IMG/VR virus record: IMGVR_UViG_3300008954_003412
Location: 1-61,126 of that record
Strand: one strand, 5' to 3'
Length of the DNA stretch: 61,126 nucleotides
From: a virus
Part shown: one piece after another, positions 1 to 61,126 of the stretch
Numbering within the stretch: position 1 is the first letter of the stretch
Layout of the letters: each line of letters opens with the position of its first letter
Notes under the pieces: generated by a model
What the model saw: only the letters and a program-made list of their open reading frames with translations
What the model was told of the DNA's origin: nothing
Databases searched by the model: none
Position numbers and translations under genes: made by a program

Positions 1-492
1 AAATCAGTTGTTGAACTCGGTGTTGCACGGGCTAAAAAAGGTGTTCGAGGCTTAGATCCAGATAGTTTACCTACACCTGATGAGCTTAGACAAAAAAGAG
101 ATGAAGCTATAAAATATATTAAGGAAAAAGCGAAAGAAGCGCAAAAAGCTGCAGAACTCGCGGCTGAGGCAAAGCGCAAGGAAAAGAAGAAGAAGAAGAA
201 GAAGAAGAAGAAGAAGAAAAAGAAAACCACGATGCAGGGGTCGACGGGTGTAGGTGGTAGAGGAGATACCACAGTTACACAAGAACCCACATATGTGCCA
301 GAAGACGAAAAGACTGCGAAAGGCAAAGCTAAAAGAAAAGCAGATCAAGAAGCAGAAGATGAAGCGTATGAAAAAGACTTCGGTTATGATCGGCCGGTCG
401 GTGCTGCCAATGAATCAGTTAATCGTATGGACAACTTACTTGAATCGATCATAGTTAAGAATATAAGCATTGCCAAAAACCTTAAGGAATAA
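1..492 (+). CDS. C-terminal part of an unrecognised Lys/Glu-rich protein (5' end outside window)
   Basis: The frame is open from the first base to a TAA at 490-492, so this is the last 163 codons of a longer gene. The visible part is very hydrophilic. It has a charged, probably helical stretch (about residues 30-62), an uninterrupted run of 14 lysines, a Gly/Thr linker with TTMQGSTG, and an acidic-basic tail ending IAKNLKE. No enzymatic motif is visible. An internal ATG at 232 could be mistaken for the start, but the open frame upstream argues against it. A structural or nucleic-acid-associated phage protein is possible; I do not recognise the family. The next gene starts 3 bases downstream. 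Confidence 0.6.
   Translation, partial: KSVVELGVARAKKGVRGLDPDSLPTPDELRQKRDEAIKYIKEKAKEAQKAAELAAEAKRKEKKKKKKKKKKKKKKTTMQGSTGVGGRGDTTVTQEPTYVPEDEKTAKGKAKRKADQEAEDEAYEKDFGYDRPVGAANESVNRMDNLLESIIVKNISIAKNLKE
184..225 (+). repeat. (AAG)n microsatellite encoding 14 consecutive lysines
   Basis: Eleven AAG codons followed by AAA-AAG-AAA give Lys14 inside the partial gene at the window start. Such tracts are prone to replication slippage and can stall or slip ribosomes. The near-pure AAG use avoids long A runs, which would favour frameshifting more strongly. Confidence 0.9.
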
Positions 493-495
493 AAA

Positions 496-903
496 ATGAA
501 ATTAAATAAGGCAGGACTTAAAAGTCTAATTTTAGAAGAAATGAATAAGATGAAATCTGAATGTGGTGATATGGGCATGCCTCATGATCATGATATGGAA
601 GATTCACAACCTCAACACTCTTTATTGATGCCCGCCGTGTTGGATTTAGCAGGTGGCTGCCCAATTAAAGCAAAAGTTCTAGTGCAAGGTCTGTTAAGTG
701 ATCTAGAAGGTATGCAACCTGATATGATGGATACTGAAGAAGACATGCCCGTTGACTCTCTACCTAATCCTGCAACCTCTGGTGTTATACCTAGCGGTGA
801 TGAGCTGATGGGTGATGAAATTGCTTATATGGAGCAAAAAAAGCCTACCGGTGTTAAAGGACCAGGACACTCTGTAGGGATCTTTGGGCCGGGTTTTAGA
901 TAA
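496..903 (+). CDS. hypothetical phage protein, 135 aa, Met/Asp-rich
   Basis: ATG start just after the TAA of the upstream gene. The first 20 residues (MKLNKAGLKSLILEEMNKMK) form a likely amphipathic helix. An acidic, methionine- and histidine-rich middle follows (MGMPHDHDMEDSQPQHS), then a conserved-looking core with GGCPIKAKVLVQGLL near residues 53-67, then a Gly/Pro-rich tail ending VGIFGPGFR. The two Cys (C23, C55) and several His could bind metal, but no known motif is complete. I do not recognise the family. Co-orientation and the 3-base gap suggest the same transcript as the preceding gene. Confidence 0.55.
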   Translation: MKLNKAGLKSLILEEMNKMKSECGDMGMPHDHDMEDSQPQHSLLMPAVLDLAGGCPIKAKVLVQGLLSDLEGMQPDMMDTEEDMPVDSLPNPATSGVIPSGDELMGDEIAYMEQKKPTGVKGPGHSVGIFGPGFR

Positions 904-957
904 AAAATTATACGTTTCGAAAGCACTGAGTAGAAATAAAATAAGAAAGAATGAAAC

Positions 958-1299
958 TTGCGAAAAACAAACTCTTCATCATCTCACAAAAAACAATCTA
1001 AAATTCTTAAGAAAAAGAATAAAGATAAACAGAGAAAGAAGAAGTCTCTGAATCAGAAGATATCTCTGAAACAAATAGAGAAGCAGGCAATCGCAAGCTT
1101 GAATGCTATTGAGAACTTAATTTCTAGTATTCCTTCGACATGTGTACACTGCGATTCAAAATTTGATAGCAAGAATGATGATCATTTAGATAGATGGAAA
1201 ATGTCTATGTCTGACTCTGGTGTTATTTTAGAGTGTGATCAATGTCAAGGTAAAATAACTAAACCAGACGACTTAAATGACCTTATTAAAGAAAATTAG
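958..1299 (+). CDS. small basic protein with a two-CxxC zinc ribbon, 113 aa
   Basis: A TTG start is the only plausible initiator, because an in-frame TGA lies just upstream at 952. The N-terminal 40 residues are extremely rich in Lys/Ser (KKQSKILKKKNKDKQRKKK). The C-terminal half holds CVHC (about residue 62) and CDQC (about residue 94), the paired knuckles of a zinc ribbon. This architecture fits a small nucleic-acid-binding protein, but the partner is unknown. It overlaps the next small gene by 23 bases. The start codon is the weakest part of the call. Confidence 0.55.
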   Translation: MRKTNSSSSHKKQSKILKKKNKDKQRKKKSLNQKISLKQIEKQAIASLNAIENLISSIPSTCVHCDSKFDSKNDDHLDRWKMSMSDSGVILECDQCQGKITKPDDLNDLIKEN

Positions 1300-1447
1300 A
1301 GTTGATCCCAAGCAAATTGCATCTGATCTTGAAGATATCAAAAAAGAAATAAAGACTTTAAAATCATCGATCAATTTTCTTTTTAAGTCTGCTGTATTTT
1401 TATCATTTTTGGTATCTTTAAATTTATTTCTTTATTTTTTTATTTGA
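1277..1447 (+). CDS. 56-aa single-pass membrane protein
   Basis: A short frame starts with ATG inside the end of the zinc-ribbon gene and stops at TGA 1445-1447. Residues 1-30 are charged and helix-forming (DLEDIKKEIKTLK). Residues 33-56 are almost entirely Phe/Leu/Val/Ile, which is one transmembrane helix ending at the C-terminus. The overlapping start and the clear soluble-then-hydrophobic pattern support a real gene, although no obvious Shine-Dalgarno is present. The next gene (1560) has the same plan, a coiled coil plus C-terminal membrane anchor, so the two could be partners. Function unknown. Confidence 0.5.
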   Translation: MTLLKKIRVDPKQIASDLEDIKKEIKTLKSSINFLFKSAVFLSFLVSLNLFLYFFI

Positions 1448-1518
1448 AAAATAATCTTATATGCAATTCATAGACATTAATTTTAATACCTCAGACAGTA
1501 TACGAATCAATTGAAAAA

Positions 1519-1553
1519 CTCCTTATTGGTTAATATTTAATGATACCAAGGAG
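1519..1553 (+). promoter_or_regulatory. hairpin that can hide the ribosome binding site of the 1560 gene
   Basis: CTCCTT (1519-1524) is complementary to AAGGAG (1548-1553), the Shine-Dalgarno of the gene starting at 1560. GGT (1528-1530) pairs with ACC (1545-1547), leaving a 3-base bulge and a 14-base AT loop. If formed, the hairpin blocks initiation and could act as a translational switch. The pairing is seen directly; regulation is inference. Confidence 0.4.
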
Positions 1554-1559
1554 TAATAT

Positions 1560-2015
1560 ATGTCTGAACATGAAAACGCAGTACTTTCAAAACTTATGCA
1601 AATTGAGTCAAAGCTCAATTCTTCGCACGTGCTTAACGGAGGCTTTGAAAAGCTTGTACAAGATGTCCAGCATACAAATTTACAGATATCAGAAATGAAA
1701 AACTCACTTGATGCTATGAATTCTACAATTAACGATCCGGAGTCTGGTGTAAGATCTAGAGTAAGAGATTTAGAGTCAGAATCCCAGAGGCGATGGTCTT
1801 TTGTTCAAGAAGCAAAAGTCAAAATGGAAGAATTCGAAGAGCTTTTAGCATGGAAAAAAGAAGCCGAAGACCAGATCGATATGATATCAGATCACAATCT
1901 TGAACTAGACCGACTCAAGATATGGCAGGCAAACTTTAGCAAGATTCAATGGCTTTTTGGTAGTACAATTGCTGCGCTATTGATTAAGATGATTACGTCA
2001 GCTTTATTACCCTAG
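1560..2015 (+). CDS. coiled-coil protein with C-terminal membrane anchor, 151 aa
   Basis: ATG preceded at good spacing by AAGGAG. Residues 1-120 are heptad-like and charged (for example VQDVQHTNLQISEMKNSLDA, then MEEFEELLAWKKEAEDQID) and predict a long coiled coil. Residues about 129-150 (WLFGSTIAALLIKMITSALL) form a hydrophobic tail anchor. This plan is common in small phage membrane proteins such as spanin-like or membrane-remodelling proteins, but no lysis partner is nearby. It ends 6 bases before the YeaH-like gene and probably shares its transcript. Function unknown. Confidence 0.6.
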   Translation: MSEHENAVLSKLMQIESKLNSSHVLNGGFEKLVQDVQHTNLQISEMKNSLDAMNSTINDPESGVRSRVRDLESESQRRWSFVQEAKVKMEEFEELLAWKKEAEDQIDMISDHNLELDRLKIWQANFSKIQWLFGSTIAALLIKMITSALLP

Positions 2016-2021
2016 GTTTTT

Positions 2022-3194
2022 ATGAGTACTTTCCGGAAACATAAATCAATTGCAGACAGATCTGCGTCAGATCGTTCCCGTCATAAGCAAAAGATAGAAA
2101 AAGCTCTCAAAGAAGGTATCAAAGATATCGTCGCTGAAGAGTCTATCATCGGCCAAGACGGAAAGAAAAAAATTCGAATTCCAGTCAAAGGAATTAAAGA
2201 ATATCAATTTATCTACGGAGATAATTCTAAAAAAGTAGGATCAGCCCCCGGAAAAGATATTAAACGCGGCCAAAAGATTGCAGAAGACAAAGAAGGTAAA
2301 AAGCCCGGAAACAAACCCGGCGATCAGCCCGGTGAAGAATATTATGATGTAGAGATTACTCTAGAAGAACTAGCTGAGTATTTATTTAATGATCTTGAGC
2401 TTCCAGATCTAGATAAAAAGAAATTTAAATTTCTGTCAGCAGACCAGTATCGAAGAAAAGGAATTAGAACTAAAGGTATTCGACCTCGCCTTTCAAAAAA
2501 AGAAACTCTTAGGCAGAAAATTCGACGAAAGAAAATAGCTCAAAAATCCGGATCATGCATCGAAGAAGAAGATGAAAGATTTCCTTTTCATGAAAATGAC
2601 TTAAGGTACAAGCATTTCAAGCTCAAAGACTCAGAGATATCATCAGCTGCTATATTCTTTATCATGGATATATCAGGTTCAATGAGTACTGCAAAGAAGT
2701 TTATTGCTCGTAGTTTCTTTTTTCTTTTATATCAATTCCTTCGTCACAAATACGAAAATGTTGAAGTAGTATTTATTGCTCATACAACAACAGCAAAAGA
2801 GGTTTCTGAAAACGATTTCTTTACTTTATCCCCATCTGGTGGGACATTTATTTCGCCTGCAATTAATCTAGCTCTTGATATTGTTGAAAAAAGATATCAT
2901 CCGAGCAATTGGAATATCTATTCTTTTCACTGCTCAGACGGTGATAACTGGTCAGAAGATGAGCAAAAAGCACTTGATGCCTCACGAAAATTAAAAAATA
3001 TAAGCCAACTATATTCATTTTGCGAAATTGATCCAAATTCTGAATCTTCGCAATGGCGCCAAGGCGAAAATTCTAGAATGTACGAATTATATGAGTCGCT
3101 AGCTGATAAAAAATTCAAGCTTGTTCATTTGGTTAATTCTAAAGATATTTGGCCATCATTTAAGCGTCTCTTCGGAGGAAGGTTAAATTCATGA
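2022..3194 (+). CDS. yeaH: DUF444 / YeaH-YhbH family protein with von Willebrand A-like domain
   Basis: 390 aa; the E. coli YeaH homologue is about 427. The N-terminus is basic. A Gly/Pro/Lys-rich linker (KPGNKPGDQPGEE) precedes the family's conserved acidic region (TLEELAEYLFNDLELPDL). The vWA-like domain begins near residue 210 with the metal-site motif D216-x-S218-x-S220 in FIMDISGSM, followed by NVEVVFIAH, the GGT segment and the family signature CSDGDNWSEDE. In bacteria YeaH acts with the kinase PrkA (YeaG) and SpoVR (YcgB) in stationary-phase and starvation responses. Both partners follow directly here, the next gene overlapping by ATGA, so this is a complete operon. Confidence 0.92.
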   Translation: MSTFRKHKSIADRSASDRSRHKQKIEKALKEGIKDIVAEESIIGQDGKKKIRIPVKGIKEYQFIYGDNSKKVGSAPGKDIKRGQKIAEDKEGKKPGNKPGDQPGEEYYDVEITLEELAEYLFNDLELPDLDKKKFKFLSADQYRRKGIRTKGIRPRLSKKETLRQKIRRKKIAQKSGSCIEEEDERFPFHENDLRYKHFKLKDSEISSAAIFFIMDISGSMSTAKKFIARSFFFLLYQFLRHKYENVEVVFIAHTTTAKEVSENDFFTLSPSGGTFISPAINLALDIVEKRYHPSNWNIYSFHCSDGDNWSEDEQKALDASRKLKNISQLYSFCEIDPNSESSQWRQGENSRMYELYESLADKKFKLVHLVNSKDIWPSFKRLFGGRLNS

Positions 3195-4501
3195 GTTGGA
3201 CATTTGATGATCTCACTGGGTGGGATGAAAAAATTGTTAAGATAGCCAAGGCATATAAGCTTGATTGGCACCCAATCGATTATGAGGTATGTGATTATCA
3301 CGACATGATCGGATATATGGCATACACAGGCATGCCGACGCACTATCAGCATTGGTCATACGGAAAATCATTTGAAAGAACACATACCATGTATAACATG
3401 GGAATGGAAGGTCTTCCATATGAGATGATTATTAATTCTAATCCTTCTATTGCTTACCTTATGACAGAGAATGAACTTCCATTGCAAGTCATGATTATGG
3501 CACATTGTGTTGGGCACTCTGATTTCTTTAAAAATAATCGAATGTTTAAGCATACAGATCCTGATAATGTGATTAGTAGATTTCGAAATGCTGCTAAAAG
3601 AATTAAGAAGTATGTTGAAAATCCCAATATTGGAATTAATAATGTTGAAAGAATTATTGATGCATGTCATGCATTAAAATACCACAACTATAGAGAGTTT
3701 GGTATCAAAAGAATGTCGCCAGAAGAGACAAGACAAAAATATGTTGATCTTTACAACAAAGATCCGAAAAAATTGCCAGAAGACTTTGATATAAACAGAG
3801 TTCCGCTAGAGCCCGATTATGATATTCTTGGATTCGTAGCTAGTAATTCCCGAAACCTTGAAGTATGGGAAAGAGATGTAATCAACATAGTCAGAGAAGA
3901 AGCGAGATACTTTATGCCTCAAGCAATGACTAAAATCATGAATGAGGGCTGGGCATCGTTTTGGCATTATAAAATTATGTCAGAAATTACCGACTTACCA
4001 CAGGAATTCCACCTATCGTTTCTCAAGAATCATAATCAGGTCCTTCGTCCAATGGTTGGAAGAATTAATCCTTACCATCTTGGCTTTACTATTTTCAATT
4101 GGATTCATGAAAACAAAGGTCTAGATGAATGCTTCTTAGCTAGAACTGTTCACAATGATGAGTCATTTATTAGAACTTACCTCAATAAAGAAATTTGTGA
4201 AGAACTAAATCTATTTTCATATTCTAAAAAGAAAAAGAAATGGACCATCGATGATATCTCTGATGAAGACGGTTGGAAACAAATTAGAGAAGATTTAATA
4301 AAAACTGTTGGTCTTAATTCGCTACCTAATATTTATATTAAAGAACTAAGAAAAGATTACACGCTTGTATTGGAGCATGAACACGACGGTCGCGACCTAG
4401 ATTTAGATTATGCACATAATGTTTGTGAGCATCTTATCGATCTTTGGGGTGACGACTTTAAATTCTTTACTATTATCGAAGATGAGCCTTTCGAGTTTTA
4501 A
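3191..4501 (+). CDS. spoVR: SpoVR / YcgB family protein
   Basis: 436 aa; E. coli YcgB is about 510. The hallmark block is present in the first 120 residues: a YHDMIGYMAYTGMPTHYQHW-type segment, then YGKSFE, MGMEGLPYEMIINSNPSIAYLM and the His-rich MAHCVGHSDFFKNN. NEGWASFWHY and the EFHLSFLKNH and NPYHLGFTIF blocks follow. The biochemical activity of SpoVR proteins is not settled; in bacteria they occur with PrkA and YeaH/YhbH. ATG overlaps the yeaH stop (ATGA), implying translational coupling. No truncation or damaged motif is seen, so the gene looks functional. Confidence 0.93.
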   Translation: MSWTFDDLTGWDEKIVKIAKAYKLDWHPIDYEVCDYHDMIGYMAYTGMPTHYQHWSYGKSFERTHTMYNMGMEGLPYEMIINSNPSIAYLMTENELPLQVMIMAHCVGHSDFFKNNRMFKHTDPDNVISRFRNAAKRIKKYVENPNIGINNVERIIDACHALKYHNYREFGIKRMSPEETRQKYVDLYNKDPKKLPEDFDINRVPLEPDYDILGFVASNSRNLEVWERDVINIVREEARYFMPQAMTKIMNEGWASFWHYKIMSEITDLPQEFHLSFLKNHNQVLRPMVGRINPYHLGFTIFNWIHENKGLDECFLARTVHNDESFIRTYLNKEICEELNLFSYSKKKKKWTIDDISDEDGWKQIREDLIKTVGLNSLPNIYIKELRKDYTLVLEHEHDGRDLDLDYAHNVCEHLIDLWGDDFKFFTIIEDEPFEF

Positions 4502-4516
4502 ACTCCTACATATATT

Positions 4517-4526
4517 TGTGTATTAT
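4517..4526 (+). promoter_or_regulatory. candidate promoter element TGTGTATTAT upstream of prkA
   Basis: In the 46-base gap between spoVR and prkA. The same decamer (with W at position 8) occurs at 11781 and 39781, also in gaps just upstream of genes. It contains a TATTAT -10-like hexamer. No clear -35 or T4-late box is paired with it at this copy, so it is weaker than the other two. Confidence 0.35.
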
Positions 4527-4547
4527 TAACCATAATCGGAGCGATTG

Positions 4548-6479
4548 ATGTCAAAATCAAAATTTGCTGATCTAATCAGCGGTCAAAGAAAAGAGAAAAA
4601 GCAAAAGTCATTCAAGGGTACATTTCTTCAATATCTAGAAGAAGTTGAAAAAAACCCAGGAGCAGCTAGTCTAGCGCATAAACGCCTCTATAGCGTGCTA
4701 GCTAAAGACGGAATTGATGTTTTAGATGAATCTAGTGAAAGATGTAGAACTCTTTTTGATAGTGAGAAAATTAAAGTATATGATTATTTTAAGCCTCACT
4801 TCTTTGGAATGGAAAGATCTTTAGCAAAGATTATGAGATACTTGAAGTCTGCGTCAATGAAAGGCGAAGAGAGTCGACAAGTATTGTTACTCCTTGGCCC
4901 GGTAGGCGCCGGAAAATCTGCGCTAATTGAGCATATTAAGCGTGCGCTCGAATCTGCTCCGCATGTTTACAGCTTAGAAGGTTGCCCAATTAGAGAAGAG
5001 CCTTTACATTTACTGCCACGATCACTTCGTGAAAAATTTGAAGAGCTACTCGGTGTAAAAATTGAAGGCGATCTTTGTCCTGTCTGCCGGCATAGACTTC
5101 TAGAAGAGTTTGATGGAAAATATGAAAAGTTCCCTGTAATTCAAAAATCATTTTCAGTTAGAGGACGCCGCGGAATCGGTGTTGTTCCACCCGTTGATGC
5201 AAATACACAAGATACATCGATACTCATAGGCTCTGAGGATATTTCAAAGCTTGATCTTTATCCAGAGGATGATCCAAGAGTTTTGTCACTTAACGGTGCA
5301 TTCAATGTTGGCAATCGTGGTATTGTAGAGTTTGTTGAGGTCTTTAAGAATGAAATTGAATTCCTTCACACTATGATTACAGCAACGCAAGAAAAGGCAG
5401 TGCCTTCACCCGGAAAAGGGCCAATGATTTATTTCGATGGTGTTATTCTTGCGCACTGCAATGAGGCTGAGTGGAATAAGTTTAAGTCAACCCATACTAA
5501 CGAAGCTATCTTAGATCGTATTGTTCGTGTTAACGTTCCTTATTGTCTTGAACTAGATGAAGAAGTTAAAATCTATAAAAAGATGCTCGGGCTTTCTGAC
5601 TTTGATGCTCACATTGCGCCCCATACCATCGAAGTAGCCTCAATGTTCTCAGTTATGACCCGTCTTAAGCCTTCCGGTAAGGTTGATCCGCTAGTTAAGA
5701 TGAAGATTTATAACGGTGATAATATCATTGAAAAGGGCCGCGTAAAGAAGGTTGACATCAAGGATCTTCGTGAGGAAGTTAGAGATGAAGGAATGACCGG
5801 AATCTCAACAAGATTCATTATGAAGGCAATCGATTCTGCAGTCACAGATTCAGACAGCAATATGGTTACGCCTATTTCTGTAAGGGACTCTCTGATTAAA
5901 CAGGTGAAGGACCAGATCATAGATGAGGAAGCTCGTGAGCGTTACCTTGAGTATCTCCAAAAAACCTTGCACGAGGAATATATGAGAATCCTTGAAAAGG
6001 AAATAACAAAAGCATTTGTTAGCGCGTATGATGAGCAGGCTGAATCATTGTTTGACAATTATCTTGATCATGCTGAAGCATATGTTAACAAGACACGAGT
6101 CAAAGACAGTGTTACTCGTGAAGAAATGGATCCTGATGAGAACTTCATGAAGTCAATTGAAGAAAACATCGGAATCACAGGCTCAGCAAGAGACGGATTC
6201 AGAGCAGATGTTACAACATATATGTTTACTCTCCTTCGCTCCGGAGAAAAGATGAGCTGGAAAGCTTATGGCCCTCTAAAAGAGGCAATTGAGAATAAAT
6301 TGATGGCATCTGTCAAAGATATGTCAAGAATCGTTACTAAATCTAAGTCACGTGATAACAAGCAAAAGAAGAAATATAACGAAATGGTTGAAACGCTTAT
6401 TAATGATTACGGATATAACGAAGATTCTGCAGAAGAAGTAATTAAGTTTGCGGCAAATAACTTGTGGCGCGATAGCTAA
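4548..6479 (+). CDS. prkA: PrkA / YeaG family AAA+ serine protein kinase
   Basis: 643 aa from the ATG at 4548 (a TTG lies one codon upstream, but the SD CGGAG fits the ATG). This is essentially the same length as E. coli YeaG (about 644). The AAA+ P-loop GPVGAGKS is at residues 117-124. A CxxC pair (C177, C180) follows within CPVCRHRL, then SLNGAFNVGNRGIVEFVEVFK and FDGVILAHCNEAEW, the conserved family blocks. The C-terminal PrkA domain occupies roughly residues 390-640. PrkA proteins are AAA+ kinases reported to phosphorylate serine and to act in stress adaptation. It completes a YeaH-SpoVR-PrkA cassette. A 46-base gap with a promoter-like motif could allow separate expression. Confidence 0.94.
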   Translation: MSKSKFADLISGQRKEKKQKSFKGTFLQYLEEVEKNPGAASLAHKRLYSVLAKDGIDVLDESSERCRTLFDSEKIKVYDYFKPHFFGMERSLAKIMRYLKSASMKGEESRQVLLLLGPVGAGKSALIEHIKRALESAPHVYSLEGCPIREEPLHLLPRSLREKFEELLGVKIEGDLCPVCRHRLLEEFDGKYEKFPVIQKSFSVRGRRGIGVVPPVDANTQDTSILIGSEDISKLDLYPEDDPRVLSLNGAFNVGNRGIVEFVEVFKNEIEFLHTMITATQEKAVPSPGKGPMIYFDGVILAHCNEAEWNKFKSTHTNEAILDRIVRVNVPYCLELDEEVKIYKKMLGLSDFDAHIAPHTIEVASMFSVMTRLKPSGKVDPLVKMKIYNGDNIIEKGRVKKVDIKDLREEVRDEGMTGISTRFIMKAIDSAVTDSDSNMVTPISVRDSLIKQVKDQIIDEEARERYLEYLQKTLHEEYMRILEKEITKAFVSAYDEQAESLFDNYLDHAEAYVNKTRVKDSVTREEMDPDENFMKSIEENIGITGSARDGFRADVTTYMFTLLRSGEKMSWKAYGPLKEAIENKLMASVKDMSRIVTKSKSRDNKQKKKYNEMVETLINDYGYNEDSAEEVIKFAANNLWRDS

Positions 6480-6493
6480 AAAAAGATAGGTTT

Positions 6494-7855
6494 ATGAAAT
6501 CTAAGGTTGTCTCTAATGAAAGTTTTACTACTGAGGTAAAGAACTTTCTTCGAAAGATATTAATTTTAATTAACTCACAACAGGCAAAGCAAAAAGTTGC
6601 ATTTTTAATATCAAATTCGCCAAGAACGTCTTCAAGTCCCCTGCTGATGTTGACAACATATCAGCCTGAAAACAGAACTGAAAACATTGTTAAGCAGCTA
6701 ATAATTCAAGAAGCATTTAAGCTAGAAAAGAATCATGCATTTTCAGCCCCTATAATGATAAATTATTTAAAATACTTTTATGAGCTAATGGAACGGCTTG
6801 AAAAGACAAAAACACCACAGAGTAAAATTGACAGCATACTTTCTTGTAAGCTTGATAATCTTTTAGTAGATATTCAAAGCTCACTATCTAGGCCTACAAT
6901 GAAAGATTTGAGTCTGTTTTTTGATAACCAATATGATAAAAAAACAAAATCTTTAATTTTTGAAATCTTAAAATTGGCAGGTCCAGCAGGTAAGATAAAT
7001 TTTAATCATGAAAATATAAATCAGACGATTATCGAATCAAGAATGAAGTATTCATTTGATATAAAGCCTGATGAAAATATTATGATTTTAAATAAGCTTA
7101 AATGGAAGAGGAGTAACGTATCTACTGTTGCAATGGAAAGATTTATTGAAAATGTTTCTGAAATTGATATTATTTTAAACGAGGCATCTAAAAAGAAAAC
7201 CCCTCTTTTGATTTTGTGTCTAGGATATTCTCAAGAAGTTATTTCAACTATAGTTTTGAATAATAAAAGAAAAACATTTGACGTAATGATAGCTACACCC
7301 TGTAAAGACGCAGATGCAATGAATGATCTTACAGATATGACAACTATATTTGGAACTCCATTTCACGGATATCAAACTGGGCCAATCTCATCAATTTTTT
7401 CCCCGGAAGACTTAGATGTAACATGTGAAGAAATTTCAATACTACCTAAAAATATTTTTATTAAAAACAGCAAATCATTTAATGCGGTTCAACAAAGATT
7501 GAAAAGGCTTCAAGATCGCCTAGGCGATCATAATGTTGGCAGTGCTTTGGGTGATAACACTCTAATGGATGATTATTTGCGTCGAAGAATTGAATGCCTA
7601 ACTAGTCATCAAGTAAGAGTCACTCTTCCAGAAGAAAATGCTCAAAAGAAATTTAGCTCTATAGAAAAGATTGATGAAGCTCTCCGAGCTGCTAAATCAA
7701 TAATAAAATATGGAATTATTGATTTTAAAAACAGAGATAACATCGTTGAAAGCGGCGTTTATAACGCAGCTTCTGTTTACCTAGGGATCAAATTTGGTTA
7801 TAAATTATCTAAACAGATACTGTCAATAAAAAATGCAATAATTTTTGACACTTAA
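6494..7855 (+). CDS. degenerate GroEL/Cpn60-like chaperonin lacking the ATP-binding motif
   Basis: 453 aa versus about 548 in GroEL. By eye it follows GroEL from residue 15 to the end. Residues 62-75 match the helix before DGTTT, 137-190 the intermediate domain, and 222-290 the apical domain (TPLLIL, then EVISTIVLNN, ATPCKDADAMNDL, GTPF, against GKPLLI, EALATLVVNT, APGFGDRRKAML, GGT). KIDEALRAAK at 392-401 matches RVEDALHATR, and NAASV at 424-428 matches the C-terminal helix. The DGTTT nucleotide motif is replaced by HAFSAP (81-86). The Gly-rich GGG loop and about 75 equatorial residues after it are missing. It should therefore not hydrolyse ATP, while apical hydrophobic positions remain. It follows prkA by 14 bases. 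A substrate-holding or host-chaperonin-modulating role is inference. Confidence 0.75.
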   Translation: MKSKVVSNESFTTEVKNFLRKILILINSQQAKQKVAFLISNSPRTSSSPLLMLTTYQPENRTENIVKQLIIQEAFKLEKNHAFSAPIMINYLKYFYELMERLEKTKTPQSKIDSILSCKLDNLLVDIQSSLSRPTMKDLSLFFDNQYDKKTKSLIFEILKLAGPAGKINFNHENINQTIIESRMKYSFDIKPDENIMILNKLKWKRSNVSTVAMERFIENVSEIDIILNEASKKKTPLLILCLGYSQEVISTIVLNNKRKTFDVMIATPCKDADAMNDLTDMTTIFGTPFHGYQTGPISSIFSPEDLDVTCEEISILPKNIFIKNSKSFNAVQQRLKRLQDRLGDHNVGSALGDNTLMDDYLRRRIECLTSHQVRVTLPEENAQKKFSSIEKIDEALRAAKSIIKYGIIDFKNRDNIVESGVYNAASVYLGIKFGYKLSKQILSIKNAIIFDT

Positions 7856-7867
7856 AAGGAGAAGAAT

Positions 7868-8089
7868 ATGAGTATGCAAAATGATGTTACACATAGCGTT
7901 AAAATGCTAATAGAGGGAATCAAGCCCTTAGTTGAGAAAAATATCAAAACCGCCGTAAGGCAAAATATGCTTACTATTGATGAGCAAAAGATTCCAGGAA
8001 TTTGTAGACTAATAAATGATACCATCGATCAAGGCCTTGTCGAAGGTTCAGATTTACTTATTAATACTTTGAAGCAGTACAGCAAATAG
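7868..8089 (+). CDS. hypothetical helical protein, 73 aa
   Basis: ATG with a strong upstream AAAGGAGAAG. The sequence is predicted mostly alpha-helical with alternating hydrophobic and charged residues (KMLIEGIKPLVEKNIKTAV, then IPGICRLINDTIDQGL). It has one Cys and no signal peptide or membrane segment. Its position directly after the chaperonin-like gene, 12 bases away, suggests a shared transcript and perhaps a small partner. It lacks the GroES mobile loop and beta-barrel pattern, so I do not call it a co-chaperonin. Family not recognised. Confidence 0.55.
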   Translation: MSMQNDVTHSVKMLIEGIKPLVEKNIKTAVRQNMLTIDEQKIPGICRLINDTIDQGLVEGSDLLINTLKQYSK

Positions 8090-8096
8090 TTTAAAA

Positions 8097-8567
8097 ATGA
8101 AAAAAGGTATCAAGCATTTAGTGCAATGTCATTGCATTTTACCGCAATTTAGAAATCATGCTAATCCTGTTTTTCATAAGTTTGTAGTATTTTCTATTTT
8201 AGACAATGACAATGTAATTGAAAAACTTGTTCAGTGTCCTAATTGCGGTGTAATACACAAAGTAATAGATGTTTGCAAGAGTGAAGTTTTTATTGGGAAA
8301 GATGAAAACAAGACACTTCCGCTGATTCGCGATATTAAAATGATGTTACCTGAAAATGTAGCAGAGCTTTTAGAGTCTTATTCATGTGATCTACCTATTT
8401 GGGAACATTGTGCGTTCATTTTAGAAGAGTCTCTTTGGGGAGAAAAAGTGAAATTAATTTCAGATACGTCAGATAATGATGTTAGCTCAAAGTTTTTATT
8501 ATTTAAATCTCCCGGGTCTTACTCTGTTTTAACAGAAACAAGTGACAACTTTATAGGAGCAATCTAA
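8097..8567 (+). CDS. hypothetical zinc-ribbon protein, 156 aa
   Basis: Residues 1-60 contain CHC (C11, C13) with nearby histidines and a CPNCG knuckle near residue 48, a rubredoxin/zinc-ribbon-like metal site. The remainder is a mixed alpha/beta domain (LPENVAELLESYSCDLPIWE, then FLLFKSPGSYSVLT) without a known catalytic motif. Its stop overlaps the next ATG (TAATG), so the two are translationally coupled. The family is not recognised; a nucleic-acid- or protein-binding role is only a guess from the zinc ribbon. Confidence 0.55.
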   Translation: MKKGIKHLVQCHCILPQFRNHANPVFHKFVVFSILDNDNVIEKLVQCPNCGVIHKVIDVCKSEVFIGKDENKTLPLIRDIKMMLPENVAELLESYSCDLPIWEHCAFILEESLWGEKVKLISDTSDNDVSSKFLLFKSPGSYSVLTETSDNFIGAI

Positions 8568-8830
8568 TGGCAGCAAAAAAATACGGAAAAACAAGAGAAG
8601 ATGCATGGGCACTAGATTTGTCAAAGTCTAGACAAATAGTATCAGAAATAATGACATTTGGTGTTAGTCAAAACCAGATTAATCAAATTATCAATCTTTT
8701 GTCTTTAGAATTAGAGAATAGAGATCACATGAATGCTTATAGGGCTATTAGTAAACAAATTGAAGAAGGATCTCCTGTGTCTGAGGCTATGTCTATTAAT
8801 ACTGAGTCAAAAATTATTCTAGATAGCTAA
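8567..8830 (+). CDS. hypothetical small protein, 87 aa
   Basis: The ATG shares one base with the preceding stop (TAATG). The protein is helical and polar, with a segment like a helix-turn-helix or dimer helix pair (SRQIVSEIMTFGVSQNQINQ, then IINLLSLELENRDHM). No metal or nucleotide motif is visible. Coupling to the zinc-ribbon gene implies equal production. It is followed by a 45-base gap containing AT-rich sequence, the first real break after the chaperonin-like operon. Function unknown. Confidence 0.5.
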   Translation: MAAKKYGKTREDAWALDLSKSRQIVSEIMTFGVSQNQINQIINLLSLELENRDHMNAYRAISKQIEEGSPVSEAMSINTESKIILDS

Positions 8831-8875
8831 AACTCCGACATCAAGTATATTTACTTTGTAGGCTAGGAATATTAA

Positions 8876-9586
8876 ATGACAAGAGTAAATAGATTGCTTA
8901 ATGATAACATCTGGGATACACTTTGTGACGACGAAGAGTGCGGATTTTTTAAAGCTGAACTTAGACCAGAGATAAGAAAGGCACTTTTAAAGATCGCATA
9001 CGACTTTTTAAGCTTCTTAGATGCGAAACTTCCGTTTTCTGATATTACAATAACAGGTTCAATGGCTAACTATAATTACACAAAATATAGTGACATTGAT
9101 CTTCATATTATTTTTGATTTTTCAAGTGTGCTAGAAGATAAAACACTTCTTAAAGATCTTTTTAATGCAAAAAGAAGAATTTGGAATGAAGAGCATGATA
9201 TTATGATAAAGGGTCACGACGTTGAACTCTATGCGCAAGATGCTGCTGAACCCCACCATTCTACAGGAGTTTTCTCTGTTTTAAAAAATAGATGGAACGT
9301 GACCCCTCTAAGATCTGCACCAGATATTGACGAGGAATTGGTTGTAAAAAAATCTAAAGACATAGCTAGTAGAATTGACTTTTTAAATAAAATTGAAAAC
9401 AAGCAAAGATCTTTAAAAAAAATAAAAGAAAAAATAATGAAAATGAGAAAAGACGGCCTCGAAAGATCAGGAGAATTCTCAGAAGAAAATTTGACTTTTA
9501 AGACTTTGCGAAACACTGGATATATCGGAAAATTAAACGATGCTATTAGAAGTGAATATGATCGCTCTGTCTCAATAGAGCAATAA
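8876..9586 (+). CDS. nucleotidyltransferase-fold (pol beta superfamily) protein, 236 aa
   Basis: The signature of the DNA polymerase beta-type nucleotidyltransferase fold is clear: G61-S62 followed by SDIDLHI with metal-binding D73 and D75. A third acidic residue is probably in DVELYAQD about 40 residues later. The C-terminal half (about 150-236) is a basic coiled region (KKIKEKIMKMRKDGLE). Family members transfer nucleotides to RNA, protein or small molecules; the substrate here cannot be read. It lies alone between two short gaps, upstream of the histone-like gene and tmRNA, so an RNA or tRNA substrate is possible but unproven. Confidence 0.75.
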   Translation: MTRVNRLLNDNIWDTLCDDEECGFFKAELRPEIRKALLKIAYDFLSFLDAKLPFSDITITGSMANYNYTKYSDIDLHIIFDFSSVLEDKTLLKDLFNAKRRIWNEEHDIMIKGHDVELYAQDAAEPHHSTGVFSVLKNRWNVTPLRSAPDIDEELVVKKSKDIASRIDFLNKIENKQRSLKKIKEKIMKMRKDGLERSGEFSEENLTFKTLRNTGYIGKLNDAIRSEYDRSVSIEQ

Positions 9587-9612
9587 AACTACAAAAGAGA
9601 AAGGACGTAGTT

Positions 9613-9795
9613 ATGAGTAAAGTACTAAGCAAGTGGGAAGAGCTTAAAGTTCTTGTAGAAAGCCTAGAGCTTGATATACACAAGAACGCTAGTGGAAATA
9701 AGAGTGCTGGAACAAGAGCACGCAAGGGTTTGCGTCTTCTTAAAAACTCTGCAGCAGAATTAGTCAAAGCTTCATTAGAAGAAGGCAAAGGCTGA
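9613..9795 (+). CDS. histone H1-like (Hc1-type) basic DNA-binding protein, 60 aa
   Basis: It resembles the short bacterial and phage Hc1-like proteins. A helical N-terminus (VLSKWEELKVLVESLELDI) leads to the conserved GNKSAGTRARKGLRLLK block, then a second helix. Such proteins bind and compact DNA. ATG is preceded by AGAAAGGACG. The stop is only 9 bases before the mature tmRNA 5' end, so the tmRNA is most likely cut out of this gene's transcript. High confidence in the family-like block, lower in exact function. Confidence 0.7.
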   Translation: MSKVLSKWEELKVLVESLELDIHKNASGNKSAGTRARKGLRLLKNSAAELVKASLEEGKG

Positions 9796-9804
9796 TACAG
9801 TAAT

Positions 9805-10151
9805 GGGGCCGATCGGTTTCGACATGATCGGATTTTTAGCTGATGCAAGTCCCAGAGATGCCTGGCTGGGTTATCAAGGCATAAAACAATAATCGCAAAC
9901 GACGATTTTAATCAAATAGCAATCGCAGCTTAAAAACCTGTAGATACTTGAGGCGGCAACAGCCAATAAACAGAAAGTTGCATTTGAGATAAAAAATGGT
10001 TCCCTGGAGACAGGTGGGTTTCTGAGATCACATAGGAAACGGGATTTTAATGTGGATATTTTTTAGCTTAAGAAAAAGCTAATAAAACTTGTAAATGAAT
10101 CACTACAATTGAGGATTATGGACGCGGGTTCGATTCCCGCCGGCTCCACCA
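9805..10151 (+). ncRNA. ssrA: phage-encoded one-piece tmRNA
   Basis: The 5' end GGGGCCGAUCGGUUUCGAC and 3' end GGACGCGGGUUCGAUUCCC-GCCGGCUCCACCA form the tRNA-like domain. The acceptor stem has seven pairs (GGGGCCG with CGGCUCC) and a G-U at the third pair, the identity element for alanyl-tRNA synthetase. The T arm reads GGGUUCGAUUCCC, and CCA is encoded. The resume codon GCA is at 9895. About 347 nt is normal for a one-piece tmRNA, with room for the pseudoknots between 9934 and 10110. tmRNA rescues ribosomes stalled on broken mRNAs and tags the product for proteolysis. It lies directly behind the histone-like gene. Confidence 0.95.
9895..9933 (+). other. tmRNA tag reading frame (ANDDFNQIAIAA-stop)
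   Basis: Translation resumes at GCA and gives ANDDFNQIAIAA before TAA at 9931-9933. The first part (AND) and the small hydrophobic end (IAA) match bacterial tags such as ANDENYALAA. The middle differs and the penultimate motif is AIAA rather than ALAA. The bases around the resume codon (AAUCGCAAACGACGA) are nearly those of E. coli. Confidence 0.93.
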
Positions 10152-10183
10152 CTGTTTAACAAAATTAGTCAAAAGAATGATAC

Positions 10184-10432
10184 TTACTTAGGAAGGGATT
10201 CTCTAAGCTTGATTAAAATATTTTTCTCTATTTGGCAGATTCTCATTCTTGTTAAATTGAATATTTCGCCAATTTCTTGTAATGTTTTTGGGCCAGATTT
10301 TGCGCTTATTAAGACACAATTTAAATCCTTTTTGCAGTTTATCCAGTTTTTACATTCTTCTTTTTGGCATGCAGAATTTTTCGAGCTGTGTATTTCAAAG
10401 CACGTCGTAGAAGAAGATTTTAATTTTTTCAT
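10184..10432 (-). CDS. small sigma-70 region 4-like HTH protein with Cys cluster, 82 aa
   Basis: The only convincing reverse-strand gene. Residues about 47-80 (GPKTLQEIGEIFNLTRMRIC, then QIEKNILIKLRESL) match sigma-70 region 4, which recognises -35 elements. There is no region 2, so it is not a complete sigma factor. Upstream is a five-cysteine cluster (C11, C22, C27, C33, C39; spacing x10, x4, x5, x5) that probably binds zinc or iron-sulphur. It converges on the tmRNA and diverges from phoH with only 15 bases between the start codons. A role as promoter-specific regulator or sigma appropriator is inference. Confidence 0.75.
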   Translation of the reverse strand: MKKLKSSSTTCFEIHSSKNSACQKEECKNWINCKKDLNCVLISAKSGPKTLQEIGEIFNLTRMRICQIEKNILIKLRESLPK

Positions 10433-10439
10433 ATTGTAG

Positions 10440-10447
10440 GGAGCTCC
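10440..10447. promoter_or_regulatory. palindrome GGAGCTCC acting as Shine-Dalgarno for two divergent genes
   Basis: Read forward, GGGAG lies 4 bases before the phoH ATG. Read in reverse, GGAG lies 11 bases before the ATG of the sigma-like gene. The 15 bases between the start codons leave no room for promoters, so each gene's promoter must lie inside or beyond the other gene and their mRNAs overlap at the 5' ends. Confidence 0.5.
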
Positions 10448-11767
10448 ATGAAAAAGACATTTGTTTTAGATACCAACGTATTACTTTATGACGCAGGATG
10501 TCTTTTGTCCTTCGATGACAATAATATCATAATTCCGCTAATTGTTTTAGAAGAACTAGATCGTCATAAGAAAAGACCAGATGAAGTAGGTAGAAACGCC
10601 AGACAATCAGTTCGAACATTGGATGAATTAAGAGAAAAAGGTTCATTACAATTAGGGGTCGAACTTGAGTCAGGTGGAACAATTAAAATTATTTCTCCAG
10701 CAGACTTAAAGTCACAACCTGATTTTGAGCTTGACAAATCTATTGCTGATAATCTAATAATCTACACAGCCAAGTCGCTTAGCATTGACTTAGGCAGCGA
10801 TGTAATACTCGTAACAAAAGACATAAACGTTAGAGTGAAGTGTGACGCGCTTAGTGTTAGATGTGAAGATTTTAAAAAGCATCAAGTTGTCGATCAAGCT
10901 GAGGGCTTATATCGAGGTGTTGTAAGATGCAATGTCTCCCAGGATATCATTGATCTTGTTTATAGTTCACGGACCATTAAGCTTCCTGAGGAAATTAAAA
11001 GTCAAATTGATGTCTATCCCAACCAGTTTATCGTTCTAAAAGACGAAACTACAGGACAAGGATCTGCAATAGTTAGATACTTTGAAGACGGAGACGTAAT
11101 ATCTCTAATTCCAGATATTAAGAGCTCGTGGGGAATGTCTCCCAGAAACAAAGAGCAGAAATTTTCATTAGATATCTTAAATGATGATGAAGTCAAGCTT
11201 GTCACGCTAGTAGGACAGGCCGGCACCGGAAAGACACTATTGGCTATATCTGCAGCACTTCAACAAGTATTAGAACCAGATAATAAAAAATATGATAAAG
11301 TTGTCATCTCACGACCAGTCCAGCCAGTAGGTAAAGATATCGGATTCCTTCCCGGGACGCTAGAGGAAAAGATGCAACCCTGGATCGCACCAATTAGAGA
11401 TAATCTAAAATTCTTGTTCGGTGGAAACAATGATACACTTGACATGTATGTTGAAACAGGAACAATTGAGATCGAAGCAATTACATTTATTCGAGGTAGA
11501 TCCATATCAAATGCGATTATGATTATTGATGAGGCTCAAAACCTTACAACGCATGAGCTCAAGACAATTATTACACGTGTAGGTGAAAACACAAAGATAA
11601 TTCTTACAGGTGATATTGACCAGATTGATAACACATATCTAGACTCATCTTCAAACGGCCTCAGTTATGCTGTAGAGAAATTCAAGTATCATGATATTGC
11701 TGGGCACGTCTTGCTAATAAAAGGCGAAAGATCTAAACTTGCATCTCTTGGAGCAGAAATCCTATAA
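10448..11767 (+). CDS. phoH: PIN-PhoH fusion ATPase (PhoH2/YlaK type)
   Basis: 439 aa, the usual size for the fused form. The N-terminal PIN-like ribonuclease domain (about 1-140) starts FVLDTNVLL with acidic D8 and continues LEELDRHK and DKSIADNLIIYTA. The C-terminal PhoH ATPase has Walker A GQAGTGKT at 256-263, the VISRPVQPVG and DIGFLPGTLEEKMQPW blocks, and Walker B IMIIDEAQN. PIN-PhoH proteins couple RNA unwinding to cleavage. phoH genes are widespread in marine phages, where they are used as a marker gene. Start chosen at the ATG after the palindromic SD. Confidence 0.93.
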   Translation: MKKTFVLDTNVLLYDAGCLLSFDDNNIIIPLIVLEELDRHKKRPDEVGRNARQSVRTLDELREKGSLQLGVELESGGTIKIISPADLKSQPDFELDKSIADNLIIYTAKSLSIDLGSDVILVTKDINVRVKCDALSVRCEDFKKHQVVDQAEGLYRGVVRCNVSQDIIDLVYSSRTIKLPEEIKSQIDVYPNQFIVLKDETTGQGSAIVRYFEDGDVISLIPDIKSSWGMSPRNKEQKFSLDILNDDEVKLVTLVGQAGTGKTLLAISAALQQVLEPDNKKYDKVVISRPVQPVGKDIGFLPGTLEEKMQPWIAPIRDNLKFLFGGNNDTLDMYVETGTIEIEAITFIRGRSISNAIMIIDEAQNLTTHELKTIITRVGENTKIILTGDIDQIDNTYLDSSSNGLSYAVEKFKYHDIAGHVLLIKGERSKLASLGAEIL

Positions 11768-11790
11768 ATTATATTTTCTATGTGTATAAT
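11763..11790 (+). promoter_or_regulatory. promoter of the glycan operon: TATAAATTAT plus TGTGTATAAT
   Basis: The gap after phoH carries TATAAATT (close to the T4-type late box TATAAATA) and, 10 bases after it, TGTGTATAAT with a perfect TATAAT. The same pair with nearly the same spacing recurs at 39765-39790. It lies 30 bases before a TTG start with SD AGGAGG and is the last intergenic space before 28 kb of gapless genes. Whether sigma-70 or the gp55-like factor reads it cannot be told. Confidence 0.55.
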
Positions 11791-11820
11791 CTAGATTAGA
11801 TAAAATATAGGAGGATTCAA

Positions 11821-13743
11821 TTGGATTTTGGTTCAAGTATTTTTTCACAGCCGGCGATGTCTGGTATTCCAAAAGATGCAAAAGTCGTATTTGTTTCGGA
11901 TATGTTCGTTGAAGATTATGTAGGAGGCGCAGAGTTAACGTCAGAAGCCCTGATTCAATCTTCTCCATTTGATGTTCATAAGCTTCATTCAAAAGATGTC
12001 AATGAAGAAACTCTTCGTCAAGGGCATAATAAGTTCTGGGTTTTTGGCAATGTTGCGTCAATGGATTACAAGCTAATTCCAACAATCGTTGCAAATATGA
12101 AATATGCTGTAGTTGAATATGACTACAAGTTTTGCAGATATAGATCTCCTGAAAAGCACTTAGAAATAGAAAAAAGTAATTGCGATTGTCATGACAATAT
12201 GCATGGAAAAATTATTTCTGCATTTTATCATGGTGCCACTTCATTGTGGTGGATGTCAGAAAAGCAAATGGAAATATATCATAAAAGATTTCCATTCTTG
12301 GGTGAAAGATTAAATACTGTTCTTTCTTCTGTATTTGATAATGATTTCTTTGTGACTTCAAAAGCACTAAGAAAAAAATATGAAGGAAAAAGATCTGATA
12401 AGTGGATCATAATGGGATCAACATCTTGGATCAAGGGTGTAGATGATGCAAAAGAGCATTGCGAGAAGAACAACTTAGAATATGAGCTAATTTGGAATCT
12501 TCCTTATACTGAGTGTCTTGATAAGCTAGCTAGTAGCAAAGGATTGGTATTTCTCCCAAAGGGTAGTGATACATGTCCAAGATTAGTAATAGAGGCAAAA
12601 CTCCTAGGGTGTGAACTAGTACTGAATGATAATGTCCAGCATAAAGATGAAATATGGTTTGATACTAATGATATGGTTGATACAGAATCATATCTTTTTG
12701 CTGCAAGAGATAGATTTTGGAATGGAATTAAGCATGATATGAATTTTCAAGCAACGCTAAGTGGATATACAACAACAAAGGACTGTAATGTCCAGAATTA
12801 TCCGTGGAAGCAAACGATTCAATCAATGCTAGGATTTTGTGATGAAGTCGTAGTAGTTGATGGCGGATCATCTGATAGCACGTGGGAAGATCTACAGGCA
12901 TGGGCAGAAACAGAGCCCAAGCTAGTAATCCACCAGCAAGTCAGAGACTGGGATCACCCGCGATTCGCAGTATTTGACGGAATGCAAAAAGCACTCGCAA
13001 GATCATTGTGCACAATGGACTTCTGCTGGCAAATGGACTCAGATGAGATCGTTCATGAAAAAGACTATGAAAAGGTCAAAGGTATTTGTAAAAACTTCCC
13101 AAACAATATGGACTTAATTGCCATGCCCGTAATTGAGTATTGGGGAGGTCCAGAAAAGGTACGTGCCGACGTCAACCCGTGGAAATGGCGTTTAAGCAGA
13201 AACAAGCCGTATATCACACACGGAATTCCAGCTCAATTACGAAAATATGACGACGATGGACACGTATATTCTGCGCCAGGATCTGATGGTTGTGATTACG
13301 TTAGGTCTGATAGTTACGACGTTGTCCCCTGCGGGAATTTCTACACGCAAGATGTGGATAATGTAAGGCGCCAGGTCGGAATGAATCCAGAAGCCAAGCA
13401 GGCATATGAGGGATGGGTCAATCAAATTATTGAGGCGTTCCCGCCTGTATTCCATTTTTCTTGGTGGGATCTTGAAAGAAAGATCAAGACTTACCGCGAC
13501 TACTGGAGCTCACATTGGAAGTCGCTCTACAATGAAGGCAAAGAAGATACTGCAGAGAATAACATGATGTTTGATATCCCGTGGTCAGAAGTTACAGATG
13601 AAATGATTGTTGATCGAGCAGAATTAATGAAAGATAAACTGGGTGGGTGGATCTGGCATACTAAGTGGAACGGTGAGGATACTACACCGCACATCAACAT
13701 TAATAAAGATCTCCCAGCAGTCATAAAAGAGTGGATTAAATGA
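11821..13743 (+). CDS. two-domain glycosyltransferase (GT4-like + GT2), 640 aa
   Basis: TTG start behind a perfect AGGAGG at 6-base spacing; the next in-frame ATG (codon 13) has no SD. Residues about 20-290 look like a GT-B/GT4 transferase (VVFVSDMFVEDYVGGAELTS, then IIMGSTSWIKGVDDA and PRLVIEAKLLGCELV). From about residue 312 a GT2 domain follows (SGYTTTKDCNVQNYPW, then DEVVVVDGGSSDSTWEDL and the acidic motif QMDSDE). One polypeptide may add two sugars in series. First gene of the glycan run, directly downstream of the promoter pair. Confidence 0.75.
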   Translation: MDFGSSIFSQPAMSGIPKDAKVVFVSDMFVEDYVGGAELTSEALIQSSPFDVHKLHSKDVNEETLRQGHNKFWVFGNVASMDYKLIPTIVANMKYAVVEYDYKFCRYRSPEKHLEIEKSNCDCHDNMHGKIISAFYHGATSLWWMSEKQMEIYHKRFPFLGERLNTVLSSVFDNDFFVTSKALRKKYEGKRSDKWIIMGSTSWIKGVDDAKEHCEKNNLEYELIWNLPYTECLDKLASSKGLVFLPKGSDTCPRLVIEAKLLGCELVLNDNVQHKDEIWFDTNDMVDTESYLFAARDRFWNGIKHDMNFQATLSGYTTTKDCNVQNYPWKQTIQSMLGFCDEVVVVDGGSSDSTWEDLQAWAETEPKLVIHQQVRDWDHPRFAVFDGMQKALARSLCTMDFCWQMDSDEIVHEKDYEKVKGICKNFPNNMDLIAMPVIEYWGGPEKVRADVNPWKWRLSRNKPYITHGIPAQLRKYDDDGHVYSAPGSDGCDYVRSDSYDVVPCGNFYTQDVDNVRRQVGMNPEAKQAYEGWVNQIIEAFPPVFHFSWWDLERKIKTYRDYWSSHWKSLYNEGKEDTAENNMMFDIPWSEVTDEMIVDRAELMKDKLGGWIWHTKWNGEDTTPHININKDLPAVIKEWIK

Positions 13744-14450
13744 AAGTAGTTTTCATAGTTCCGTCTTATAATATAGCTGGAAATATCGACACATTAGTCA
13801 AATCCCTATTTGTTCAAACAAACCCAAACTGGGAATGTACGATAATTGATGATATCTCTTCTGACGAAACCTGGGAGAGGTTAAATCAAAAAGTAGGTAC
13901 AAGTGAAAAGTTCACATTAATAAAAAATGATGAAAAGAAATATGCTCTCCGGAACATTGTCGAAGTAGCTAGAAAGCATGAAGATCAAGACGATATAATA
14001 ATTGCTGTTATCGATGGCGATGATTCTCTTTGCAACGAAGAAACAGTCAATATCCTAATCGATTCATATCAAAAGGGAAATGAAGTTGTTTGGACAGCCC
14101 ACAAATGGGATACGAACGGAATGAACATATCAGGACCAATTCCACCAAATGTAAACCCATATCAGTGGCCCTGGAGATCATCACATCTCAGAACATTCAA
14201 ATCAAATTTATTAAAAAAAGTATCTGATACAAACTTCAAAAACTTCAGAGGCCAGTGGTTCAAAAGAGGATATGATCAAGCTTTGATGCTACCATTGATT
14301 CATGTTTCAAGTAAATTTGAATTTGTACCAGAAGTATGTTATCTCTATAATATAGACTCTACATCAATTCCCAAAGAAGAAAGAAATTGGTGTGAAAGAG
14401 AGCAAATATCTACAATTAACTTTGTTAGAGCAAGAGGATTCATCAGTTGA
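13740..14450 (+). CDS. family 2 glycosyltransferase, 236 aa
   Basis: Canonical GT-A/GT2 start VVFIVPSYNIAGNIDTLVKS, then the nucleotide-binding CTIIDDISSDETW and the metal-binding VIDGDDSL (DxD). The rest covers the usual acceptor region. The ATG overlaps the previous stop (ATGA). It probably transfers a hexose from a nucleotide sugar to the growing glycan in the cytoplasm. Donor and linkage cannot be deduced. Confidence 0.82.
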   Translation: MKVVFIVPSYNIAGNIDTLVKSLFVQTNPNWECTIIDDISSDETWERLNQKVGTSEKFTLIKNDEKKYALRNIVEVARKHEDQDDIIIAVIDGDDSLCNEETVNILIDSYQKGNEVVWTAHKWDTNGMNISGPIPPNVNPYQWPWRSSHLRTFKSNLLKKVSDTNFKNFRGQWFKRGYDQALMLPLIHVSSKFEFVPEVCYLYNIDSTSIPKEERNWCEREQISTINFVRARGFIS

Positions 14451-15340
14451 AACTCTATTTCGACAATATAAATTTCCAGTCATGTTCTGGCCCAAATAGC
14501 TTTGGAACAAAGCTTGCCATAGAATTAGAAAATAGCGGACACAGAGTTAATAGTGATGAAGATCCTGATATCCAGCTATCATTTATTCAAGCTACACAGA
14601 AACTAGCACCCATTATTCAACGACTTGACGGAATCTATTTTAACTCAGAGCAAGACTGGGAATTGTTAAATCAGCCAATAAAACAAACATATGATCTTTC
14701 TGCCGGCGTAGTATTCCAATCCGAATTTAATAAACTCCTAACAGAAAAATATTTCGGCAAAAAAGAAAAATCAACTGTAATTCACAACGGAACAAATTTG
14801 GATTTTATATCCCAGATATCTCCGCTAGAGACTCCTGTTTTAAGTAAGTTTGATAATGTGTGGTCATGTGCATCATCATGGCGACCGCATAAAAGATTGT
14901 CAGAAAATGTCAGATACTTCTTAGAACACTCAGAAGATAGCGATTGTCTGATAATAGCTGGTAGTAATCCAGATTATCAAATCAAACATGATCGAATATT
15001 CTATGCTGGAAATTTAGATTATGCTCAACTAATATCACTATATAAGAAATCTAAATATTTTATCCACTTAGCATTAATGGATCATTGCCCAAATGTTGTA
15101 GTTGACGCTAGAGCATCCGGATGCAAAATTATATGTAGCTCATCAGGTGGGACAAAAGAAATTGCTGGCGATCATTCTGTGATCATCCAAGATATGGAGT
15201 GGGATTACCTGCCATTCAAACTGTATGAACCACCAAAATTAGATTTTTCAAAAACAATTAGTGGAACGAATAATAGTGAAATCAATATTACAAGGGTGTC
15301 AAACATGTATTTAGATTTTTTTAACGAGGTTTTAAGTTGA
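14447..15340 (+). CDS. GT4-like glycosyltransferase, 297 aa
   Basis: TTG start overlapping the previous stop, with GAGGA upstream. The N-terminal Rossmann half has SFGTKLAIELENSGHRV. The C-terminal half has SSWRPHKRLSENVRYFLEH, then FYAGNLDYAQLISLYKKS and HCPNVVVDARASGCKIICS. The last is the E/D-rich nucleotide-sugar site of GT-B enzymes, although the usual EAxAxG is DARASG. Similar in plan to the 15337 and 18359 genes, so these may be old duplicates. Confidence 0.72.
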   Translation: MKLYFDNINFQSCSGPNSFGTKLAIELENSGHRVNSDEDPDIQLSFIQATQKLAPIIQRLDGIYFNSEQDWELLNQPIKQTYDLSAGVVFQSEFNKLLTEKYFGKKEKSTVIHNGTNLDFISQISPLETPVLSKFDNVWSCASSWRPHKRLSENVRYFLEHSEDSDCLIIAGSNPDYQIKHDRIFYAGNLDYAQLISLYKKSKYFIHLALMDHCPNVVVDARASGCKIICSSSGGTKEIAGDHSVIIQDMEWDYLPFKLYEPPKLDFSKTISGTNNSEINITRVSNMYLDFFNEVLS

Positions 15341-16248
15341 AAGTTTATATTTTAGCACCAAACGAAGACTGGATATGTGATAGAATTGCATCTGAGTGGA
15401 AAAAATATAACATCAACACAATAACAAACAATATCCACGAAGCTGATGTTGTCTGGCTTTTAGCTGGATGGTGCTGGAACCATATTCCTCAAGAAATTCT
15501 TTTATCTAAAAAAACAATACTAACTGTTCATCATATTGTCCCAGAAAAATTTAATCAACAAAAATACCAAGAATTTGTTTTTAGAGATAAGTTTATAGAC
15601 GCATATCATGTTCCAAACTCTAAAACAGGAGAAATTGTAAACCAACTTACAAAAAAACCAATTTATATAGCTGGATACTGGTATGATCCTGATATGTGGT
15701 TTGATGAGCCTAAGGATGAGTGTAGAGAGGCCCTAGATCTTCCCAAAGACAAATTTATTGTCGGATCTTTTCAAAGAGACACAGAGGGGGGAACAAGAAA
15801 TCCAAAGCTTGAAAAAGGGCCAGATCTATTTTGTGATTATTTAGAAAAATTAAATGTAGATCTTCACGTTCTTCTCGGCGGGTGGAGAAGAGAATATGTT
15901 ATTGATCGATTAAATAAAACAAATATTCCTTACACATTTATTGAAAAGGCATCAATTGAACAATTGCGAATGATGTATAATGCATGTGATCTTTATGTTG
16001 TAGGATCCAGATTTGAAGGTGGACCACAAGCTATATTAGAGGCATCATCAACAAACACACCTATTGTTTCGCGAGATGTCGGAATAGCAAAAGATGTTTT
16101 GGATCCATACTGCATAATTGATATACCAAAACAAGCATGGGTTCCTGAAAAAGAAAGTATTGAGCAAAATTATAAAAATGTTCAAAAGTTTAATATAGTG
16201 AATCATAGAAATAATTACCTAACAATGTTTGAAAGAATATTAAAATGA
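15337..16248 (+). CDS. GT4-like glycosyltransferase, 303 aa
   Basis: TTG start overlapping the previous stop by 4 bases, with SD GAGG. GT-B features: KFIVGSFQRDTEGGT, KLEKGPDLFCDYLEKL, LRMMYNACDLYVVGSRFEGG, and the donor-site motif PQAILEASSTNTPIVSRDVG. The N-terminal acceptor half is short, as in many phage glycosyltransferases. The substrate is not deducible; its place next to gmd may point to a GDP-sugar donor, which is inference. Confidence 0.78.
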   Translation: MKVYILAPNEDWICDRIASEWKKYNINTITNNIHEADVVWLLAGWCWNHIPQEILLSKKTILTVHHIVPEKFNQQKYQEFVFRDKFIDAYHVPNSKTGEIVNQLTKKPIYIAGYWYDPDMWFDEPKDECREALDLPKDKFIVGSFQRDTEGGTRNPKLEKGPDLFCDYLEKLNVDLHVLLGGWRREYVIDRLNKTNIPYTFIEKASIEQLRMMYNACDLYVVGSRFEGGPQAILEASSTNTPIVSRDVGIAKDVLDPYCIIDIPKQAWVPEKESIEQNYKNVQKFNIVNHRNNYLTMFERILK

Positions 16249-17210
16249 AAAAAAGAGCACTAATAACCGGTGTTAATGGAATGGATGGAAGTCATTTATC
16301 CGACTTTCTTTTAGAAAAAGACTACGAAGTTTTTGGAATGGAAAGACGTTCATCTACGAAGAATAGAACAAATACACAGCATCTAGAGGGAAAGATTAAG
16401 TTTTTTACAGGAGACTTGACAGATCAAAATTCTCTTGTTCGAATCTTAAAAGAATGTGATCCTCATGAAGTTTATAATCTTGGATCACAATCATTTGTAG
16501 GAGAAAGCTGGAATACACCAGAGCAAACTTCAAATGTTACAGGAATGGGCGTTCTTAGAATGCTCGAAGCAATAAGAGAAACTAAAAGTAAAGCAAGATT
16601 TTATCAAGCAAGTACGTCAGAAATGTTTGGAAGAATGGTAGAAAATCCTGCTAAGGAAACAACACCATTTTATCCTCGGAGCCCATATGGCGTTGCAAAA
16701 CTTTATGGGCACTGGATTACAAAAAACTACAGAGAATCTTATGATATGTTTGCCGTGTCTGGTATTCTTTTTAATCATGAGTCAGAGCGCCGCGGCCTGG
16801 AGTTTGTAACAAGAAAGATATCAGACGGGGTTGCAAAAATACATCTAGGTTTAGAAGATCATATTTCGCTTGGAAATTTAGATTCAAAAAGAGACTGGGG
16901 ATATGCTCCTGACTATGTAGAAGCAATGTGGCTGATGTTGCAGCAAGATAATCCAGAAGATTTTGTAATTGCAACAAATGAAACACATTCAATTAGAGAT
17001 TTTTTAAATGAGGCATTTACCTATATTGGAATTGATAAGTGGGAAAGCTACATAAAGCAAGATCCCAGATTTATGCGCCCGGCCGAAGTCGCAGTTCTTC
17101 GAGGTGATTATTCAAAAGCAAAAAATATTTTAGGATGGGAACCAAAAACTAACTTCAAGGATCTAGTCAAAAAAATGGTTACTAGTGATATTGAAAAACT
17201 TAAAAAATGA
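16245..17210 (+). CDS. gmd: GDP-mannose 4,6-dehydratase
   Basis: 321 aa short-chain dehydrogenase of the extended type. NAD(P) motif TGVNGMDG (8-15) is followed by the Gmd-typical GMERRSSTKNRTNTQHL. YNLGSQSFVGESW, the STSEMFG catalytic loop, Y148-x3-K152 (SPYGVAK) and FNHESERRGLEFVTRKI are further Gmd signatures. It converts GDP-D-mannose to GDP-4-keto-6-deoxy-D-mannose, the branch point for GDP-D-rhamnose (an Rmd-like gene is at 21708), GDP-fucose and 3,6-dideoxy sugars (a ColD-like gene is at 25880). ATG overlaps the previous stop. Confidence 0.93.
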   Translation: MKKRALITGVNGMDGSHLSDFLLEKDYEVFGMERRSSTKNRTNTQHLEGKIKFFTGDLTDQNSLVRILKECDPHEVYNLGSQSFVGESWNTPEQTSNVTGMGVLRMLEAIRETKSKARFYQASTSEMFGRMVENPAKETTPFYPRSPYGVAKLYGHWITKNYRESYDMFAVSGILFNHESERRGLEFVTRKISDGVAKIHLGLEDHISLGNLDSKRDWGYAPDYVEAMWLMLQQDNPEDFVIATNETHSIRDFLNEAFTYIGIDKWESYIKQDPRFMRPAEVAVLRGDYSKAKNILGWEPKTNFKDLVKKMVTSDIEKLKK

Positions 17211-17578
17211 ATACACTTGATAAAGACACTGCTTTAATGAAAAAAGTAGAAAAAGGCTGGGGTCATGAGCTCTGGATTCACAATGATGAAGAATATTGTG
17301 GAAAACTTCTTTATTTTAATGAAGGAAAAAGATGCAGCCTTCATTATCACGAAAGAAAAAAAGAAACTTTTTATTTACAGTCTGGCAAGCTAGAGTGCAC
17401 TTTTTATCACTTAGACCACCCGGAAATTAAAAATACAGTCATACTAGAAGCAGGTGATTCTAAAAAAATTCCGAGAAGATTAGTACACCAAATGATAGCG
17501 CTAGAAGACACAGTTTTATTTGAGTTTTCAACCCAACATTTTGATGAAGATTCAATTAGATTACAAAAAGGAGACTAA
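17207..17578 (+). CDS. single-domain cupin, sugar-phosphate isomerase-like, 123 aa
   Basis: The opening VEKGWGHELWIHNDEEYCGK and the metal-site pattern SLHYHERKKETFYLQSGKLE followed by IPRRLVHQM match the cupin of type II mannose-6-phosphate isomerases, minus the guanylyltransferase domain. Placed after gmd, it could help supply mannose-6-phosphate for GDP-mannose, but a standalone cupin may also act on another keto-sugar. ATGA overlap with gmd. Confidence 0.7.
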   Translation: MNTLDKDTALMKKVEKGWGHELWIHNDEEYCGKLLYFNEGKRCSLHYHERKKETFYLQSGKLECTFYHLDHPEIKNTVILEAGDSKKIPRRLVHQMIALEDTVLFEFSTQHFDEDSIRLQKGD

Positions 17579-18355
17579 ATGAACAGCAATTTTCTTGACT
17601 TTGGTAAAATCAAAGAAGAGGTAAAAGTAGAAGATATCCCGGAAAGAACTGGGAATATTAAAAAGATAAACATTAAGGATAAGATCAAAAGTCTTGGAAT
17701 TAATTTAGAAGATTTGCGTCTTGGTGATTTCGATCAAATTGGCGAAGTTACTGCAAAGAAAAAAAGAGATCCAGGTTCTGAACTTTATAAAACTGTAGGT
17801 GCATTTTTTCGGCCAAATTACGAAAGAGGACTCTTGATTTATTCCTTGATTAAGAAGTACAATGTAAAGTCTTTCTTAGAAATTGGATTTGGAAGAGGTT
17901 ATGGAACTATGTGTGCAGCAATGGCACTAGCTGAAAACGGTGGTGGCAAAATCACAACAATAGACCCAGCTTTTGACCAGAATTTTCTTAATCAATTAAG
18001 CGAAATATTTCCAAAAAACTGGTTTGATCAAATTCAATTTGTAAAAGGCAAATCCCAAGATTATCTTTCCCAAATGAAAGATAAGTTTGATTTTGTCTAT
18101 ATTGACGGTGATCATACATATGCTGCAACTAAAGCTGATTGGGAGCTTACAAAAGATCGATATAATAAAGTTCTTTTATTTGATGATTATCATCTTCCTG
18201 GGAAGGTTCAAAAAGATATCGAGTGCTCAAATCTAATTGATCAAATTGAAGATGATTCTAAAGAACTCATTATTATGGATAGACGAATATTTTTAGATGA
18301 CCGAGGATACACAGATGATCAAATTAATTATGGGCAAGTTCTTTTAACTCGTTAG
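17579..18355 (+). CDS. class I SAM-dependent methyltransferase, 258 aa
   Basis: AAAGGAG precedes the ATG. The SAM-binding motif LEIGFGRGYGT lies near residues 100-110, TTIDPAF follows at the second strand, and FVYIDGDHTY marks the Methyltransf_24-type acidic loop. The N-terminal 70 residues are a charged extension. Such enzymes often O-methylate sugars in surface glycans. Acceptor unknown; the location inside the glycan run supports a sugar substrate. Confidence 0.78.
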   Translation: MNSNFLDFGKIKEEVKVEDIPERTGNIKKINIKDKIKSLGINLEDLRLGDFDQIGEVTAKKKRDPGSELYKTVGAFFRPNYERGLLIYSLIKKYNVKSFLEIGFGRGYGTMCAAMALAENGGGKITTIDPAFDQNFLNQLSEIFPKNWFDQIQFVKGKSQDYLSQMKDKFDFVYIDGDHTYAATKADWELTKDRYNKVLLFDDYHLPGKVQKDIECSNLIDQIEDDSKELIIMDRRIFLDDRGYTDDQINYGQVLLTR

Positions 18356-18358
18356 TAT

Positions 18359-19276
18359 ATGAAGATTCTTATAAATAGAAAACCTGTTGATGGTCCTTGG
18401 GGCGGCGGAAATTTATTTGTGCGCGCCTTTTGTGAGGTTTTAAGATCATGTGGTCATGAAGTTGTGTTCAGTCTTGATCCTGGCTTAGATGTAATTTTTA
18501 TTCAAGATCCCAGATATAGCGATCTAGGTATTTCAATAAATGAAATTGCAAGATTTAAGAAAGAAAACCCAAGTGTAAAAATAATCCACAGAGTAAATGA
18601 GTGTGATGCAAGAAAAAACACCAAGGATGTTGATAGTCTATTAAGAGCATGCTCCAGCATTTCAGATACTACAGTTTTTGTCTCTCACTGGATGAAAGAT
18701 TACCATAAAAATCGGGACTGGCATTGTAAAGATACTGCTGTCGTCTATAATGGCGTGAACAAAGATCATTTTAAAAAAAGAGATAAAATAAAAAATAACA
18801 AAATCAACATCGTTGCCCACCACTGGTCAGATAATCGACTCAAAGGTGCAGATGTTTATGAGTTCTTAGATGATTTTGTTGGAAAAAATGATAAATTTAC
18901 TTTTACATATATTGGAAGAACGTCTAGTAAGTTTAAAAATACTAAAATTATAGAACCAATTTCTGGCCTGGTTTTAGGGGAAGAATTATCTAAATATGAC
19001 ATCTATGTAAGCGGCTCAAGATTTGATCCGGGACCCAATCATATTCTAGAAAGTCTCGCATGTGAAATGCCTACTTTTGTGCATGTAGATGGCGGAGGAG
19101 CCAAAGAGTTTGCTGGAAAAAACTTCTCATTTGAAACCCCGGAAGATTTATCCAAGCTTTTAGAAAATACTTCTTTAAATATTCAAAATTGTACTTTCCC
19201 AGGAACGTGGAGAGAATGCATAGGAAGATATCTTGCAATCATAGAAAGAAGTTTTGATAATGAAAATTGCATTTGA
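18359..19276 (+). CDS. GT4-like glycosyltransferase, 305 aa
   Basis: It begins with the GT4 N-terminal pattern MKILINRKPVDGPWGGGNLF. TVFVSHWMKDYH, VVYNGVNKDHF, KLKGAD-type region RLKGADVYEFL, and the donor site GPNHILESLACEMPTFVHVD follow. The final 17 bases overlap the HAD gene. The GGG loop after the first strand is the usual acceptor loop. Specific sugar unknown. Confidence 0.8.
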   Translation: MKILINRKPVDGPWGGGNLFVRAFCEVLRSCGHEVVFSLDPGLDVIFIQDPRYSDLGISINEIARFKKENPSVKIIHRVNECDARKNTKDVDSLLRACSSISDTTVFVSHWMKDYHKNRDWHCKDTAVVYNGVNKDHFKKRDKIKNNKINIVAHHWSDNRLKGADVYEFLDDFVGKNDKFTFTYIGRTSSKFKNTKIIEPISGLVLGEELSKYDIYVSGSRFDPGPNHILESLACEMPTFVHVDGGGAKEFAGKNFSFETPEDLSKLLENTSLNIQNCTFPGTWRECIGRYLAIIERSFDNENCI

Positions 19277-19631
19277 TTTAGATGGCGTAATCTGCAAAAG
19301 AACATCTGAAGATGGCGGAGTAGAAAAATACAATACATGCTATCCTGATTTAGACGTTGTAAAAATAGTCAACGAGCTTACCAATTCAGGAAATCAAGTT
19401 TTTATTTATACTGCAAGGGGTATGAACACATTTGACGGCGATGTAAGCAGAGTTTACGATAATCTATATAGCTTAACAAAGAACCAGCTCAAAAACTGGG
19501 GTGTAAATTATACACAACTTATAATGGGTAAAGCATCTTACGACCTCCTCATTGATGATAAAGCACTAAATTCTAAAATTATAAAGTCGACAAAGACAAT
19601 TACAGACTTCTTGACTAATAATGAATCATAA
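19260..19631 (+). CDS. HAD-superfamily sugar phosphatase-like protein, 123 aa
   Basis: I start at the ATG at 19260 (a TTG lies two codons upstream). D6-x-D8 in AFDLDGVICK is the HAD nucleophile pair, YTARGMN gives the motif II Thr, and GKASYDLLIDDKALN gives Lys and the DD metal pair. This compact form is typical of phosphatases in capsule and LPS clusters. It overlaps the preceding glycosyltransferase and the following nucleotidyltransferase, so HAD, RfaE2-like and RfaE1-like form a functional trio for activating a sugar phosphate. Confidence 0.82.
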   Translation: MKIAFDLDGVICKRTSEDGGVEKYNTCYPDLDVVKIVNELTNSGNQVFIYTARGMNTFDGDVSRVYDNLYSLTKNQLKNWGVNYTQLIMGKASYDLLIDDKALNSKIIKSTKTITDFLTNNES

Positions 19632-20022
19632 GATAGTTTTTACAAATGGTTGCTTTGATATTCTTCACAAAGGACATGTAGAGCTTTTAAAGTATTGCAA
19701 GACGCTTGGGTGTAAAGTAATTGTAGGTATCAATAGTGACAAAAGCGTAAAAAGACTCAAGGGCAATACACGCCCAATCAGCTGCCAGAGTGACAGAAAG
19801 GCTGTTCTAGAATCAATCAAGTTTGTTGATGAGGTTTTCATATTTGAAGAAGACACCCCTTATAGATTGATCAAATCTATTAATCCAGATGTAATTGTAA
19901 AAGGCGGCGATTACAAGAAAGAAGATGTTGTAGGAAGCGACCTTTGTGAAGTAAAGATTTTTAATTTTATAGACGGGTATTCTACGTCTTCTATCCTTGA
20001 TGAGATTTTGAATGGTAAATAA
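19621..20022 (+). CDS. RfaE2/HldE-C-like sugar-phosphate nucleotidyltransferase
   Basis: 133 aa. The nucleotidyltransferase core is unmistakable: VFTNGCFDILHKGH with HxGH at 16-19, VGINSDKSVKRLKGNTRPI, and VKGGDYKKEDVVG. In bacteria this is the C-terminal half of HldE, which makes ADP-D-glycero-beta-D-manno-heptose. Here it is a separate gene and lies upstream of the kinase half, the reverse of the fused order. It overlaps the kinase gene by 11 bases. Confidence 0.85.
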   Translation: MNHKIVFTNGCFDILHKGHVELLKYCKTLGCKVIVGINSDKSVKRLKGNTRPISCQSDRKAVLESIKFVDEVFIFEEDTPYRLIKSINPDVIVKGGDYKKEDVVGSDLCEVKIFNFIDGYSTSSILDEILNGK

Positions 20023-20815
20023 AATTAAAGATCCAAAAATTTTGATTTTTGGAGAAACATGTATCGATCGATATATTTTTGGCACATGCAGCCGCCTTAG
20101 TCCAGAAGATCCCGTTCCTATCTTTGTTGATTCTGGAAATATCGACGACCGCCCCGGAATGTCAAAAAATGTTTTAAAAAATTTAGAAAATCTCGGAAAC
20201 AATATTGACCACATTACGCATAATGAAAAAATTATTAAAACAAGGATTGTAGCTACTGGGTATGCACACTATAGAAGCCTTCTAAGAATAGACAAAGAAG
20301 CAAAAGTTAGACCACTTAGCAATAAAAGGTTAAATAGTATTAGATTTTCTGACTATGATATTATTGTAATTTCTGACTACAATAAAGGGTTTTTAAGCCA
20401 TGATACTTGTAGAAAAATTTGCAAACTAGCATTCACCAATAATAAAAAAGTCTTTGTAGATTCTAAAAAAACTGATCTTTCATGTTTTGAAAATGCTGTT
20501 ATCAAAATAAATCAACTTGAAAAAAGCCTATGCAATAAACTTCCTAAAAACTTTGAGATAATTGTTACTTTGGGATCTAAGGGCGCAATCTATAAAGATA
20601 AAATTATTCCTGCATTTAATAAATATATTGCTGATGATTTGGGGCAAAGAGATGTTTGCGGCGCCGGAGATACATTTTTGGCTGCCCTTATACATAAGTT
20701 CATTAGAAGTAATAATCTAAAAGAGGCAATTGAGTTTGCTAACAAATGTGCAGCAATTGTTGTTTGCAGATTTGGAACATCACAAATTTCTAAAGACGAT
20801 TTAAAAGATTTATAA
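20012..20815 (+). CDS. PfkB-family kinase, RfaE1/HldE-N-like
   Basis: 267 aa, slightly shorter than typical RfaE1 domains (about 310). It has ILIFGETCIDRYIFG with SRLSPEDPVPIF, the heptose-kinase-like opening, YDIIVISDYNKGFL, and the PfkB anion hole and catalytic base CGAGDTF (G217-A218-G219-D220). With the preceding HxGH gene it forms a split HldE system: phosphorylate heptose-7-phosphate, then adenylylate. No GmhA isomerase or HldD epimerase is recognisable in the window, so the substrate could be host-made or a different sugar. Confidence 0.83.
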   Translation: MVNKIKDPKILIFGETCIDRYIFGTCSRLSPEDPVPIFVDSGNIDDRPGMSKNVLKNLENLGNNIDHITHNEKIIKTRIVATGYAHYRSLLRIDKEAKVRPLSNKRLNSIRFSDYDIIVISDYNKGFLSHDTCRKICKLAFTNNKKVFVDSKKTDLSCFENAVIKINQLEKSLCNKLPKNFEIIVTLGSKGAIYKDKIIPAFNKYIADDLGQRDVCGAGDTFLAALIHKFIRSNNLKEAIEFANKCAAIVVCRFGTSQISKDDLKDL

Positions 20816-20824
20816 GAAGATAAA

Positions 20825-21718
20825 ATGCCTAATCCGCTAATTTCAATTGCAATTCATTCTGGAAAGAGAGAATATTATCCGCTGCTAGAGAATCTTTTAA
20901 AGTCATTCTTAGTCTGTAATACATACCCAGAAGTAGAAATTATCTTATTAGAAACCGCACAAAACTTTGATATTAGACAGTGGTTTTTAGATATCGACTT
21001 CAATGATAAGTTTGTAAACTTTGATGGTACAAAAACATCTATAGAAAAAACTCCCGGAACTAACATACAAAAGAAAGCTTTGTTCTTAAATTACGATGAA
21101 AGTGTGCCCTGGTTCACGTGCTATATGGATGCAATGAATAAATCAGTAAAAGAATCAAAAGGAGAATATTTTGCTTTTTTAGCGGAAGATAATCAGTTTT
21201 TTATAAAAGGTAATATTTTTCAAGATTATGTTGCATTACTAGAAGGCCTAGGAAAATCTATGTATATGACAAATCTCTCGGGTTTACATGGTTATAAATA
21301 CACTAAAAAGAATAATAGTTTTTCTCCGCCAGAATCTGTAAATAATATAATGCTTTTTAAGTGTAACTACACTAAATGGGATCCAACATATTTTTGTCAT
21401 AAAAGTATTTATAAAGCTTTGGGCAAACATGCAATGTCTACTGTAGAAAATCCCCATCAAACTATTGAGTATTTTTCTAAAAAAGCACAAGACATCGGAT
21501 TGAAAAGATGTTTCAAGCATATTTCCGCAGTAATTTGGATGCAAAACAATAAAAGAGATCAGCTTATAAACAAGATTAAAAAAAGAACATTAAAAAATCC
21601 TGACTATATCTTGTATAAAATTAGCACACTAGAAGAAGTCAAAGAAATCAAAAAACACGTCAGAAAAGACCAGCTTACTCCATTTTCTGGAGATTTGTGG
21701 AAGACCAATGATGAATAA
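20825..21718 (+). CDS. probable GT2-type glycosyltransferase, 297 aa
   Basis: The N-terminus ISIAIHSGKREYYPLLENLL and VEIILLETAQNF resembles the GT-A first strands, and YFAFLAEDNQFF sits where the DxD metal motif is expected, with AED instead. SYLQNNKRD-like tail region IWMQNNKRDQ follows. Divergent compared with its neighbours. It ends 11 bases inside the next gene. Call rests on fold pattern and context. Confidence 0.5.
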   Translation: MPNPLISIAIHSGKREYYPLLENLLKSFLVCNTYPEVEIILLETAQNFDIRQWFLDIDFNDKFVNFDGTKTSIEKTPGTNIQKKALFLNYDESVPWFTCYMDAMNKSVKESKGEYFAFLAEDNQFFIKGNIFQDYVALLEGLGKSMYMTNLSGLHGYKYTKKNNSFSPPESVNNIMLFKCNYTKWDPTYFCHKSIYKALGKHAMSTVENPHQTIEYFSKKAQDIGLKRCFKHISAVIWMQNNKRDQLINKIKKRTLKNPDYILYKISTLEEVKEIKKHVRKDQLTPFSGDLWKTNDE

Positions 21719-22721
21719 AAATGCTATTATAACAGGAATTGCGGGAATGGTAGGTTCCCATCTTGCTGACTATCTTTTAGAAAATACTGATTGGGATATT
21801 ATAGGCTTTCTAAGATGGAATGATCCTATGGAGAACCTATCTCATCTTTTTGAAAGAATCAATAACAAAGATAGAATAACTTTGTTCTTTGGAGATCTCA
21901 ATGACCAGAGTTCAATTCATTCATGCTTGAAGGAAAACAAACCTGATTATATTTTTCATCTTGCAGCACAATCATATCCTCAAACTAGTTTTGTAGCTCC
22001 GATAGATACGCTGAATACTAATATTCTAGGAACTGCCAAGCTTTTGGAAGAAGTAAAAAATTTAAACTATGATCCTGTAATTCATGTCTGCGCTTCTTCT
22101 GAGGTTTTTGGAAAAGTACCAAAAAAATATTTGCCTATAAATGAAGATGTTCCATTTCATCCTGCATCACCATACGCTATATCTAAAGTTGGAACAGACT
22201 TAGTCGGACGCTATTATGCAGAAGCATATAATATGAAAATAATGACTACAAGAATGTTTACACATACTGGGCCAAGAAGAGGAGATGTTTTTGCAGAATC
22301 AACTTTTGCTAAACAAATTGCCATGATTGAAAAGGGTCTTATTGATCCTGTAATAAAAGTGGGGAATTTAGATTCTCTTAGAACATGGGCTGATGTAAGA
22401 GATGCGGTAAGGGCATATTATATGCTGGTTACAAATAATCCAATCTCAGGCGAGTATTACAATATTGGTGGATCGTATAGCTGTACAATAAAAGAAATGC
22501 TTGATTTTCTTGTAAGAAATTCAACTTGCAAAAATATTGAAATACAGGTAGACCCTGAGAGATTAAGGCCGATTGATGCAAATTTGCAAGTTCCTGATAC
22601 ATCAAAGTTTAAAAAACATACAGGATGGGAGCCGCAAATTAAATTTGAAACAACAATGCTAGACCTCCTAGATTACTGGAGAGAAAGAGTTAAGTCAGGA
22701 AAAATGTTTCTGACAAGGTAA
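21708..22721 (+). CDS. NAD(P)-dependent sugar epimerase/reductase, Rmd-like
   Basis: 337 aa extended SDR. TGIAGMVGSHL is the Rossmann loop, CASSEVFGKV carries the catalytic Ser, SPYAISKVG gives YxxxK, and FTHTGPRRG plus the C-terminal RLRPIDANLQVPDTSKF resemble GDP-6-deoxy-D-mannose reductases and related Gmd-like enzymes. It would turn the Gmd product into GDP-D-rhamnose. A 4,6-dehydratase activity on a different sugar is the alternative. Overlaps the previous gene. Confidence 0.72.
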   Translation: MMNKNAIITGIAGMVGSHLADYLLENTDWDIIGFLRWNDPMENLSHLFERINNKDRITLFFGDLNDQSSIHSCLKENKPDYIFHLAAQSYPQTSFVAPIDTLNTNILGTAKLLEEVKNLNYDPVIHVCASSEVFGKVPKKYLPINEDVPFHPASPYAISKVGTDLVGRYYAEAYNMKIMTTRMFTHTGPRRGDVFAESTFAKQIAMIEKGLIDPVIKVGNLDSLRTWADVRDAVRAYYMLVTNNPISGEYYNIGGSYSCTIKEMLDFLVRNSTCKNIEIQVDPERLRPIDANLQVPDTSKFKKHTGWEPQIKFETTMLDLLDYWRERVKSGKMFLTR

Positions 22722-22727
22722 AAAATA

Positions 22728-24245
22728 ATGAATAAAAAATTAGATGTCTTGTTTGTTCATCCAAATGCTTCTGGGAAAGTTTATCAAGATCTAAGTAAAG
22801 ATTTTGCTGCTATTGAACCACCAATTTGGGCAGCACTTTTAGCAAATCATACAAGATCTAAAGGGTTTGATACAAGAATTCTAGATTGCGAAGCAGAGAG
22901 ACTTTCATACTCTGAAAGCGTAAAAACAATAACAAATATAAATGCAAGACTTGTCGTTATTGTAGTTTATGGGCAACAACCGTCAGCATCTACTCAAAAT
23001 ATGGAAGGTGTAAGATCACTTTTATCACTCTTGAAAAAAGAAGATACAAAAGATTTCAAGACTCTATTGGTGGGATTGCATCCATCTGCTTTAGCTAGAC
23101 AAACTCTTGAAATCGAAGATGCAGATTTTGTTTGTCAAGGTGAAGGACCACATACAATAACAGGATTGCTACGATGTAGCGATATGAGAAACGTAGATGA
23201 GCTAAAAAATGTTCCAGGATTATGGTTTTGGAAAAATAATAAAGTAGCATATACCAAACCCGCACCCATAATAAGTCAGGACAATCTAGACAAAGAACTT
23301 CCTGGAATGGCGTGGGATCTTCTTCCTATGAAAAAATACAGAACTGCTAATTGGCATGCTATGTCAAACAATAATGATCGAGAACCATTTGCATCGCTCT
23401 ATACTAGCTTAGGCTGCCCGTTTAAATGCAGTTTTTGCTGTATTAATGCACCGTTTGGTAATAACAATTTAGAAAACTGGGATCATGGAAGAAATAAATT
23501 TAGATTCTGGAGCCCGGATTTTATTATTGAAGAATTTGACAAGATACATAAGTTAGGAATAAGGAATGTTAAGATAGCAGATGAAATGTTTGTTCTTAAT
23601 AAATCTCATTTCTTATCTTTGTGCAATAAAATTATTGAAAGAAAATATGATTTTAATATTTGGGCGTACGCTAGAATTGACACAGTCAAAGAAGAGTATT
23701 TAGATACACTTAAAAAAGCAGGAGTAAATTGGCTTGCGCTAGGAATCGAGTCAGGAAATTCTGCAGTTAGAAAAGATGTAGTAAAAGGAAAATTCACTGA
23801 GCTCAATATTAAAGATTTAGTTAAAAAAATTCAAGATGCGGGAATTAACGTTATAGGAAACTATATTTTTGGATTACCAGAAGATGACAATTCATCTATG
23901 AGAGAAACTTTAGACTTAGCAAAAGACTTGCAATGTGAGTTTGCAAATTTTTATTGCACAATGGCGTATCCCGGATCTAAGCTTTATCTAGATGCGATAA
24001 AAAACGGATGGGAGTTACCAGATTCTTATATTGGTTATTCACAACATGCATATGAAATGAAACCGCTAAATACCTGCAAGATATCAGCTAAAGATGTAGT
24101 AAAATTTAGAGATAGTGCATTTCATGAATATTATGAAGATCCAAACTATTTAGATTTTGTTGAAAATAAATTTGGAATCAATACAAGAAATGAAATTGTA
24201 AAAATGACAAAGCACCGCCTCAAAAGAAAAATTCTAGGTGATTAA
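22728..24245 (+). CDS. B12-binding radical SAM protein, 505 aa
   Basis: Residues about 1-165 form a cobalamin-binding-like Rossmann domain (VLFVHPNASGKVY, then ARLVVIVVYGQQPSAS and LLVGLHPSALA). The radical SAM cluster is C230-x3-C234-x2-C237 in LGCPFKCSFC, followed by VKIADEMFV and GIESGNSAVRKDV. Members of this family methylate or rearrange unreactive carbons, and several act on sugars or lipids. In a glycan cluster a C-methyl or deoxy-sugar modification is plausible; substrate not deducible. Confidence 0.85.
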   Translation: MNKKLDVLFVHPNASGKVYQDLSKDFAAIEPPIWAALLANHTRSKGFDTRILDCEAERLSYSESVKTITNINARLVVIVVYGQQPSASTQNMEGVRSLLSLLKKEDTKDFKTLLVGLHPSALARQTLEIEDADFVCQGEGPHTITGLLRCSDMRNVDELKNVPGLWFWKNNKVAYTKPAPIISQDNLDKELPGMAWDLLPMKKYRTANWHAMSNNNDREPFASLYTSLGCPFKCSFCCINAPFGNNNLENWDHGRNKFRFWSPDFIIEEFDKIHKLGIRNVKIADEMFVLNKSHFLSLCNKIIERKYDFNIWAYARIDTVKEEYLDTLKKAGVNWLALGIESGNSAVRKDVVKGKFTELNIKDLVKKIQDAGINVIGNYIFGLPEDDNSSMRETLDLAKDLQCEFANFYCTMAYPGSKLYLDAIKNGWELPDSYIGYSQHAYEMKPLNTCKISAKDVVKFRDSAFHEYYEDPNYLDFVENKFGINTRNEIVKMTKHRLKRKILGD

Positions 24246-24734
24246 ATGAATAAAAATATTGCAGGCGTAAAAGTAATTCAGCCAGATGTTCACGTAGATT
24301 TTCGAGGAGATTTGTGGACAATTTGGAACAAAAATGAAACTAATATTCCGCTAGAGTTTAATCATGACAAAGTATCTACATCTCGTCAAAGCGTTCTTCG
24401 AGGAATTCATGGGGATTTCAAGTCCCACAAGTTAGTTACATGTCTTTATGGAGAACTATATTTTGTTATAGTTGATAATAGAAAAAACTCTCCTACATAT
24501 ATGGAATATGATTCAATGATTTTAGATGATAGATCTAGAAAGCAAGTTCTTTTGCCACCTGGCGTAGGAAATGGATTTGTTGTTCTTAGTAAAAATTCTG
24601 TCTTTCATTATAAGTGGTCATATGAAGGAAATTATCCAGATGTAGATAAACAGTTTACAATAAAATGGAATGACCCAAGACTTAATATTGATTGGCCTAT
24701 TTCTAATCCAATCTTACAACTAAGAGATAAATAA
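24246..24734 (+). CDS. dTDP-4-dehydrorhamnose 3,5-epimerase-like (RmlC family) protein
   Basis: 162 aa, a little shorter than RmlC (about 180). Family blocks: DVHVDFRGDLWTIW, RQSVLRGIHGD with the catalytic His, KLVTCLYGELYFVIVDNRKN, LLPPGVGNGFVVLS, HYKWSYEG and KWNDPRLNIDWP. It epimerises a 4-keto-deoxysugar at C3 and/or C5. The donors made here appear GDP-linked, so a GDP-sugar substrate is possible. It shares one base with the next start (TAATG). Confidence 0.85.
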   Translation: MNKNIAGVKVIQPDVHVDFRGDLWTIWNKNETNIPLEFNHDKVSTSRQSVLRGIHGDFKSHKLVTCLYGELYFVIVDNRKNSPTYMEYDSMILDDRSRKQVLLPPGVGNGFVVLSKNSVFHYKWSYEGNYPDVDKQFTIKWNDPRLNIDWPISNPILQLRDK

Positions 24735-25366
24735 TGAATTTAAAAATACCGAGTCATCTTAAAAAAGTTAGAAATCCGCTAAAGAGCGAAAAAGAGCTTA
24801 TTGATTTTGAAGCAAAAGTAAGAGATTATTATGAAGATGGAAAAATCAGAGGCCCAATTCATCTAGCCAAAAACAACGAAAAAGAGTTGATTGAAATATT
24901 CCAATACATAGACAAGAATGACTGGGTATTTGTTCCGTGGAGAAATCACTATCATGCTCTTTTGCATGGTGTTGATCCTAACAAGCTTTTTAACTCTATT
25001 TTAGAGGGGAGAAGTATGGGGACAAATAATGTAAATCCAAATTTTTATGCTTCGTCTATCGTTGGTGGGATTCTTTCTCCTGCTCTCGGCGTAGCAATGG
25101 CACTAAAGCGCAAAGGATCTAAAAGCAAAGTGTGGTGTTTTGTTGGAGATATGACGTCAGAAACAGGCGTTTTTCATGAAGCATTTAAATATGCTAAAAA
25201 CTTTGATCTACCAATACAGTGGGTAATTGAAGACAACGATATGAGTGTTCATACACCAACAGAAATGGCGTGGGGGTCTAAGCAAGATATTCCAGAGGGT
25301 GCAATCTATTACAAATATGAAATGGGATATCCGCATCACGGAACAGGAAAGTGGGTTAATTTTTAA
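24734..25366 (+). CDS. thiamine-diphosphate enzyme, alpha (ThDP-binding) subunit
   Basis: 210 aa, resembling E1-alpha/transketolase N-terminal domains. SIVGGILSPALGVAMALKRK is followed by the ThDP/Mg motif GDMTSETGVFHEAFKYAKNF and WVIEDND. The partner pyrimidine-binding subunit is the next gene, 2 bases downstream. A two-gene ThDP enzyme between an RmlC-like and a ColD-like gene suggests addition of a two-carbon unit to a keto-sugar, as in branched-chain sugars. That substrate is inference. Confidence 0.78.
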   Translation: MNLKIPSHLKKVRNPLKSEKELIDFEAKVRDYYEDGKIRGPIHLAKNNEKELIEIFQYIDKNDWVFVPWRNHYHALLHGVDPNKLFNSILEGRSMGTNNVNPNFYASSIVGGILSPALGVAMALKRKGSKSKVWCFVGDMTSETGVFHEAFKYAKNFDLPIQWVIEDNDMSVHTPTEMAWGSKQDIPEGAIYYKYEMGYPHHGTGKWVNF

Positions 25367-25368
25367 TT

Positions 25369-25905
25369 ATGAAATATAAAGAAGAGCTTATAAGATCGAT
25401 GGAGTGGCTTGGCCAAAAGGAAGACGCAGTATTTTTGGGTCAAGCATGCAAAGTAAGCGGTCATGCGATTTCATCAACTTTGGAAAAAGTTCCAATGGAA
25501 AAAAGAATCGAGTTGCCAGTATTTGAAGAGACACAGCTAGGAATGTCGACAGGAATGGCGCTTGAAGGCTTTGTTCCCGTAACAATGTATCCAAGATTCG
25601 ATTTTTTTATCCTTGCTTGCAATCAACTCGTTAATCATCTAGACAAGATGCAGGACATGTCTAAAGGGGATATGAAGCCAAGGGTTATAATCCGGGTATC
25701 AGTAGGATCTAAAAACCCAATCGATGCTGGGCCGCAACATACACAAAACCATATTGAAGCATTTAGAAAAATGCTTACAGAAGTCAATGTTGTAGATCTT
25801 AAAGAGCCTGAAGATATTTTCCCAGCCTTTAAAGAGGCATATGAAAACAAAGATTCAAAGTCTACACTTCTCGTAGAATATGGTGAGTATTATGGGACAA
25901 AATAG
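25369..25905 (+). CDS. thiamine-diphosphate enzyme, beta (pyrimidine-binding) subunit
   Basis: 178 aa, transketolase pyrimidine-domain-like. ELPVFEETQLGMSTGMALEG contains the conserved Glu that activates ThDP, and YPRFDFFILACNQLVNHLDK matches the E1-beta interface block. The transketolase C-terminal domain is absent, so the active enzyme is likely a minimal alpha2-beta2. It overlaps the ColD-like gene, consistent with a dedicated sugar pathway rather than central metabolism. Confidence 0.77.
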   Translation: MKYKEELIRSMEWLGQKEDAVFLGQACKVSGHAISSTLEKVPMEKRIELPVFEETQLGMSTGMALEGFVPVTMYPRFDFFILACNQLVNHLDKMQDMSKGDMKPRVIIRVSVGSKNPIDAGPQHTQNHIEAFRKMLTEVNVVDLKEPEDIFPAFKEAYENKDSKSTLLVEYGEYYGTK

Positions 25906-27085
25906 ATTTAGTTGGCCATTAATAAATGACAACATTACACAAGAAGATAAAGATGCGCTAGTCGAATTTATCCAGACGCCCGATGTAAGATTCACCCAGT
26001 TCAAAAATGTAAAAAGATTTGAAGAGGAGTGGTCAAGCTGGCTCGGGGTCAAAAATACAACATACGTAAATTCAGGCGCATCTGCTAACTGGATTATGGC
26101 ATCTATCCTTAAAGAAAAGCATGGCGCCGGAGAAATAATTTTAAGTCCATTTGGTTGGGTATCTGACATTGTTCCTTTTCTAGTGTTAGGATTTAAGCCT
26201 GTTTTTGTTGATGTTGATATGAAAAATATGTCTTCAAGCACAGATGCAATAATTGATGCAATTACCAAAGATACCAAGGCCGTTTTGATGGTTCATATTT
26301 TGGGATTTAATGGCCTTACAGAAAAGCTGGTAAACACCCTTGATGAAAAAAATATTATGCTTATTGAAGATTGCTGTGAATCTCATGGTGCGACATTCAA
26401 TGGAAAGAAAATTGGAACATTTGGTGAAATGTCTAACTTCTCATTTTATTTTGGTCATCATATGACAACTATTGAAGGTGGAACAGTTTGCACTAATAGT
26501 GATGAGGTTCACGATTTAGCTAGGATGTTTAGATCACACGGAATGACACGAGAGGCATCCCAGATAACGCAGAACAAATATAAAGAAGCATATCCAGATC
26601 TCAACCCACTCTTTACTTTCGCAGTTCCAGGATTTAATCTGAGATCACATGAGCTTTGTGCAGTAATGGGTCGAAGCCAATTAAAAAGACTGGATAGTAA
26701 TATCGAGAAAAGATGTGAAAACTTTGATATTTGGCTATCTACTCTTGATAGTGATATCTTCATTACGGGCTTCAATACAGAGGGTTCTAGTAACTTTGCA
26801 CTCCCTTTGATTCTTAAGAGCAAAGACAGAACTTTGTTCGGCAAAATCCAGAAAGAACTTGACAAACTAAAGGTAGAGTTTAGAAAAGGAACTGCAGGAG
26901 GCGGAAATCAATATCGTCAACCTTATTTAGAGAAATTCAAAGATCAATATCGCATTTCCGGAAATTTAGATACCCTAAACCATATTCATGATTTTGGACT
27001 TTATATCGGAAATCATACAGATTTATCTGAAGATCAAATTAAGAACGTTTGTTATGCGCTTAACAAAGCAGGAAAAAATATATGA
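25880..27085 (+). CDS. ColD/RfbH-type PLP-dependent 3-dehydratase (His in place of the PLP lysine)
   Basis: DegT/DnrJ/EryC1 fold: YVNSGASANWIMA, ILSPFGWVSDIVPFLVLGF, LIEDCCESHGATF. At the position of the PLP-binding Lys the sequence is SFYFGHHMTTIEGG, with His193 as first of the HH pair. That substitution marks ColD and RfbH, which remove the C3 hydroxyl of a 4-keto-6-deoxy sugar instead of transaminating. With Gmd present, the expected product is GDP-4-keto-3,6-dideoxy-D-mannose. Translation may really begin at ATG 25892, which has GGTGAG upstream, rather than 25880. Confidence 0.85.
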   Translation: MVSIMGQNRFSWPLINDNITQEDKDALVEFIQTPDVRFTQFKNVKRFEEEWSSWLGVKNTTYVNSGASANWIMASILKEKHGAGEIILSPFGWVSDIVPFLVLGFKPVFVDVDMKNMSSSTDAIIDAITKDTKAVLMVHILGFNGLTEKLVNTLDEKNIMLIEDCCESHGATFNGKKIGTFGEMSNFSFYFGHHMTTIEGGTVCTNSDEVHDLARMFRSHGMTREASQITQNKYKEAYPDLNPLFTFAVPGFNLRSHELCAVMGRSQLKRLDSNIEKRCENFDIWLSTLDSDIFITGFNTEGSSNFALPLILKSKDRTLFGKIQKELDKLKVEFRKGTAGGGNQYRQPYLEKFKDQYRISGNLDTLNHIHDFGLYIGNHTDLSEDQIKNVCYALNKAGKNI

Positions 27086-27513
27086 GTAGAAAATGGCTTC
27101 CATCATTTGCAGATCTAATTGATAGAGTTTCAATACATCAACTTAAAGAAGTTTTTATACCCGAAAATAAAGAAGTTTACTCCAGGGAAATGAATGATAT
27201 TGAACATGATTTAGATTTAATTATTCAAGAAAACGATATCAAGCTTACGGGTGAACTAATTAGATCAATTGTTGTTTTGTCACAGATGAATGAACACATC
27301 TGGTATAATGAATCTGAGGCAAGAAAAGGCCGTGACCAAGATCTAGAAAAGCTTAAGCTTACACACGGAATCAACGGTGTCAGAAACAGAGTAATGAATC
27401 TTATCAAAGTATTGTCAGGAGAAGGAGATCGACTTGATTTAAAGATTGATTGTCTAGCAAATGAATTTAAAGACTGGGACATTTCTCTTCTTTCTAATAG
27501 AAACAAAAAATGA
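27082..27513 (+). CDS. conserved hypothetical protein of glycan clusters, 143 aa
   Basis: Helical, charged protein with an opening block WLPSFADLIDRVSIHQLKE, which I associate with small unknown proteins in surface-polysaccharide clusters, and a later MNEHIWYNESEARKGRD. No catalytic motif or membrane segment is visible. Overlaps on both sides (ATGA type) tie it to the ColD-like and 27510 genes. Function unknown. Confidence 0.6.
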   Translation: MSRKWLPSFADLIDRVSIHQLKEVFIPENKEVYSREMNDIEHDLDLIIQENDIKLTGELIRSIVVLSQMNEHIWYNESEARKGRDQDLEKLKLTHGINGVRNRVMNLIKVLSGEGDRLDLKIDCLANEFKDWDISLLSNRNKK

Positions 27514-28616
27514 AAATTGCTTTTTTAATAGATAAGACACAGACTTTTCAAATTATTGCATCAACGCTTTATGAGTCTTTGTCTAGAGGACATGATTGCA
27601 CTCTGCTATGTAATTTTGAGCCAAAGAATCTAGGCTATCTTATCAATATAGAACCCAAAATAAGTGAGTTTAAAAACCTTACATGGGTTTATCACCTTGA
27701 TAAAAATGTTCTTATAGATAGAGTTTCAAAAGATAGAAAGCTTTTTGATGTCTGTTTAGGAATAAATCTTTTTAACAAGGGTTGGAAAAGAATATATGAA
27801 AATGACAATAAATTAAACTACAGTTTAGAATATTGCTGGAATGAAATTTATAATCAAGTAAGTGACTTCAAAAGCAATACAACACTTTTTTGCAACTCTG
27901 ATAATACGAAAACAATACTAGAAGAATTATCAGGTTATCAAAACTTAGAATCATTAGGAAGTCCGTGGTTTGAGTTTTTAACAAATTTTAAGAATGCCAA
28001 ATCCAAAAAAAGAAAAATAGCTTTTTTAACACCGCATAACAGCCTTTACATAAAACATCCTAAATTATTCTCAAAAGTTGAAAAGATCTTGCAGCATCTT
28101 AGAGTCTGGTGCGACAATAACAATTTTGAGCTTATTCTAAAGGATAGGCAAAAATATAACAATCGCTACAATAAGACAATAAATTTTGATGCAATAGAAT
28201 CAGACTCTGATGTTTTAAGTCATATACTTTTATATGCAGGCTCAGATATTGTTATTCATTTTTGCTCATCTGCTATTAATGAGTTAGCATTTTTAGAAAC
28301 GCCTTGTTTATCATTGACACCTGATTATCAAAAAAATCTGCACACAGACAGAATACATCACCCAGGGATTTTAAAACTCCATGAAAAATATTACAGCGGT
28401 GAAATCTTTGACGGAAAACATTCTGATTTTTTAAATTCTGATGAAATGTCTGGAAATAAAATTATAGAAAAAATCTCTGGGTTGTTAGAATCTAAAAAGG
28501 ATTGGGATTATTTTAAAAATAAATTTTTTCCAGGTGATCATAAAAATGCATCAAAAAGAATTATCGACAGAATAGAAAAAGATTTTAATGAGTCTAAAAG
28601 CGAGCCAGATAACTAG
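27510..28616 (+). CDS. possible GT-B-fold glycosyltransferase, 368 aa
   Basis: The beginning MKIAFLIDKTQTFQIIAST and the C-terminal IVIHFCSSAINELAFLETPC, with a following SLTPDYQ, resemble the two Rossmann halves of GT-B enzymes or UDP-sugar epimerases, where a Ser/Glu pair contacts the nucleotide. RKIAFLTPHNSLYIKHPKL sits at the domain boundary. Overall similarity is weak and the donor is unknown. Overlaps the following nucleotidyltransferase-fold gene by 29 bases. Confidence 0.45.
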   Translation: MKIAFLIDKTQTFQIIASTLYESLSRGHDCTLLCNFEPKNLGYLINIEPKISEFKNLTWVYHLDKNVLIDRVSKDRKLFDVCLGINLFNKGWKRIYENDNKLNYSLEYCWNEIYNQVSDFKSNTTLFCNSDNTKTILEELSGYQNLESLGSPWFEFLTNFKNAKSKKRKIAFLTPHNSLYIKHPKLFSKVEKILQHLRVWCDNNNFELILKDRQKYNNRYNKTINFDAIESDSDVLSHILLYAGSDIVIHFCSSAINELAFLETPCLSLTPDYQKNLHTDRIHHPGILKLHEKYYSGEIFDGKHSDFLNSDEMSGNKIIEKISGLLESKKDWDYFKNKFFPGDHKNASKRIIDRIEKDFNESKSEPDN

Positions 28617-29574
28617 AAACAATCTTTTGAACTGGGTTTTTCAAGATAAAGACCCAAAATTAAGCAAAGAGCCAGAATATGTCTTTGACATGTTTTTAGA
28701 TCATATTCAGGCATCTTACGACGAGTGGAATCCTGATTCCGAATTAATAAAAATTCAAGTAAGAGATTTTAACAAAAACGACTATGATTTAGACTATTTT
28801 TCATTTTTATTTGAAATTGAAAAAGAAGCGATTGAATCAAATATTTACTCTCATTTTTTAATTCATGGAAGTTGTGCTGATCTTAAGATTGTTAAAGGGT
28901 GGAGTGACTTTGATTCAATTGCAGTTTTAAAATCTGAGTCATTGAATAAAGAAAATCGAAAAAGAACATTCGAATCTTGTTTGAAAATAGATAAAATAAT
29001 GAGAAAAATGGACCCATACCAACATCACGGAGTTCACTTTCTTCATGAAAAAGATTTGCTTTCATTTCCCAATCTTTATCTTCCTTGCGATCTCTTAAAA
29101 GATAGCAAATGTATTTTGAGTAGCAAAGAAATAAGTTTGGGAAAATGTGATTCTCATAGTTTGGAAAAAAGGAGATTTCATGGAATCATTAATACGCTTG
29201 TTACTTCTGGAAAAGAAGGAATCCTTAGGCATCATGCGAAAGACGGGAAATATCTTTTAGAAAACTATGAAGATATAAATACAATGTACCAGCTCAAGTA
29301 TTTGCTTAGTGTGATTATGCTACTTCCTACACTGTGGTTAAATCTTAGAGGAAATTATTGTCGCAAAGAAGATTCGTATAAATTGATTAGAAATCATTTT
29401 TCTTCAAGTGAGTTAGAAATTCTCGAAATAGCATCAAATATTAGATCACAATGGAAAGAATATTTTGTTAACGAGAATATTATACCTGATCAAGTAAAAA
29501 ATACTTTGGGGCTAAACTATCTCAAGCGCGCAGCAAAATATGCAAAATTATTGGAGCAACGTCTTGTTTCTTGA
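28588..29574 (+). CDS. nucleotidyltransferase-fold protein, 328 aa
   Basis: ATG within the end of the previous gene. HGSCADLKIVKGWSDFDSI carries the pol beta-type motif: G94-S95 and D107-x-D109. About 200 residues of helical sequence follow (YQLKYLLSVIMLLPTLWLNL). The domain plan differs from the 8876 protein. The next gene has a related motif, so the two may form a heteromeric enzyme or a duplicated pair. Substrate unknown. Confidence 0.6.
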   Translation: MSLKASQITRNNLLNWVFQDKDPKLSKEPEYVFDMFLDHIQASYDEWNPDSELIKIQVRDFNKNDYDLDYFSFLFEIEKEAIESNIYSHFLIHGSCADLKIVKGWSDFDSIAVLKSESLNKENRKRTFESCLKIDKIMRKMDPYQHHGVHFLHEKDLLSFPNLYLPCDLLKDSKCILSSKEISLGKCDSHSLEKRRFHGIINTLVTSGKEGILRHHAKDGKYLLENYEDINTMYQLKYLLSVIMLLPTLWLNLRGNYCRKEDSYKLIRNHFSSSELEILEIASNIRSQWKEYFVNENIIPDQVKNTLGLNYLKRAAKYAKLLEQRLVS

Positions 29575-30439
29575 AGGAAAGACTCGAAAAGACTATGACA
29601 AGGCAATTCAAAAGTTTTGTCAAGATAATCCAGATTTAACAATTTATCTCGCCGGCGAAGTAAGTCATCCTGGGATATCTGATTTAGATTTTTTGGTAGT
29701 AGATAGAAAACCTGTTGTTAGCATCGACGTCGAACCATTTTTGATGGGGGGTAATGTCTTAATAGTTCCGGAAAAAATCATTGAAAATGTTCGAATTTTA
29801 GAAGACATAAATTTGAAGCTAATACAGGGAAAAAACTACAACTTAAATAGTCCACCAAAAGAACATAAAATTATTGAAATTTTAGAATGGCTTCCTGAAA
29901 GAATCTTAAAATGCACGTGGAATTTATCCAATGGGCATAAAATAGATGACACGCTCTTATTGCAAAAATCTATCAACAGAAGTATTGATAGCGTTTCTTT
30001 GCTATTAGGTAGATCATATGAAAATATCTCTACAGACAAAGCAAGAAAAGAAAACTTTAGCAGCAAATATCTTCTTGAAAATTCAATAAGAGAAGGATTA
30101 TCTGCTTGGAAAGATTTTGAAGAGTATTTAAAAGATACAAAAATATTGTCGGGAGAAGTAACTGGAAATTTAGAATTTTGTAAATACTACTCTTTTTGTG
30201 ATACATTTAATAGTCTTCTTCTTTACTTTCATTTGCTGTCTAAGCAAAACTCATCGATAAGTAAGGCATTAAAAAAGAGATCATCAATGAAAGTTGAAAA
30301 TTTTTTAATAGATGAAGAATTAGAAGTATATGCACGTGAAAGGTGGAGCTTATTAAGTCAGACTCTTGACTGGTTTAATGAAAAGAACTATAAGCAAGGT
30401 ATGATCAAATATGGTTGGTTTTTGAATGATTTTAAATGA
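29540..30439 (+). CDS. second nucleotidyltransferase-fold-like protein, 299 aa
   Basis: IYLAGEVSHPGISDLDFLVV aligns with the nucleotidyltransferase motif (G39, then D48-x-D50), but the usual GS is GE, so activity may be reduced. The C-terminal part is helical. It overlaps the preceding fold-mate by 35 bases and the M28-like gene by 14, so all three are coupled. Catalytic competence is uncertain. Confidence 0.5.
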   Translation: MQNYWSNVLFLEGKTRKDYDKAIQKFCQDNPDLTIYLAGEVSHPGISDLDFLVVDRKPVVSIDVEPFLMGGNVLIVPEKIIENVRILEDINLKLIQGKNYNLNSPPKEHKIIEILEWLPERILKCTWNLSNGHKIDDTLLLQKSINRSIDSVSLLLGRSYENISTDKARKENFSSKYLLENSIREGLSAWKDFEEYLKDTKILSGEVTGNLEFCKYYSFCDTFNSLLLYFHLLSKQNSSISKALKKRSSMKVENFLIDEELEVYARERWSLLSQTLDWFNEKNYKQGMIKYGWFLNDFK

Positions 30440-31688
30440 AGACTTTATAAAAGAATGCTTTGATACAAAGAAAACCCTGATAGGGAATGATGAATTTGTA
30501 GATTTTATCACAAAAAGATTTCCTGCCAAGATTCATAAGTTTAAAAGTGGCACCAAAGTTTTTGATTGGATAATACCAAAAAAGTGGAAAGTAAGCAAGG
30601 CACAACTTAAAGCTTTAGATGGAAAAGTAGTTTTAGATTATGATTTTAATAATCTAAATTTAATGACGTATAGCAGCCCATTTTCAGGAATATTAGAAAA
30701 AGAAATTCTTGATGATCACCTCTATTTTAAAGAAAGTATTCCTAATGCAATCCCGTGGATTCATAGCTACTATGCAGAAAACTGGGGCTTTTGTTTAACA
30801 AAAAATCAATACAACAATCTAAGCGATAAAAAGTATGAAGTTGATATTCAAACTGAGTTTGTTGATGATTTTTTAAATATTGCAGAGTTAGAAATCAAAG
30901 GAAAGACTGATAAGGAAGTAATTTTTACTTCGTATACATGCCATCCTCAAATGGCGTCAGATAATGTATCAGGAATACTTCTGCTTCTAGAGCTTTACAA
31001 CTTACTAAAAGATAGAAAAGATCTAAAGTTTACTTATAAATTCTTCTTTTTTCCAGAGACTATTGGGAGCATAACACTGTTATCGAGCCGACTAATAAAG
31101 CCAGAAAACATAGAATATGCACTCATAGGAACGTGCACTGGAACAGGTGAAGAAATTCATTATAAGAAAACTCATGAGAATAATCACTCATTAGATCTAA
31201 TAATTGAAGACGTTTTAAGTAGTTATAAAAATGTAAAAATTAGAGACTATTGGCCAACTGGTGGAAGCGATGAAAGACAATTAAGTAGTCCAAAAATAAG
31301 AATACCGACCGGAACAGTTATGAGAGCTCCTTATGGAGAATATGACGAGTATCATACGTCATTAGATGATTTATCTCTTATGTCTATTGATAAGATAAAA
31401 GAAATAGCAAACATACATGAAGAGATTGTTTTAAAATATGAATCATATCCAAAGTATTTAGTTGCCCACGATGGGTGTGAGCCATTTTTATCAAAATACA
31501 ATCTTTATAGAACAGTGGGTGGAACACATCAGAATTATGAATACGAAGCAATAAGAAGCTGGGTTTTATTTTTATCTGACGGAAAAAACAATATCAAAGA
31601 TATGTCAAAAAAATCCGGATTTTCTGAAGAAAAGATTCAAAAAACTGTCAATATTTTAGTTGAAAATAAAATCATAGAGGAAATTTAA
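30426..31688 (+). CDS. M28-like aminopeptidase-fold protein with C-terminal winged helix (DUF4910-like)
   Basis: 420 aa. Metal-site blocks of the zinc-peptidase fold are visible: FTSYTCHPQMASDNVSGILL (His and Asp), FFFPETIGS (Glu), GSDERQ and EYHTSLDDL (His). The last 70 residues (SDGKNNIKDMSKKSGFSEEK, then IQKTVNILVENKIIEE) form a winged helix. Such proteins occur in polysaccharide clusters, where they may act as amidases or deacylases on sugars or amino acids rather than on proteins. Substrate unknown. Confidence 0.72.
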   Translation: MILNEDFIKECFDTKKTLIGNDEFVDFITKRFPAKIHKFKSGTKVFDWIIPKKWKVSKAQLKALDGKVVLDYDFNNLNLMTYSSPFSGILEKEILDDHLYFKESIPNAIPWIHSYYAENWGFCLTKNQYNNLSDKKYEVDIQTEFVDDFLNIAELEIKGKTDKEVIFTSYTCHPQMASDNVSGILLLLELYNLLKDRKDLKFTYKFFFFPETIGSITLLSSRLIKPENIEYALIGTCTGTGEEIHYKKTHENNHSLDLIIEDVLSSYKNVKIRDYWPTGGSDERQLSSPKIRIPTGTVMRAPYGEYDEYHTSLDDLSLMSIDKIKEIANIHEEIVLKYESYPKYLVAHDGCEPFLSKYNLYRTVGGTHQNYEYEAIRSWVLFLSDGKNNIKDMSKKSGFSEEKIQKTVNILVENKIIEEI

Positions 31689-31692
31689 ATAA

Positions 31693-33354
31693 ATGAAAAC
31701 AATTGCAGAAACTGCCTTTAATCACAATGGTGATCCTGAGTATTTGTGGAGCTTAATAAGTGAAGCTAATAATTCAAAAGCAGATTATGTAACAGTTCAA
31801 GTTATGGACACAGATAGTTTTTGTGTCAAAGACTATGAAAGATATCAGACGTATATTGATACTGAGATAGCATGGAAAAACTGGGTCCACATCTTTGATA
31901 AATGCAAAGAAGCAAATATCAAAGTAATCCCTTGCATACTTGAGGAAACATCCCTGCAGCGCTGCTATGAATATGGATTTAGATTTTTTAAAATTCATGC
32001 GACAGATATTACGAACAAATGTTTTCTAGAAAAAATTGCTTTATATGACGACTGTGTAGTTATTCTTGAAACACAATGTGCTACCAATTTTGACATAAGA
32101 TTTGCACTTGATATCTTGAAAGACAAAGTTGTATGTCTTATGCACGGATTCAGTGATTATCCCACAGAGTTTGAAAACCTTAATTTAAATGCGCTTGATC
32201 ACCTTAAAGAAGAGTTTAATATTCCTACGGGCTTTGCTGACCACTCCTTAGACACACTCGGTATTCCTGTTATGTGTCTATCTAAGGGCTGTGAGTTTAT
32301 TGAAAAGCATATTACACTAACAAGAAATAATAGAAACTTTGACTGGCAGGTTTCGTTATACCCAAACCAGTTTTTGTCAATGGTTTCAAATATTGTGCAC
32401 TACAAGAATGCGATGCAAGGAACTGGTGTTAAGCACCCAACTAAAAGAGAGCTAAGCTATAGATCTGTTCTTTATAAAAAAGTTATTGACAATAGCACGA
32501 ATATGCTTCGTGCTGATTCCGGAATTGACTATATTGGGTCTTCATTTGAGAAATTTAAAAAAAATAATACTGGTGTTGCAGTTATTGCACGACTTAAATC
32601 ACAAAGACTCAAAGAAAAAGTTCTTAAACCTTTTCACACCAACTCTATGATAGTTGACCTTTGTAATCGAGTTTCTTTATCTGGGTTTCCGATTTTTTTA
32701 GCAACTTCAAACTTAAAAGAAGATAAACCTCTTTTAGAATTATGCAAGAATAACAAGATAAAAACTTATGCAGGACACCCGCAGTCAGTTTTAGATAGAA
32801 TGCTCTGGTTAGCTTTTAAAAATGAGTGGGGCGGAATTTTTAGGGTTACGGGTGATAATCCTTTTACAGATCCTGACCTTATGAAAGAAATGTCTAAAAT
32901 GCTAGTCGAAGAAGATCTAGATTATGTAAGAGTAAATGGCGCACCATTTGGAACAACAGCAGAGCTTTTTTCTACGGGCTATCTTTGGAACCTTTATTTA
33001 GAAATGAAAAATCCAATGAACTCTGAATATTTATCCTGGTTTGTTTTGAATGATAAAAATGCAAAGTCAGGAGCAATAAATCTATCTTTAAATAATGATG
33101 ATTTAAAGTTTGTCAATCTTTCTGTTGACTATAAAGAAGATCTAGATAGATGCCTAAGTATTTTAAACAAACTAAACAAGCGTGATTTTAATGAAATAGC
33201 GTTTAATGAAATAATAAACACGATTGATACAGGCGATATTGTTAACAAAAACAAGATAGTAAAATTACCAGAAGGAAAATCTATTACATTGTCTAAATAT
33301 GTTGAAATAATAGAAGACAAACACAAATATATGATTTCTAAAAAACTAAAATGA
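31693..33354 (+). CDS. NeuB-like synthase fused to SpsF-like cytidylyltransferase
   Basis: 553 aa. Residues 1-270 follow sialic acid synthase: IAETAFNHNGDPEYL, NIPTGFADHSLD (ADHS at 182-185) and CEFIEKHITLTR. From about residue 293 an SpsF/CMP-sugar-transferase-like domain follows: VAVIARLKSQRLKEKVLKPF, then ATSNLKEDKPLLELC and IFRVTGDNPFTDPDL (VTGDNP at 385-390). The Arg/Lys-rich nucleotide-binding loop is altered (ARLKSQRLKEK against ARLGSSRLPGK). Fusing condensation with activation would channel a nonulosonate-like sugar directly to its CMP form. The SAF domain typical of NeuB is absent here. Confidence 0.8.
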   Translation: MKTIAETAFNHNGDPEYLWSLISEANNSKADYVTVQVMDTDSFCVKDYERYQTYIDTEIAWKNWVHIFDKCKEANIKVIPCILEETSLQRCYEYGFRFFKIHATDITNKCFLEKIALYDDCVVILETQCATNFDIRFALDILKDKVVCLMHGFSDYPTEFENLNLNALDHLKEEFNIPTGFADHSLDTLGIPVMCLSKGCEFIEKHITLTRNNRNFDWQVSLYPNQFLSMVSNIVHYKNAMQGTGVKHPTKRELSYRSVLYKKVIDNSTNMLRADSGIDYIGSSFEKFKKNNTGVAVIARLKSQRLKEKVLKPFHTNSMIVDLCNRVSLSGFPIFLATSNLKEDKPLLELCKNNKIKTYAGHPQSVLDRMLWLAFKNEWGGIFRVTGDNPFTDPDLMKEMSKMLVEEDLDYVRVNGAPFGTTAELFSTGYLWNLYLEMKNPMNSEYLSWFVLNDKNAKSGAINLSLNNDDLKFVNLSVDYKEDLDRCLSILNKLNKRDFNEIAFNEIINTIDTGDIVNKNKIVKLPEGKSITLSKYVEIIEDKHKYMISKKLK

Positions 33355-34178
33355 CAAATAAATCTTTAGAAAAACATGTTGAATTTCAAGTTGACAAATT
33401 TGAAAACTCTCTTAATTTATTTTTTGAATCTAAGATAGAAAAAGTAAAAAGTGATGCATTAGATAGAGTTCAACATATTTCAAAATCATTAAATTTATCA
33501 ACTCTTGAAAGAGAAGATCTTGAAAATATTTTTGATATGTGTCTTGTTTCGTGGCATTGGCACTTAAAGACAAGTATAAAAGAAAGATTTATGTCGATGT
33601 TTGAAAAGCATAAAAATCTTTTTGAATTTATTGATAACAAAGCAAAGAATAATCAAGATATAAAAATTCTAGATTTGGGGTGTGGATTTTGTCCTTACTG
33701 GCCTATATTTCAAAATCTTGGTATTACATCTTTTTGTGGAATAGACATGTTTGGAAATCGACAAAAAGAAAAACATGAAAATACAAATATTTTAAATGCA
33801 TCTCATTCAATTGGTGCATATTTGTTTCTTAAGAAAGAAAACTCTTTATCTAGAGAGCAAGTAATAATCTCATTAAAAGAGCAAATTGGCTTTATTTATA
33901 GAGTCTTTTTTAATTACCAGCAAAAATATCAAGAAACAGCAAAAGATGTTATAGATTTTTTCAATATAAAAGACGCAAGAATAATTCAAGAAAATGTTTT
34001 TGATTGTGATTATGTCTTATCAAAAGAAGATGAAAAAAGTTTTGATATAATTCTGTCTTTTTATCCGGGCCCTACAATTACAAAAGAAAAAATACCAGGA
34101 ATACCAAGAGAAAAATTTGATAAAATAGTAGAGAAATATCTTTCTAAAGATGGAATTTTTATCTTTAATGAAAAGTAA
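33351..34178 (+). CDS. class I methyltransferase-like protein, 275 aa
   Basis: ILDLGCGFCPYWPIFQNLG near residue 105 is a good SAM-binding motif, and FCGIDMFGNR marks the end of the second strand. The N-terminal 90 residues are charged and helical. The distal FDIILSFYPGPTITKE is in the expected position of motif IV. It probably methylates a sugar or lipid in this pathway. ATGA-type overlap with the previous stop. Confidence 0.65.
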   Translation: MTNKSLEKHVEFQVDKFENSLNLFFESKIEKVKSDALDRVQHISKSLNLSTLEREDLENIFDMCLVSWHWHLKTSIKERFMSMFEKHKNLFEFIDNKAKNNQDIKILDLGCGFCPYWPIFQNLGITSFCGIDMFGNRQKEKHENTNILNASHSIGAYLFLKKENSLSREQVIISLKEQIGFIYRVFFNYQQKYQETAKDVIDFFNIKDARIIQENVFDCDYVLSKEDEKSFDIILSFYPGPTITKEKIPGIPREKFDKIVEKYLSKDGIFIFNEK

Positions 34179-34186
34179 CTTAAGCA

Positions 34187-34861
34187 ATGAACAATAAAAA
34201 TAATATTCTTGTTAGCGTTATTATAACATGCTACAATCTTGAAAAATACATTAGTAGAGCAATTAATAGCTGCATAAATCAGACTTTGCCAGAAAACCAA
34301 TATGAGATTATTGTTGTAGATGATTGTTCTACAGATAGTTCATGGGAAGTAATCTCCCAGTTTAAGGGAATTGCAAAAGTTGCAAGATTAGAAAAAAATT
34401 CCGGTGTCTCTGCTGCATCTAACAAGGCGATAGAAATGTCGTCAGGAAAATATGTTGTAAGAGTTGACGGCGATGACTTCATTAATAAAAACTTTCTTCA
34501 TACAATGTCAGAAGTTCTAGAGTGGAATGACGATATCGGGTTTGTTTATTGCGATCAGATTATTGTCGACAAAGATCTGAGCAGAAAAAAAGAGATCAAT
34601 ACACTTGATCACTTGCTAGATAACGGCGCCGGAGTCCTCCTCAGAAGAAGATATCTTGATGCTATTGGCTTCTATGACGAAACGCTTAGAAATAGAGAAG
34701 ATTACGATCTTTTATTGCGTTACATTAAAAACTTTGACGGATACCGGTTAAGATTACCATATTATAGGTATTTTAAAAGAGAAGGATCTCTTTCTACAAA
34801 AGACTGCGAAAGAGAAACAATTAAAAATTCGATCGATAAGGATAAAAATGTCAAAAGTTGA
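34187..34861 (+). CDS. family 2 glycosyltransferase, 224 aa
   Basis: Textbook GT2: VSVIITCYNLEKYISRAINS, then YEIIVVDDCSTDSSWEV, NSGVSAASNKAIEMSSGKYV and the metal-binding RVDGDDFI. RNREDYDLLLRY is the acceptor-side EDYDL block. The C-terminus is short. Overlaps the SpsE gene by 14 bases, which suggests it may use the sugar made there, though this is only positional inference. Confidence 0.88.
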   Translation: MNNKNNILVSVIITCYNLEKYISRAINSCINQTLPENQYEIIVVDDCSTDSSWEVISQFKGIAKVARLEKNSGVSAASNKAIEMSSGKYVVRVDGDDFINKNFLHTMSEVLEWNDDIGFVYCDQIIVDKDLSRKKEINTLDHLLDNGAGVLLRRRYLDAIGFYDETLRNREDYDLLLRYIKNFDGYRLRLPYYRYFKREGSLSTKDCERETIKNSIDKDKNVKS

Positions 34862-35918
34862 TAATCTTTGGGAAAATCTAAAATCAGGTAAGCCGTTCTT
34901 TATTGCAGAGGCAGGAGTAAATCATTTAGGATCAATCGATCTAGGTGAGAGACTCATTAGAGAAGCAGCTCAAGCGGGAGCTCATGCAATCAAGTTTCAG
35001 TCATATAAAGCAAAAAATCTGTGTATTAAAAATGCTCCAAGGTTTTGGGACTGGGAAGGTGAGCTAGAAGAGGATGGGACTCAGTTTGATTCTTACTCAC
35101 ACTTAGATTCATTTGGGGAGCCCGAGCATGCTGAGCTCAAACGTCTTTGTGATCACTATGATATTGAATTTATGTCCACGCCGTTTGATGATGATGCCAC
35201 AGACTATTTAGATAGAGTGGGAATCAATGCATACAAAATTGCATCATGCGATGTAACAAATCATCCGCTTCTTTCTCACGTAGGTTCAAAGAAAAAGATT
35301 GTAATGCTATCAACGGGAGCTGCATCTTTAGATGAGATTCAAGAGGCAGTAAATGTTTTAGAATCAGCTGGAACTGACAAGATCGTAATTATGCATTGTA
35401 ATCTCAAGTATCCTACAAAACCAAGTCAGATTAATCTATCAATGATTAAGTCTATTAAAGAAAAATTTGGTGATAAATATTTATACGGCTTATCTGATCA
35501 TACAATGACTGTTGAAACTCCTGCATTTTCTTTAATGCTCGGGGCAAATATTGTAGAAAAGCACTACACAGTAGATAAGACTTTGGAAAAAAGTGCAGAT
35601 CATTGGCTTTCTGTTGATCCCGTTCAAGTAAAAGAAATTGTTAGATTAATGAATCTTTCTTGCAAGATGATTGGGGAGTCTGAAGTAAAGAAATGCACTG
35701 ATAGCGAAGAAAGAGCAAGAAAATATGCTAGAAGAAGTGTCGTCTCGCTAGGATCAATCAAGGCAGGTGAAGTATTTACCAGAGATAATATTGCTTGTAA
35801 ACGTCCAGGGACCGGAATATCCCCTAAGCATTTTGATGATATCTTAGGGACAAGAGCAGAAAACAATATCGAAGAAGATACAATTTTGAATAAAAAAGAT
35901 TTAAGGATAACATTCTAA
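34848..35918 (+). CDS. neuB: nonulosonic acid synthase (NeuB/SpsE family) with SAF domain
   Basis: 356 aa, full family length. FIAEAGVNHLGSIDLGE, AHAIKFQSYKAKNL, EFMSTPFDDDATDYLD, MLSTGAASLDEIQEAV, MHCNLKYPTKPSQINL, YGLSDHTMTVETP and VEKHYTVDKTLEKSADH are all NeuB/SpsE blocks. The C-terminal antifreeze-like SAF domain (VVSLGSIKAGEVFTRDNIAC, then GTGISPKHFDDILG) is intact. It condenses phosphoenolpyruvate with a hexosamine derivative to a sialic- or legionaminic/pseudaminic-type acid. A second, fused NeuB lies 2 kb upstream. Confidence 0.92.
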   Translation: MSKVDNLWENLKSGKPFFIAEAGVNHLGSIDLGERLIREAAQAGAHAIKFQSYKAKNLCIKNAPRFWDWEGELEEDGTQFDSYSHLDSFGEPEHAELKRLCDHYDIEFMSTPFDDDATDYLDRVGINAYKIASCDVTNHPLLSHVGSKKKIVMLSTGAASLDEIQEAVNVLESAGTDKIVIMHCNLKYPTKPSQINLSMIKSIKEKFGDKYLYGLSDHTMTVETPAFSLMLGANIVEKHYTVDKTLEKSADHWLSVDPVQVKEIVRLMNLSCKMIGESEVKKCTDSEERARKYARRSVVSLGSIKAGEVFTRDNIACKRPGTGISPKHFDDILGTRAENNIEEDTILNKKDLRITF

Positions 35919-36934
35919 TGAAAATAGGAATAGTAGGACAAGGCTTTGTGGGCTCGGCAGTAAGAGAAGGTTTAAGAGACTACTTTGATCTTGCAACTTT
36001 TGACTTAAATAAAAAAGAAGACTTCGCTGTAAACGAATTAAGCAATCTAGTTTATCAATCAAATATTATTTTTCAATGCCTCCCAACACCAATGAGAAAG
36101 TCCGGAGAATGTGATACTCGATTAGTTGAAAATACAGTTCTTGAAATTGATAGACTTGCTGGAGAATTTAACTTTAATGATAGAATCGTAGTTATTAAAT
36201 CAACAGTCCCGCCTGGCACAACAGAGCACCTTAATAGTAAAGTTGAAAATATTCAAGTAGTATTCAATCCTGAGTTTCTTACAGAAGCCAATGCAATCAA
36301 TGACTATAAAAACCAGAATAGAATTATTATAGGTGGCCCTCGCCCTGCAACTTCAGTTCTTAAGACAGTATTTGACAAAGCATTTCCAAAAGCTTCGATT
36401 ATTAAAACTGGTTCAAATACAGCCGAGATGGTAAAGTATTTCATCAATACATTTTTATCTACAAAGGTAAGTTTTGCAAATGAGATTCGACAGATTTGCG
36501 AAAAGTCAAATATTGACTACGATAAAGTTGTTGAATATGCGCTCTATGACCAACGCCTAGGAAAATCACACTTCTCTTCCCCAGGCCCAGATGGATCTTA
36601 TGGATTTGGTGGTCATTGTGTTAGGGGAAATGTAAAAGTAAAAACAAATCAAGGCGGCATATCATTTGAAGAGCTATATAATAAATTTGTTGATAGTAGC
36701 ATTCTGAACATGACCATTGAGAGTACAAACTACTTATTAGACGAGCATGAAGCTAAAAATATAAAATGTGTTACGAAAAATTCTTATTCTGGGCAAATGA
36801 TTAAGTTGATATTTGGTAAACATGCTTTCGAGTGCACAGAGAATCACTTAATACCCATTAAAAGAGCCGGAGTAGATTTACTCATAGAAGCAAAATATAT
36901 TACATGTAAAGATGAAATATATATAGCACACTGA
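35918..36934 (+). CDS. ugd: UDP-glucose/GDP-mannose dehydrogenase N-terminal fragment fused to IntN of a split intein
   Basis: 338 aa. Residues 1-233 are the dehydrogenase: GQGFVG (7-12), CLPTPMRKSGECD, KSTVPPGTTEH, NPEFLTEANAINDYKNQNRI, NTAEMVKYFINTFLSTKVSF and DGSYGFGGH. At Cys234 (36617-36619) the sequence leaves the family and becomes an intein N-half: CVRGNVKVKTNQGG with splicing block B HAFECTENHLIPI. The gene then stops. The matching IntC and the remaining enzyme are encoded at 37734-38039. The joined product would read GFGGH-CFPKDL. Full-length bacterial enzymes have a C-terminal domain that is missing here (285 aa after splicing). Confidence 0.9.
   Translation: MKIGIVGQGFVGSAVREGLRDYFDLATFDLNKKEDFAVNELSNLVYQSNIIFQCLPTPMRKSGECDTRLVENTVLEIDRLAGEFNFNDRIVVIKSTVPPGTTEHLNSKVENIQVVFNPEFLTEANAINDYKNQNRIIIGGPRPATSVLKTVFDKAFPKASIIKTGSNTAEMVKYFINTFLSTKVSFANEIRQICEKSNIDYDKVVEYALYDQRLGKSHFSSPGPDGSYGFGGHCVRGNVKVKTNQGGISFEELYNKFVDSSILNMTIESTNYLLDEHEAKNIKCVTKNSYSGQMIKLIFGKHAFECTENHLIPIKRAGVDLLIEAKYITCKDEIYIAH
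36617..36931 (+). other. IntN: N-terminal half of split intein, 105 aa
   Basis: Starts with nucleophile Cys1 right after extein residue His233. Block A is CVRGNVKVKTNQGGISFEEL; block B holds the T-x2-H motif (TENH) in FECTENHLIPI. Length is in the range of known naturally split IntN pieces (about 90-110 aa). No endonuclease domain is fused. Confidence 0.88.
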
Positions 36935-36952
36935 TACCTATAACAGAAGACA

Positions 36953-37741
36953 ATGACCGATGGATACCAAATGTCGTTTATAAGATACTGCTCTACGGGT
37001 AAAGATAATTTACCTAATACAAAAACGATTTGTCACGTTGTTTGTGATTTGTGTGAAAGTGAATTTAATAGAAAATACACGACGAGACAAAAGCACTTGA
37101 AAGATTCCGACATTGCTGGCGACTTTTGTCAAGGCTGCATACAAAAACTACCAGCGAAAAGAAAGAAAATGTCAGCGGCAATAAAAAATATGATAAAAAA
37201 AGATCCTAGCTGGAGCAAAAGAAATTCTGAATCTAAGCTGGGAAAGATTAATATCGGTGATAAAAACGGAATGAAGCAATTTGATGCCCGAAAAAAAGTT
37301 TCAAACTTCCGAAAGAAAATGTTTAAAAATCCAGAAAATCGACAAAAAGTTGCAACTGCAACAGCAAAAGCCTGGGCCAATGGTAAATATGATAGTGTTA
37401 ACGTCGGGAGATGTAAATGGCATAGTTATAGAAAGAAAGATGGATCTATAGCAAAGTGCCAGGGAACGTGGGAGTTAGCATATGCTAAATGGCTAGATGA
37501 TAATGATGTCGAATTCATAGCACACCGAGGCCGAATAAAGTATGTTCAAGATGGCATTTCTAGATCATATTATCCAGACTTTTATCTGATAAAAAGTGAT
37601 GAGTACATTGATGTTAAAAATAAATATCATTTTTCACTAAACGAGGAAAAGTTTGTTCTAATTTCTGAACAAAATCCTAACATAACAATAAAAATTCTCT
37701 TTAAGAGCCAGTTAGAGAAAATGGGAGTATGCTTTGATTAA
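36953..37741 (+). CDS. free-standing Vsr-like (EDxHD-type) homing endonuclease between the intein halves
   Basis: 262 aa. Residues 28-55 contain a zinc-knuckle-like arrangement (CDLCESEF and FCQGC). Residues about 70-145 are basic helical repeats resembling nuclease-associated DNA-binding modules (KKMSAAIKNMI, KKVSNFRKKMF, QKVATATAKAW). The catalytic region from about 160 (CQGTWELAYAKWLDDNDVEF, then YYPDFYLIKSDEYIDVKNK) matches the Vsr-like endonuclease fold, with Glu, Asp and Asp-x-Lys in order. It is in the same frame as IntN, behind two stop codons, and its 3' end overlaps the IntC start. It presumably cuts the intein-free allele to spread the cassette. Confidence 0.82.
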   Translation: MTDGYQMSFIRYCSTGKDNLPNTKTICHVVCDLCESEFNRKYTTRQKHLKDSDIAGDFCQGCIQKLPAKRKKMSAAIKNMIKKDPSWSKRNSESKLGKINIGDKNGMKQFDARKKVSNFRKKMFKNPENRQKVATATAKAWANGKYDSVNVGRCKWHSYRKKDGSIAKCQGTWELAYAKWLDDNDVEFIAHRGRIKYVQDGISRSYYPDFYLIKSDEYIDVKNKYHFSLNEEKFVLISEQNPNITIKILFKSQLEKMGVCFD

Positions 37742-37880
37742 GACAATAAAGATCGACAAGATAGAATCACTTAAGTTTACAGGAAATGTGTATAACTTAG
37801 AGCTAGTCACTAATGATTCTGCACCTGATCACGATGATTTATACTGGGTAGATGATTTGACCGGAATAATAACACATAAT
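37734..37880 (+). other. IntC: C-terminal half of split intein, 49 aa
   Basis: Encoded from the TTG to the Asn codon before Cys+1. It carries blocks F and G, with terminal THN and +1 Cys. Length is near that of natural IntC pieces (about 37-50 aa). Together with IntN it makes a 154-aa mini-intein. Confidence 0.88.
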
Positions 37881-38039
37881 TGTTTTCCAAAAGATTTAAA
37901 TGCGCTTATTTTTATGGCGTCTGAGCTTGGGATATCACCAACAGTTATGAAAGCTGTGTGGGAAAAGAATAACGAAGTCAGGCAGCCAGAGTTTAGAGAC
38001 TGGGAAGAAATGTCTGGAAGAGCAGTAAGCGAAGACTAA
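37734..38039 (+). CDS. ugd: IntC of the split intein fused to UDP-glucose dehydrogenase C-fragment
   Basis: 101 aa. TTG start with GGGAG 6 bases upstream, embedded in the end of the endonuclease gene (8-base overlap). Residues 1-49 are IntC: VYNLELVTND is block F, and LYWVDDLTGIITHN ends in the splicing His-Asn. Residue 50 (37881-37883) is Cys+1, opening CFPKDLNALIFMASELG, the dehydrogenase active-site block, so the catalytic Cys is also the splicing nucleophile. Translation is in a different frame from the N-half, so ribosomal read-through cannot join them. Confidence 0.9.
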   Translation: MIKTIKIDKIESLKFTGNVYNLELVTNDSAPDHDDLYWVDDLTGIITHNCFPKDLNALIFMASELGISPTVMKAVWEKNNEVRQPEFRDWEEMSGRAVSED

Positions 38040-38920
38040 TGAATATTCTTGTCACAGGCGGCAGCGGCTTTATAGGATCCCATATTGTCGAAGAGACTTT
38101 AAAGATAGGATGGAATGTATCTGTTATAGATAATGAATCTGCGCCAGAGAACAATAAGTTCTATAAATTTGACAATGCTGTGTATCATAAGCTTGATATA
38201 GTAAATGATAATATTGATCTATTATTTGAAAATATTGACTATGTTTTCCACCTCGCTGCAAAGTCAAGGATTCAACCTTCAATCAACTCACCCGGAAGTG
38301 CATTCGATACAAACGTCATAGGCACGCAGAGAGTCCTGGAGTGTGCTCTGAGACACTCTGTTAAGAAAGTGATTTACTCATCATCTTCGTCTTGCTACGG
38401 TCACAGAAATCAACCTCCTCATCGCGAGGATATGATACCAGATTGCCAGACACCCTACTCGTTGTCAAAGAAGCAGGGAGAAGAACTATGTCATCTTTAT
38501 TCTAAGCTTTATGGACTTTCAACTATCACGTTGCGTTATTTCAACGTTTACGGACCGAGAGAGCCAATCAAAGGGCAATATGCTCCTGTTATAGGCCTCT
38601 TTAAAAGAATGAAAGAAAATGGCCAACCCTTATCTGTTGTTGGTGACGGAGAACAAAGAAGAGATTTCACATACGTCAAAGATGTAGTTAGAGCAAATCT
38701 GATGGCAGCTGAATCTCCAATACATCATGACTTATTTAATATAGGGACTGGTCGAAATTATTCAATTAATGAGGTCGCAAAAATGATTGATGACGATATT
38801 GTTTATACACCTTCTCGAGTAGGAGAAGCAAGAGAGACACTTGCAAACATATCAAAGGCAACCCAATTACTTGGCTGGTCTCCTGAGCACAAGCTTGAAG
38901 ATACAATTCGTGAGTATTGA
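38039..38920 (+). CDS. NAD-dependent nucleotide-sugar epimerase/dehydratase, 293 aa
   Basis: Extended SDR: TGGSGFIGSHIVE Rossmann loop, VFHLAAKSRIQPS, SSSSSCYGH with catalytic Ser, TPYSLSKKQGE (YxxxK), and LRYFNVYGPREP, GEQRRDFTYVKDV. Nearest to UDP-glucose 4-epimerases and UDP-glucuronate-using epimerases or decarboxylases. As it starts on the last base of the dehydrogenase gene (TAATG), a UDP-glucuronate substrate is a reasonable inference. Confidence 0.85.
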   Translation: MNILVTGGSGFIGSHIVEETLKIGWNVSVIDNESAPENNKFYKFDNAVYHKLDIVNDNIDLLFENIDYVFHLAAKSRIQPSINSPGSAFDTNVIGTQRVLECALRHSVKKVIYSSSSSCYGHRNQPPHREDMIPDCQTPYSLSKKQGEELCHLYSKLYGLSTITLRYFNVYGPREPIKGQYAPVIGLFKRMKENGQPLSVVGDGEQRRDFTYVKDVVRANLMAAESPIHHDLFNIGTGRNYSINEVAKMIDDDIVYTPSRVGEARETLANISKATQLLGWSPEHKLEDTIREY

Positions 38921-38932
38921 TTAGTATAAGAT

Positions 38933-39760
38933 ATGGCATTATTTCCAACAGGCAAACCGCATATCTCCTTTTCAGAACTTTTTTGCTGGAAAGAGTGTCC
39001 ATATCGACACAAGCTAACACATATCGATAAACTTGGTTCATTTGATCCATCGCCCTATTTGGGTTTTGGAACAGGTGTCCACGAGTCTTGTGAAAAATAT
39101 ATCGATACTCGAGAAATGGATAAGACACTAGCTATAAATGAGATTGATCGATATTGGGATGAAAATCAAGAAGCAATTACAGAATATATAAATGCAAATG
39201 GATTCTGTAAATATTCACCTTTGCGGGATCAATGGAAGCAGATAGCCTCTGACATTCTCGACGATGTCCCTAGATTCTTAGACGAGACATTCCCTGGGTG
39301 GAAAGGTGTCAAAGCTGAGGAAGACCTCTACGAATCAATTCAGAATGATGAGATGTTATTCAAAGGCTTTATCGATGCTGTTATTATTAATAGAAACAAA
39401 AAAGGGCAACCAAAAATTTGGTTACTTGACTGGAAGACCGCAGGCTGGGGCTGGACGCCGAAGAAGAAGCAAGATTTCAATTATCAAATGCAGCTCCTGC
39501 TTTATAAACATTTTTGGGCAGAGAAGCATAATGTAAATCCCAAAGATGTCAAAATAGGTTTTGTTCTCTTGAAAAGAGACGGAAAAAATGGAAAAAGATG
39601 CGAACTTGTTGAGGTGTCAGGGTCTGCAGCAAAGGTTGAAAAAGCTCAAAAAGTTGTAAGATCTATGCTCGCTGCTGTTCGAAAAGGTTTTTACCCAAAA
39701 AATTATTCTGCTTGCCGATGGTGCGAGTTTAAGGGAACACAAAACTGTCCGGACTCTTAG
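38933..39760 (+). CDS. Cas4/RecB-like PD-(D/E)XK nuclease with Fe-S-type cysteines, 275 aa
   Basis: ISFSELFCWKECPYRHKL opens the domain. GTGVHES, then FKGFIDAVI and IWLLDWKTAGWGW supply the Asp and D-x-K residues, and DFNYQMQLLLYKHFW is the family QxxxY motif. The end CRWCEFKGTQNC, with the N-terminal Cys, matches the four-cysteine iron-sulphur site of Cas4/AddB nucleases. Phage members process DNA in replication and recombination. No other CRISPR gene or array is present. It is the last gene of the 28-kb run. Confidence 0.85.
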   Translation: MALFPTGKPHISFSELFCWKECPYRHKLTHIDKLGSFDPSPYLGFGTGVHESCEKYIDTREMDKTLAINEIDRYWDENQEAITEYINANGFCKYSPLRDQWKQIASDILDDVPRFLDETFPGWKGVKAEEDLYESIQNDEMLFKGFIDAVIINRNKKGQPKIWLLDWKTAGWGWTPKKKQDFNYQMQLLLYKHFWAEKHNVNPKDVKIGFVLLKRDGKNGKRCELVEVSGSAAKVEKAQKVVRSMLAAVRKGFYPKNYSACRWCEFKGTQNCPDS

Positions 39761-39764
39761 TTTT

Positions 39765-39790
39765 TATAAATTATTTAATTTGTGTATTAT
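39765..39790 (+). promoter_or_regulatory. second copy of the TATAAATTAT + TGTGTATTAT promoter
   Basis: In the 57-base gap after the nuclease gene. It shares TATAAATTAT and TGTGTATWAT with the promoter at 11763, at a two-base shorter spacing, plus a following TTTAGA. It lies 27 bases before the ATG of the next glycosyltransferase, which has SD AGAGGG. The two copies therefore bracket the glycan operon. Confidence 0.55.
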
Positions 39791-39817
39791 ATGTTTAGAC
39801 AAACTTAGAGGGTTTGA

Positions 39818-41086
39818 ATGAAAAGAAAAAAGATATTATTACTAAGCGATCATTTGCTTAGCACATCTGGTGTTGGTTGTCAATCTAGATTTTTGGCAAT
39901 GGGATTAGTCGAAAAGGGCCCGTGGACAGTAAGACAATTAGGTGCTGCAATAAAGCACGATAATTATGATGTTCATCATCCTCATCCCGAGGTTATTATT
40001 AAGCCTGTAGATGGCTTTGGTAATAGGGATATGCTAAGGCAGCTTCTTGCAACAGAAAAGCCTGATGTTTTATTATTGTTTACTGATCCCAGGTTTTTTG
40101 TTTGGGTTTGGCAAATGGAAGATGAGATACATCAAGTTTGTCCAATAGCATACTGGCATGTATGGGATAATGATCCATATCCCGCGTTTAATAGTGCATT
40201 TTATCAATCAACTGATCTTATCAACTGCCACTCACACAAGACATACGAGCTTGTAGGGGAAAGATTTCCAGAGAAAACAAATTTTATTCCTCATGCTCTT
40301 CCGCAAGATATGTTTTACCCGCTTGACAAGAATGCAATAGCAAACCACAAAAGAAGCCTTTTGGGCGAAGATAGAAAAGATCACTATGTTGGAATTTGGA
40401 TCAATAGAAATGCTAAAAGAAAGCGACCAAATGATGTAATGGCAGCTTGGAAGCTATTTTTGGATGAGCTAGAAGAGAAACACGGCCATAAAAATGCAAC
40501 CCTTATTATGCATACAGACCCATACGATCAAGAGGGGCCTAATCTTATCGCAACTATGGAACTACTTGGAGTCCAAGATAATGTCTTCCTTTCACCTCAA
40601 AGAATCGATTTCAATGAGATGAACATACTTCACAATATCTCAGACTTTTGTATTAATATTGCGCTAAATGAAGGATTTGGCTTACCTACACTTGAGTCAA
40701 TGCAAGCAGGAAACCCAATTATTGCGCAAACAACCGGCGGTCTTACAAGACAAGTTGTTGATCATAGGGATGGATCTGAAAATGGAATTGCATTGCCGCC
40801 CGATGCAAGATCTTTAGTAGGGAGTCAAATTGTACCCTATATATATGAAGATTATTGCACGAATGAAAACACCGCCTCCGCCATTATGAAAATGTATGAA
40901 ATGGGCCCAGAGGGAAGAGAAAAACTTGGAAAGAAAGCTAGAGAATATACTCTTTCTGAGTTTAATTTAGATGACACAATTGAAAAGTGGAATCAAACTT
41001 TGCTTGACTTGGTTGATAGATGGGAAAATGATAGAAAGTCAATCTACAAAAGCTGGAGAATGAAAACTCTTGGAGATAAAAAATGA
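39818..41086 (+). CDS. GT4 family glycosyltransferase, 422 aa
   Basis: KILLLSDHLLSTSGVGCQSR is the GT4 acceptor loop, VLLLFTDPRFFVW and CHSHKTYELVGERFPEKTNF follow. The donor half has VGIWINRNAKRKRPNDVM, LNEGFGLPTLESMQAGNPII (E-x7-E motif) and a typical C-terminal helix. It heads the second glycan-related transcript and overlaps the next glycosyltransferase by ATGA. Because a late sigma factor and baseplate genes follow, the pair may be expressed late and could glycosylate virion proteins, which is inference. Confidence 0.88.
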   Translation: MKRKKILLLSDHLLSTSGVGCQSRFLAMGLVEKGPWTVRQLGAAIKHDNYDVHHPHPEVIIKPVDGFGNRDMLRQLLATEKPDVLLLFTDPRFFVWVWQMEDEIHQVCPIAYWHVWDNDPYPAFNSAFYQSTDLINCHSHKTYELVGERFPEKTNFIPHALPQDMFYPLDKNAIANHKRSLLGEDRKDHYVGIWINRNAKRKRPNDVMAAWKLFLDELEEKHGHKNATLIMHTDPYDQEGPNLIATMELLGVQDNVFLSPQRIDFNEMNILHNISDFCINIALNEGFGLPTLESMQAGNPIIAQTTGGLTRQVVDHRDGSENGIALPPDARSLVGSQIVPYIYEDYCTNENTASAIMKMYEMGPEGREKLGKKAREYTLSEFNLDDTIEKWNQTLLDLVDRWENDRKSIYKSWRMKTLGDKK

Positions 41087-42252
41087 AAAAAGTAGTTTTA
41101 AGAGCTCCTGTTTTAACTCAAAGTGGCTACGGCGTTCATAGTAGACAAGTTGCTCGATGGTTAATAAATTTGGCAGAGCAAAAAAAGATTAGTCTTAGCA
41201 TACAGTGCGTTCCGTGGGGAGATACTTCGTGGTTTGTAAATGGTGACTTACATGACGGCCTAGTTGAAAAAATAATGAAGTACTCGTCTTTTAGTGATGA
41301 TAAAGCTGATGTCTCATTCCAGCTTATTCTTCCAAATGAATGGGTAAAAGATCTTGCCAGCTACAATGTTGGAATGACTGCGGGCGTAGAAACAACAAAG
41401 TGTCATCCAAATTGGATATCCTCAATCAATCAAATGAATGAAATTATAGTTCCTTCATCGCATGTAAGAGAAACGTTCAAAAACTCTGGGTTTTTGCACA
41501 AGCGAGTCACAGTTATTCCAGAATCGTTTCCTGATTCTTTGACAACACCCCCGGAAAATTTAGATTTAGATCTTGACACAGATTTTAATATTTTGATTTT
41601 TGGTCAACTTACAGCAGGAGATCCTGCTGCTGATAGAAAAAATATTATTAATACTTTGAAAACGCTGATCGCAACATTTGATAAAAATGAAGATGTTGGT
41701 ATTGTTTTAAAAACCAATCTTGGGAAAACAACAATATTGGACTATAAAATGCTGCAAGGCACAATAACAAAAGCATTGAAAGATATGGGGCACAAAGGAC
41801 TGCCAAAGATTCATATCTTGCATGGTACTATGACAGATGACGAAGTACGAGATCTCTATCATCACCCAAAGATTAGGGCGCTTATAAGCCTGACAAGAGG
41901 CGAAGGTTTTGGCTTACCGATTTTAGAAGCTGCTGCATGCGGACTTCCAATTATTGCAACTAAGTGGTCTTCGTATAGGGATTTTATGAAAGGTGATTCC
42001 TATATGAGTGTAAAGTATGATCTTGTTGATATACCGAAATCTAGAATTGATAATAATATTTTTGTTGAAGGTGCTAAGTGGGCGGAGCCTAATTTAGGTG
42101 ATGCAAGTAAAATACTAAGAAACTTTCATAAGTACCCAACAATTTATGAAAAAAGAGCAAAAAAGCACAAATCATTTATAACTGAAAACTATAGCTTCAA
42201 ATCAATTGAGAATCTATATAGTGAACACTTTAAAGAATTGTTATGCTTGTAG
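41083..42252 (+). CDS. GT4 family glycosyltransferase, 389 aa
   Basis: APVLTQSGYGVHSRQVARWL opens the N-terminal half; VGMTAGVETTKCHPNWISSI and EIIVPSSHVRETFKNSGF follow. The donor half contains LTRGEGFGLPILEAAACGLP with the E-x7-E pair and IATKWSSYRDF. It starts inside the stop of the partner gene (ATGA) and ends overlapping a small membrane protein. Likely acts sequentially with its partner. Confidence 0.88.
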   Translation: MKKVVLRAPVLTQSGYGVHSRQVARWLINLAEQKKISLSIQCVPWGDTSWFVNGDLHDGLVEKIMKYSSFSDDKADVSFQLILPNEWVKDLASYNVGMTAGVETTKCHPNWISSINQMNEIIVPSSHVRETFKNSGFLHKRVTVIPESFPDSLTTPPENLDLDLDTDFNILIFGQLTAGDPAADRKNIINTLKTLIATFDKNEDVGIVLKTNLGKTTILDYKMLQGTITKALKDMGHKGLPKIHILHGTMTDDEVRDLYHHPKIRALISLTRGEGFGLPILEAAACGLPIIATKWSSYRDFMKGDSYMSVKYDLVDIPKSRIDNNIFVEGAKWAEPNLGDASKILRNFHKYPTIYEKRAKKHKSFITENYSFKSIENLYSEHFKELLCL

Positions 42253-42533
42253 GGTCTTTAATTTTTCTTTCAATATTATGTATTATACAGATATTTGTAA
42301 TCGCTAAGCTTGCAAAAACTGTTTTTAATTTTGAAGACAATACTGAGCATGCGCTTGATGAAATTGACAAAGCTTATCAAGTAGTAAGTGAAATTCTTTC
42401 TCGACCTTTGTTTTATGACAGCCCAGAAGTAAGAGAAATTCATAGACAAATCGGGTTCGTCAATATTACCTTACTTAGTATAGCAAATAATATTTCCAAT
42501 ATCAAGGAAGAAGACTCCGAGGAAGAAGAATAA
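42243..42533 (+). CDS. small membrane protein, 96 aa
   Basis: Residues 2-26 (LVGSLIFLSILCIIQIFVIA) form an N-terminal transmembrane helix, followed by a helical soluble part with a very acidic tail (KEEDSEEEE). The ATG overlaps the end of the glycosyltransferase. It sits immediately upstream of the late sigma factor. I do not recognise a family. Confidence 0.6.
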   Translation: MLVGSLIFLSILCIIQIFVIAKLAKTVFNFEDNTEHALDEIDKAYQVVSEILSRPLFYDSPEVREIHRQIGFVNITLLSIANNISNIKEEDSEEEE

Positions 42534-42536
42534 ATT

Positions 42537-43307
42537 TTGACCAAAAAAGAAAAAACAAAAAAACCAAGAAGGCGCCGCGGCGCCGGCGACCCTAAAATTA
42601 TCAAAAAGAAAAAGCAAATAAAGCTTTATTTTAATGAGGATACACAGGCTGCAATTGAAAAGTTCCAATCTGCCGAATCCGATGAAGAAAAAAATGAAAT
42701 TTATGACAAGGATATCCGGCCTGCATTTGAAAAGCTTTCTGAAAATTTAATTTTTATTCATAAGTTTAATGCACTCCATGAGACATATGAAACACTTAAA
42801 AATGATTGTGTAACTTTTTTATATGAGACACTTTATAAGTTTGATGCTTCTAGAGGAACAAAGGCGTTTTCTTATTTTAATGTTGTGGCAAAAAACTTTC
42901 TTATTATAAAGTCTAAGCAAAAAACTGCATTTTTAAAAAAGAACGTTAGTGTTGAAGATAAAAAATATTTCTCATCTAATGAGATTCATTCATTTCAAGA
43001 AAAGAACATAGAGGATGCTCCTGAAGAAAAGCTAATAAAAGCAAGTGAAAAAATAATGATTTTTGATATGGTAAATCATTTGGAAGAAGAGGCTAGATCA
43101 AATAACGAAAAGGCATGTATTTCTGCAATAAAAACACTTTTTGAAAATGCAAATGATCTTGAATTTTTAAATAAAAGAGCAGTATTTGTTTACCTTAGAG
43201 AGATGAGTGGCTTATCTCCAAAACAGCTTACTACTGCAATTTCAAATCTTAAGAAAAAATACAGGGGGCTAAAAGAGAAAGATGAGTTCAGAATTTTCTT
43301 CGAATAA
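42537..43307 (+). CDS. 55: T4 gp55-like late transcription sigma factor
   Basis: 256 aa, TTG start. A lysine/arginine-rich N-terminus (KKEKTKKPRRRRGAGDPK) precedes a sigma-region-2-like segment, DCVTFLYETLYKFDASRGTK with AFSYFNVVAKNFLIIKSK, which is the recognisable gp55 block. The C-terminal region (SGLSPKQLTTAISNLKKKYR) is HTH-like. In T4-type phages gp55 directs host RNA polymerase to TATAAATA late promoters. Similar TATAAATT boxes are found at 11763 and 39765. It overlaps the next gene by 26 bases. Confidence 0.8.
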   Translation: MTKKEKTKKPRRRRGAGDPKIIKKKKQIKLYFNEDTQAAIEKFQSAESDEEKNEIYDKDIRPAFEKLSENLIFIHKFNALHETYETLKNDCVTFLYETLYKFDASRGTKAFSYFNVVAKNFLIIKSKQKTAFLKKNVSVEDKKYFSSNEIHSFQEKNIEDAPEEKLIKASEKIMIFDMVNHLEEEARSNNEKACISAIKTLFENANDLEFLNKRAVFVYLREMSGLSPKQLTTAISNLKKKYRGLKEKDEFRIFFE

Positions 43308-43617
43308 TGACAAATCCAAAGAAGAAATTTGGAATGAAATTTACTCCAACGCTTTTCAAGATAGAGAAAAAGCCAGCATGTTAGTGACTAATCTTTGGAA
43401 AGAGATTACAACTGATCCTGAAAAACATGCATTATATGGTGGAACAATGACGAAGTATCTTGAAAGAATGTCTAAGTCAAATGACCAACTAGTTAAACTA
43501 GCTGAACTCATGCAAAAATCTGAATCGAATATAGAAGATGAAGTTGTAGATATCGATGATGTTTATGATAAAATTGATAACAATAAAATAAAAATAAAAG
43601 CATCTAACAATGAATAA
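43282..43617 (+). CDS. hypothetical protein after gp55; possible gp33-like co-activator, 111 aa
   Basis: Acidic helical protein (EEIWNEIYSNAFQDREKASM, then KEITTDPEKHALYGGTMTKY and EDEVVDIDDVYDKIDNN). Its length is close to T4 gp33 (112 aa), and it is coupled to gp55, which works with gp33 on late promoters. The sequence itself shows no clear gp33 signature and lacks the typical clamp-binding hydrophobic C-terminus, so the link is positional only. Confidence 0.5.
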   Translation: MSSEFSSNNDKSKEEIWNEIYSNAFQDREKASMLVTNLWKEITTDPEKHALYGGTMTKYLERMSKSNDQLVKLAELMQKSESNIEDEVVDIDDVYDKIDNNKIKIKASNNE

Positions 43618-45247
43618 GTTTTCCGATTTTAAAAAAGATGTAAATCAATTTGCAACAACAATAACACAGGCTATTGTACTTGAAGTTATTGATAATCCTT
43701 TAAACTTTAAAGATGATTTTAAGCTTGAGCTAGATTATTTTTCTTCCAAGCCGCCCAAAAATAAAACACCGTATTTCAAAACTGGGACGCCTACATTACT
43801 AAAAAAGCAAATTAAAATGGCGCCTCGCAATGCGATAATTGCTGTTTTACAAAATGAAACATCTCAAGTTCCAAAAGTCTTTTATCCTATCTTTTCAGGT
43901 CATCTTTCTTTGCCAGTTAAAGCAGGCGAGAATGTATGGATCATTTCTCCAAAATTACAAAATACTACATCAACAACACAAAAAGATGATGAAAATTCCG
44001 GAATTTCTGCCTCTATTGGCGAGGCATTTTGTGATGGATACTGGATATCAAGAGTTGTTTCTCCAATATATGCGGATGATCTCAATTTTACTCATGCAGA
44101 TCGTAATAGAAGCATTGAATATGTCCAGCAACAAAGACCTCTACCCATACCAAACCCAGCACAATTTGCTAATTTACGTCCACCGCATTTTCATAATGGT
44201 CCGTACCCAAACTCTGTTCTTCCCATACCAAACGAAGGTGATCCAACAACCTATACTCTTCCAAAAGAAAACGATTATGAAAGAATATTAACTGACGCAA
44301 AGTCTTCTTTGCATACGTCAAGACAAGCAGTTCCTGACTACTTCAAGAACCCCGGTGATATTCTTTTGCAAGGGTCAAATAATGCATTAATTTGCATAGG
44401 TGAAGATAAGCATGCTTATGACAACAAACTAGATGTGCCTCTAAGTAGAAAATCAGATGTTCTTACACCCGGGGTTGTAGGAAGAGGAACAATTGATATT
44501 GTTGCAGGAAGATGTAGCTTGCCTATAACACCAGACCTTCTTGATCCTAGCAAGATTACAGCAGTACCAAATGAAAGAATACCTGAGTTTGAAAAAGAAA
44601 AAAGAACTTGGGCACACAAAGCACCAGGAATATCTGTTGATAACTCAGGTGAACAAAAAATAGATTTTCTCTCAGATTTATCAAGAGTATATGTTTCTTC
44701 TAAAACAGATGGCGACGCAAATTTTGGTTATGGCGTCAATAGCAAGGGAATAAGTTCCAATTATCCTCTAGGAGTTGTACCAGGATATTTGCAACCCGTC
44801 CAGCAAAGCCCATTTGTTGCTCTAAGATCAACAGAGCTTCGAATGATATCTAGAAAACTACCCACAGGACAGGCAGGAAGCGTTAGAATCATTAAGGAGG
44901 GATCTCCTGGAGTTGATCAATCAATTATTGCAATGCAACCAGGAGGAGAAATCTATATTGATAGCCCGACTATTTCTTTGGCGCATAGTCAAATCCCCGG
45001 TGCTAATGGAGCTGGAAACAAAGTATTTATAGGCGGAACAGATGCTACTGAATCAATGGTTTTGGGAGATAATCTATTAAATCTTTTATCTAGCTTGGTT
45101 AACGCTATTATTAATAACGCGCCCAATTTTGTCGCCACAGGAACTGGTCCAGGAATTTTAAATCCTACGATTGTTTCCACGGCTACACAAATCAAAGCTT
45201 CATTAGACGCCAAAAGTATTCTTAGCAAAGTAGGAAAACTAAAATAA
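43610..45247 (+). CDS. baseplate central spike / OB-fold hub protein, 545 aa
   Basis: An OB-fold-like region (NAIIAVLQNETSQVPKVFYP, then LSLPVKAGENVWIIS and GYWISRVVSPIY) resembles gp5/gpV-type spike N-domains. The distal part is Gly/Ser/Ile-rich, with SIIAMQPGGEIYIDSPTISL, the repeat style of spike beta-helices. No lysozyme catalytic motif is seen. It starts a structural module and is coupled to the next gene (TAATG). Confidence 0.65.
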   Translation: MNKFSDFKKDVNQFATTITQAIVLEVIDNPLNFKDDFKLELDYFSSKPPKNKTPYFKTGTPTLLKKQIKMAPRNAIIAVLQNETSQVPKVFYPIFSGHLSLPVKAGENVWIISPKLQNTTSTTQKDDENSGISASIGEAFCDGYWISRVVSPIYADDLNFTHADRNRSIEYVQQQRPLPIPNPAQFANLRPPHFHNGPYPNSVLPIPNEGDPTTYTLPKENDYERILTDAKSSLHTSRQAVPDYFKNPGDILLQGSNNALICIGEDKHAYDNKLDVPLSRKSDVLTPGVVGRGTIDIVAGRCSLPITPDLLDPSKITAVPNERIPEFEKEKRTWAHKAPGISVDNSGEQKIDFLSDLSRVYVSSKTDGDANFGYGVNSKGISSNYPLGVVPGYLQPVQQSPFVALRSTELRMISRKLPTGQAGSVRIIKEGSPGVDQSIIAMQPGGEIYIDSPTISLAHSQIPGANGAGNKVFIGGTDATESMVLGDNLLNLLSSLVNAIINNAPNFVATGTGPGILNPTIVSTATQIKASLDAKSILSKVGKLK

Positions 45248-45858
45248 TGTCTTTGAATAAACAGAAGCTTGTAAGTGAGCTTAAAAAAGCTTTTCAAAAA
45301 AATAGATCGATTGTAAAAAGCTCAACAGGACATGCCTCAAAATATAAGCAAATTGATTGTGCAAAATTTATTGCTGATGCCATCATTGAATATGCAATTG
45401 ATACAGAGATTCAAATTCCTGCACCATCGACCTTGCTGGGAACAACACCGTCGACCGCAGGAATCCCAGATCCAGGATCTTCTGGGATGAAGTTAAAAGT
45501 AATACAGCAGCAAGCAAAAGCAGGAAAAAGCAGTTTAGAAAACGGAATAAATAATAGTTTTGCAGCAGGCGATGCTTCAATGACAACTATTTCCGCAGCA
45601 ATTATTGTTTATATTTCATCTTTGCTTTCATTTAAAAATACGTCAGGAGCTATAAATGCTTCTGGAACAATTGCTGTAACTACACCTCCGATATTTGCTT
45701 CATCAATTTCAAAAGGCCTCGCCGGCCAATCGGAAGATAATGTAGTTAATGAAATGGCAACAATGATTCATTCATCTTTTTCATCCGCAGTTTTTACAGG
45801 CATAGGATCAAATACTGCGCCGCCCGCCACAGGTCCTATTATTAGTTTGCTATTATAA
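45247..45858 (+). CDS. probable virion structural protein, 203 aa
   Basis: Helical N-terminus (LVSELKKAFQKNRSIVKSST, then IDCAKFIADAIIEYAIDTEI) and a low-complexity Ser/Ala/Gly/Thr-rich remainder (GTTPSTAGIPDPGSSGMKL, ATTPPIF-type segment). It is coupled by a TAATG overlap to the spike gene, which implies assembly with the baseplate. Family not recognised. Confidence 0.5.
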   Translation: MSLNKQKLVSELKKAFQKNRSIVKSSTGHASKYKQIDCAKFIADAIIEYAIDTEIQIPAPSTLLGTTPSTAGIPDPGSSGMKLKVIQQQAKAGKSSLENGINNSFAAGDASMTTISAAIIVYISSLLSFKNTSGAINASGTIAVTTPPIFASSISKGLAGQSEDNVVNEMATMIHSSFSSAVFTGIGSNTAPPATGPIISLLL

Positions 45859-45945
45859 AAGAAGTGTATATTTAATTATTGTGAACTTGTAGTGCAACAA
45901 AAGTAGGCAAAATGCTAATTATGTAACAAGGATCTTATAACAAAA
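45859..45945 (+). promoter_or_regulatory. 87-base gap with promoter-like sequence before the baseplate wedge genes
   Basis: The gap contains TATTATAAAAG (45851-45861, reaching into the previous stop) and GTGTATATTTAAT (45864-45876), a looser version of the TATAAA + TGTGTATWAT pair at 11763 and 39765. A purine-rich AAGGATC precedes the start at 45946. No terminator hairpin is seen. Confidence 0.3.
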
Positions 45946-46419
45946 ATGGCTGAAATAAGTTTTAAAAGTGTCGGAGAATCATTTGATGATTCTCAAAATA
46001 CACAAAATAGATCTTCGCCAACACCTGTTGGTTTAGCCTCTCCTTTACGCTTAAGTACAAATCAAAAAGATATTTTTGAAATGCACTATGATGTTCAAGA
46101 TCAAATTGATGATAATTTTAGAAACTTAATTCTTACAAATTATGGTGAGAGATTAGGTATGTATGATTTTGGTGCAAATCTTAGGCCGATTTTATTTTCG
46201 ATGTCGGGAAAAGATTTTGAAAAAGAATCAATGGCTAGAATTAAAAGAGCAACATCAAAATTCTTGCCGTTTATTAATCTTGAGACTTTTGAAATATCTT
46301 ATGATAATAGAGATACATCCCAAGGGTTGGCCACAGTTTTACTAATAATTTCTTATGGAATTCCGTCAATTGGTGCAACTGGAAAGAAAATTAAAGTTGC
46401 AATAACAGCGGGAGGATAG
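45946..46419 (+). CDS. 25: gp25-like baseplate wedge protein
   Basis: 157 aa, the usual GPW/gp25 size. The core reads SPLRLSTNQKDIFEMHYDVQ, with NLILTNYGERLGMYDFGANL and RPILFSMSG, the conserved block (usually LLLTxxGER..p.FG..l..llf). The gp25 family resembles a lysozyme fold but is structural in the baseplate. It lies directly before the J/gp6-like gene, the same order as in other myophages. Confidence 0.9.
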   Translation: MAEISFKSVGESFDDSQNTQNRSSPTPVGLASPLRLSTNQKDIFEMHYDVQDQIDDNFRNLILTNYGERLGMYDFGANLRPILFSMSGKDFEKESMARIKRATSKFLPFINLETFEISYDNRDTSQGLATVLLIISYGIPSIGATGKKIKVAITAGG

Positions 46420-46420
46420 A

Positions 46421-48265
46421 TTGACAAAAGATACAAAAAATAGTTTAAGTAATATTAGAAATAGATCTTTTTTAAATAAAGATTTTGATGATTTTAGATC
46501 ACAGCTTTTAGATTATGCACAAACATACTTTCCGGATAGAATACAAGATTTTTCTGAAGCTTCTTTAGGCGGCCTCTTTTTAGATCTTGCAGCATATGTT
46601 GGTGATGTTTCATCTTTCTATCTTGACCACCAATTTAGAGAACTATCTCCCGATACTGCTGTTGAAAGAGACAATATTGAAAGACTTGCAAGAAGTGCAG
46701 GAATCAAGGTTTCTGGTGCTTCACCTGCAGTTGCTGATGTTTCATTCACAATAAAAGTTCAATCTCAACAAGCGGGTATAAAATATCAGCCTGCAGAATT
46801 TGATCTACCTGTTATTAAAAAATCTTCTACAATCGCCGCCGATAGCGGAGTTATTTTTGATTTAACAGAAGACATTGATTTTAGCGAAAGAGATGAAAAT
46901 AATGAGCTAATTGCTGATGTTGTTTTAAATGAAGTAAATGCTGACGGAACACCTAGAAATTATTTTGTTACTAGAACAGGCGTTTGTGTTTCAGGGGAGA
47001 GAATATCAGAAAATTTTGAAATTCAAGATTCGCATGTTCCGTTTAGAACAATAACACTTTCTAATCTAAATGTAAGTCAAATTCTTGACGTAAGAGATCT
47101 TGAAGGAAATGTTTACTATGAAGTTGATTCACTAACACAAGACACCGTTTTTGCAGCAATTCCAAACCTTGAAAAAGATAATAAAATAGTAAAAAGCAAA
47201 ATAGCGCTTAAGTCAGCTCCAAGAAGATTTGTAAGAGAATCTTCAACGGGAACAGGGCTAACTACACTTAGGTTTGGAAGCGGAGATCCTGGAACGCTAG
47301 ACGGAGATCTAATACCAGATCCATCAGAGCTAGCCTTACCTCTTTATGGAAAAAAGGTGTTTTCATCATTTACAATAGATCCAAATAATTTGCTCAAAAC
47401 TAAAACACTGGGAACATCACCAAGAAATACAACATTAACTGTGCAATACAGATCTGGCGGTGGATTAAGTCATAATGTATCATCTAAGTCAATAGTATCT
47501 GTAATGGGATTAGTAATGACTTTTCCAAATTCAATTTCAACAGCTAGTTCAACTGCAGTAAAAGCATCTCTAAGTGTTAACAATTCAAAACCAGCAAGCG
47601 GCGGCGAAGATCCCCTTACGATAGAGCAATTACGGGGCCTCATCGGCTCAGCTAGAAATTCACAAAGTAGAATAGTTACAAAGCAAGATCTTTTGGCTAG
47701 AATATACACAATGCCAGCAGATTTTGGAAGAGTATTTAGAGTAGGCGTTTCTGATAATCCAAGAAATCCACTTGCAACTACGATGTATATTGTCAACAGA
47801 GATTCACAAGGAAAACTATCATTGTCCCCCGATGCTTTAAAGAAAAATCTTGTAACTTATCTTAATGAGTTCAGATTAATCTCTGATGCAATTGATATTT
47901 TAGATGCAAAAATTGTCAATATAGGAATAAATTTCCAAATAGCTGTTGATCCAAGCTTCAATCCTACAGCAGTTTTGAATGCATGCATCAACAAGCTGTC
48001 AGCATATTGTCGTGTTGAAAACTTTCAAATTAATGAGCCGCTAAGACTTTCTGATCTTAACAATATTGTTTATAACACGCCCGGCGTTTTGTCTGTTGTT
48101 AAGCTAGTTCCTGTCGGTCTAGTAGGTAGTCTAAATAATAGAAATTACTCACCTGTTATTCACAATATGAAAGTAAATACTGTTAAAGGTATGACCTTCC
48201 CGCCAGATGGAGGAATATTTGAATTAAAATTCCCTAATTTTGATATCAAGGGAGCAGTAGTTTGA
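46421..48265 (+). CDS. 6: gp6/J-like baseplate wedge protein, 614 aa
   Basis: TTG start with GGGAGGAT at ideal spacing. DFRSQLLDYAQTYFPDRIQD, FSEASLGGLFLDLAAYVGDV and SSFYLDHQFRELSPDTAVER with NIERLARSAGIKVSG are the N-terminal block of baseplate_J/gp6. IVTKQDLLARIYTMPADFGR and the C-terminal LRLSDLNNIVYNTPGVLSV match as well. It connects wedges around the hub. The first base follows gp25 by one base. Confidence 0.92.
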   Translation: MTKDTKNSLSNIRNRSFLNKDFDDFRSQLLDYAQTYFPDRIQDFSEASLGGLFLDLAAYVGDVSSFYLDHQFRELSPDTAVERDNIERLARSAGIKVSGASPAVADVSFTIKVQSQQAGIKYQPAEFDLPVIKKSSTIAADSGVIFDLTEDIDFSERDENNELIADVVLNEVNADGTPRNYFVTRTGVCVSGERISENFEIQDSHVPFRTITLSNLNVSQILDVRDLEGNVYYEVDSLTQDTVFAAIPNLEKDNKIVKSKIALKSAPRRFVRESSTGTGLTTLRFGSGDPGTLDGDLIPDPSELALPLYGKKVFSSFTIDPNNLLKTKTLGTSPRNTTLTVQYRSGGGLSHNVSSKSIVSVMGLVMTFPNSISTASSTAVKASLSVNNSKPASGGEDPLTIEQLRGLIGSARNSQSRIVTKQDLLARIYTMPADFGRVFRVGVSDNPRNPLATTMYIVNRDSQGKLSLSPDALKKNLVTYLNEFRLISDAIDILDAKIVNIGINFQIAVDPSFNPTAVLNACINKLSAYCRVENFQINEPLRLSDLNNIVYNTPGVLSVVKLVPVGLVGSLNNRNYSPVIHNMKVNTVKGMTFPPDGGIFELKFPNFDIKGAVV

Positions 48266-48274
48266 GGTATATAA

Positions 48275-49822
48275 ATGTTTAGAAGACTTAAAGCAACAAA
48301 AGACACATACATTACTAATAAAATAGTAAGAGAATCATTTAGAGCAACTGATGCAAATACAGGTGAAGCAGCAACGCTTGACCTTTTCAAGCTTTATAAT
48401 GAAAATAAAATATCGGGTGAAGACGAGCCGGCCGAGCTTTCTAGAATTTTAGTAAAGTTTGATCTAAATCCTTTAAGAGCATTGACAGGAAGCACGCTTG
48501 ATATAACTGCTAATTCTTTTAGATGCGATCTTAAGCTTTATGATGTATATGGTGGGCAAACACTTCCTTCAAATTTCAAAGTGGCAATTTTCCCTTTATC
48601 AAAATCATTTGATGAGGGCGTAGGAAGAGATGTTTCTAAGTTTCAAGATATTGATGCAGCAAACTTTATTACGTCGTCAATCTCTTCGGGTGTAGCTAAC
48701 TTATGGGTTGTTTCGGGTGCAAATAAACAAGGAACATTAGGATCAGATGATATTGACATTATTTCGTCAGGAAATCTTTCTGACGGTAATGGTGAAATAG
48801 ACTTATTTAAAGTTCAAACTTTTTCAAAGGGAACAGAAGATCTATCAGTAAATGTAACAAATATAGTTTCTGCTACTTTGGCAAATCAAATACCTGATTA
48901 TGGATTCAGAATTTCTTTTTCAGGAACACAAGAGACAGATAATATTACGAGATTTGTTAAGAGATTCGGATCTAGACATAGCAACAATACAAGAAAACGC
49001 CCGAGACTTGAAGTAAGATATAATGACGCTATTCAAGATCATCATGAGGCATTCTATTTTAATATGTCAGGATCTGTCTTTCTTAATAACTTTCAAAGAG
49101 GTCAGCTTTCAAATATCGTCTCAGGATCTACGTTAAGTCAAGTAACGGGCACAAATTGTCTTAGATATAAAATTGTTACAGGTGCTTTTGAAAAAGTAGT
49201 TTCTGCCTCGCAGCATTCATTTGGTTCATCATTATTCATGTCGGGTGTTTATTCAGCATCATTTGCATTGAATAGTTTTGGATCTTCGTCATTGGGCGGA
49301 AATGTTAACAGCACTCTAGAAGATCATTTAAGAGATAGCGGCTCAGTAACGTTTACAACATATTGGGAATCTCCTGATATGAATATTGGATTTCATACCG
49401 GTAGTTTGACTATGAAATCTCCGACTATGTCTTCATATGATACTGGTGCTAAGCGATTTGTAGTTAATGTCTCTAATATTAAAGGGTCTTATCGACTAGG
49501 GCAAAAGGTTAGGCTAAGATGTGTTGCATATGATGATAATGAAAAAGTAAAAGCAGTAAAAACACCGCTATATCGCACAAGTGAAATCTTAGTTAAAAGT
49601 TTTTATCAAATTAGAGATGCATTCTCAGACGATATCGTAATTCCTTATGATGAGACATATAGTGCAACACTTATGTCAACTGATTCGAAAGGAATGTATT
49701 TTGATATATTTACTGATGATCTTGAGGTGGGAAGAGTTTACGCTATAGATGTAAAAGTAAAAAGCAATAATACAACGCAAGTATTCAAAGATGCGGGCGG
49801 AACATTTAGGATTGAACCATAA
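48275..49822 (+). CDS. tail/baseplate protein with DNRLRE-like beta-sandwich, 515 aa
   Basis: Residues 1-150 follow the DNRLRE pattern: KDTYITNKIVRES, TLDLFKLYNENK, LSRILVKFDLNPLRALTG, FRCDLKLYDVYGG and VAIFPLSKSFDEGVGRD. The rest is beta-rich, with GSRHSNNTRKRPRLEVRY. Such domains are found in cell-surface and tail proteins and may stabilise fibres. It lies 9 bases after the gp6-like gene and ends just before a long LamG protein. Confidence 0.65.
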   Translation: MFRRLKATKDTYITNKIVRESFRATDANTGEAATLDLFKLYNENKISGEDEPAELSRILVKFDLNPLRALTGSTLDITANSFRCDLKLYDVYGGQTLPSNFKVAIFPLSKSFDEGVGRDVSKFQDIDAANFITSSISSGVANLWVVSGANKQGTLGSDDIDIISSGNLSDGNGEIDLFKVQTFSKGTEDLSVNVTNIVSATLANQIPDYGFRISFSGTQETDNITRFVKRFGSRHSNNTRKRPRLEVRYNDAIQDHHEAFYFNMSGSVFLNNFQRGQLSNIVSGSTLSQVTGTNCLRYKIVTGAFEKVVSASQHSFGSSLFMSGVYSASFALNSFGSSSLGGNVNSTLEDHLRDSGSVTFTTYWESPDMNIGFHTGSLTMKSPTMSSYDTGAKRFVVNVSNIKGSYRLGQKVRLRCVAYDDNEKVKAVKTPLYRTSEILVKSFYQIRDAFSDDIVIPYDETYSATLMSTDSKGMYFDIFTDDLEVGRVYAIDVKVKSNNTTQVFKDAGGTFRIEP

Positions 49823-52800
49823 ATGTCTTCAAAAGACAATTTACAAAATTTAAGACCAGGAACTTTTAGGTCTTCGATATCTAGAAACCTAGATGGTAGT
49901 TCTCAAAATGTAACTTTTGTTAGTCGTGAAGACTTGAAAAAAGAAATTCCAAATTCTGATTATTTTGTCTATAATCAAGAAGGACAAGGGATACATTCTA
50001 CACAGCAGATCCCACTAGACTTCTCTAAGTTTGAAAACCACACCTTCTTCAATTCAGCAGAAGTTAATGTCAATGTTGCTTTTGATAACATTATCAATAA
50101 TTATCCGTTTGATGGATCTCGACATGATTTAGAAAAATATCTTAATGGTTTAACAGGTTTTGAAAAACATGTTTTAGATAAATTTCCTACAAACCTCGGT
50201 GCGCTCATTCTTTCAGGTGCCACCACCGGTTCATCAACTATCGGAAACTATATTGAAGTAAAAGATTTTGCAGGATCAAATTTTACAAATTTCTCTTCTA
50301 ATAAAACAGGTGAAGGACAATTATCACTTGATAAAAAAAGCTATTCTATAGAGGCAAATCTCTTTATCCCGCCACTAAAAAATAGTAATGAAATTATTTG
50401 TCAAAAAATATCTGGAAGTAATGGGTTTACACTAGCACTATCCCGATCAAATTCAACATCAAAAACAGACGTGCTCTTTTCAGTTAGATCAGGATCAGTT
50501 ATGCTGATCACATCTGCGTCATTAGATAAAAATAAATTTAATAATATTTGTGCTGTTTATGATAAGTCGAATGACAATGGAAGATTAAAGATTTTTGTAG
50601 GATCTAAGCTTGTAGGAACATCATCATCGACAGCCATCTTTGAAAATATTGACTTTAATAGATCGTCATTCTTTATCGGCTCAGGAACAAGACATAGCGG
50701 TATTCTTCATGACGATATGGATTTTTTGCCAATGGCAACGCTGTCAGGGTCGATTGATGAAGTAAGAGTTTTTAAAAATGCAAGATTAGAGCCGCAAATA
50801 AAAGCGAATATGAAAAGAAATATATTTGCTACAGATGATCTTGCGCTCTACTTTAAGTTCAATGAGCCATCTGCTAGCTTCGGTGATAACTCTATAGTCT
50901 TAGATAGTAGCGGCAAATCTTTACATTCAAGAATTTCTAATTACGCAGTAGCCTGTAGACAAACATCGAGCTTATCTTTGCCGCTTACATCTGAGGAAAG
51001 AAAGTATAATCCCGTTCTCTTTCCAAAATATCAAGAACTAGTAGATTTAAATGTAGATCTACTAACGTCAGCTAGCGCTTATGATACAAAGAACCCCAAC
51101 TTAATAACGCGTCTTATACCGCAGCATTATTTAAAAGATGGGCAAGATTTCTTTGCATTTAGCGACGTTGATGGTGATATCACCTTGCCATACTCAGGGT
51201 CATCTATTCCTGGGACAGGTGAACTGGGCTCAGCGCAAATTTTATCTTCCTTGCTATTTGTTTGGGCAAAACATTTTGACGAATTAAAAATATCAACTGA
51301 TCAATTTTCTCAATTGTTAAATCCAGACTATACGTCAAGCGAAGGAATGTCAGATGTTTTCATTAAGTTCTTAATGAATCATTATGGTTTTGACGAGCCG
51401 CCAATTTTGACAGATGCAAATCCAGATCAATACTTTCATGGAGAAAATGTTAAAAATTCTTATGTCAATATCGAAGAGAGCTTGCAAAGCATAAGAAACA
51501 AAATATTAAGAAGAATCTTGGTTAATATTCAAGATATTATAAAATCAAAAGGAACAGTCCAGGGCATAAAGTCCGCATTTAGGTCAATGGGATTTGATCC
51601 GGATATTTTATTTAGAATTAAAGAATACGGCGGTCCAAGAAAATTTTCATTATCTGAGCTTCGATCAAAAAGAGCTATAATACAACCCATGCTTGATTTC
51701 AGTGGCGGGTATGTAGGCAGAAATCAATCATCATTAGATGCAACAGGATTTTCAAGTATTTGTCCACACTTCCAGACATCATATTTTTCCGGGTCAAGAA
51801 AAGAAGTAGGTTATCCGGACCCGCAAGGGACGCTTATATTAAAAAATACGACTGCAGGCGGATATCACGGTGTTAGTAATAATGCATCTGACGGCCTGTT
51901 CACGTCAGGATCTTGGACATATGAGGGGACGTATAGATTCCCAATGTCAGGAAACTTTTTATTGACACAAAGCGCTGCAAGGCTACATGTAACCGGAAAT
52001 TCAGCACCTGCTTCGGGCCAAGGTGTCCTAGCAAACTTACTTGTTATGTCAGGAACTACCGAAGAAGGAAAAGAATCAAAATCAAGTGTTAAGCTATTTG
52101 TTAGGGCAGCAACAACTGCATATACGCGTGCAGAATGGAAACCGTTTGAGTTAGTTTTGACAGGTGTCAATGTTATGGATGGCGATAAATGGAGCTTGTC
52201 ATTTGGTAGAACAAGAAATGACCAGGCGAAAAGCTTAATGTCATCATCATACTTTTTGAGATGTGCAAAGCAGTCAGAGGGTGTAATAACAAATATACAT
52301 ACAACTTCATCATTCTATAAAGAAGATCCTGCAGGATCACCATCCAATATTGCATTTCAAAAAATGTCAACTACTCTAAATGCTTCTGGTGCTTTTGTTG
52401 TAATCGGATCGCAATCTTTAAATAGAGACGCAAATTACTTCTTAAATAACACAGATATGACAGATCAGATGCAAGTAACAGATTTTGGTGGTCAAGTTGC
52501 TCAAATAAGATTCTGGTCTAAATCTTTGTTAGAAAATGAATGGAAAGAACACGTTAGAAATCCAACGTCAGTTGGAACAGAAAATCCCGCCACAAATTTC
52601 AACTTCAATGAAATATCGTCAGGGTCATTTGAAAGACTAAGAGCAGACATTTCTATTGATCAGCCAATATCGTCATCTAATTCTTCGGGAAAGATTATAC
52701 TGACAGACTTTACTCAAAATAAATTATTTGGAACAGGTTCGGCATTCGAATTATCTAAGGTTTTATTTGACTATGAAAAAGTTATATTTAGCAGTGTATC

Positions 52801-53359
52801 TCCAAGCTTCGACTCAGGTGAATCATCTGTCAAAATAAGGCCAAGAAGTTTTGTAAGCGCTTCAAATATTGAAGAATTTAACTCATCCCCTGCCCCGCTT
52901 TATGAAATTTTGCCAAATGATGAACCAACTGATGACCCAAGATTCTCTATTGATTTCTCTGTTGCAAATGCATTAAATGAAGATATTGTAACGATCTTTA
53001 GTACACTTGATGAAATTGACTCTGTAATAGGTGAAGCCAACTTACAATTTGCATTAGATTATCCGGGATTACAAAACTTAAGAAATATATATTTTCAAAA
53101 GCTTGACAAAAAAGTCAATTTCAAAAACTTCCTTGAGTTCTTTAGGTGGTTTGACAAGTCAGTTGGAACATTTGTTGAACAACTTGTTCCAAAGAAAACC
53201 AACTTTCTTGGTGTTAATTTTGTTATAGAGCCGCATAGCTTAGAAAGAGCAAAAGTTCAATACCAGTTTGACGGTCAATATATCGGTGAAGAATTTAGAT
53301 CAGACTTAAAAGGCATAATTCTTTTGCAGCAAATTGCTGGTGGATTGAGGAAGTTCTAA
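49823..53359 (+). CDS. large baseplate/tail protein with LamG-like domains, 1178 aa
   Basis: N-terminus typical of long myophage structural proteins (NVNVAFDNIINNYPFDGSRH, then DLEKYLNGLTGFEKHVLDKF). A concanavalin/LamG domain spans about 150-330 (YSIEANLFIPP, FNNICAVYDKSNDNGRLKIF, GSIDEVRVFKNARL), and a second LamG-like segment lies near 850-920 (IRFWSKSLLENEWKEHV). A central block, LVNIQDIIKSKGTVQGIKSA, is conserved in tail assembly proteins. LamG folds usually bind glycans, so it may contact the host surface or other tail parts. Confidence 0.72.
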   Translation: MSSKDNLQNLRPGTFRSSISRNLDGSSQNVTFVSREDLKKEIPNSDYFVYNQEGQGIHSTQQIPLDFSKFENHTFFNSAEVNVNVAFDNIINNYPFDGSRHDLEKYLNGLTGFEKHVLDKFPTNLGALILSGATTGSSTIGNYIEVKDFAGSNFTNFSSNKTGEGQLSLDKKSYSIEANLFIPPLKNSNEIICQKISGSNGFTLALSRSNSTSKTDVLFSVRSGSVMLITSASLDKNKFNNICAVYDKSNDNGRLKIFVGSKLVGTSSSTAIFENIDFNRSSFFIGSGTRHSGILHDDMDFLPMATLSGSIDEVRVFKNARLEPQIKANMKRNIFATDDLALYFKFNEPSASFGDNSIVLDSSGKSLHSRISNYAVACRQTSSLSLPLTSEERKYNPVLFPKYQELVDLNVDLLTSASAYDTKNPNLITRLIPQHYLKDGQDFFAFSDVDGDITLPYSGSSIPGTGELGSAQILSSLLFVWAKHFDELKISTDQFSQLLNPDYTSSEGMSDVFIKFLMNHYGFDEPPILTDANPDQYFHGENVKNSYVNIEESLQSIRNKILRRILVNIQDIIKSKGTVQGIKSAFRSMGFDPDILFRIKEYGGPRKFSLSELRSKRAIIQPMLDFSGGYVGRNQSSLDATGFSSICPHFQTSYFSGSRKEVGYPDPQGTLILKNTTAGGYHGVSNNASDGLFTSGSWTYEGTYRFPMSGNFLLTQSAARLHVTGNSAPASGQGVLANLLVMSGTTEEGKESKSSVKLFVRAATTAYTRAEWKPFELVLTGVNVMDGDKWSLSFGRTRNDQAKSLMSSSYFLRCAKQSEGVITNIHTTSSFYKEDPAGSPSNIAFQKMSTTLNASGAFVVIGSQSLNRDANYFLNNTDMTDQMQVTDFGGQVAQIRFWSKSLLENEWKEHVRNPTSVGTENPATNFNFNEISSGSFERLRADISIDQPISSSNSSGKIILTDFTQNKLFGTGSAFELSKVLFDYEKVIFSSVSPSFDSGESSVKIRPRSFVSASNIEEFNSSPAPLYEILPNDEPTDDPRFSIDFSVANALNEDIVTIFSTLDEIDSVIGEANLQFALDYPGLQNLRNIYFQKLDKKVNFKNFLEFFRWFDKSVGTFVEQLVPKKTNFLGVNFVIEPHSLERAKVQYQFDGQYIGEEFRSDLKGIILLQQIAGGLRKF

Positions 53360-54399
53360 TGCTAAAAGATCAATTAAAAAATCCATTTGTGGATAGAGTA
53401 GATGCTCAAAGTGGTTCAATCTTTACATTTGAAAAAAGATTTGCAGCAAAAAACGATAAATATAATCCTCATTCTTCAAACTATATTTTTTCACAAGGCT
53501 CTGGTAGCTTTACTGCACAAATTGATCCGTTCCGCCAAGGTGTTTCTGTTATAAATGAAAAGCTGAAGATTCGAGCTTTGCTCCCTACGTTTGACACAGA
53601 AGATCTACCAGCCAGCGGCTCAAGGGATAAGTTGTCAATAACGTCAGGCATTGAAGAAAAACTAATTATAGGACAAACAAAATTTCACAGATCTGAAGGC
53701 CCGTTTAATGATAAGGTAAATTTAGAAAAAATAGGAGAAACTGAGGGTCTATTAGCATTTGCAAAGGGAAATATTCCAACATCTTCATTTGTCACACTAG
53801 ATTATCCAATAATCCAGGCAGGAAAAAAATATCATATAGGAAATCTTTTAAACGGTGTTATTGATACTTTTGATAGAACATATGATGCTGCCACTGTTAA
53901 GATTTATTCAAGATCTTTGAGTCCAATTGAAGATGATCCATATTCCGGAATTAAAGCTGATATTATGGAAGGTAACTCATCATATAAGCGAGGATCAGAT
54001 AATATTTTACCGCTTATTCCTTTAGGCGGACCAGTTGAATCTTCATCTCCTTTTGTTGATAGAGGAACTCGAATGTCACAACCGGGAATTATTGCAACTG
54101 TATCCGGGTCAATTCGAATTCCAGATAGCAGGCATTCAAAAGGGAAACAATTAAAATTTAATGATCAATTTAAGCCACAAGCTTTTGATGATTCAAAGTT
54201 TGCAAGTAGAATATTTACAAATAACGATTTAAAGAATCTATCTGATGATTTCTTTTATACTGTAGTAGAAAATATATCAGGTTCGTCAGCAAAAATGATA
54301 CCAGAAGGATTTAAATCAGCGACTTCTGGGTTTATATTTAATAATAACGGTTTAAACATTGATTCAATTGCATATGGAGGCATGAAAAGAGATGCCTAA
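53359..54399 (+). CDS. virion structural protein, 346 aa
   Basis: Shares a base with the preceding stop (TAATG) and overlaps the next start by 8 bases, so it is made with the two LamG proteins. Sequence is Ser/Gly/Asp-rich and beta-prone (GSGSFTAQIDPFRQGVSVI, then SSPFVDRGTRMSQPGIIATV). No enzymatic motif. Probably a tail or baseplate connector. Confidence 0.55.
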   Translation: MLKDQLKNPFVDRVDAQSGSIFTFEKRFAAKNDKYNPHSSNYIFSQGSGSFTAQIDPFRQGVSVINEKLKIRALLPTFDTEDLPASGSRDKLSITSGIEEKLIIGQTKFHRSEGPFNDKVNLEKIGETEGLLAFAKGNIPTSSFVTLDYPIIQAGKKYHIGNLLNGVIDTFDRTYDAATVKIYSRSLSPIEDDPYSGIKADIMEGNSSYKRGSDNILPLIPLGGPVESSSPFVDRGTRMSQPGIIATVSGSIRIPDSRHSKGKQLKFNDQFKPQAFDDSKFASRIFTNNDLKNLSDDFFYTVVENISGSSAKMIPEGFKSATSGFIFNNNGLNIDSIAYGGMKRDA

Positions 54400-57300
54400 G
54401 AAAAAAGCTACGTGGCTTCCCAAATATGATCTTAAGAAAAAGTTCACAACATTAAGTGGTTCAACATATTTTTCATCTGGAAACCCAGAAGATCATTTAA
54501 TTTTATGGGCACGTCCAGCAACACAAGATCCAGTTCCTTTGACAGCAATAGACTCTGCATTAGGAACTCATGTTGTTTCATTTGAAGGATCCCCTTCATC
54601 TACAGATGAAAATCAGGTTACAAAAACGAGTCCGTTTGAAGGTTTATCTCTTTCAAATGTTAAATCTCCTGTAAGATTTCCTCAAAGCTCAACAGCATTT
54701 GTTCAAGTAGCAGATGCTGACGATCTATCATTTGGAGATGGAACAGAAGGCGGCGATACTAGTTTTAGTATGGCTGCTTGGATGCTATTTACCAGCGCGT
54801 CAGCATCATCTTATATTTTATCAAAATCAGCAGAATACGAGTTTAAATATAAAGATGGAGCGCTCTCAGGATCTGTTACAGATGTGTCAGCCGGCGCACA
54901 GCTTAGTTTTAGAGCACCCCTGTCAGGTGCTGTCAACTCTAATAAGTGGCATCATCTTGCATTTACCTATAATGCAGCAGTATCTAAAACATCCCGAGGA
55001 AAACTCTATCTAGACGGCCTTTTTGTGTCAGGCACTTGTACGCTGACGGGCACATATCTCGGAATGGAACCAAGCGCAAACGCACTCAATATAGCAGAAA
55101 ATAAAAACAATCAACCTATCGAGTTTTTTGACACGGCGATTTGGTCAGGTAAGGTTCTTACTTCTGAAGATATCAATGCTCTTTACAATTTTAGGTCCGG
55201 CCTAAATAGAACAGCAACAAAAGAAAGAGTTTATGTTACATCAACAGGAATAACTTCACTGCCGCCACGTCCGTATTTGTCAATGATTGATAATTCGACA
55301 GGATCATATCCGACGATCCCCAGAAATGGTGATTTAAGAATAGGGCGAGGAAGAGGGCTTCATAAGTCATCTTCAGTAGCTCTTGCCGCAGTAAGCGCAT
55401 TTAATGATACCAACGTTCTTGATTTTCAACAAATAGGAAAAGGAACATCTCCGCTCGTAGGTAATATTACGCTTGGAACTCAACTTCCAAGTAATAGCCA
55501 ATATTCAGGAACTTTAGTTAGCTCTGTCAATACTGTACCCGATTTAACTCTTGAACAAGGCGCCTCGGCAAATACTAATGTTGTTCCCGGAATTTCTGAT
55601 GCACGTGTTACATTTACACCGGGCGACAATTATTTTCCATACAAAGAAGATAAACAGTTTGCTCTAGGTCGTATTGGAAATGTAACACCATTGAAAGACG
55701 GAGGCTATTCGTATTCTGGGGTTTCTGCACCTGATCCGTTTTATTCTACGGGTACTCTACCCAATATTGTCCCGGGAATGTCTAATCCGCTTTGGGATAA
55801 GTCCAAGATAGAAATAGACGTAAACCCGAGACAAGAATCAGAAATATTCTGGTCAACAGGCTCGGCAGATTCTCCTGTAGGTTCTGGTGTTTCATATTAT
55901 AACTTTGATCTTAAAAAATGGGAAATGATTAGATGCGCTGTAACAGGAAGTGACGTCGATTATATACACCCAAGCAGAGTTTTCTTCACATCGTCAGCGC
56001 TCATGATGTCTCCGCCAATTAATGATACAGGATACGGGGAATCAAAATATCAAGAAGGAAGCATAGTAGGCGCCGCAGGCTTTCCGTCTTCACATCAATT
56101 TAATGCAACTAGCTCACAATTACTTAGTATGAAAAATTTCATAACTTATCCATTCGTTGTTGAAAAAATAGTTTATGAATTTAGTGCATCTTTTCCAGGC
56201 CCAACATCCTTCGGCACAAATGCTGTTAATATGAATCCAGTTGCAAATTTTGGAATCATGAATCAATTTAAAAATTCTAAAAATTTAAATTCTCGTGCTG
56301 TAACAAAAACCTCAATAGGCACTAATGGCGTTGATGGCACGACTGATAATACGATAGATGCAATTAGAAAAATAACAAAATCTAGAGACTTGATTTCATA
56401 TGGGTATTCAAGAATAGTAAATGGATCTAGCACGCCCTTGTGGCAGGCTTATAAAAATAGATACGCCAAAAAACCGATATCTGCATACCCAAGTGACAAA
56501 GCAAGAGACGGCGTTGATCTTCTTATAAATGGATATGATTTTGGTTCCCAGTGGTATAACGAAGGAGTTACAGGTTCCTTTATTTTGAGTATGTCTGCAA
56601 ATGTTCCGACTTTTAGTGAAACGCTTGCTAAGCATAGCACACTTTCAAAAGGAGGAAGATTAAATCCAGATGGAGATAGCTCCATCCGAATTTTGGATTA
56701 TCGCGGCGCCGGAAGATCAGGTCTAGCTTTTGCGACAGAAGGAAACCTTTTTAGTTCGGGTCGATCAATTTCAAGATCTGTTATTGGGTCGGAACTATCC
56801 AGATCAGTAGATAACGCTGGATCGCAAGGATATCAGTCTAAGCTTTATAAATATTTAAGAAAAGACGCGCCCTATATTTTAATGCCAGAAGATGAACTTT
56901 GTTTTTATTGGGGTTTCCAAAACTGGCCCGATTCAGAAGGCGATTATCCTGATATTACTGAACAAACTATTTCAAAATCTAAGCTTGTTTTACCCCCCGG
57001 AACAGGAAGAATTGTCTTATACGGCTCAACACTTCGAGAAGGTCAAGAAATTGACATGGGTTTAAATCAGAATCTTACGTCTCTTAATGTTCATGAAGAT
57101 ATTCAAAGCTCTGATCCGAAGTCTACCCCTTATTGTATTGATCAATATGATGTTGAATACTATACTATGTTTAGCGGTTCATATATTGATAATGCATTTC
57201 AAGAATTTAATGCTAGAAATCCGTCAATTGGCTCTGCAAGGCTTGGATCGGGATCAAAAAGAAACAGTGTTGTTGGCGGCCTTGCAGGAACCACAGGCTC

Positions 57301-58351
57301 AATTTTAAGAGGTGTTAGATTTCCTGATCCAAATGAGCGATATTTAGATTCACTATTTCCAGATCCGTCGGTTATTGCAAAAGCTAATGGCATTTCATTT
57401 TTGCAATCAAATTCTAATGAAATTGTAGACAATTCATCTGCTATCTTGAATACATTTGGATTTTACCCACTAGGCAATATTGATTCTTCTGTTGTGTCTT
57501 CACCAGATAAAGTCTGGCCAAGATCTTACCCTTTTGATTCAAGGTATGGGGGCAACAATGTTGAGAGAGTTGCTTCTTTAAATGCGCAAAGTATCAAAAC
57601 AGATTTTACTTCAACTGCTGTTGAAAAATTTGAAACTAAAAAGCTTAGCACAGTATTTGGAAGAAAGTATGGAGATCTTGGAGGATCAATAGAAGATGCT
57701 ACTAGAATCTATGCAAATATCAACTATGTAGGAACTACAAAAGCAGTTGCATTATCAGGAAGCAATCAGGCTAAATCATTCCTTAAAGGATTTTATGGTA
57801 TTGGTGATAGCGCTGACTCTAATCTTCCCAAGGTTGTTAAAAATGTAAGAACAACATATCGTGCACAAACTTTCGTAGGTGAAGATGTAGAAATACGCGG
57901 ATTTAAATACGGCCTTATTAGTTCCCTCCCGACGTATACAAGCTGCATATTTAGAAGAGATAGATTCGGTCAGGTAAGAGACATGCTTGAGCAAAGACCG
58001 ATAACAGCAATAGAGAAATATTCATTCTTAGGTCAAGATGGTGAAGATCTTAATGTGGGCGGTCAGGGAAGTGCATGTGTTAAAGTTAAGTTTAAAAAGT
58101 TTGTCGCAATCTCTAATAAAGAAGTTCAATTACAAGGATTCGACAAGACTGATTTAACTCAAATTGAAAACAATAAAGTCGGTCCCCGCGGGCTGTGGAA
58201 TTCAACTGCAAATATTGATTCATTTAGCAGAACATCCCGCCCGTTTTATGATTCTGTGCCTCTAAATTTGTCAGGCTCAGTTTCACCTGATAACACAGAT
58301 GCATCTTTATTATTTGACCTTGGCGGATTTACTGGAAGCCCGGGCTTGTAG
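54392..58351 (+). CDS. very large tail protein with N-terminal LamG-like domain, 1319 aa
   Basis: A LamG/concanavalin domain occupies about residues 120-270 (TSFSMAAWMLFTSASASSYI, then NKWHHLAFTYNAAVSKTSRG and KLYLDGLFVSG; AIWSGKVLTSEDINALYNF). The rest is beta-rich with conserved Trp/Tyr, including ELCFYWGFQNWPDSEGDYPD. The WHHLAFTY block is classic LamG_3. Together with the 49823 protein it may form the distal tail or fibre base. No cleavage or hydrolase motif is visible. Confidence 0.7.
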   Translation: MPKKKATWLPKYDLKKKFTTLSGSTYFSSGNPEDHLILWARPATQDPVPLTAIDSALGTHVVSFEGSPSSTDENQVTKTSPFEGLSLSNVKSPVRFPQSSTAFVQVADADDLSFGDGTEGGDTSFSMAAWMLFTSASASSYILSKSAEYEFKYKDGALSGSVTDVSAGAQLSFRAPLSGAVNSNKWHHLAFTYNAAVSKTSRGKLYLDGLFVSGTCTLTGTYLGMEPSANALNIAENKNNQPIEFFDTAIWSGKVLTSEDINALYNFRSGLNRTATKERVYVTSTGITSLPPRPYLSMIDNSTGSYPTIPRNGDLRIGRGRGLHKSSSVALAAVSAFNDTNVLDFQQIGKGTSPLVGNITLGTQLPSNSQYSGTLVSSVNTVPDLTLEQGASANTNVVPGISDARVTFTPGDNYFPYKEDKQFALGRIGNVTPLKDGGYSYSGVSAPDPFYSTGTLPNIVPGMSNPLWDKSKIEIDVNPRQESEIFWSTGSADSPVGSGVSYYNFDLKKWEMIRCAVTGSDVDYIHPSRVFFTSSALMMSPPINDTGYGESKYQEGSIVGAAGFPSSHQFNATSSQLLSMKNFITYPFVVEKIVYEFSASFPGPTSFGTNAVNMNPVANFGIMNQFKNSKNLNSRAVTKTSIGTNGVDGTTDNTIDAIRKITKSRDLISYGYSRIVNGSSTPLWQAYKNRYAKKPISAYPSDKARDGVDLLINGYDFGSQWYNEGVTGSFILSMSANVPTFSETLAKHSTLSKGGRLNPDGDSSIRILDYRGAGRSGLAFATEGNLFSSGRSISRSVIGSELSRSVDNAGSQGYQSKLYKYLRKDAPYILMPEDELCFYWGFQNWPDSEGDYPDITEQTISKSKLVLPPGTGRIVLYGSTLREGQEIDMGLNQNLTSLNVHEDIQSSDPKSTPYCIDQYDVEYYTMFSGSYIDNAFQEFNARNPSIGSARLGSGSKRNSVVGGLAGTTGSILRGVRFPDPNERYLDSLFPDPSVIAKANGISFLQSNSNEIVDNSSAILNTFGFYPLGNIDSSVVSSPDKVWPRSYPFDSRYGGNNVERVASLNAQSIKTDFTSTAVEKFETKKLSTVFGRKYGDLGGSIEDATRIYANINYVGTTKAVALSGSNQAKSFLKGFYGIGDSADSNLPKVVKNVRTTYRAQTFVGEDVEIRGFKYGLISSLPTYTSCIFRRDRFGQVRDMLEQRPITAIEKYSFLGQDGEDLNVGGQGSACVKVKFKKFVAISNKEVQLQGFDKTDLTQIENNKVGPRGLWNSTANIDSFSRTSRPFYDSVPLNLSGSVSPDNTDASLLFDLGGFTGSPGL

Positions 58352-58376
58352 TGCCTACTTAATAAGGGAGCTACAT

Positions 58377-61126
58377 TGGCTGATTTTACAAAATACTTTG
58401 TCAATTCTAAGACAGGACAGGTTGAGTCTATAGGCGCGACCAAAATTACTGCACTTGATATTAGGGGTAACAAAGTAAGGCTTGGAACTAGCGAAATTGC
58501 AGATGATGCAAACTTTTTTGTATCCGGTGCAATACATTCTAAGAGAGATTCAAAATATGGTTTAGGTGCTTTTGGCGGAGATTTAGTCGTCTCTGGCGTT
58601 ATGATAGCCGAAACAGGAATGAGTGGATCTCTAACTAAGCTGACTGACGGATCATCATATCTAATCGCAGGAACAAATGTAACAATTGCGTCAGGAACAA
58701 ATGGATCAATTACAATTACTGCTCTTGCGGGTGGATCTATTTTTAAAGAAGCCATATCTGAAGAATCAGATGGATCAACTACAGACTACACGCTTCAAGT
58801 TACACCAGATGACGGAGATCAGGTTCAAGTATATGTAAATGGAATTTTAAGACTTTCTGGGTCTTCGAATGATTACACATATGACACTGGGAATAACCAG
58901 ATTGACTTTACGTCAGCACCCCCGTCTGGAAGCATTATCCAGGCAATTTATACAACTGGGTCCACGGGATCCGGTGGCTCAAGCCCGTGGACAAAATCAG
59001 GAACAAATGTTTATTTAACAACTGCAACTGATAAAGTCGGAATTGGAAACACATCACCGAATACGGCGCTTGAGGTGGGCACCGGCTATGGTGGATCAAA
59101 TACAGTAGAAGCTATTTCTATAGTCAATACTGGCGGAAATGATACTGCGCTTGATTTAATCGAAGAGCCTGGTGGATCATCTTCAGGCTTTGGAACATCT
59201 AACGCATATGGATTCCGATTAAAATATGATGGAGGAGCTAATAATCTTTATTTGCAATCCGGAGAGCAGACAACAGTTACGACCCGATTAGCAGTTGAAA
59301 GAGGAACAGGCAAAATTGGAATCGGAACCACGTCACCGGGCGCCAAAGTTGAAGTTGAAGTTGCAGATTCTGACAATGTAGGCGGAATTCTTGTCGATAG
59401 CAATGAGACAGGCACCTACTACGGTCTCGAGGTTGATGCAGAATCAACTTCGTATCCTGCCGCGTATATACATGGGTATGGAACACTTCTTAAGCAGGAT
59501 ATATCATCTGGGTATGGTCTGAAGGTTACTCGAGACATAGCCGAGGCAGGATCTAATCCGCTAACTGAAATTCATGATGATAATACTAGTAATACTCAGA
59601 CTGCACTAAAGGTTAGACAAGACGGCACAGGCGATATCGTCAACTTATTTGATGGCGCTACTGAAGTCTTTACTGTACAAGACGGCGGAAACACGGGAAT
59701 AGGCACAGCTTCTCCCAACGAAAAACTTACAGTCGAAGGCGTGATATCACTTGATGAAACTACTGCACCGTCACTTACTAGCGGTTACGGAAAAGTCTAC
59801 GTAAAAAGTTCTGATAGCAAACTTTACTTTATGGATGATTCCGGAACTGAGTTTGATTTAACAGCTGCTGCATCCGCCGGCGCACCAACAAATGCTGAGT
59901 ACGTCGTTCTTTCTGCCAACGGAACATTGACAGATGAGAGGATAATAACACAGGGTAATGGCATTTCAATTGAAGACGCCGGCGCCGGAAGCACGCTCAC
60001 TATATCATCAAGCATAAATTCAGATGACTTCGCTTTTTCTTCGGGTGACCTTCATCTTGCTGCGCAGGTTATAAAATCAGCTTCAGCTGACACAGGAACG
60101 GCTGATGGAGCAAGTCATACACTGACTTTTGCGGGCGGAGAAGGAATAGATACGTCTGCTGCAGGTTCAACTATAACAATTGCCGCCGAAGATGCAACAA
60201 CTTCTAATAAAGGAATTGCTTCATTTGCAACGTCAGACTTTACTGTATCTTCCGGTCACATTTCTTTAGACGATAACCTTATGAAGACAGCCGGCTCAGA
60301 TTCCGGAACGGCAACTGCTTCAACTCATAATATTGACTTCGTCGGCGCCGGCCCAATTTCAACATCTGCAACCGGAAATACTGTTACTATTACGTCTACA
60401 GCCGGCGCCGGAACAATGTCGTCATTTAGTCTTGCAGCAGATACTGGGACATCTGAGACAATTGAAGATGGCAATACTGTTACATTGACAGGTGGATCTG
60501 GAATTGATACAACTGTATCTGCTACTGACACCGTGACATTTGGAATTGATGACTCAATTGTTGCGACGATATCTGGTTCCACATTTACCGGAGCTGTAAA
60601 TTTTGATGCCGGATTATCAGGGTCATTAACACGCCTAACTGATGGAACATCATATCTTTCAGCGGGTAGCAATGTCACGATTACTTCCTCGTCAAACGGT
60701 CAGGTTGTCATATCAGCTCCAACAGCAGGATCAGGAGCCCCAACCGACGCGTCATACCTGGTTTTGGGAACCCATGCAACTCTAACTGACGAACGAGTTT
60801 TCACTGCAGGAACAGGCTTAGTATCAACAGACGCAGGAGCAGGGTCTACGTTAACCCTGAGTATACACGATAGCACGGTCGCAACAATATCCGGGTCAAC
60901 CTTCACAGGAGCAGTTAAATTCAATTCTGGTTTATCTGGATCACTCACACAGCTAACTGACGGATCATCGTATCTCGCAGCTGGTTCGGGCATCGCTATA
61001 ACCTCTGCATCAAATGGTCAGATTTTGATCACAAATGATGGGACAGTCGGAGATATCACGGGGATAACTGCAGGAACAGGCCTCACAGGCGGCGGAACGG
61101 CAGGGACAGTCACTCTCAATATTGAC
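58377..61126 (+). CDS. repeat-rich tail fibre protein (3' end outside window)
   Basis: TTG start with GGGAG upstream; open to the last base, at least 916 residues. The N-terminus ([19 protein letters not shown]) resembles fibre attachment domains. Three GIGTTSP-type motifs (near 59030, 59309, 59687), typical of phage fibres and trimeric beta-structures, and three [14 protein letters not shown] repeats (near 58622, 60617, 60930) follow. The sequence is rich in Gly/Ser/Thr and is visibly more GC-rich than the glycan genes, with several GCCGGCGCC stretches. A C-terminal receptor-binding or chaperone domain would lie beyond the window. Confidence 0.8.
59030..59737 (+). repeat. three GIGTTSP-type motifs in the tail fibre
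   Basis: Units at 59030-59077 ([13 protein letters not shown]), 59309-59356 ([13 protein letters not shown]) and 59687-59737 ([15 protein letters not shown]). The same unit is widespread in phage fibres and bacterial surface proteins. DNA between copies has diverged, so the repeat is kept at protein level. Confidence 0.8.
60551..61035 (+). repeat. tandem [12 protein letters not shown]...[14 protein letters not shown] units in the tail fibre
   Basis: Two 167-base units (60551-60717 and 60869-61035) encode [15 protein letters not shown], then LSGSLTxLTDGxSYL and a VTI/IAI-type strand. A shorter related copy is at 58622-58720. Synonymous positions differ widely between copies, indicating old duplication with selection on the protein. 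Confidence 0.8.

Follow-up and report, generated by a model that had tools for sequence, protein, structure and literature searches.

A nucleotide-sugar dehydrogenase gene in a viral genome is fractured at its catalytic-cysteine codon by a putative homing split intein

Introduction

The closest described arrangement to the one studied here is the fractured gene, in which an enzyme gene is broken by a split intein and a free-standing endonuclease gene lies between the halves. Fractured genes were reportedly described by Dassa et al. in 2009, mostly in phage; the host enzymes, of eight types, are said to act in DNA synthesis and repair, and Vsr-related endonucleases to be present in half of the reported loci. 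The phage or metagenomic inteins gp41-1, NrdJ-1 and IMPDH-1 are likewise class 1 split inteins, in other host genes and at other sites than the one considered below. In the protein family of the present host, UDP-glucose 6-dehydrogenase has a known contiguous intein, the 'udp' allele of Halobacteria and other groups (PMC4071816). A Campylobacter phage encodes a UDP-glucose dehydrogenase and also has inteins, but these lie in other genes. No report of a split intein in a nucleotide-sugar dehydrogenase was found in the literature searched.

Here we analyzed a 61,126-base virus record (the window), which contains two intein-fused parts of such a dehydrogenase gene with a separate endonuclease gene between them. 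The dehydrogenase has intact homologs, and the locus classifies as a fractured gene. Compared with the loci reported by Dassa et al., it differs in having a host gene of nucleotide-sugar metabolism and a T7 endonuclease I-like PD-(D/E)XK endonuclease. The initial annotation had considered the host gene new; this stands for the fractured form, for which we found no report, but not for inteins in general, since contiguous 'udp' inteins are known (PMC4071816) and 84 cellular loci with contiguous inteins were found here.

Results

A dehydrogenase gene broken before its catalytic-cysteine codon

The locus comprises the following features.

35918-36934, plus strand: N-gene, encoding 233 aa of dehydrogenase ending in GFGGH, then IntN from Cys1
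35918..36616, plus strand: N-extein, 233 aa, with the NAD-binding and most of the central domain (PF03721/PF00984)
36617..36934, plus strand: IntN, 105 aa plus stop, with Cys1 at 36617 and block B CTENH
36953..37741, plus strand: free-standing endonuclease gene, 262 aa, with its own start and stop
37734-38039, plus strand: C-gene, with a TTG start, overlapping the end of the endonuclease gene
37734..37880, plus strand: IntC, 49 aa, from the TTG start, with VYNLEL...DDLYW...GIITHN
37881..38039, plus strand: C-extein, 52 aa plus stop, opening with the catalytic Cys (+1 residue), CFPKDLNAL
36617..37880, plus strand: complete insert of 1,264 bp, which the syntenic empty allele L001 lacks

The insertion point is immediately before the catalytic-Cys codon of the motif GFGGxC(F/L)PKD. 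The N-extein carries the motifs KSTVPPGT, NPEFLTEA, AEMVKYFIN and GFGGH, with Pfam matches of the N-gene to PF03721 (2e-23) and PF00984 (7.5e-19), and the 3´ end of the C-extein reads RDWEEMSGRAVSED, retaining the family tail GRAVS. Joined, the exteins give 233 + 52 = 285 aa, the length that the initial annotation had predicted; its separate endonuclease gene between the halves (36953-37741) and its TTG-started C-gene with IntC (37734-38039) were also borne out. Read-through as one long frame was considered and rejected, since the two half-genes lie in different frames and read-through cannot join them.

In UDP-glucose dehydrogenases, the Cys and Asp of the GFGGxC(F/L)PKD motif are catalytic. 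Their partner residues, which we take to be the Thr of KSTVPPGT, the Glu of PEFLTE and the Lys and Asn of AEMVKYFIN, all lie in the N half, and given these residue roles, neither half alone would contain the active site. The need for trans-splicing, as first proposed for this locus, is well supported.

Both the NAD-binding and the central domain of the window enzyme were thus detected by Pfam. PF03720, the UDP-binding C-terminal domain, was found in the cellular family members scanned and was not found in the window or in four of four intein-free viral relatives scanned, which indicates that the host is a short two-domain nucleotide-sugar dehydrogenase. The name UDP-glucose dehydrogenase, under which the gene was first annotated, agrees with the two domains present, but in the absence of PF03720 it is best taken as a family-level name. 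The gene lies within a surface-sugar cluster that also encodes NeuB, a NeuB-cytidylyltransferase fusion, glycosyltransferases and an epimerase. The phage encodes a T4-like contractile-tail baseplate protein; the closest annotated relatives of this protein are only 33% identical.

Unbroken relatives and a syntenic empty allele

The initial annotation had suggested looking for the unbroken gene in related phages. Viral contigs scanned with the N-gene yielded 36 intein-free relatives, 40-69% identical to it and uninterrupted at the site in every case; those complete at the 5´ side encode 271-313 aa. The closest relative, L001, has an unbroken gene with 68% identity to the window N-extein and 65% to the C-extein. 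Positions 6001-6702 and 6703-6858 of L001 match the two window exteins with no gap between them, which sets the bounds of the insert. The neighbours are in nearly the same order at 60-84% identity, and those shared are a glycosyltransferase, NeuB, a sugar epimerase, a PD-(D/E)XK protein and two glycosyltransferases. L001 is therefore a natural syntenic empty allele.

The two intein halves

The TIGR01445 (intein N-terminus) match begins exactly at Cys1 (24.9 bits against a cut-off of 24.5), and a six-frame search gave no second match elsewhere in the record. A profile built on IntN matched the solved inteins MjaKlbA (E = 3.6e-9), PI-PkoII (9e-7) and NrdJ-1 (8ubs, 8e-6), as well as 77 of the 89 contiguous inteins of the same site and none of the shuffled controls. 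The AlphaFold model of IntN has a pLDDT of 87, and its 33 best PDB fold matches, none of them at E < 0.001, were all inteins or intein-like splicing domains, with the Npu DnaE split intein first.

For IntC, no intein family model and, in a PDB profile search, no solved intein gave a match, and the sequence where block F is expected (DDLFW) is unusual. Among the 89 contiguous inteins from this site, 26 were matched by the IntC profile at E <= 1e-3, compared to none of 267 shuffled sequences. While the IntN profile of this family matches NrdJ-1, its IntC has DDLFW at the usual place of block F, a difference from gp41-1, NrdJ-1 and IMPDH-1. The residues characteristic of class 1 inteins are C1, T74 and H77 of IntN, H48 and N49 of IntC and the +1 Cys; by its sequence (Cys1, block B TxxH, terminal HN, +1 Cys), the element classifies as a class 1 intein.

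The same split intein in other viral loci

Scanning viral contigs for the codons of HN-C(L/F)PKD returned 30 loci. In 18 distinct loci besides the window, a short C-gene has an IntC of 42-49 aa ahead of the C-extein (the same or near-identical pairs L038/L071, L048/L059 and L056/L061 were counted once), and contigs of sufficient length show, upstream of the C-gene, an N-gene ending in IntN together with a nuclease gene or what is left of one. The split intein at this codon is thus shared with the window by at least 18 distinct viral loci. The fractured-gene arrangement and the split intein of the initial annotation are corroborated by this recurrence, together with the TIGR01445 match from Cys1, block B CTENH and the THN end of IntC. 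A search of viral contigs with the endonuclease detected one occupied locus besides the window, L038; one with IntN alone gave chance matches to a glycosyltransferase-like protein (L041-L043) and no true family member. No match to the C-gene was found at E <= 0.01 among 50,697 annotated phage records.

Across 15 aligned IntN sequences, which are 25-38% identical to that of the window, a small set of residues is invariant, including Cys1, both the Thr and the His of block B, and an Asp further downstream. The window IntC aligned with the 18 others gives the consensus MKTxKIxKIEKxxYxGxVYNLELxSxSxxDDLFWIExxxGIVTHN, of which only the positions other than His-Asn and the +1 Cys are independent evidence, as these three belonged to the search pattern. 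Between related loci, dN/dS was 0.06 to 0.33 for most IntN/IntC pairs and higher in two comparisons (0.79 for the IntC of L044/L063, 0.66 for the IntN of L066/L068), indicating that constraint on the intein halves is looser than on the N-exteins. In L049 and L058, the endonuclease is deleted to a C-terminal remnant and both intein halves remain open and conserved, which indicates that the intein is maintained without the endonuclease.

A PD-(D/E)XK endonuclease between the halves

The endonuclease comprises an N-terminal CxxC zinc-finger-like region, a helical middle and a C-terminal PD-(D/E)XK domain. Invariant in 15 homologs are Cys31, Cys34, Cys59, QGTWE174, His191, YYPD209F, D220 and K222; the series QGTWE...YYPDF...DxK conforms to the PD-(D/E)XK pattern, with E174, D209, D220 and K222 as the predicted active-site residues. 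The profile of the 15 homologs aligns with T7 endonuclease I (1m0d, E = 4e-6), with the C-terminal PD-(D/E)XK residues in register, and Pfam assigned PF05367 (Phage_endo_I) to six and DUF7487 to 13 of the 15. A fold search with the structural model gave weak matches (best 0.085, none at E < 0.001), mostly to PD-(D/E)XK-type nucleases. The window endonuclease differs from T7 endonuclease I in its extra N-terminal zinc-finger-like and helical region and in being presumably site-specific, whereas T7 endonuclease I is junction resolving.

The initial annotation had described this protein as Vsr-like. We rejected the Vsr-like (EDxHD) family: in the PDB profile search neither a Vsr nor an I-Bth0305I chain was matched at E <= 1, no such Pfam family matched, and the invariant residues are those of PD-(D/E)XK. 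The EDxHD active site is related to that of PD-(D/E)XK nucleases (PMC6083498, PMC3943268), so the earlier label is near in mechanism but unsupported as a family.

Horizontal movement and other states at the site

A tree built on the joined exteins recovers the window and the empty L001 as sisters (98/97), and L049 falls in another clade that also contains empty genes. In the intein tree, by contrast, the sister of the window is L049 (bootstrap 100), and forcing the exteins of the two together was rejected (p-AU 0.0002). This conflict indicates that the intein moved between lineages separately from the host gene. On the well-supported branches of the extein tree, the split state must have changed three times or more. 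A single group (bootstrap 100) unites the split inteins with the main contiguous 'udp' inteins and excludes gp41-1, IMPDH-1, NrdJ-1 and Npu DnaE (these four sequences entered by hand) as well as four viral contiguous inteins; monophyly of all viral split inteins had a bootstrap of 32.

Other arrangements occur at the same codon. In L033, which is truncated at the 5´ side, the dehydrogenase is uninterrupted at the site, and immediately after it comes a nuclease belonging to this endonuclease family; the nuclease C-terminus is RKNRDWEEMKGRAVI, a tail typical of the dehydrogenase. This gene may have been healed by recombination, with the nuclease left outside. Five viral contigs have contiguous inteins at the codon, with LAGLIDADG domains in L046 and L052. 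A scan of bacterial and archaeal genomes gave 113 loci, 84 of them with a contiguous intein (169-495 aa) excisable at this site; the fractured form was not seen in the cellular genomes scanned. As Halorubrum is among the carriers, the cellular contiguous inteins very probably represent the 'udp' allele of PMC4071816, in the same host protein family and at the same Cys codon. They differ from the window in being contiguous, in having a LAGLIDADG domain (both of the two scanned) and in their host enzymes, which retain the UDP-binding domain.

Discussion

Sequence comparisons show how the element is built, precisely where it lies, that it is conserved, that it has empty and decayed alleles and that it has moved horizontally. 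We consider it very likely that the window contains a homing split intein at the catalytic-Cys codon, such that trans-splicing would rebuild the enzyme and the endonuclease would drive homing. The N and C half-proteins would be made separately, IntN and IntC would associate, and class 1 trans-splicing would proceed via Cys1, the block B Thr-x-x-His, the terminal His-Asn and the +1 Cys. The exteins of 233 aa and 52 aa would be ligated into a 285-aa enzyme, with the +1 residue serving as its catalytic Cys. In co-infecting phages, the PD-(D/E)XK endonuclease would cleave genes that lack the intein, at the insertion site or close to it, and repair would then copy the whole 1.26 kb insert into the cut gene. 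Among these parts, protein trans-splicing is highly probable, endonuclease-driven homing, which the mobility of the intein supports indirectly, is likely, and dehydrogenase activity after ligation can be expected with similar assurance.

We weighed three other readings of the locus. The endonuclease gene might simply have broken the enzyme gene in pieces, with the halves working as a non-covalent complex and no splicing; there is precedent in a phage whose ribonucleotide reductase was divided by the gene of a homing endonuclease, cited in PMC10448857 and PMC3322345. This explanation is hard to reconcile with intein parts that have conserved splicing residues on both halves across diverse loci, and that are kept even in L049 and L058 with their decayed endonucleases. 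As in other UDP-glucose dehydrogenases the Cys and Asp are catalytic, an unligated N half would also be without them, and we give this reading very little credence. An interruption at the RNA level, by a group I or group II intron that itself encodes the endonuclease, would account for the free endonuclease gene, as phage introns often contain such genes. Given that IntN and IntC each form a family of translated proteins that matches inteins and that no Rfam match was obtained in 36400-38100, even at E up to 5, an intron is extremely improbable.

The remaining alternative is that the gene is broken for good, with no enzyme made and the element a dying parasite in this phage. Half-genes may look intact soon after function is lost, and TTG is a weak start codon, but all frames are open, the splicing motifs, the residues for catalysis (in KSTVPPGT, PEFLTEA, AEMVKYFIN and CFPKD) and the GRAVS tail are present, and the same layout recurs in 18 loci, making a dead allele very unlikely. 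A homing split intein thus remains our preferred reading. Since the catalytic Cys of the dehydrogenase is also the +1 splicing nucleophile, the split intein could in addition be a post-translational switch, with the enzyme inactive until the halves meet and splice. We regard this role as a long shot; if it were true, redox state, metal or the ratio of the halves could time nucleotide-sugar synthesis during infection, and the persistence of the halves after endonuclease loss would be explained.

With the window, the known hosts of fractured-gene inteins come to include an enzyme of carbohydrate metabolism. The states found at this single codon make up an almost complete series: empty, contiguous with LAGLIDADG, split with an intact or decayed endonuclease, and an intact gene with a stray endonuclease. 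This series makes the origin and persistence of split inteins directly testable with natural sequences, and the diverse natural IntN/IntC pairs are candidate trans-splicing tools.

Phage dehydrogenases and other genes of the window

The phage dehydrogenases of ~280 aa, including viral relatives such as L001, L007, L028 and L035, lack the UDP-binding domain PF03720 and have in common a conserved tail, RDWExMxGRAVS. Given the absence of this domain and the presence of this tail, the reaction these proteins catalyze is uncertain despite their common annotation.

Other genes in the window are:
6494-7855, protein resembling phage GroEL family phrog_5725 (modest match, 1e-16)
9805-10151, tmRNA gene (Rfam RF00023, 118 bits)
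31693-33354, fusion of a NeuB-like synthase with a cytidylyltransferase domain
34848-35918, second NeuB gene

The tag of the tmRNA is ANDDFNQIAIAA. The fusion and the second NeuB gene point to a phage-carried pathway of the nonulosonic-acid type.

Inteins and endonucleases at related viral loci

At L045, L046, L050/L073, L051 and L052, viral members of this dehydrogenase family carry a contiguous intein at the same catalytic-Cys codon. LAGLIDADG domains are present in the L046 and L052 inteins; the L050 intein is a mini-intein of 170 aa, and its host gene includes the beginning of the UDP-binding domain. At another viral locus, the dehydrogenase gene is unbroken:
L033:430-1477, unbroken dehydrogenase gene, then endonuclease

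Here, the insertion-site motif is changed (GFSGSCFPKD), and the endonuclease directly 3´ of the gene, which belongs to the family of the window element, carries the dehydrogenase tail (RKNRDWEEMKGRAVI) as a stray copy that forms its C-terminus. L033 looks like a locus healed in nature.

Putative free-standing endonuclease genes also were found immediately upstream of fractured dehydrogenases:
L065:6913-7680
L071:5578-6072

Homing genes seem to be drawn to the fractured-dehydrogenase region.
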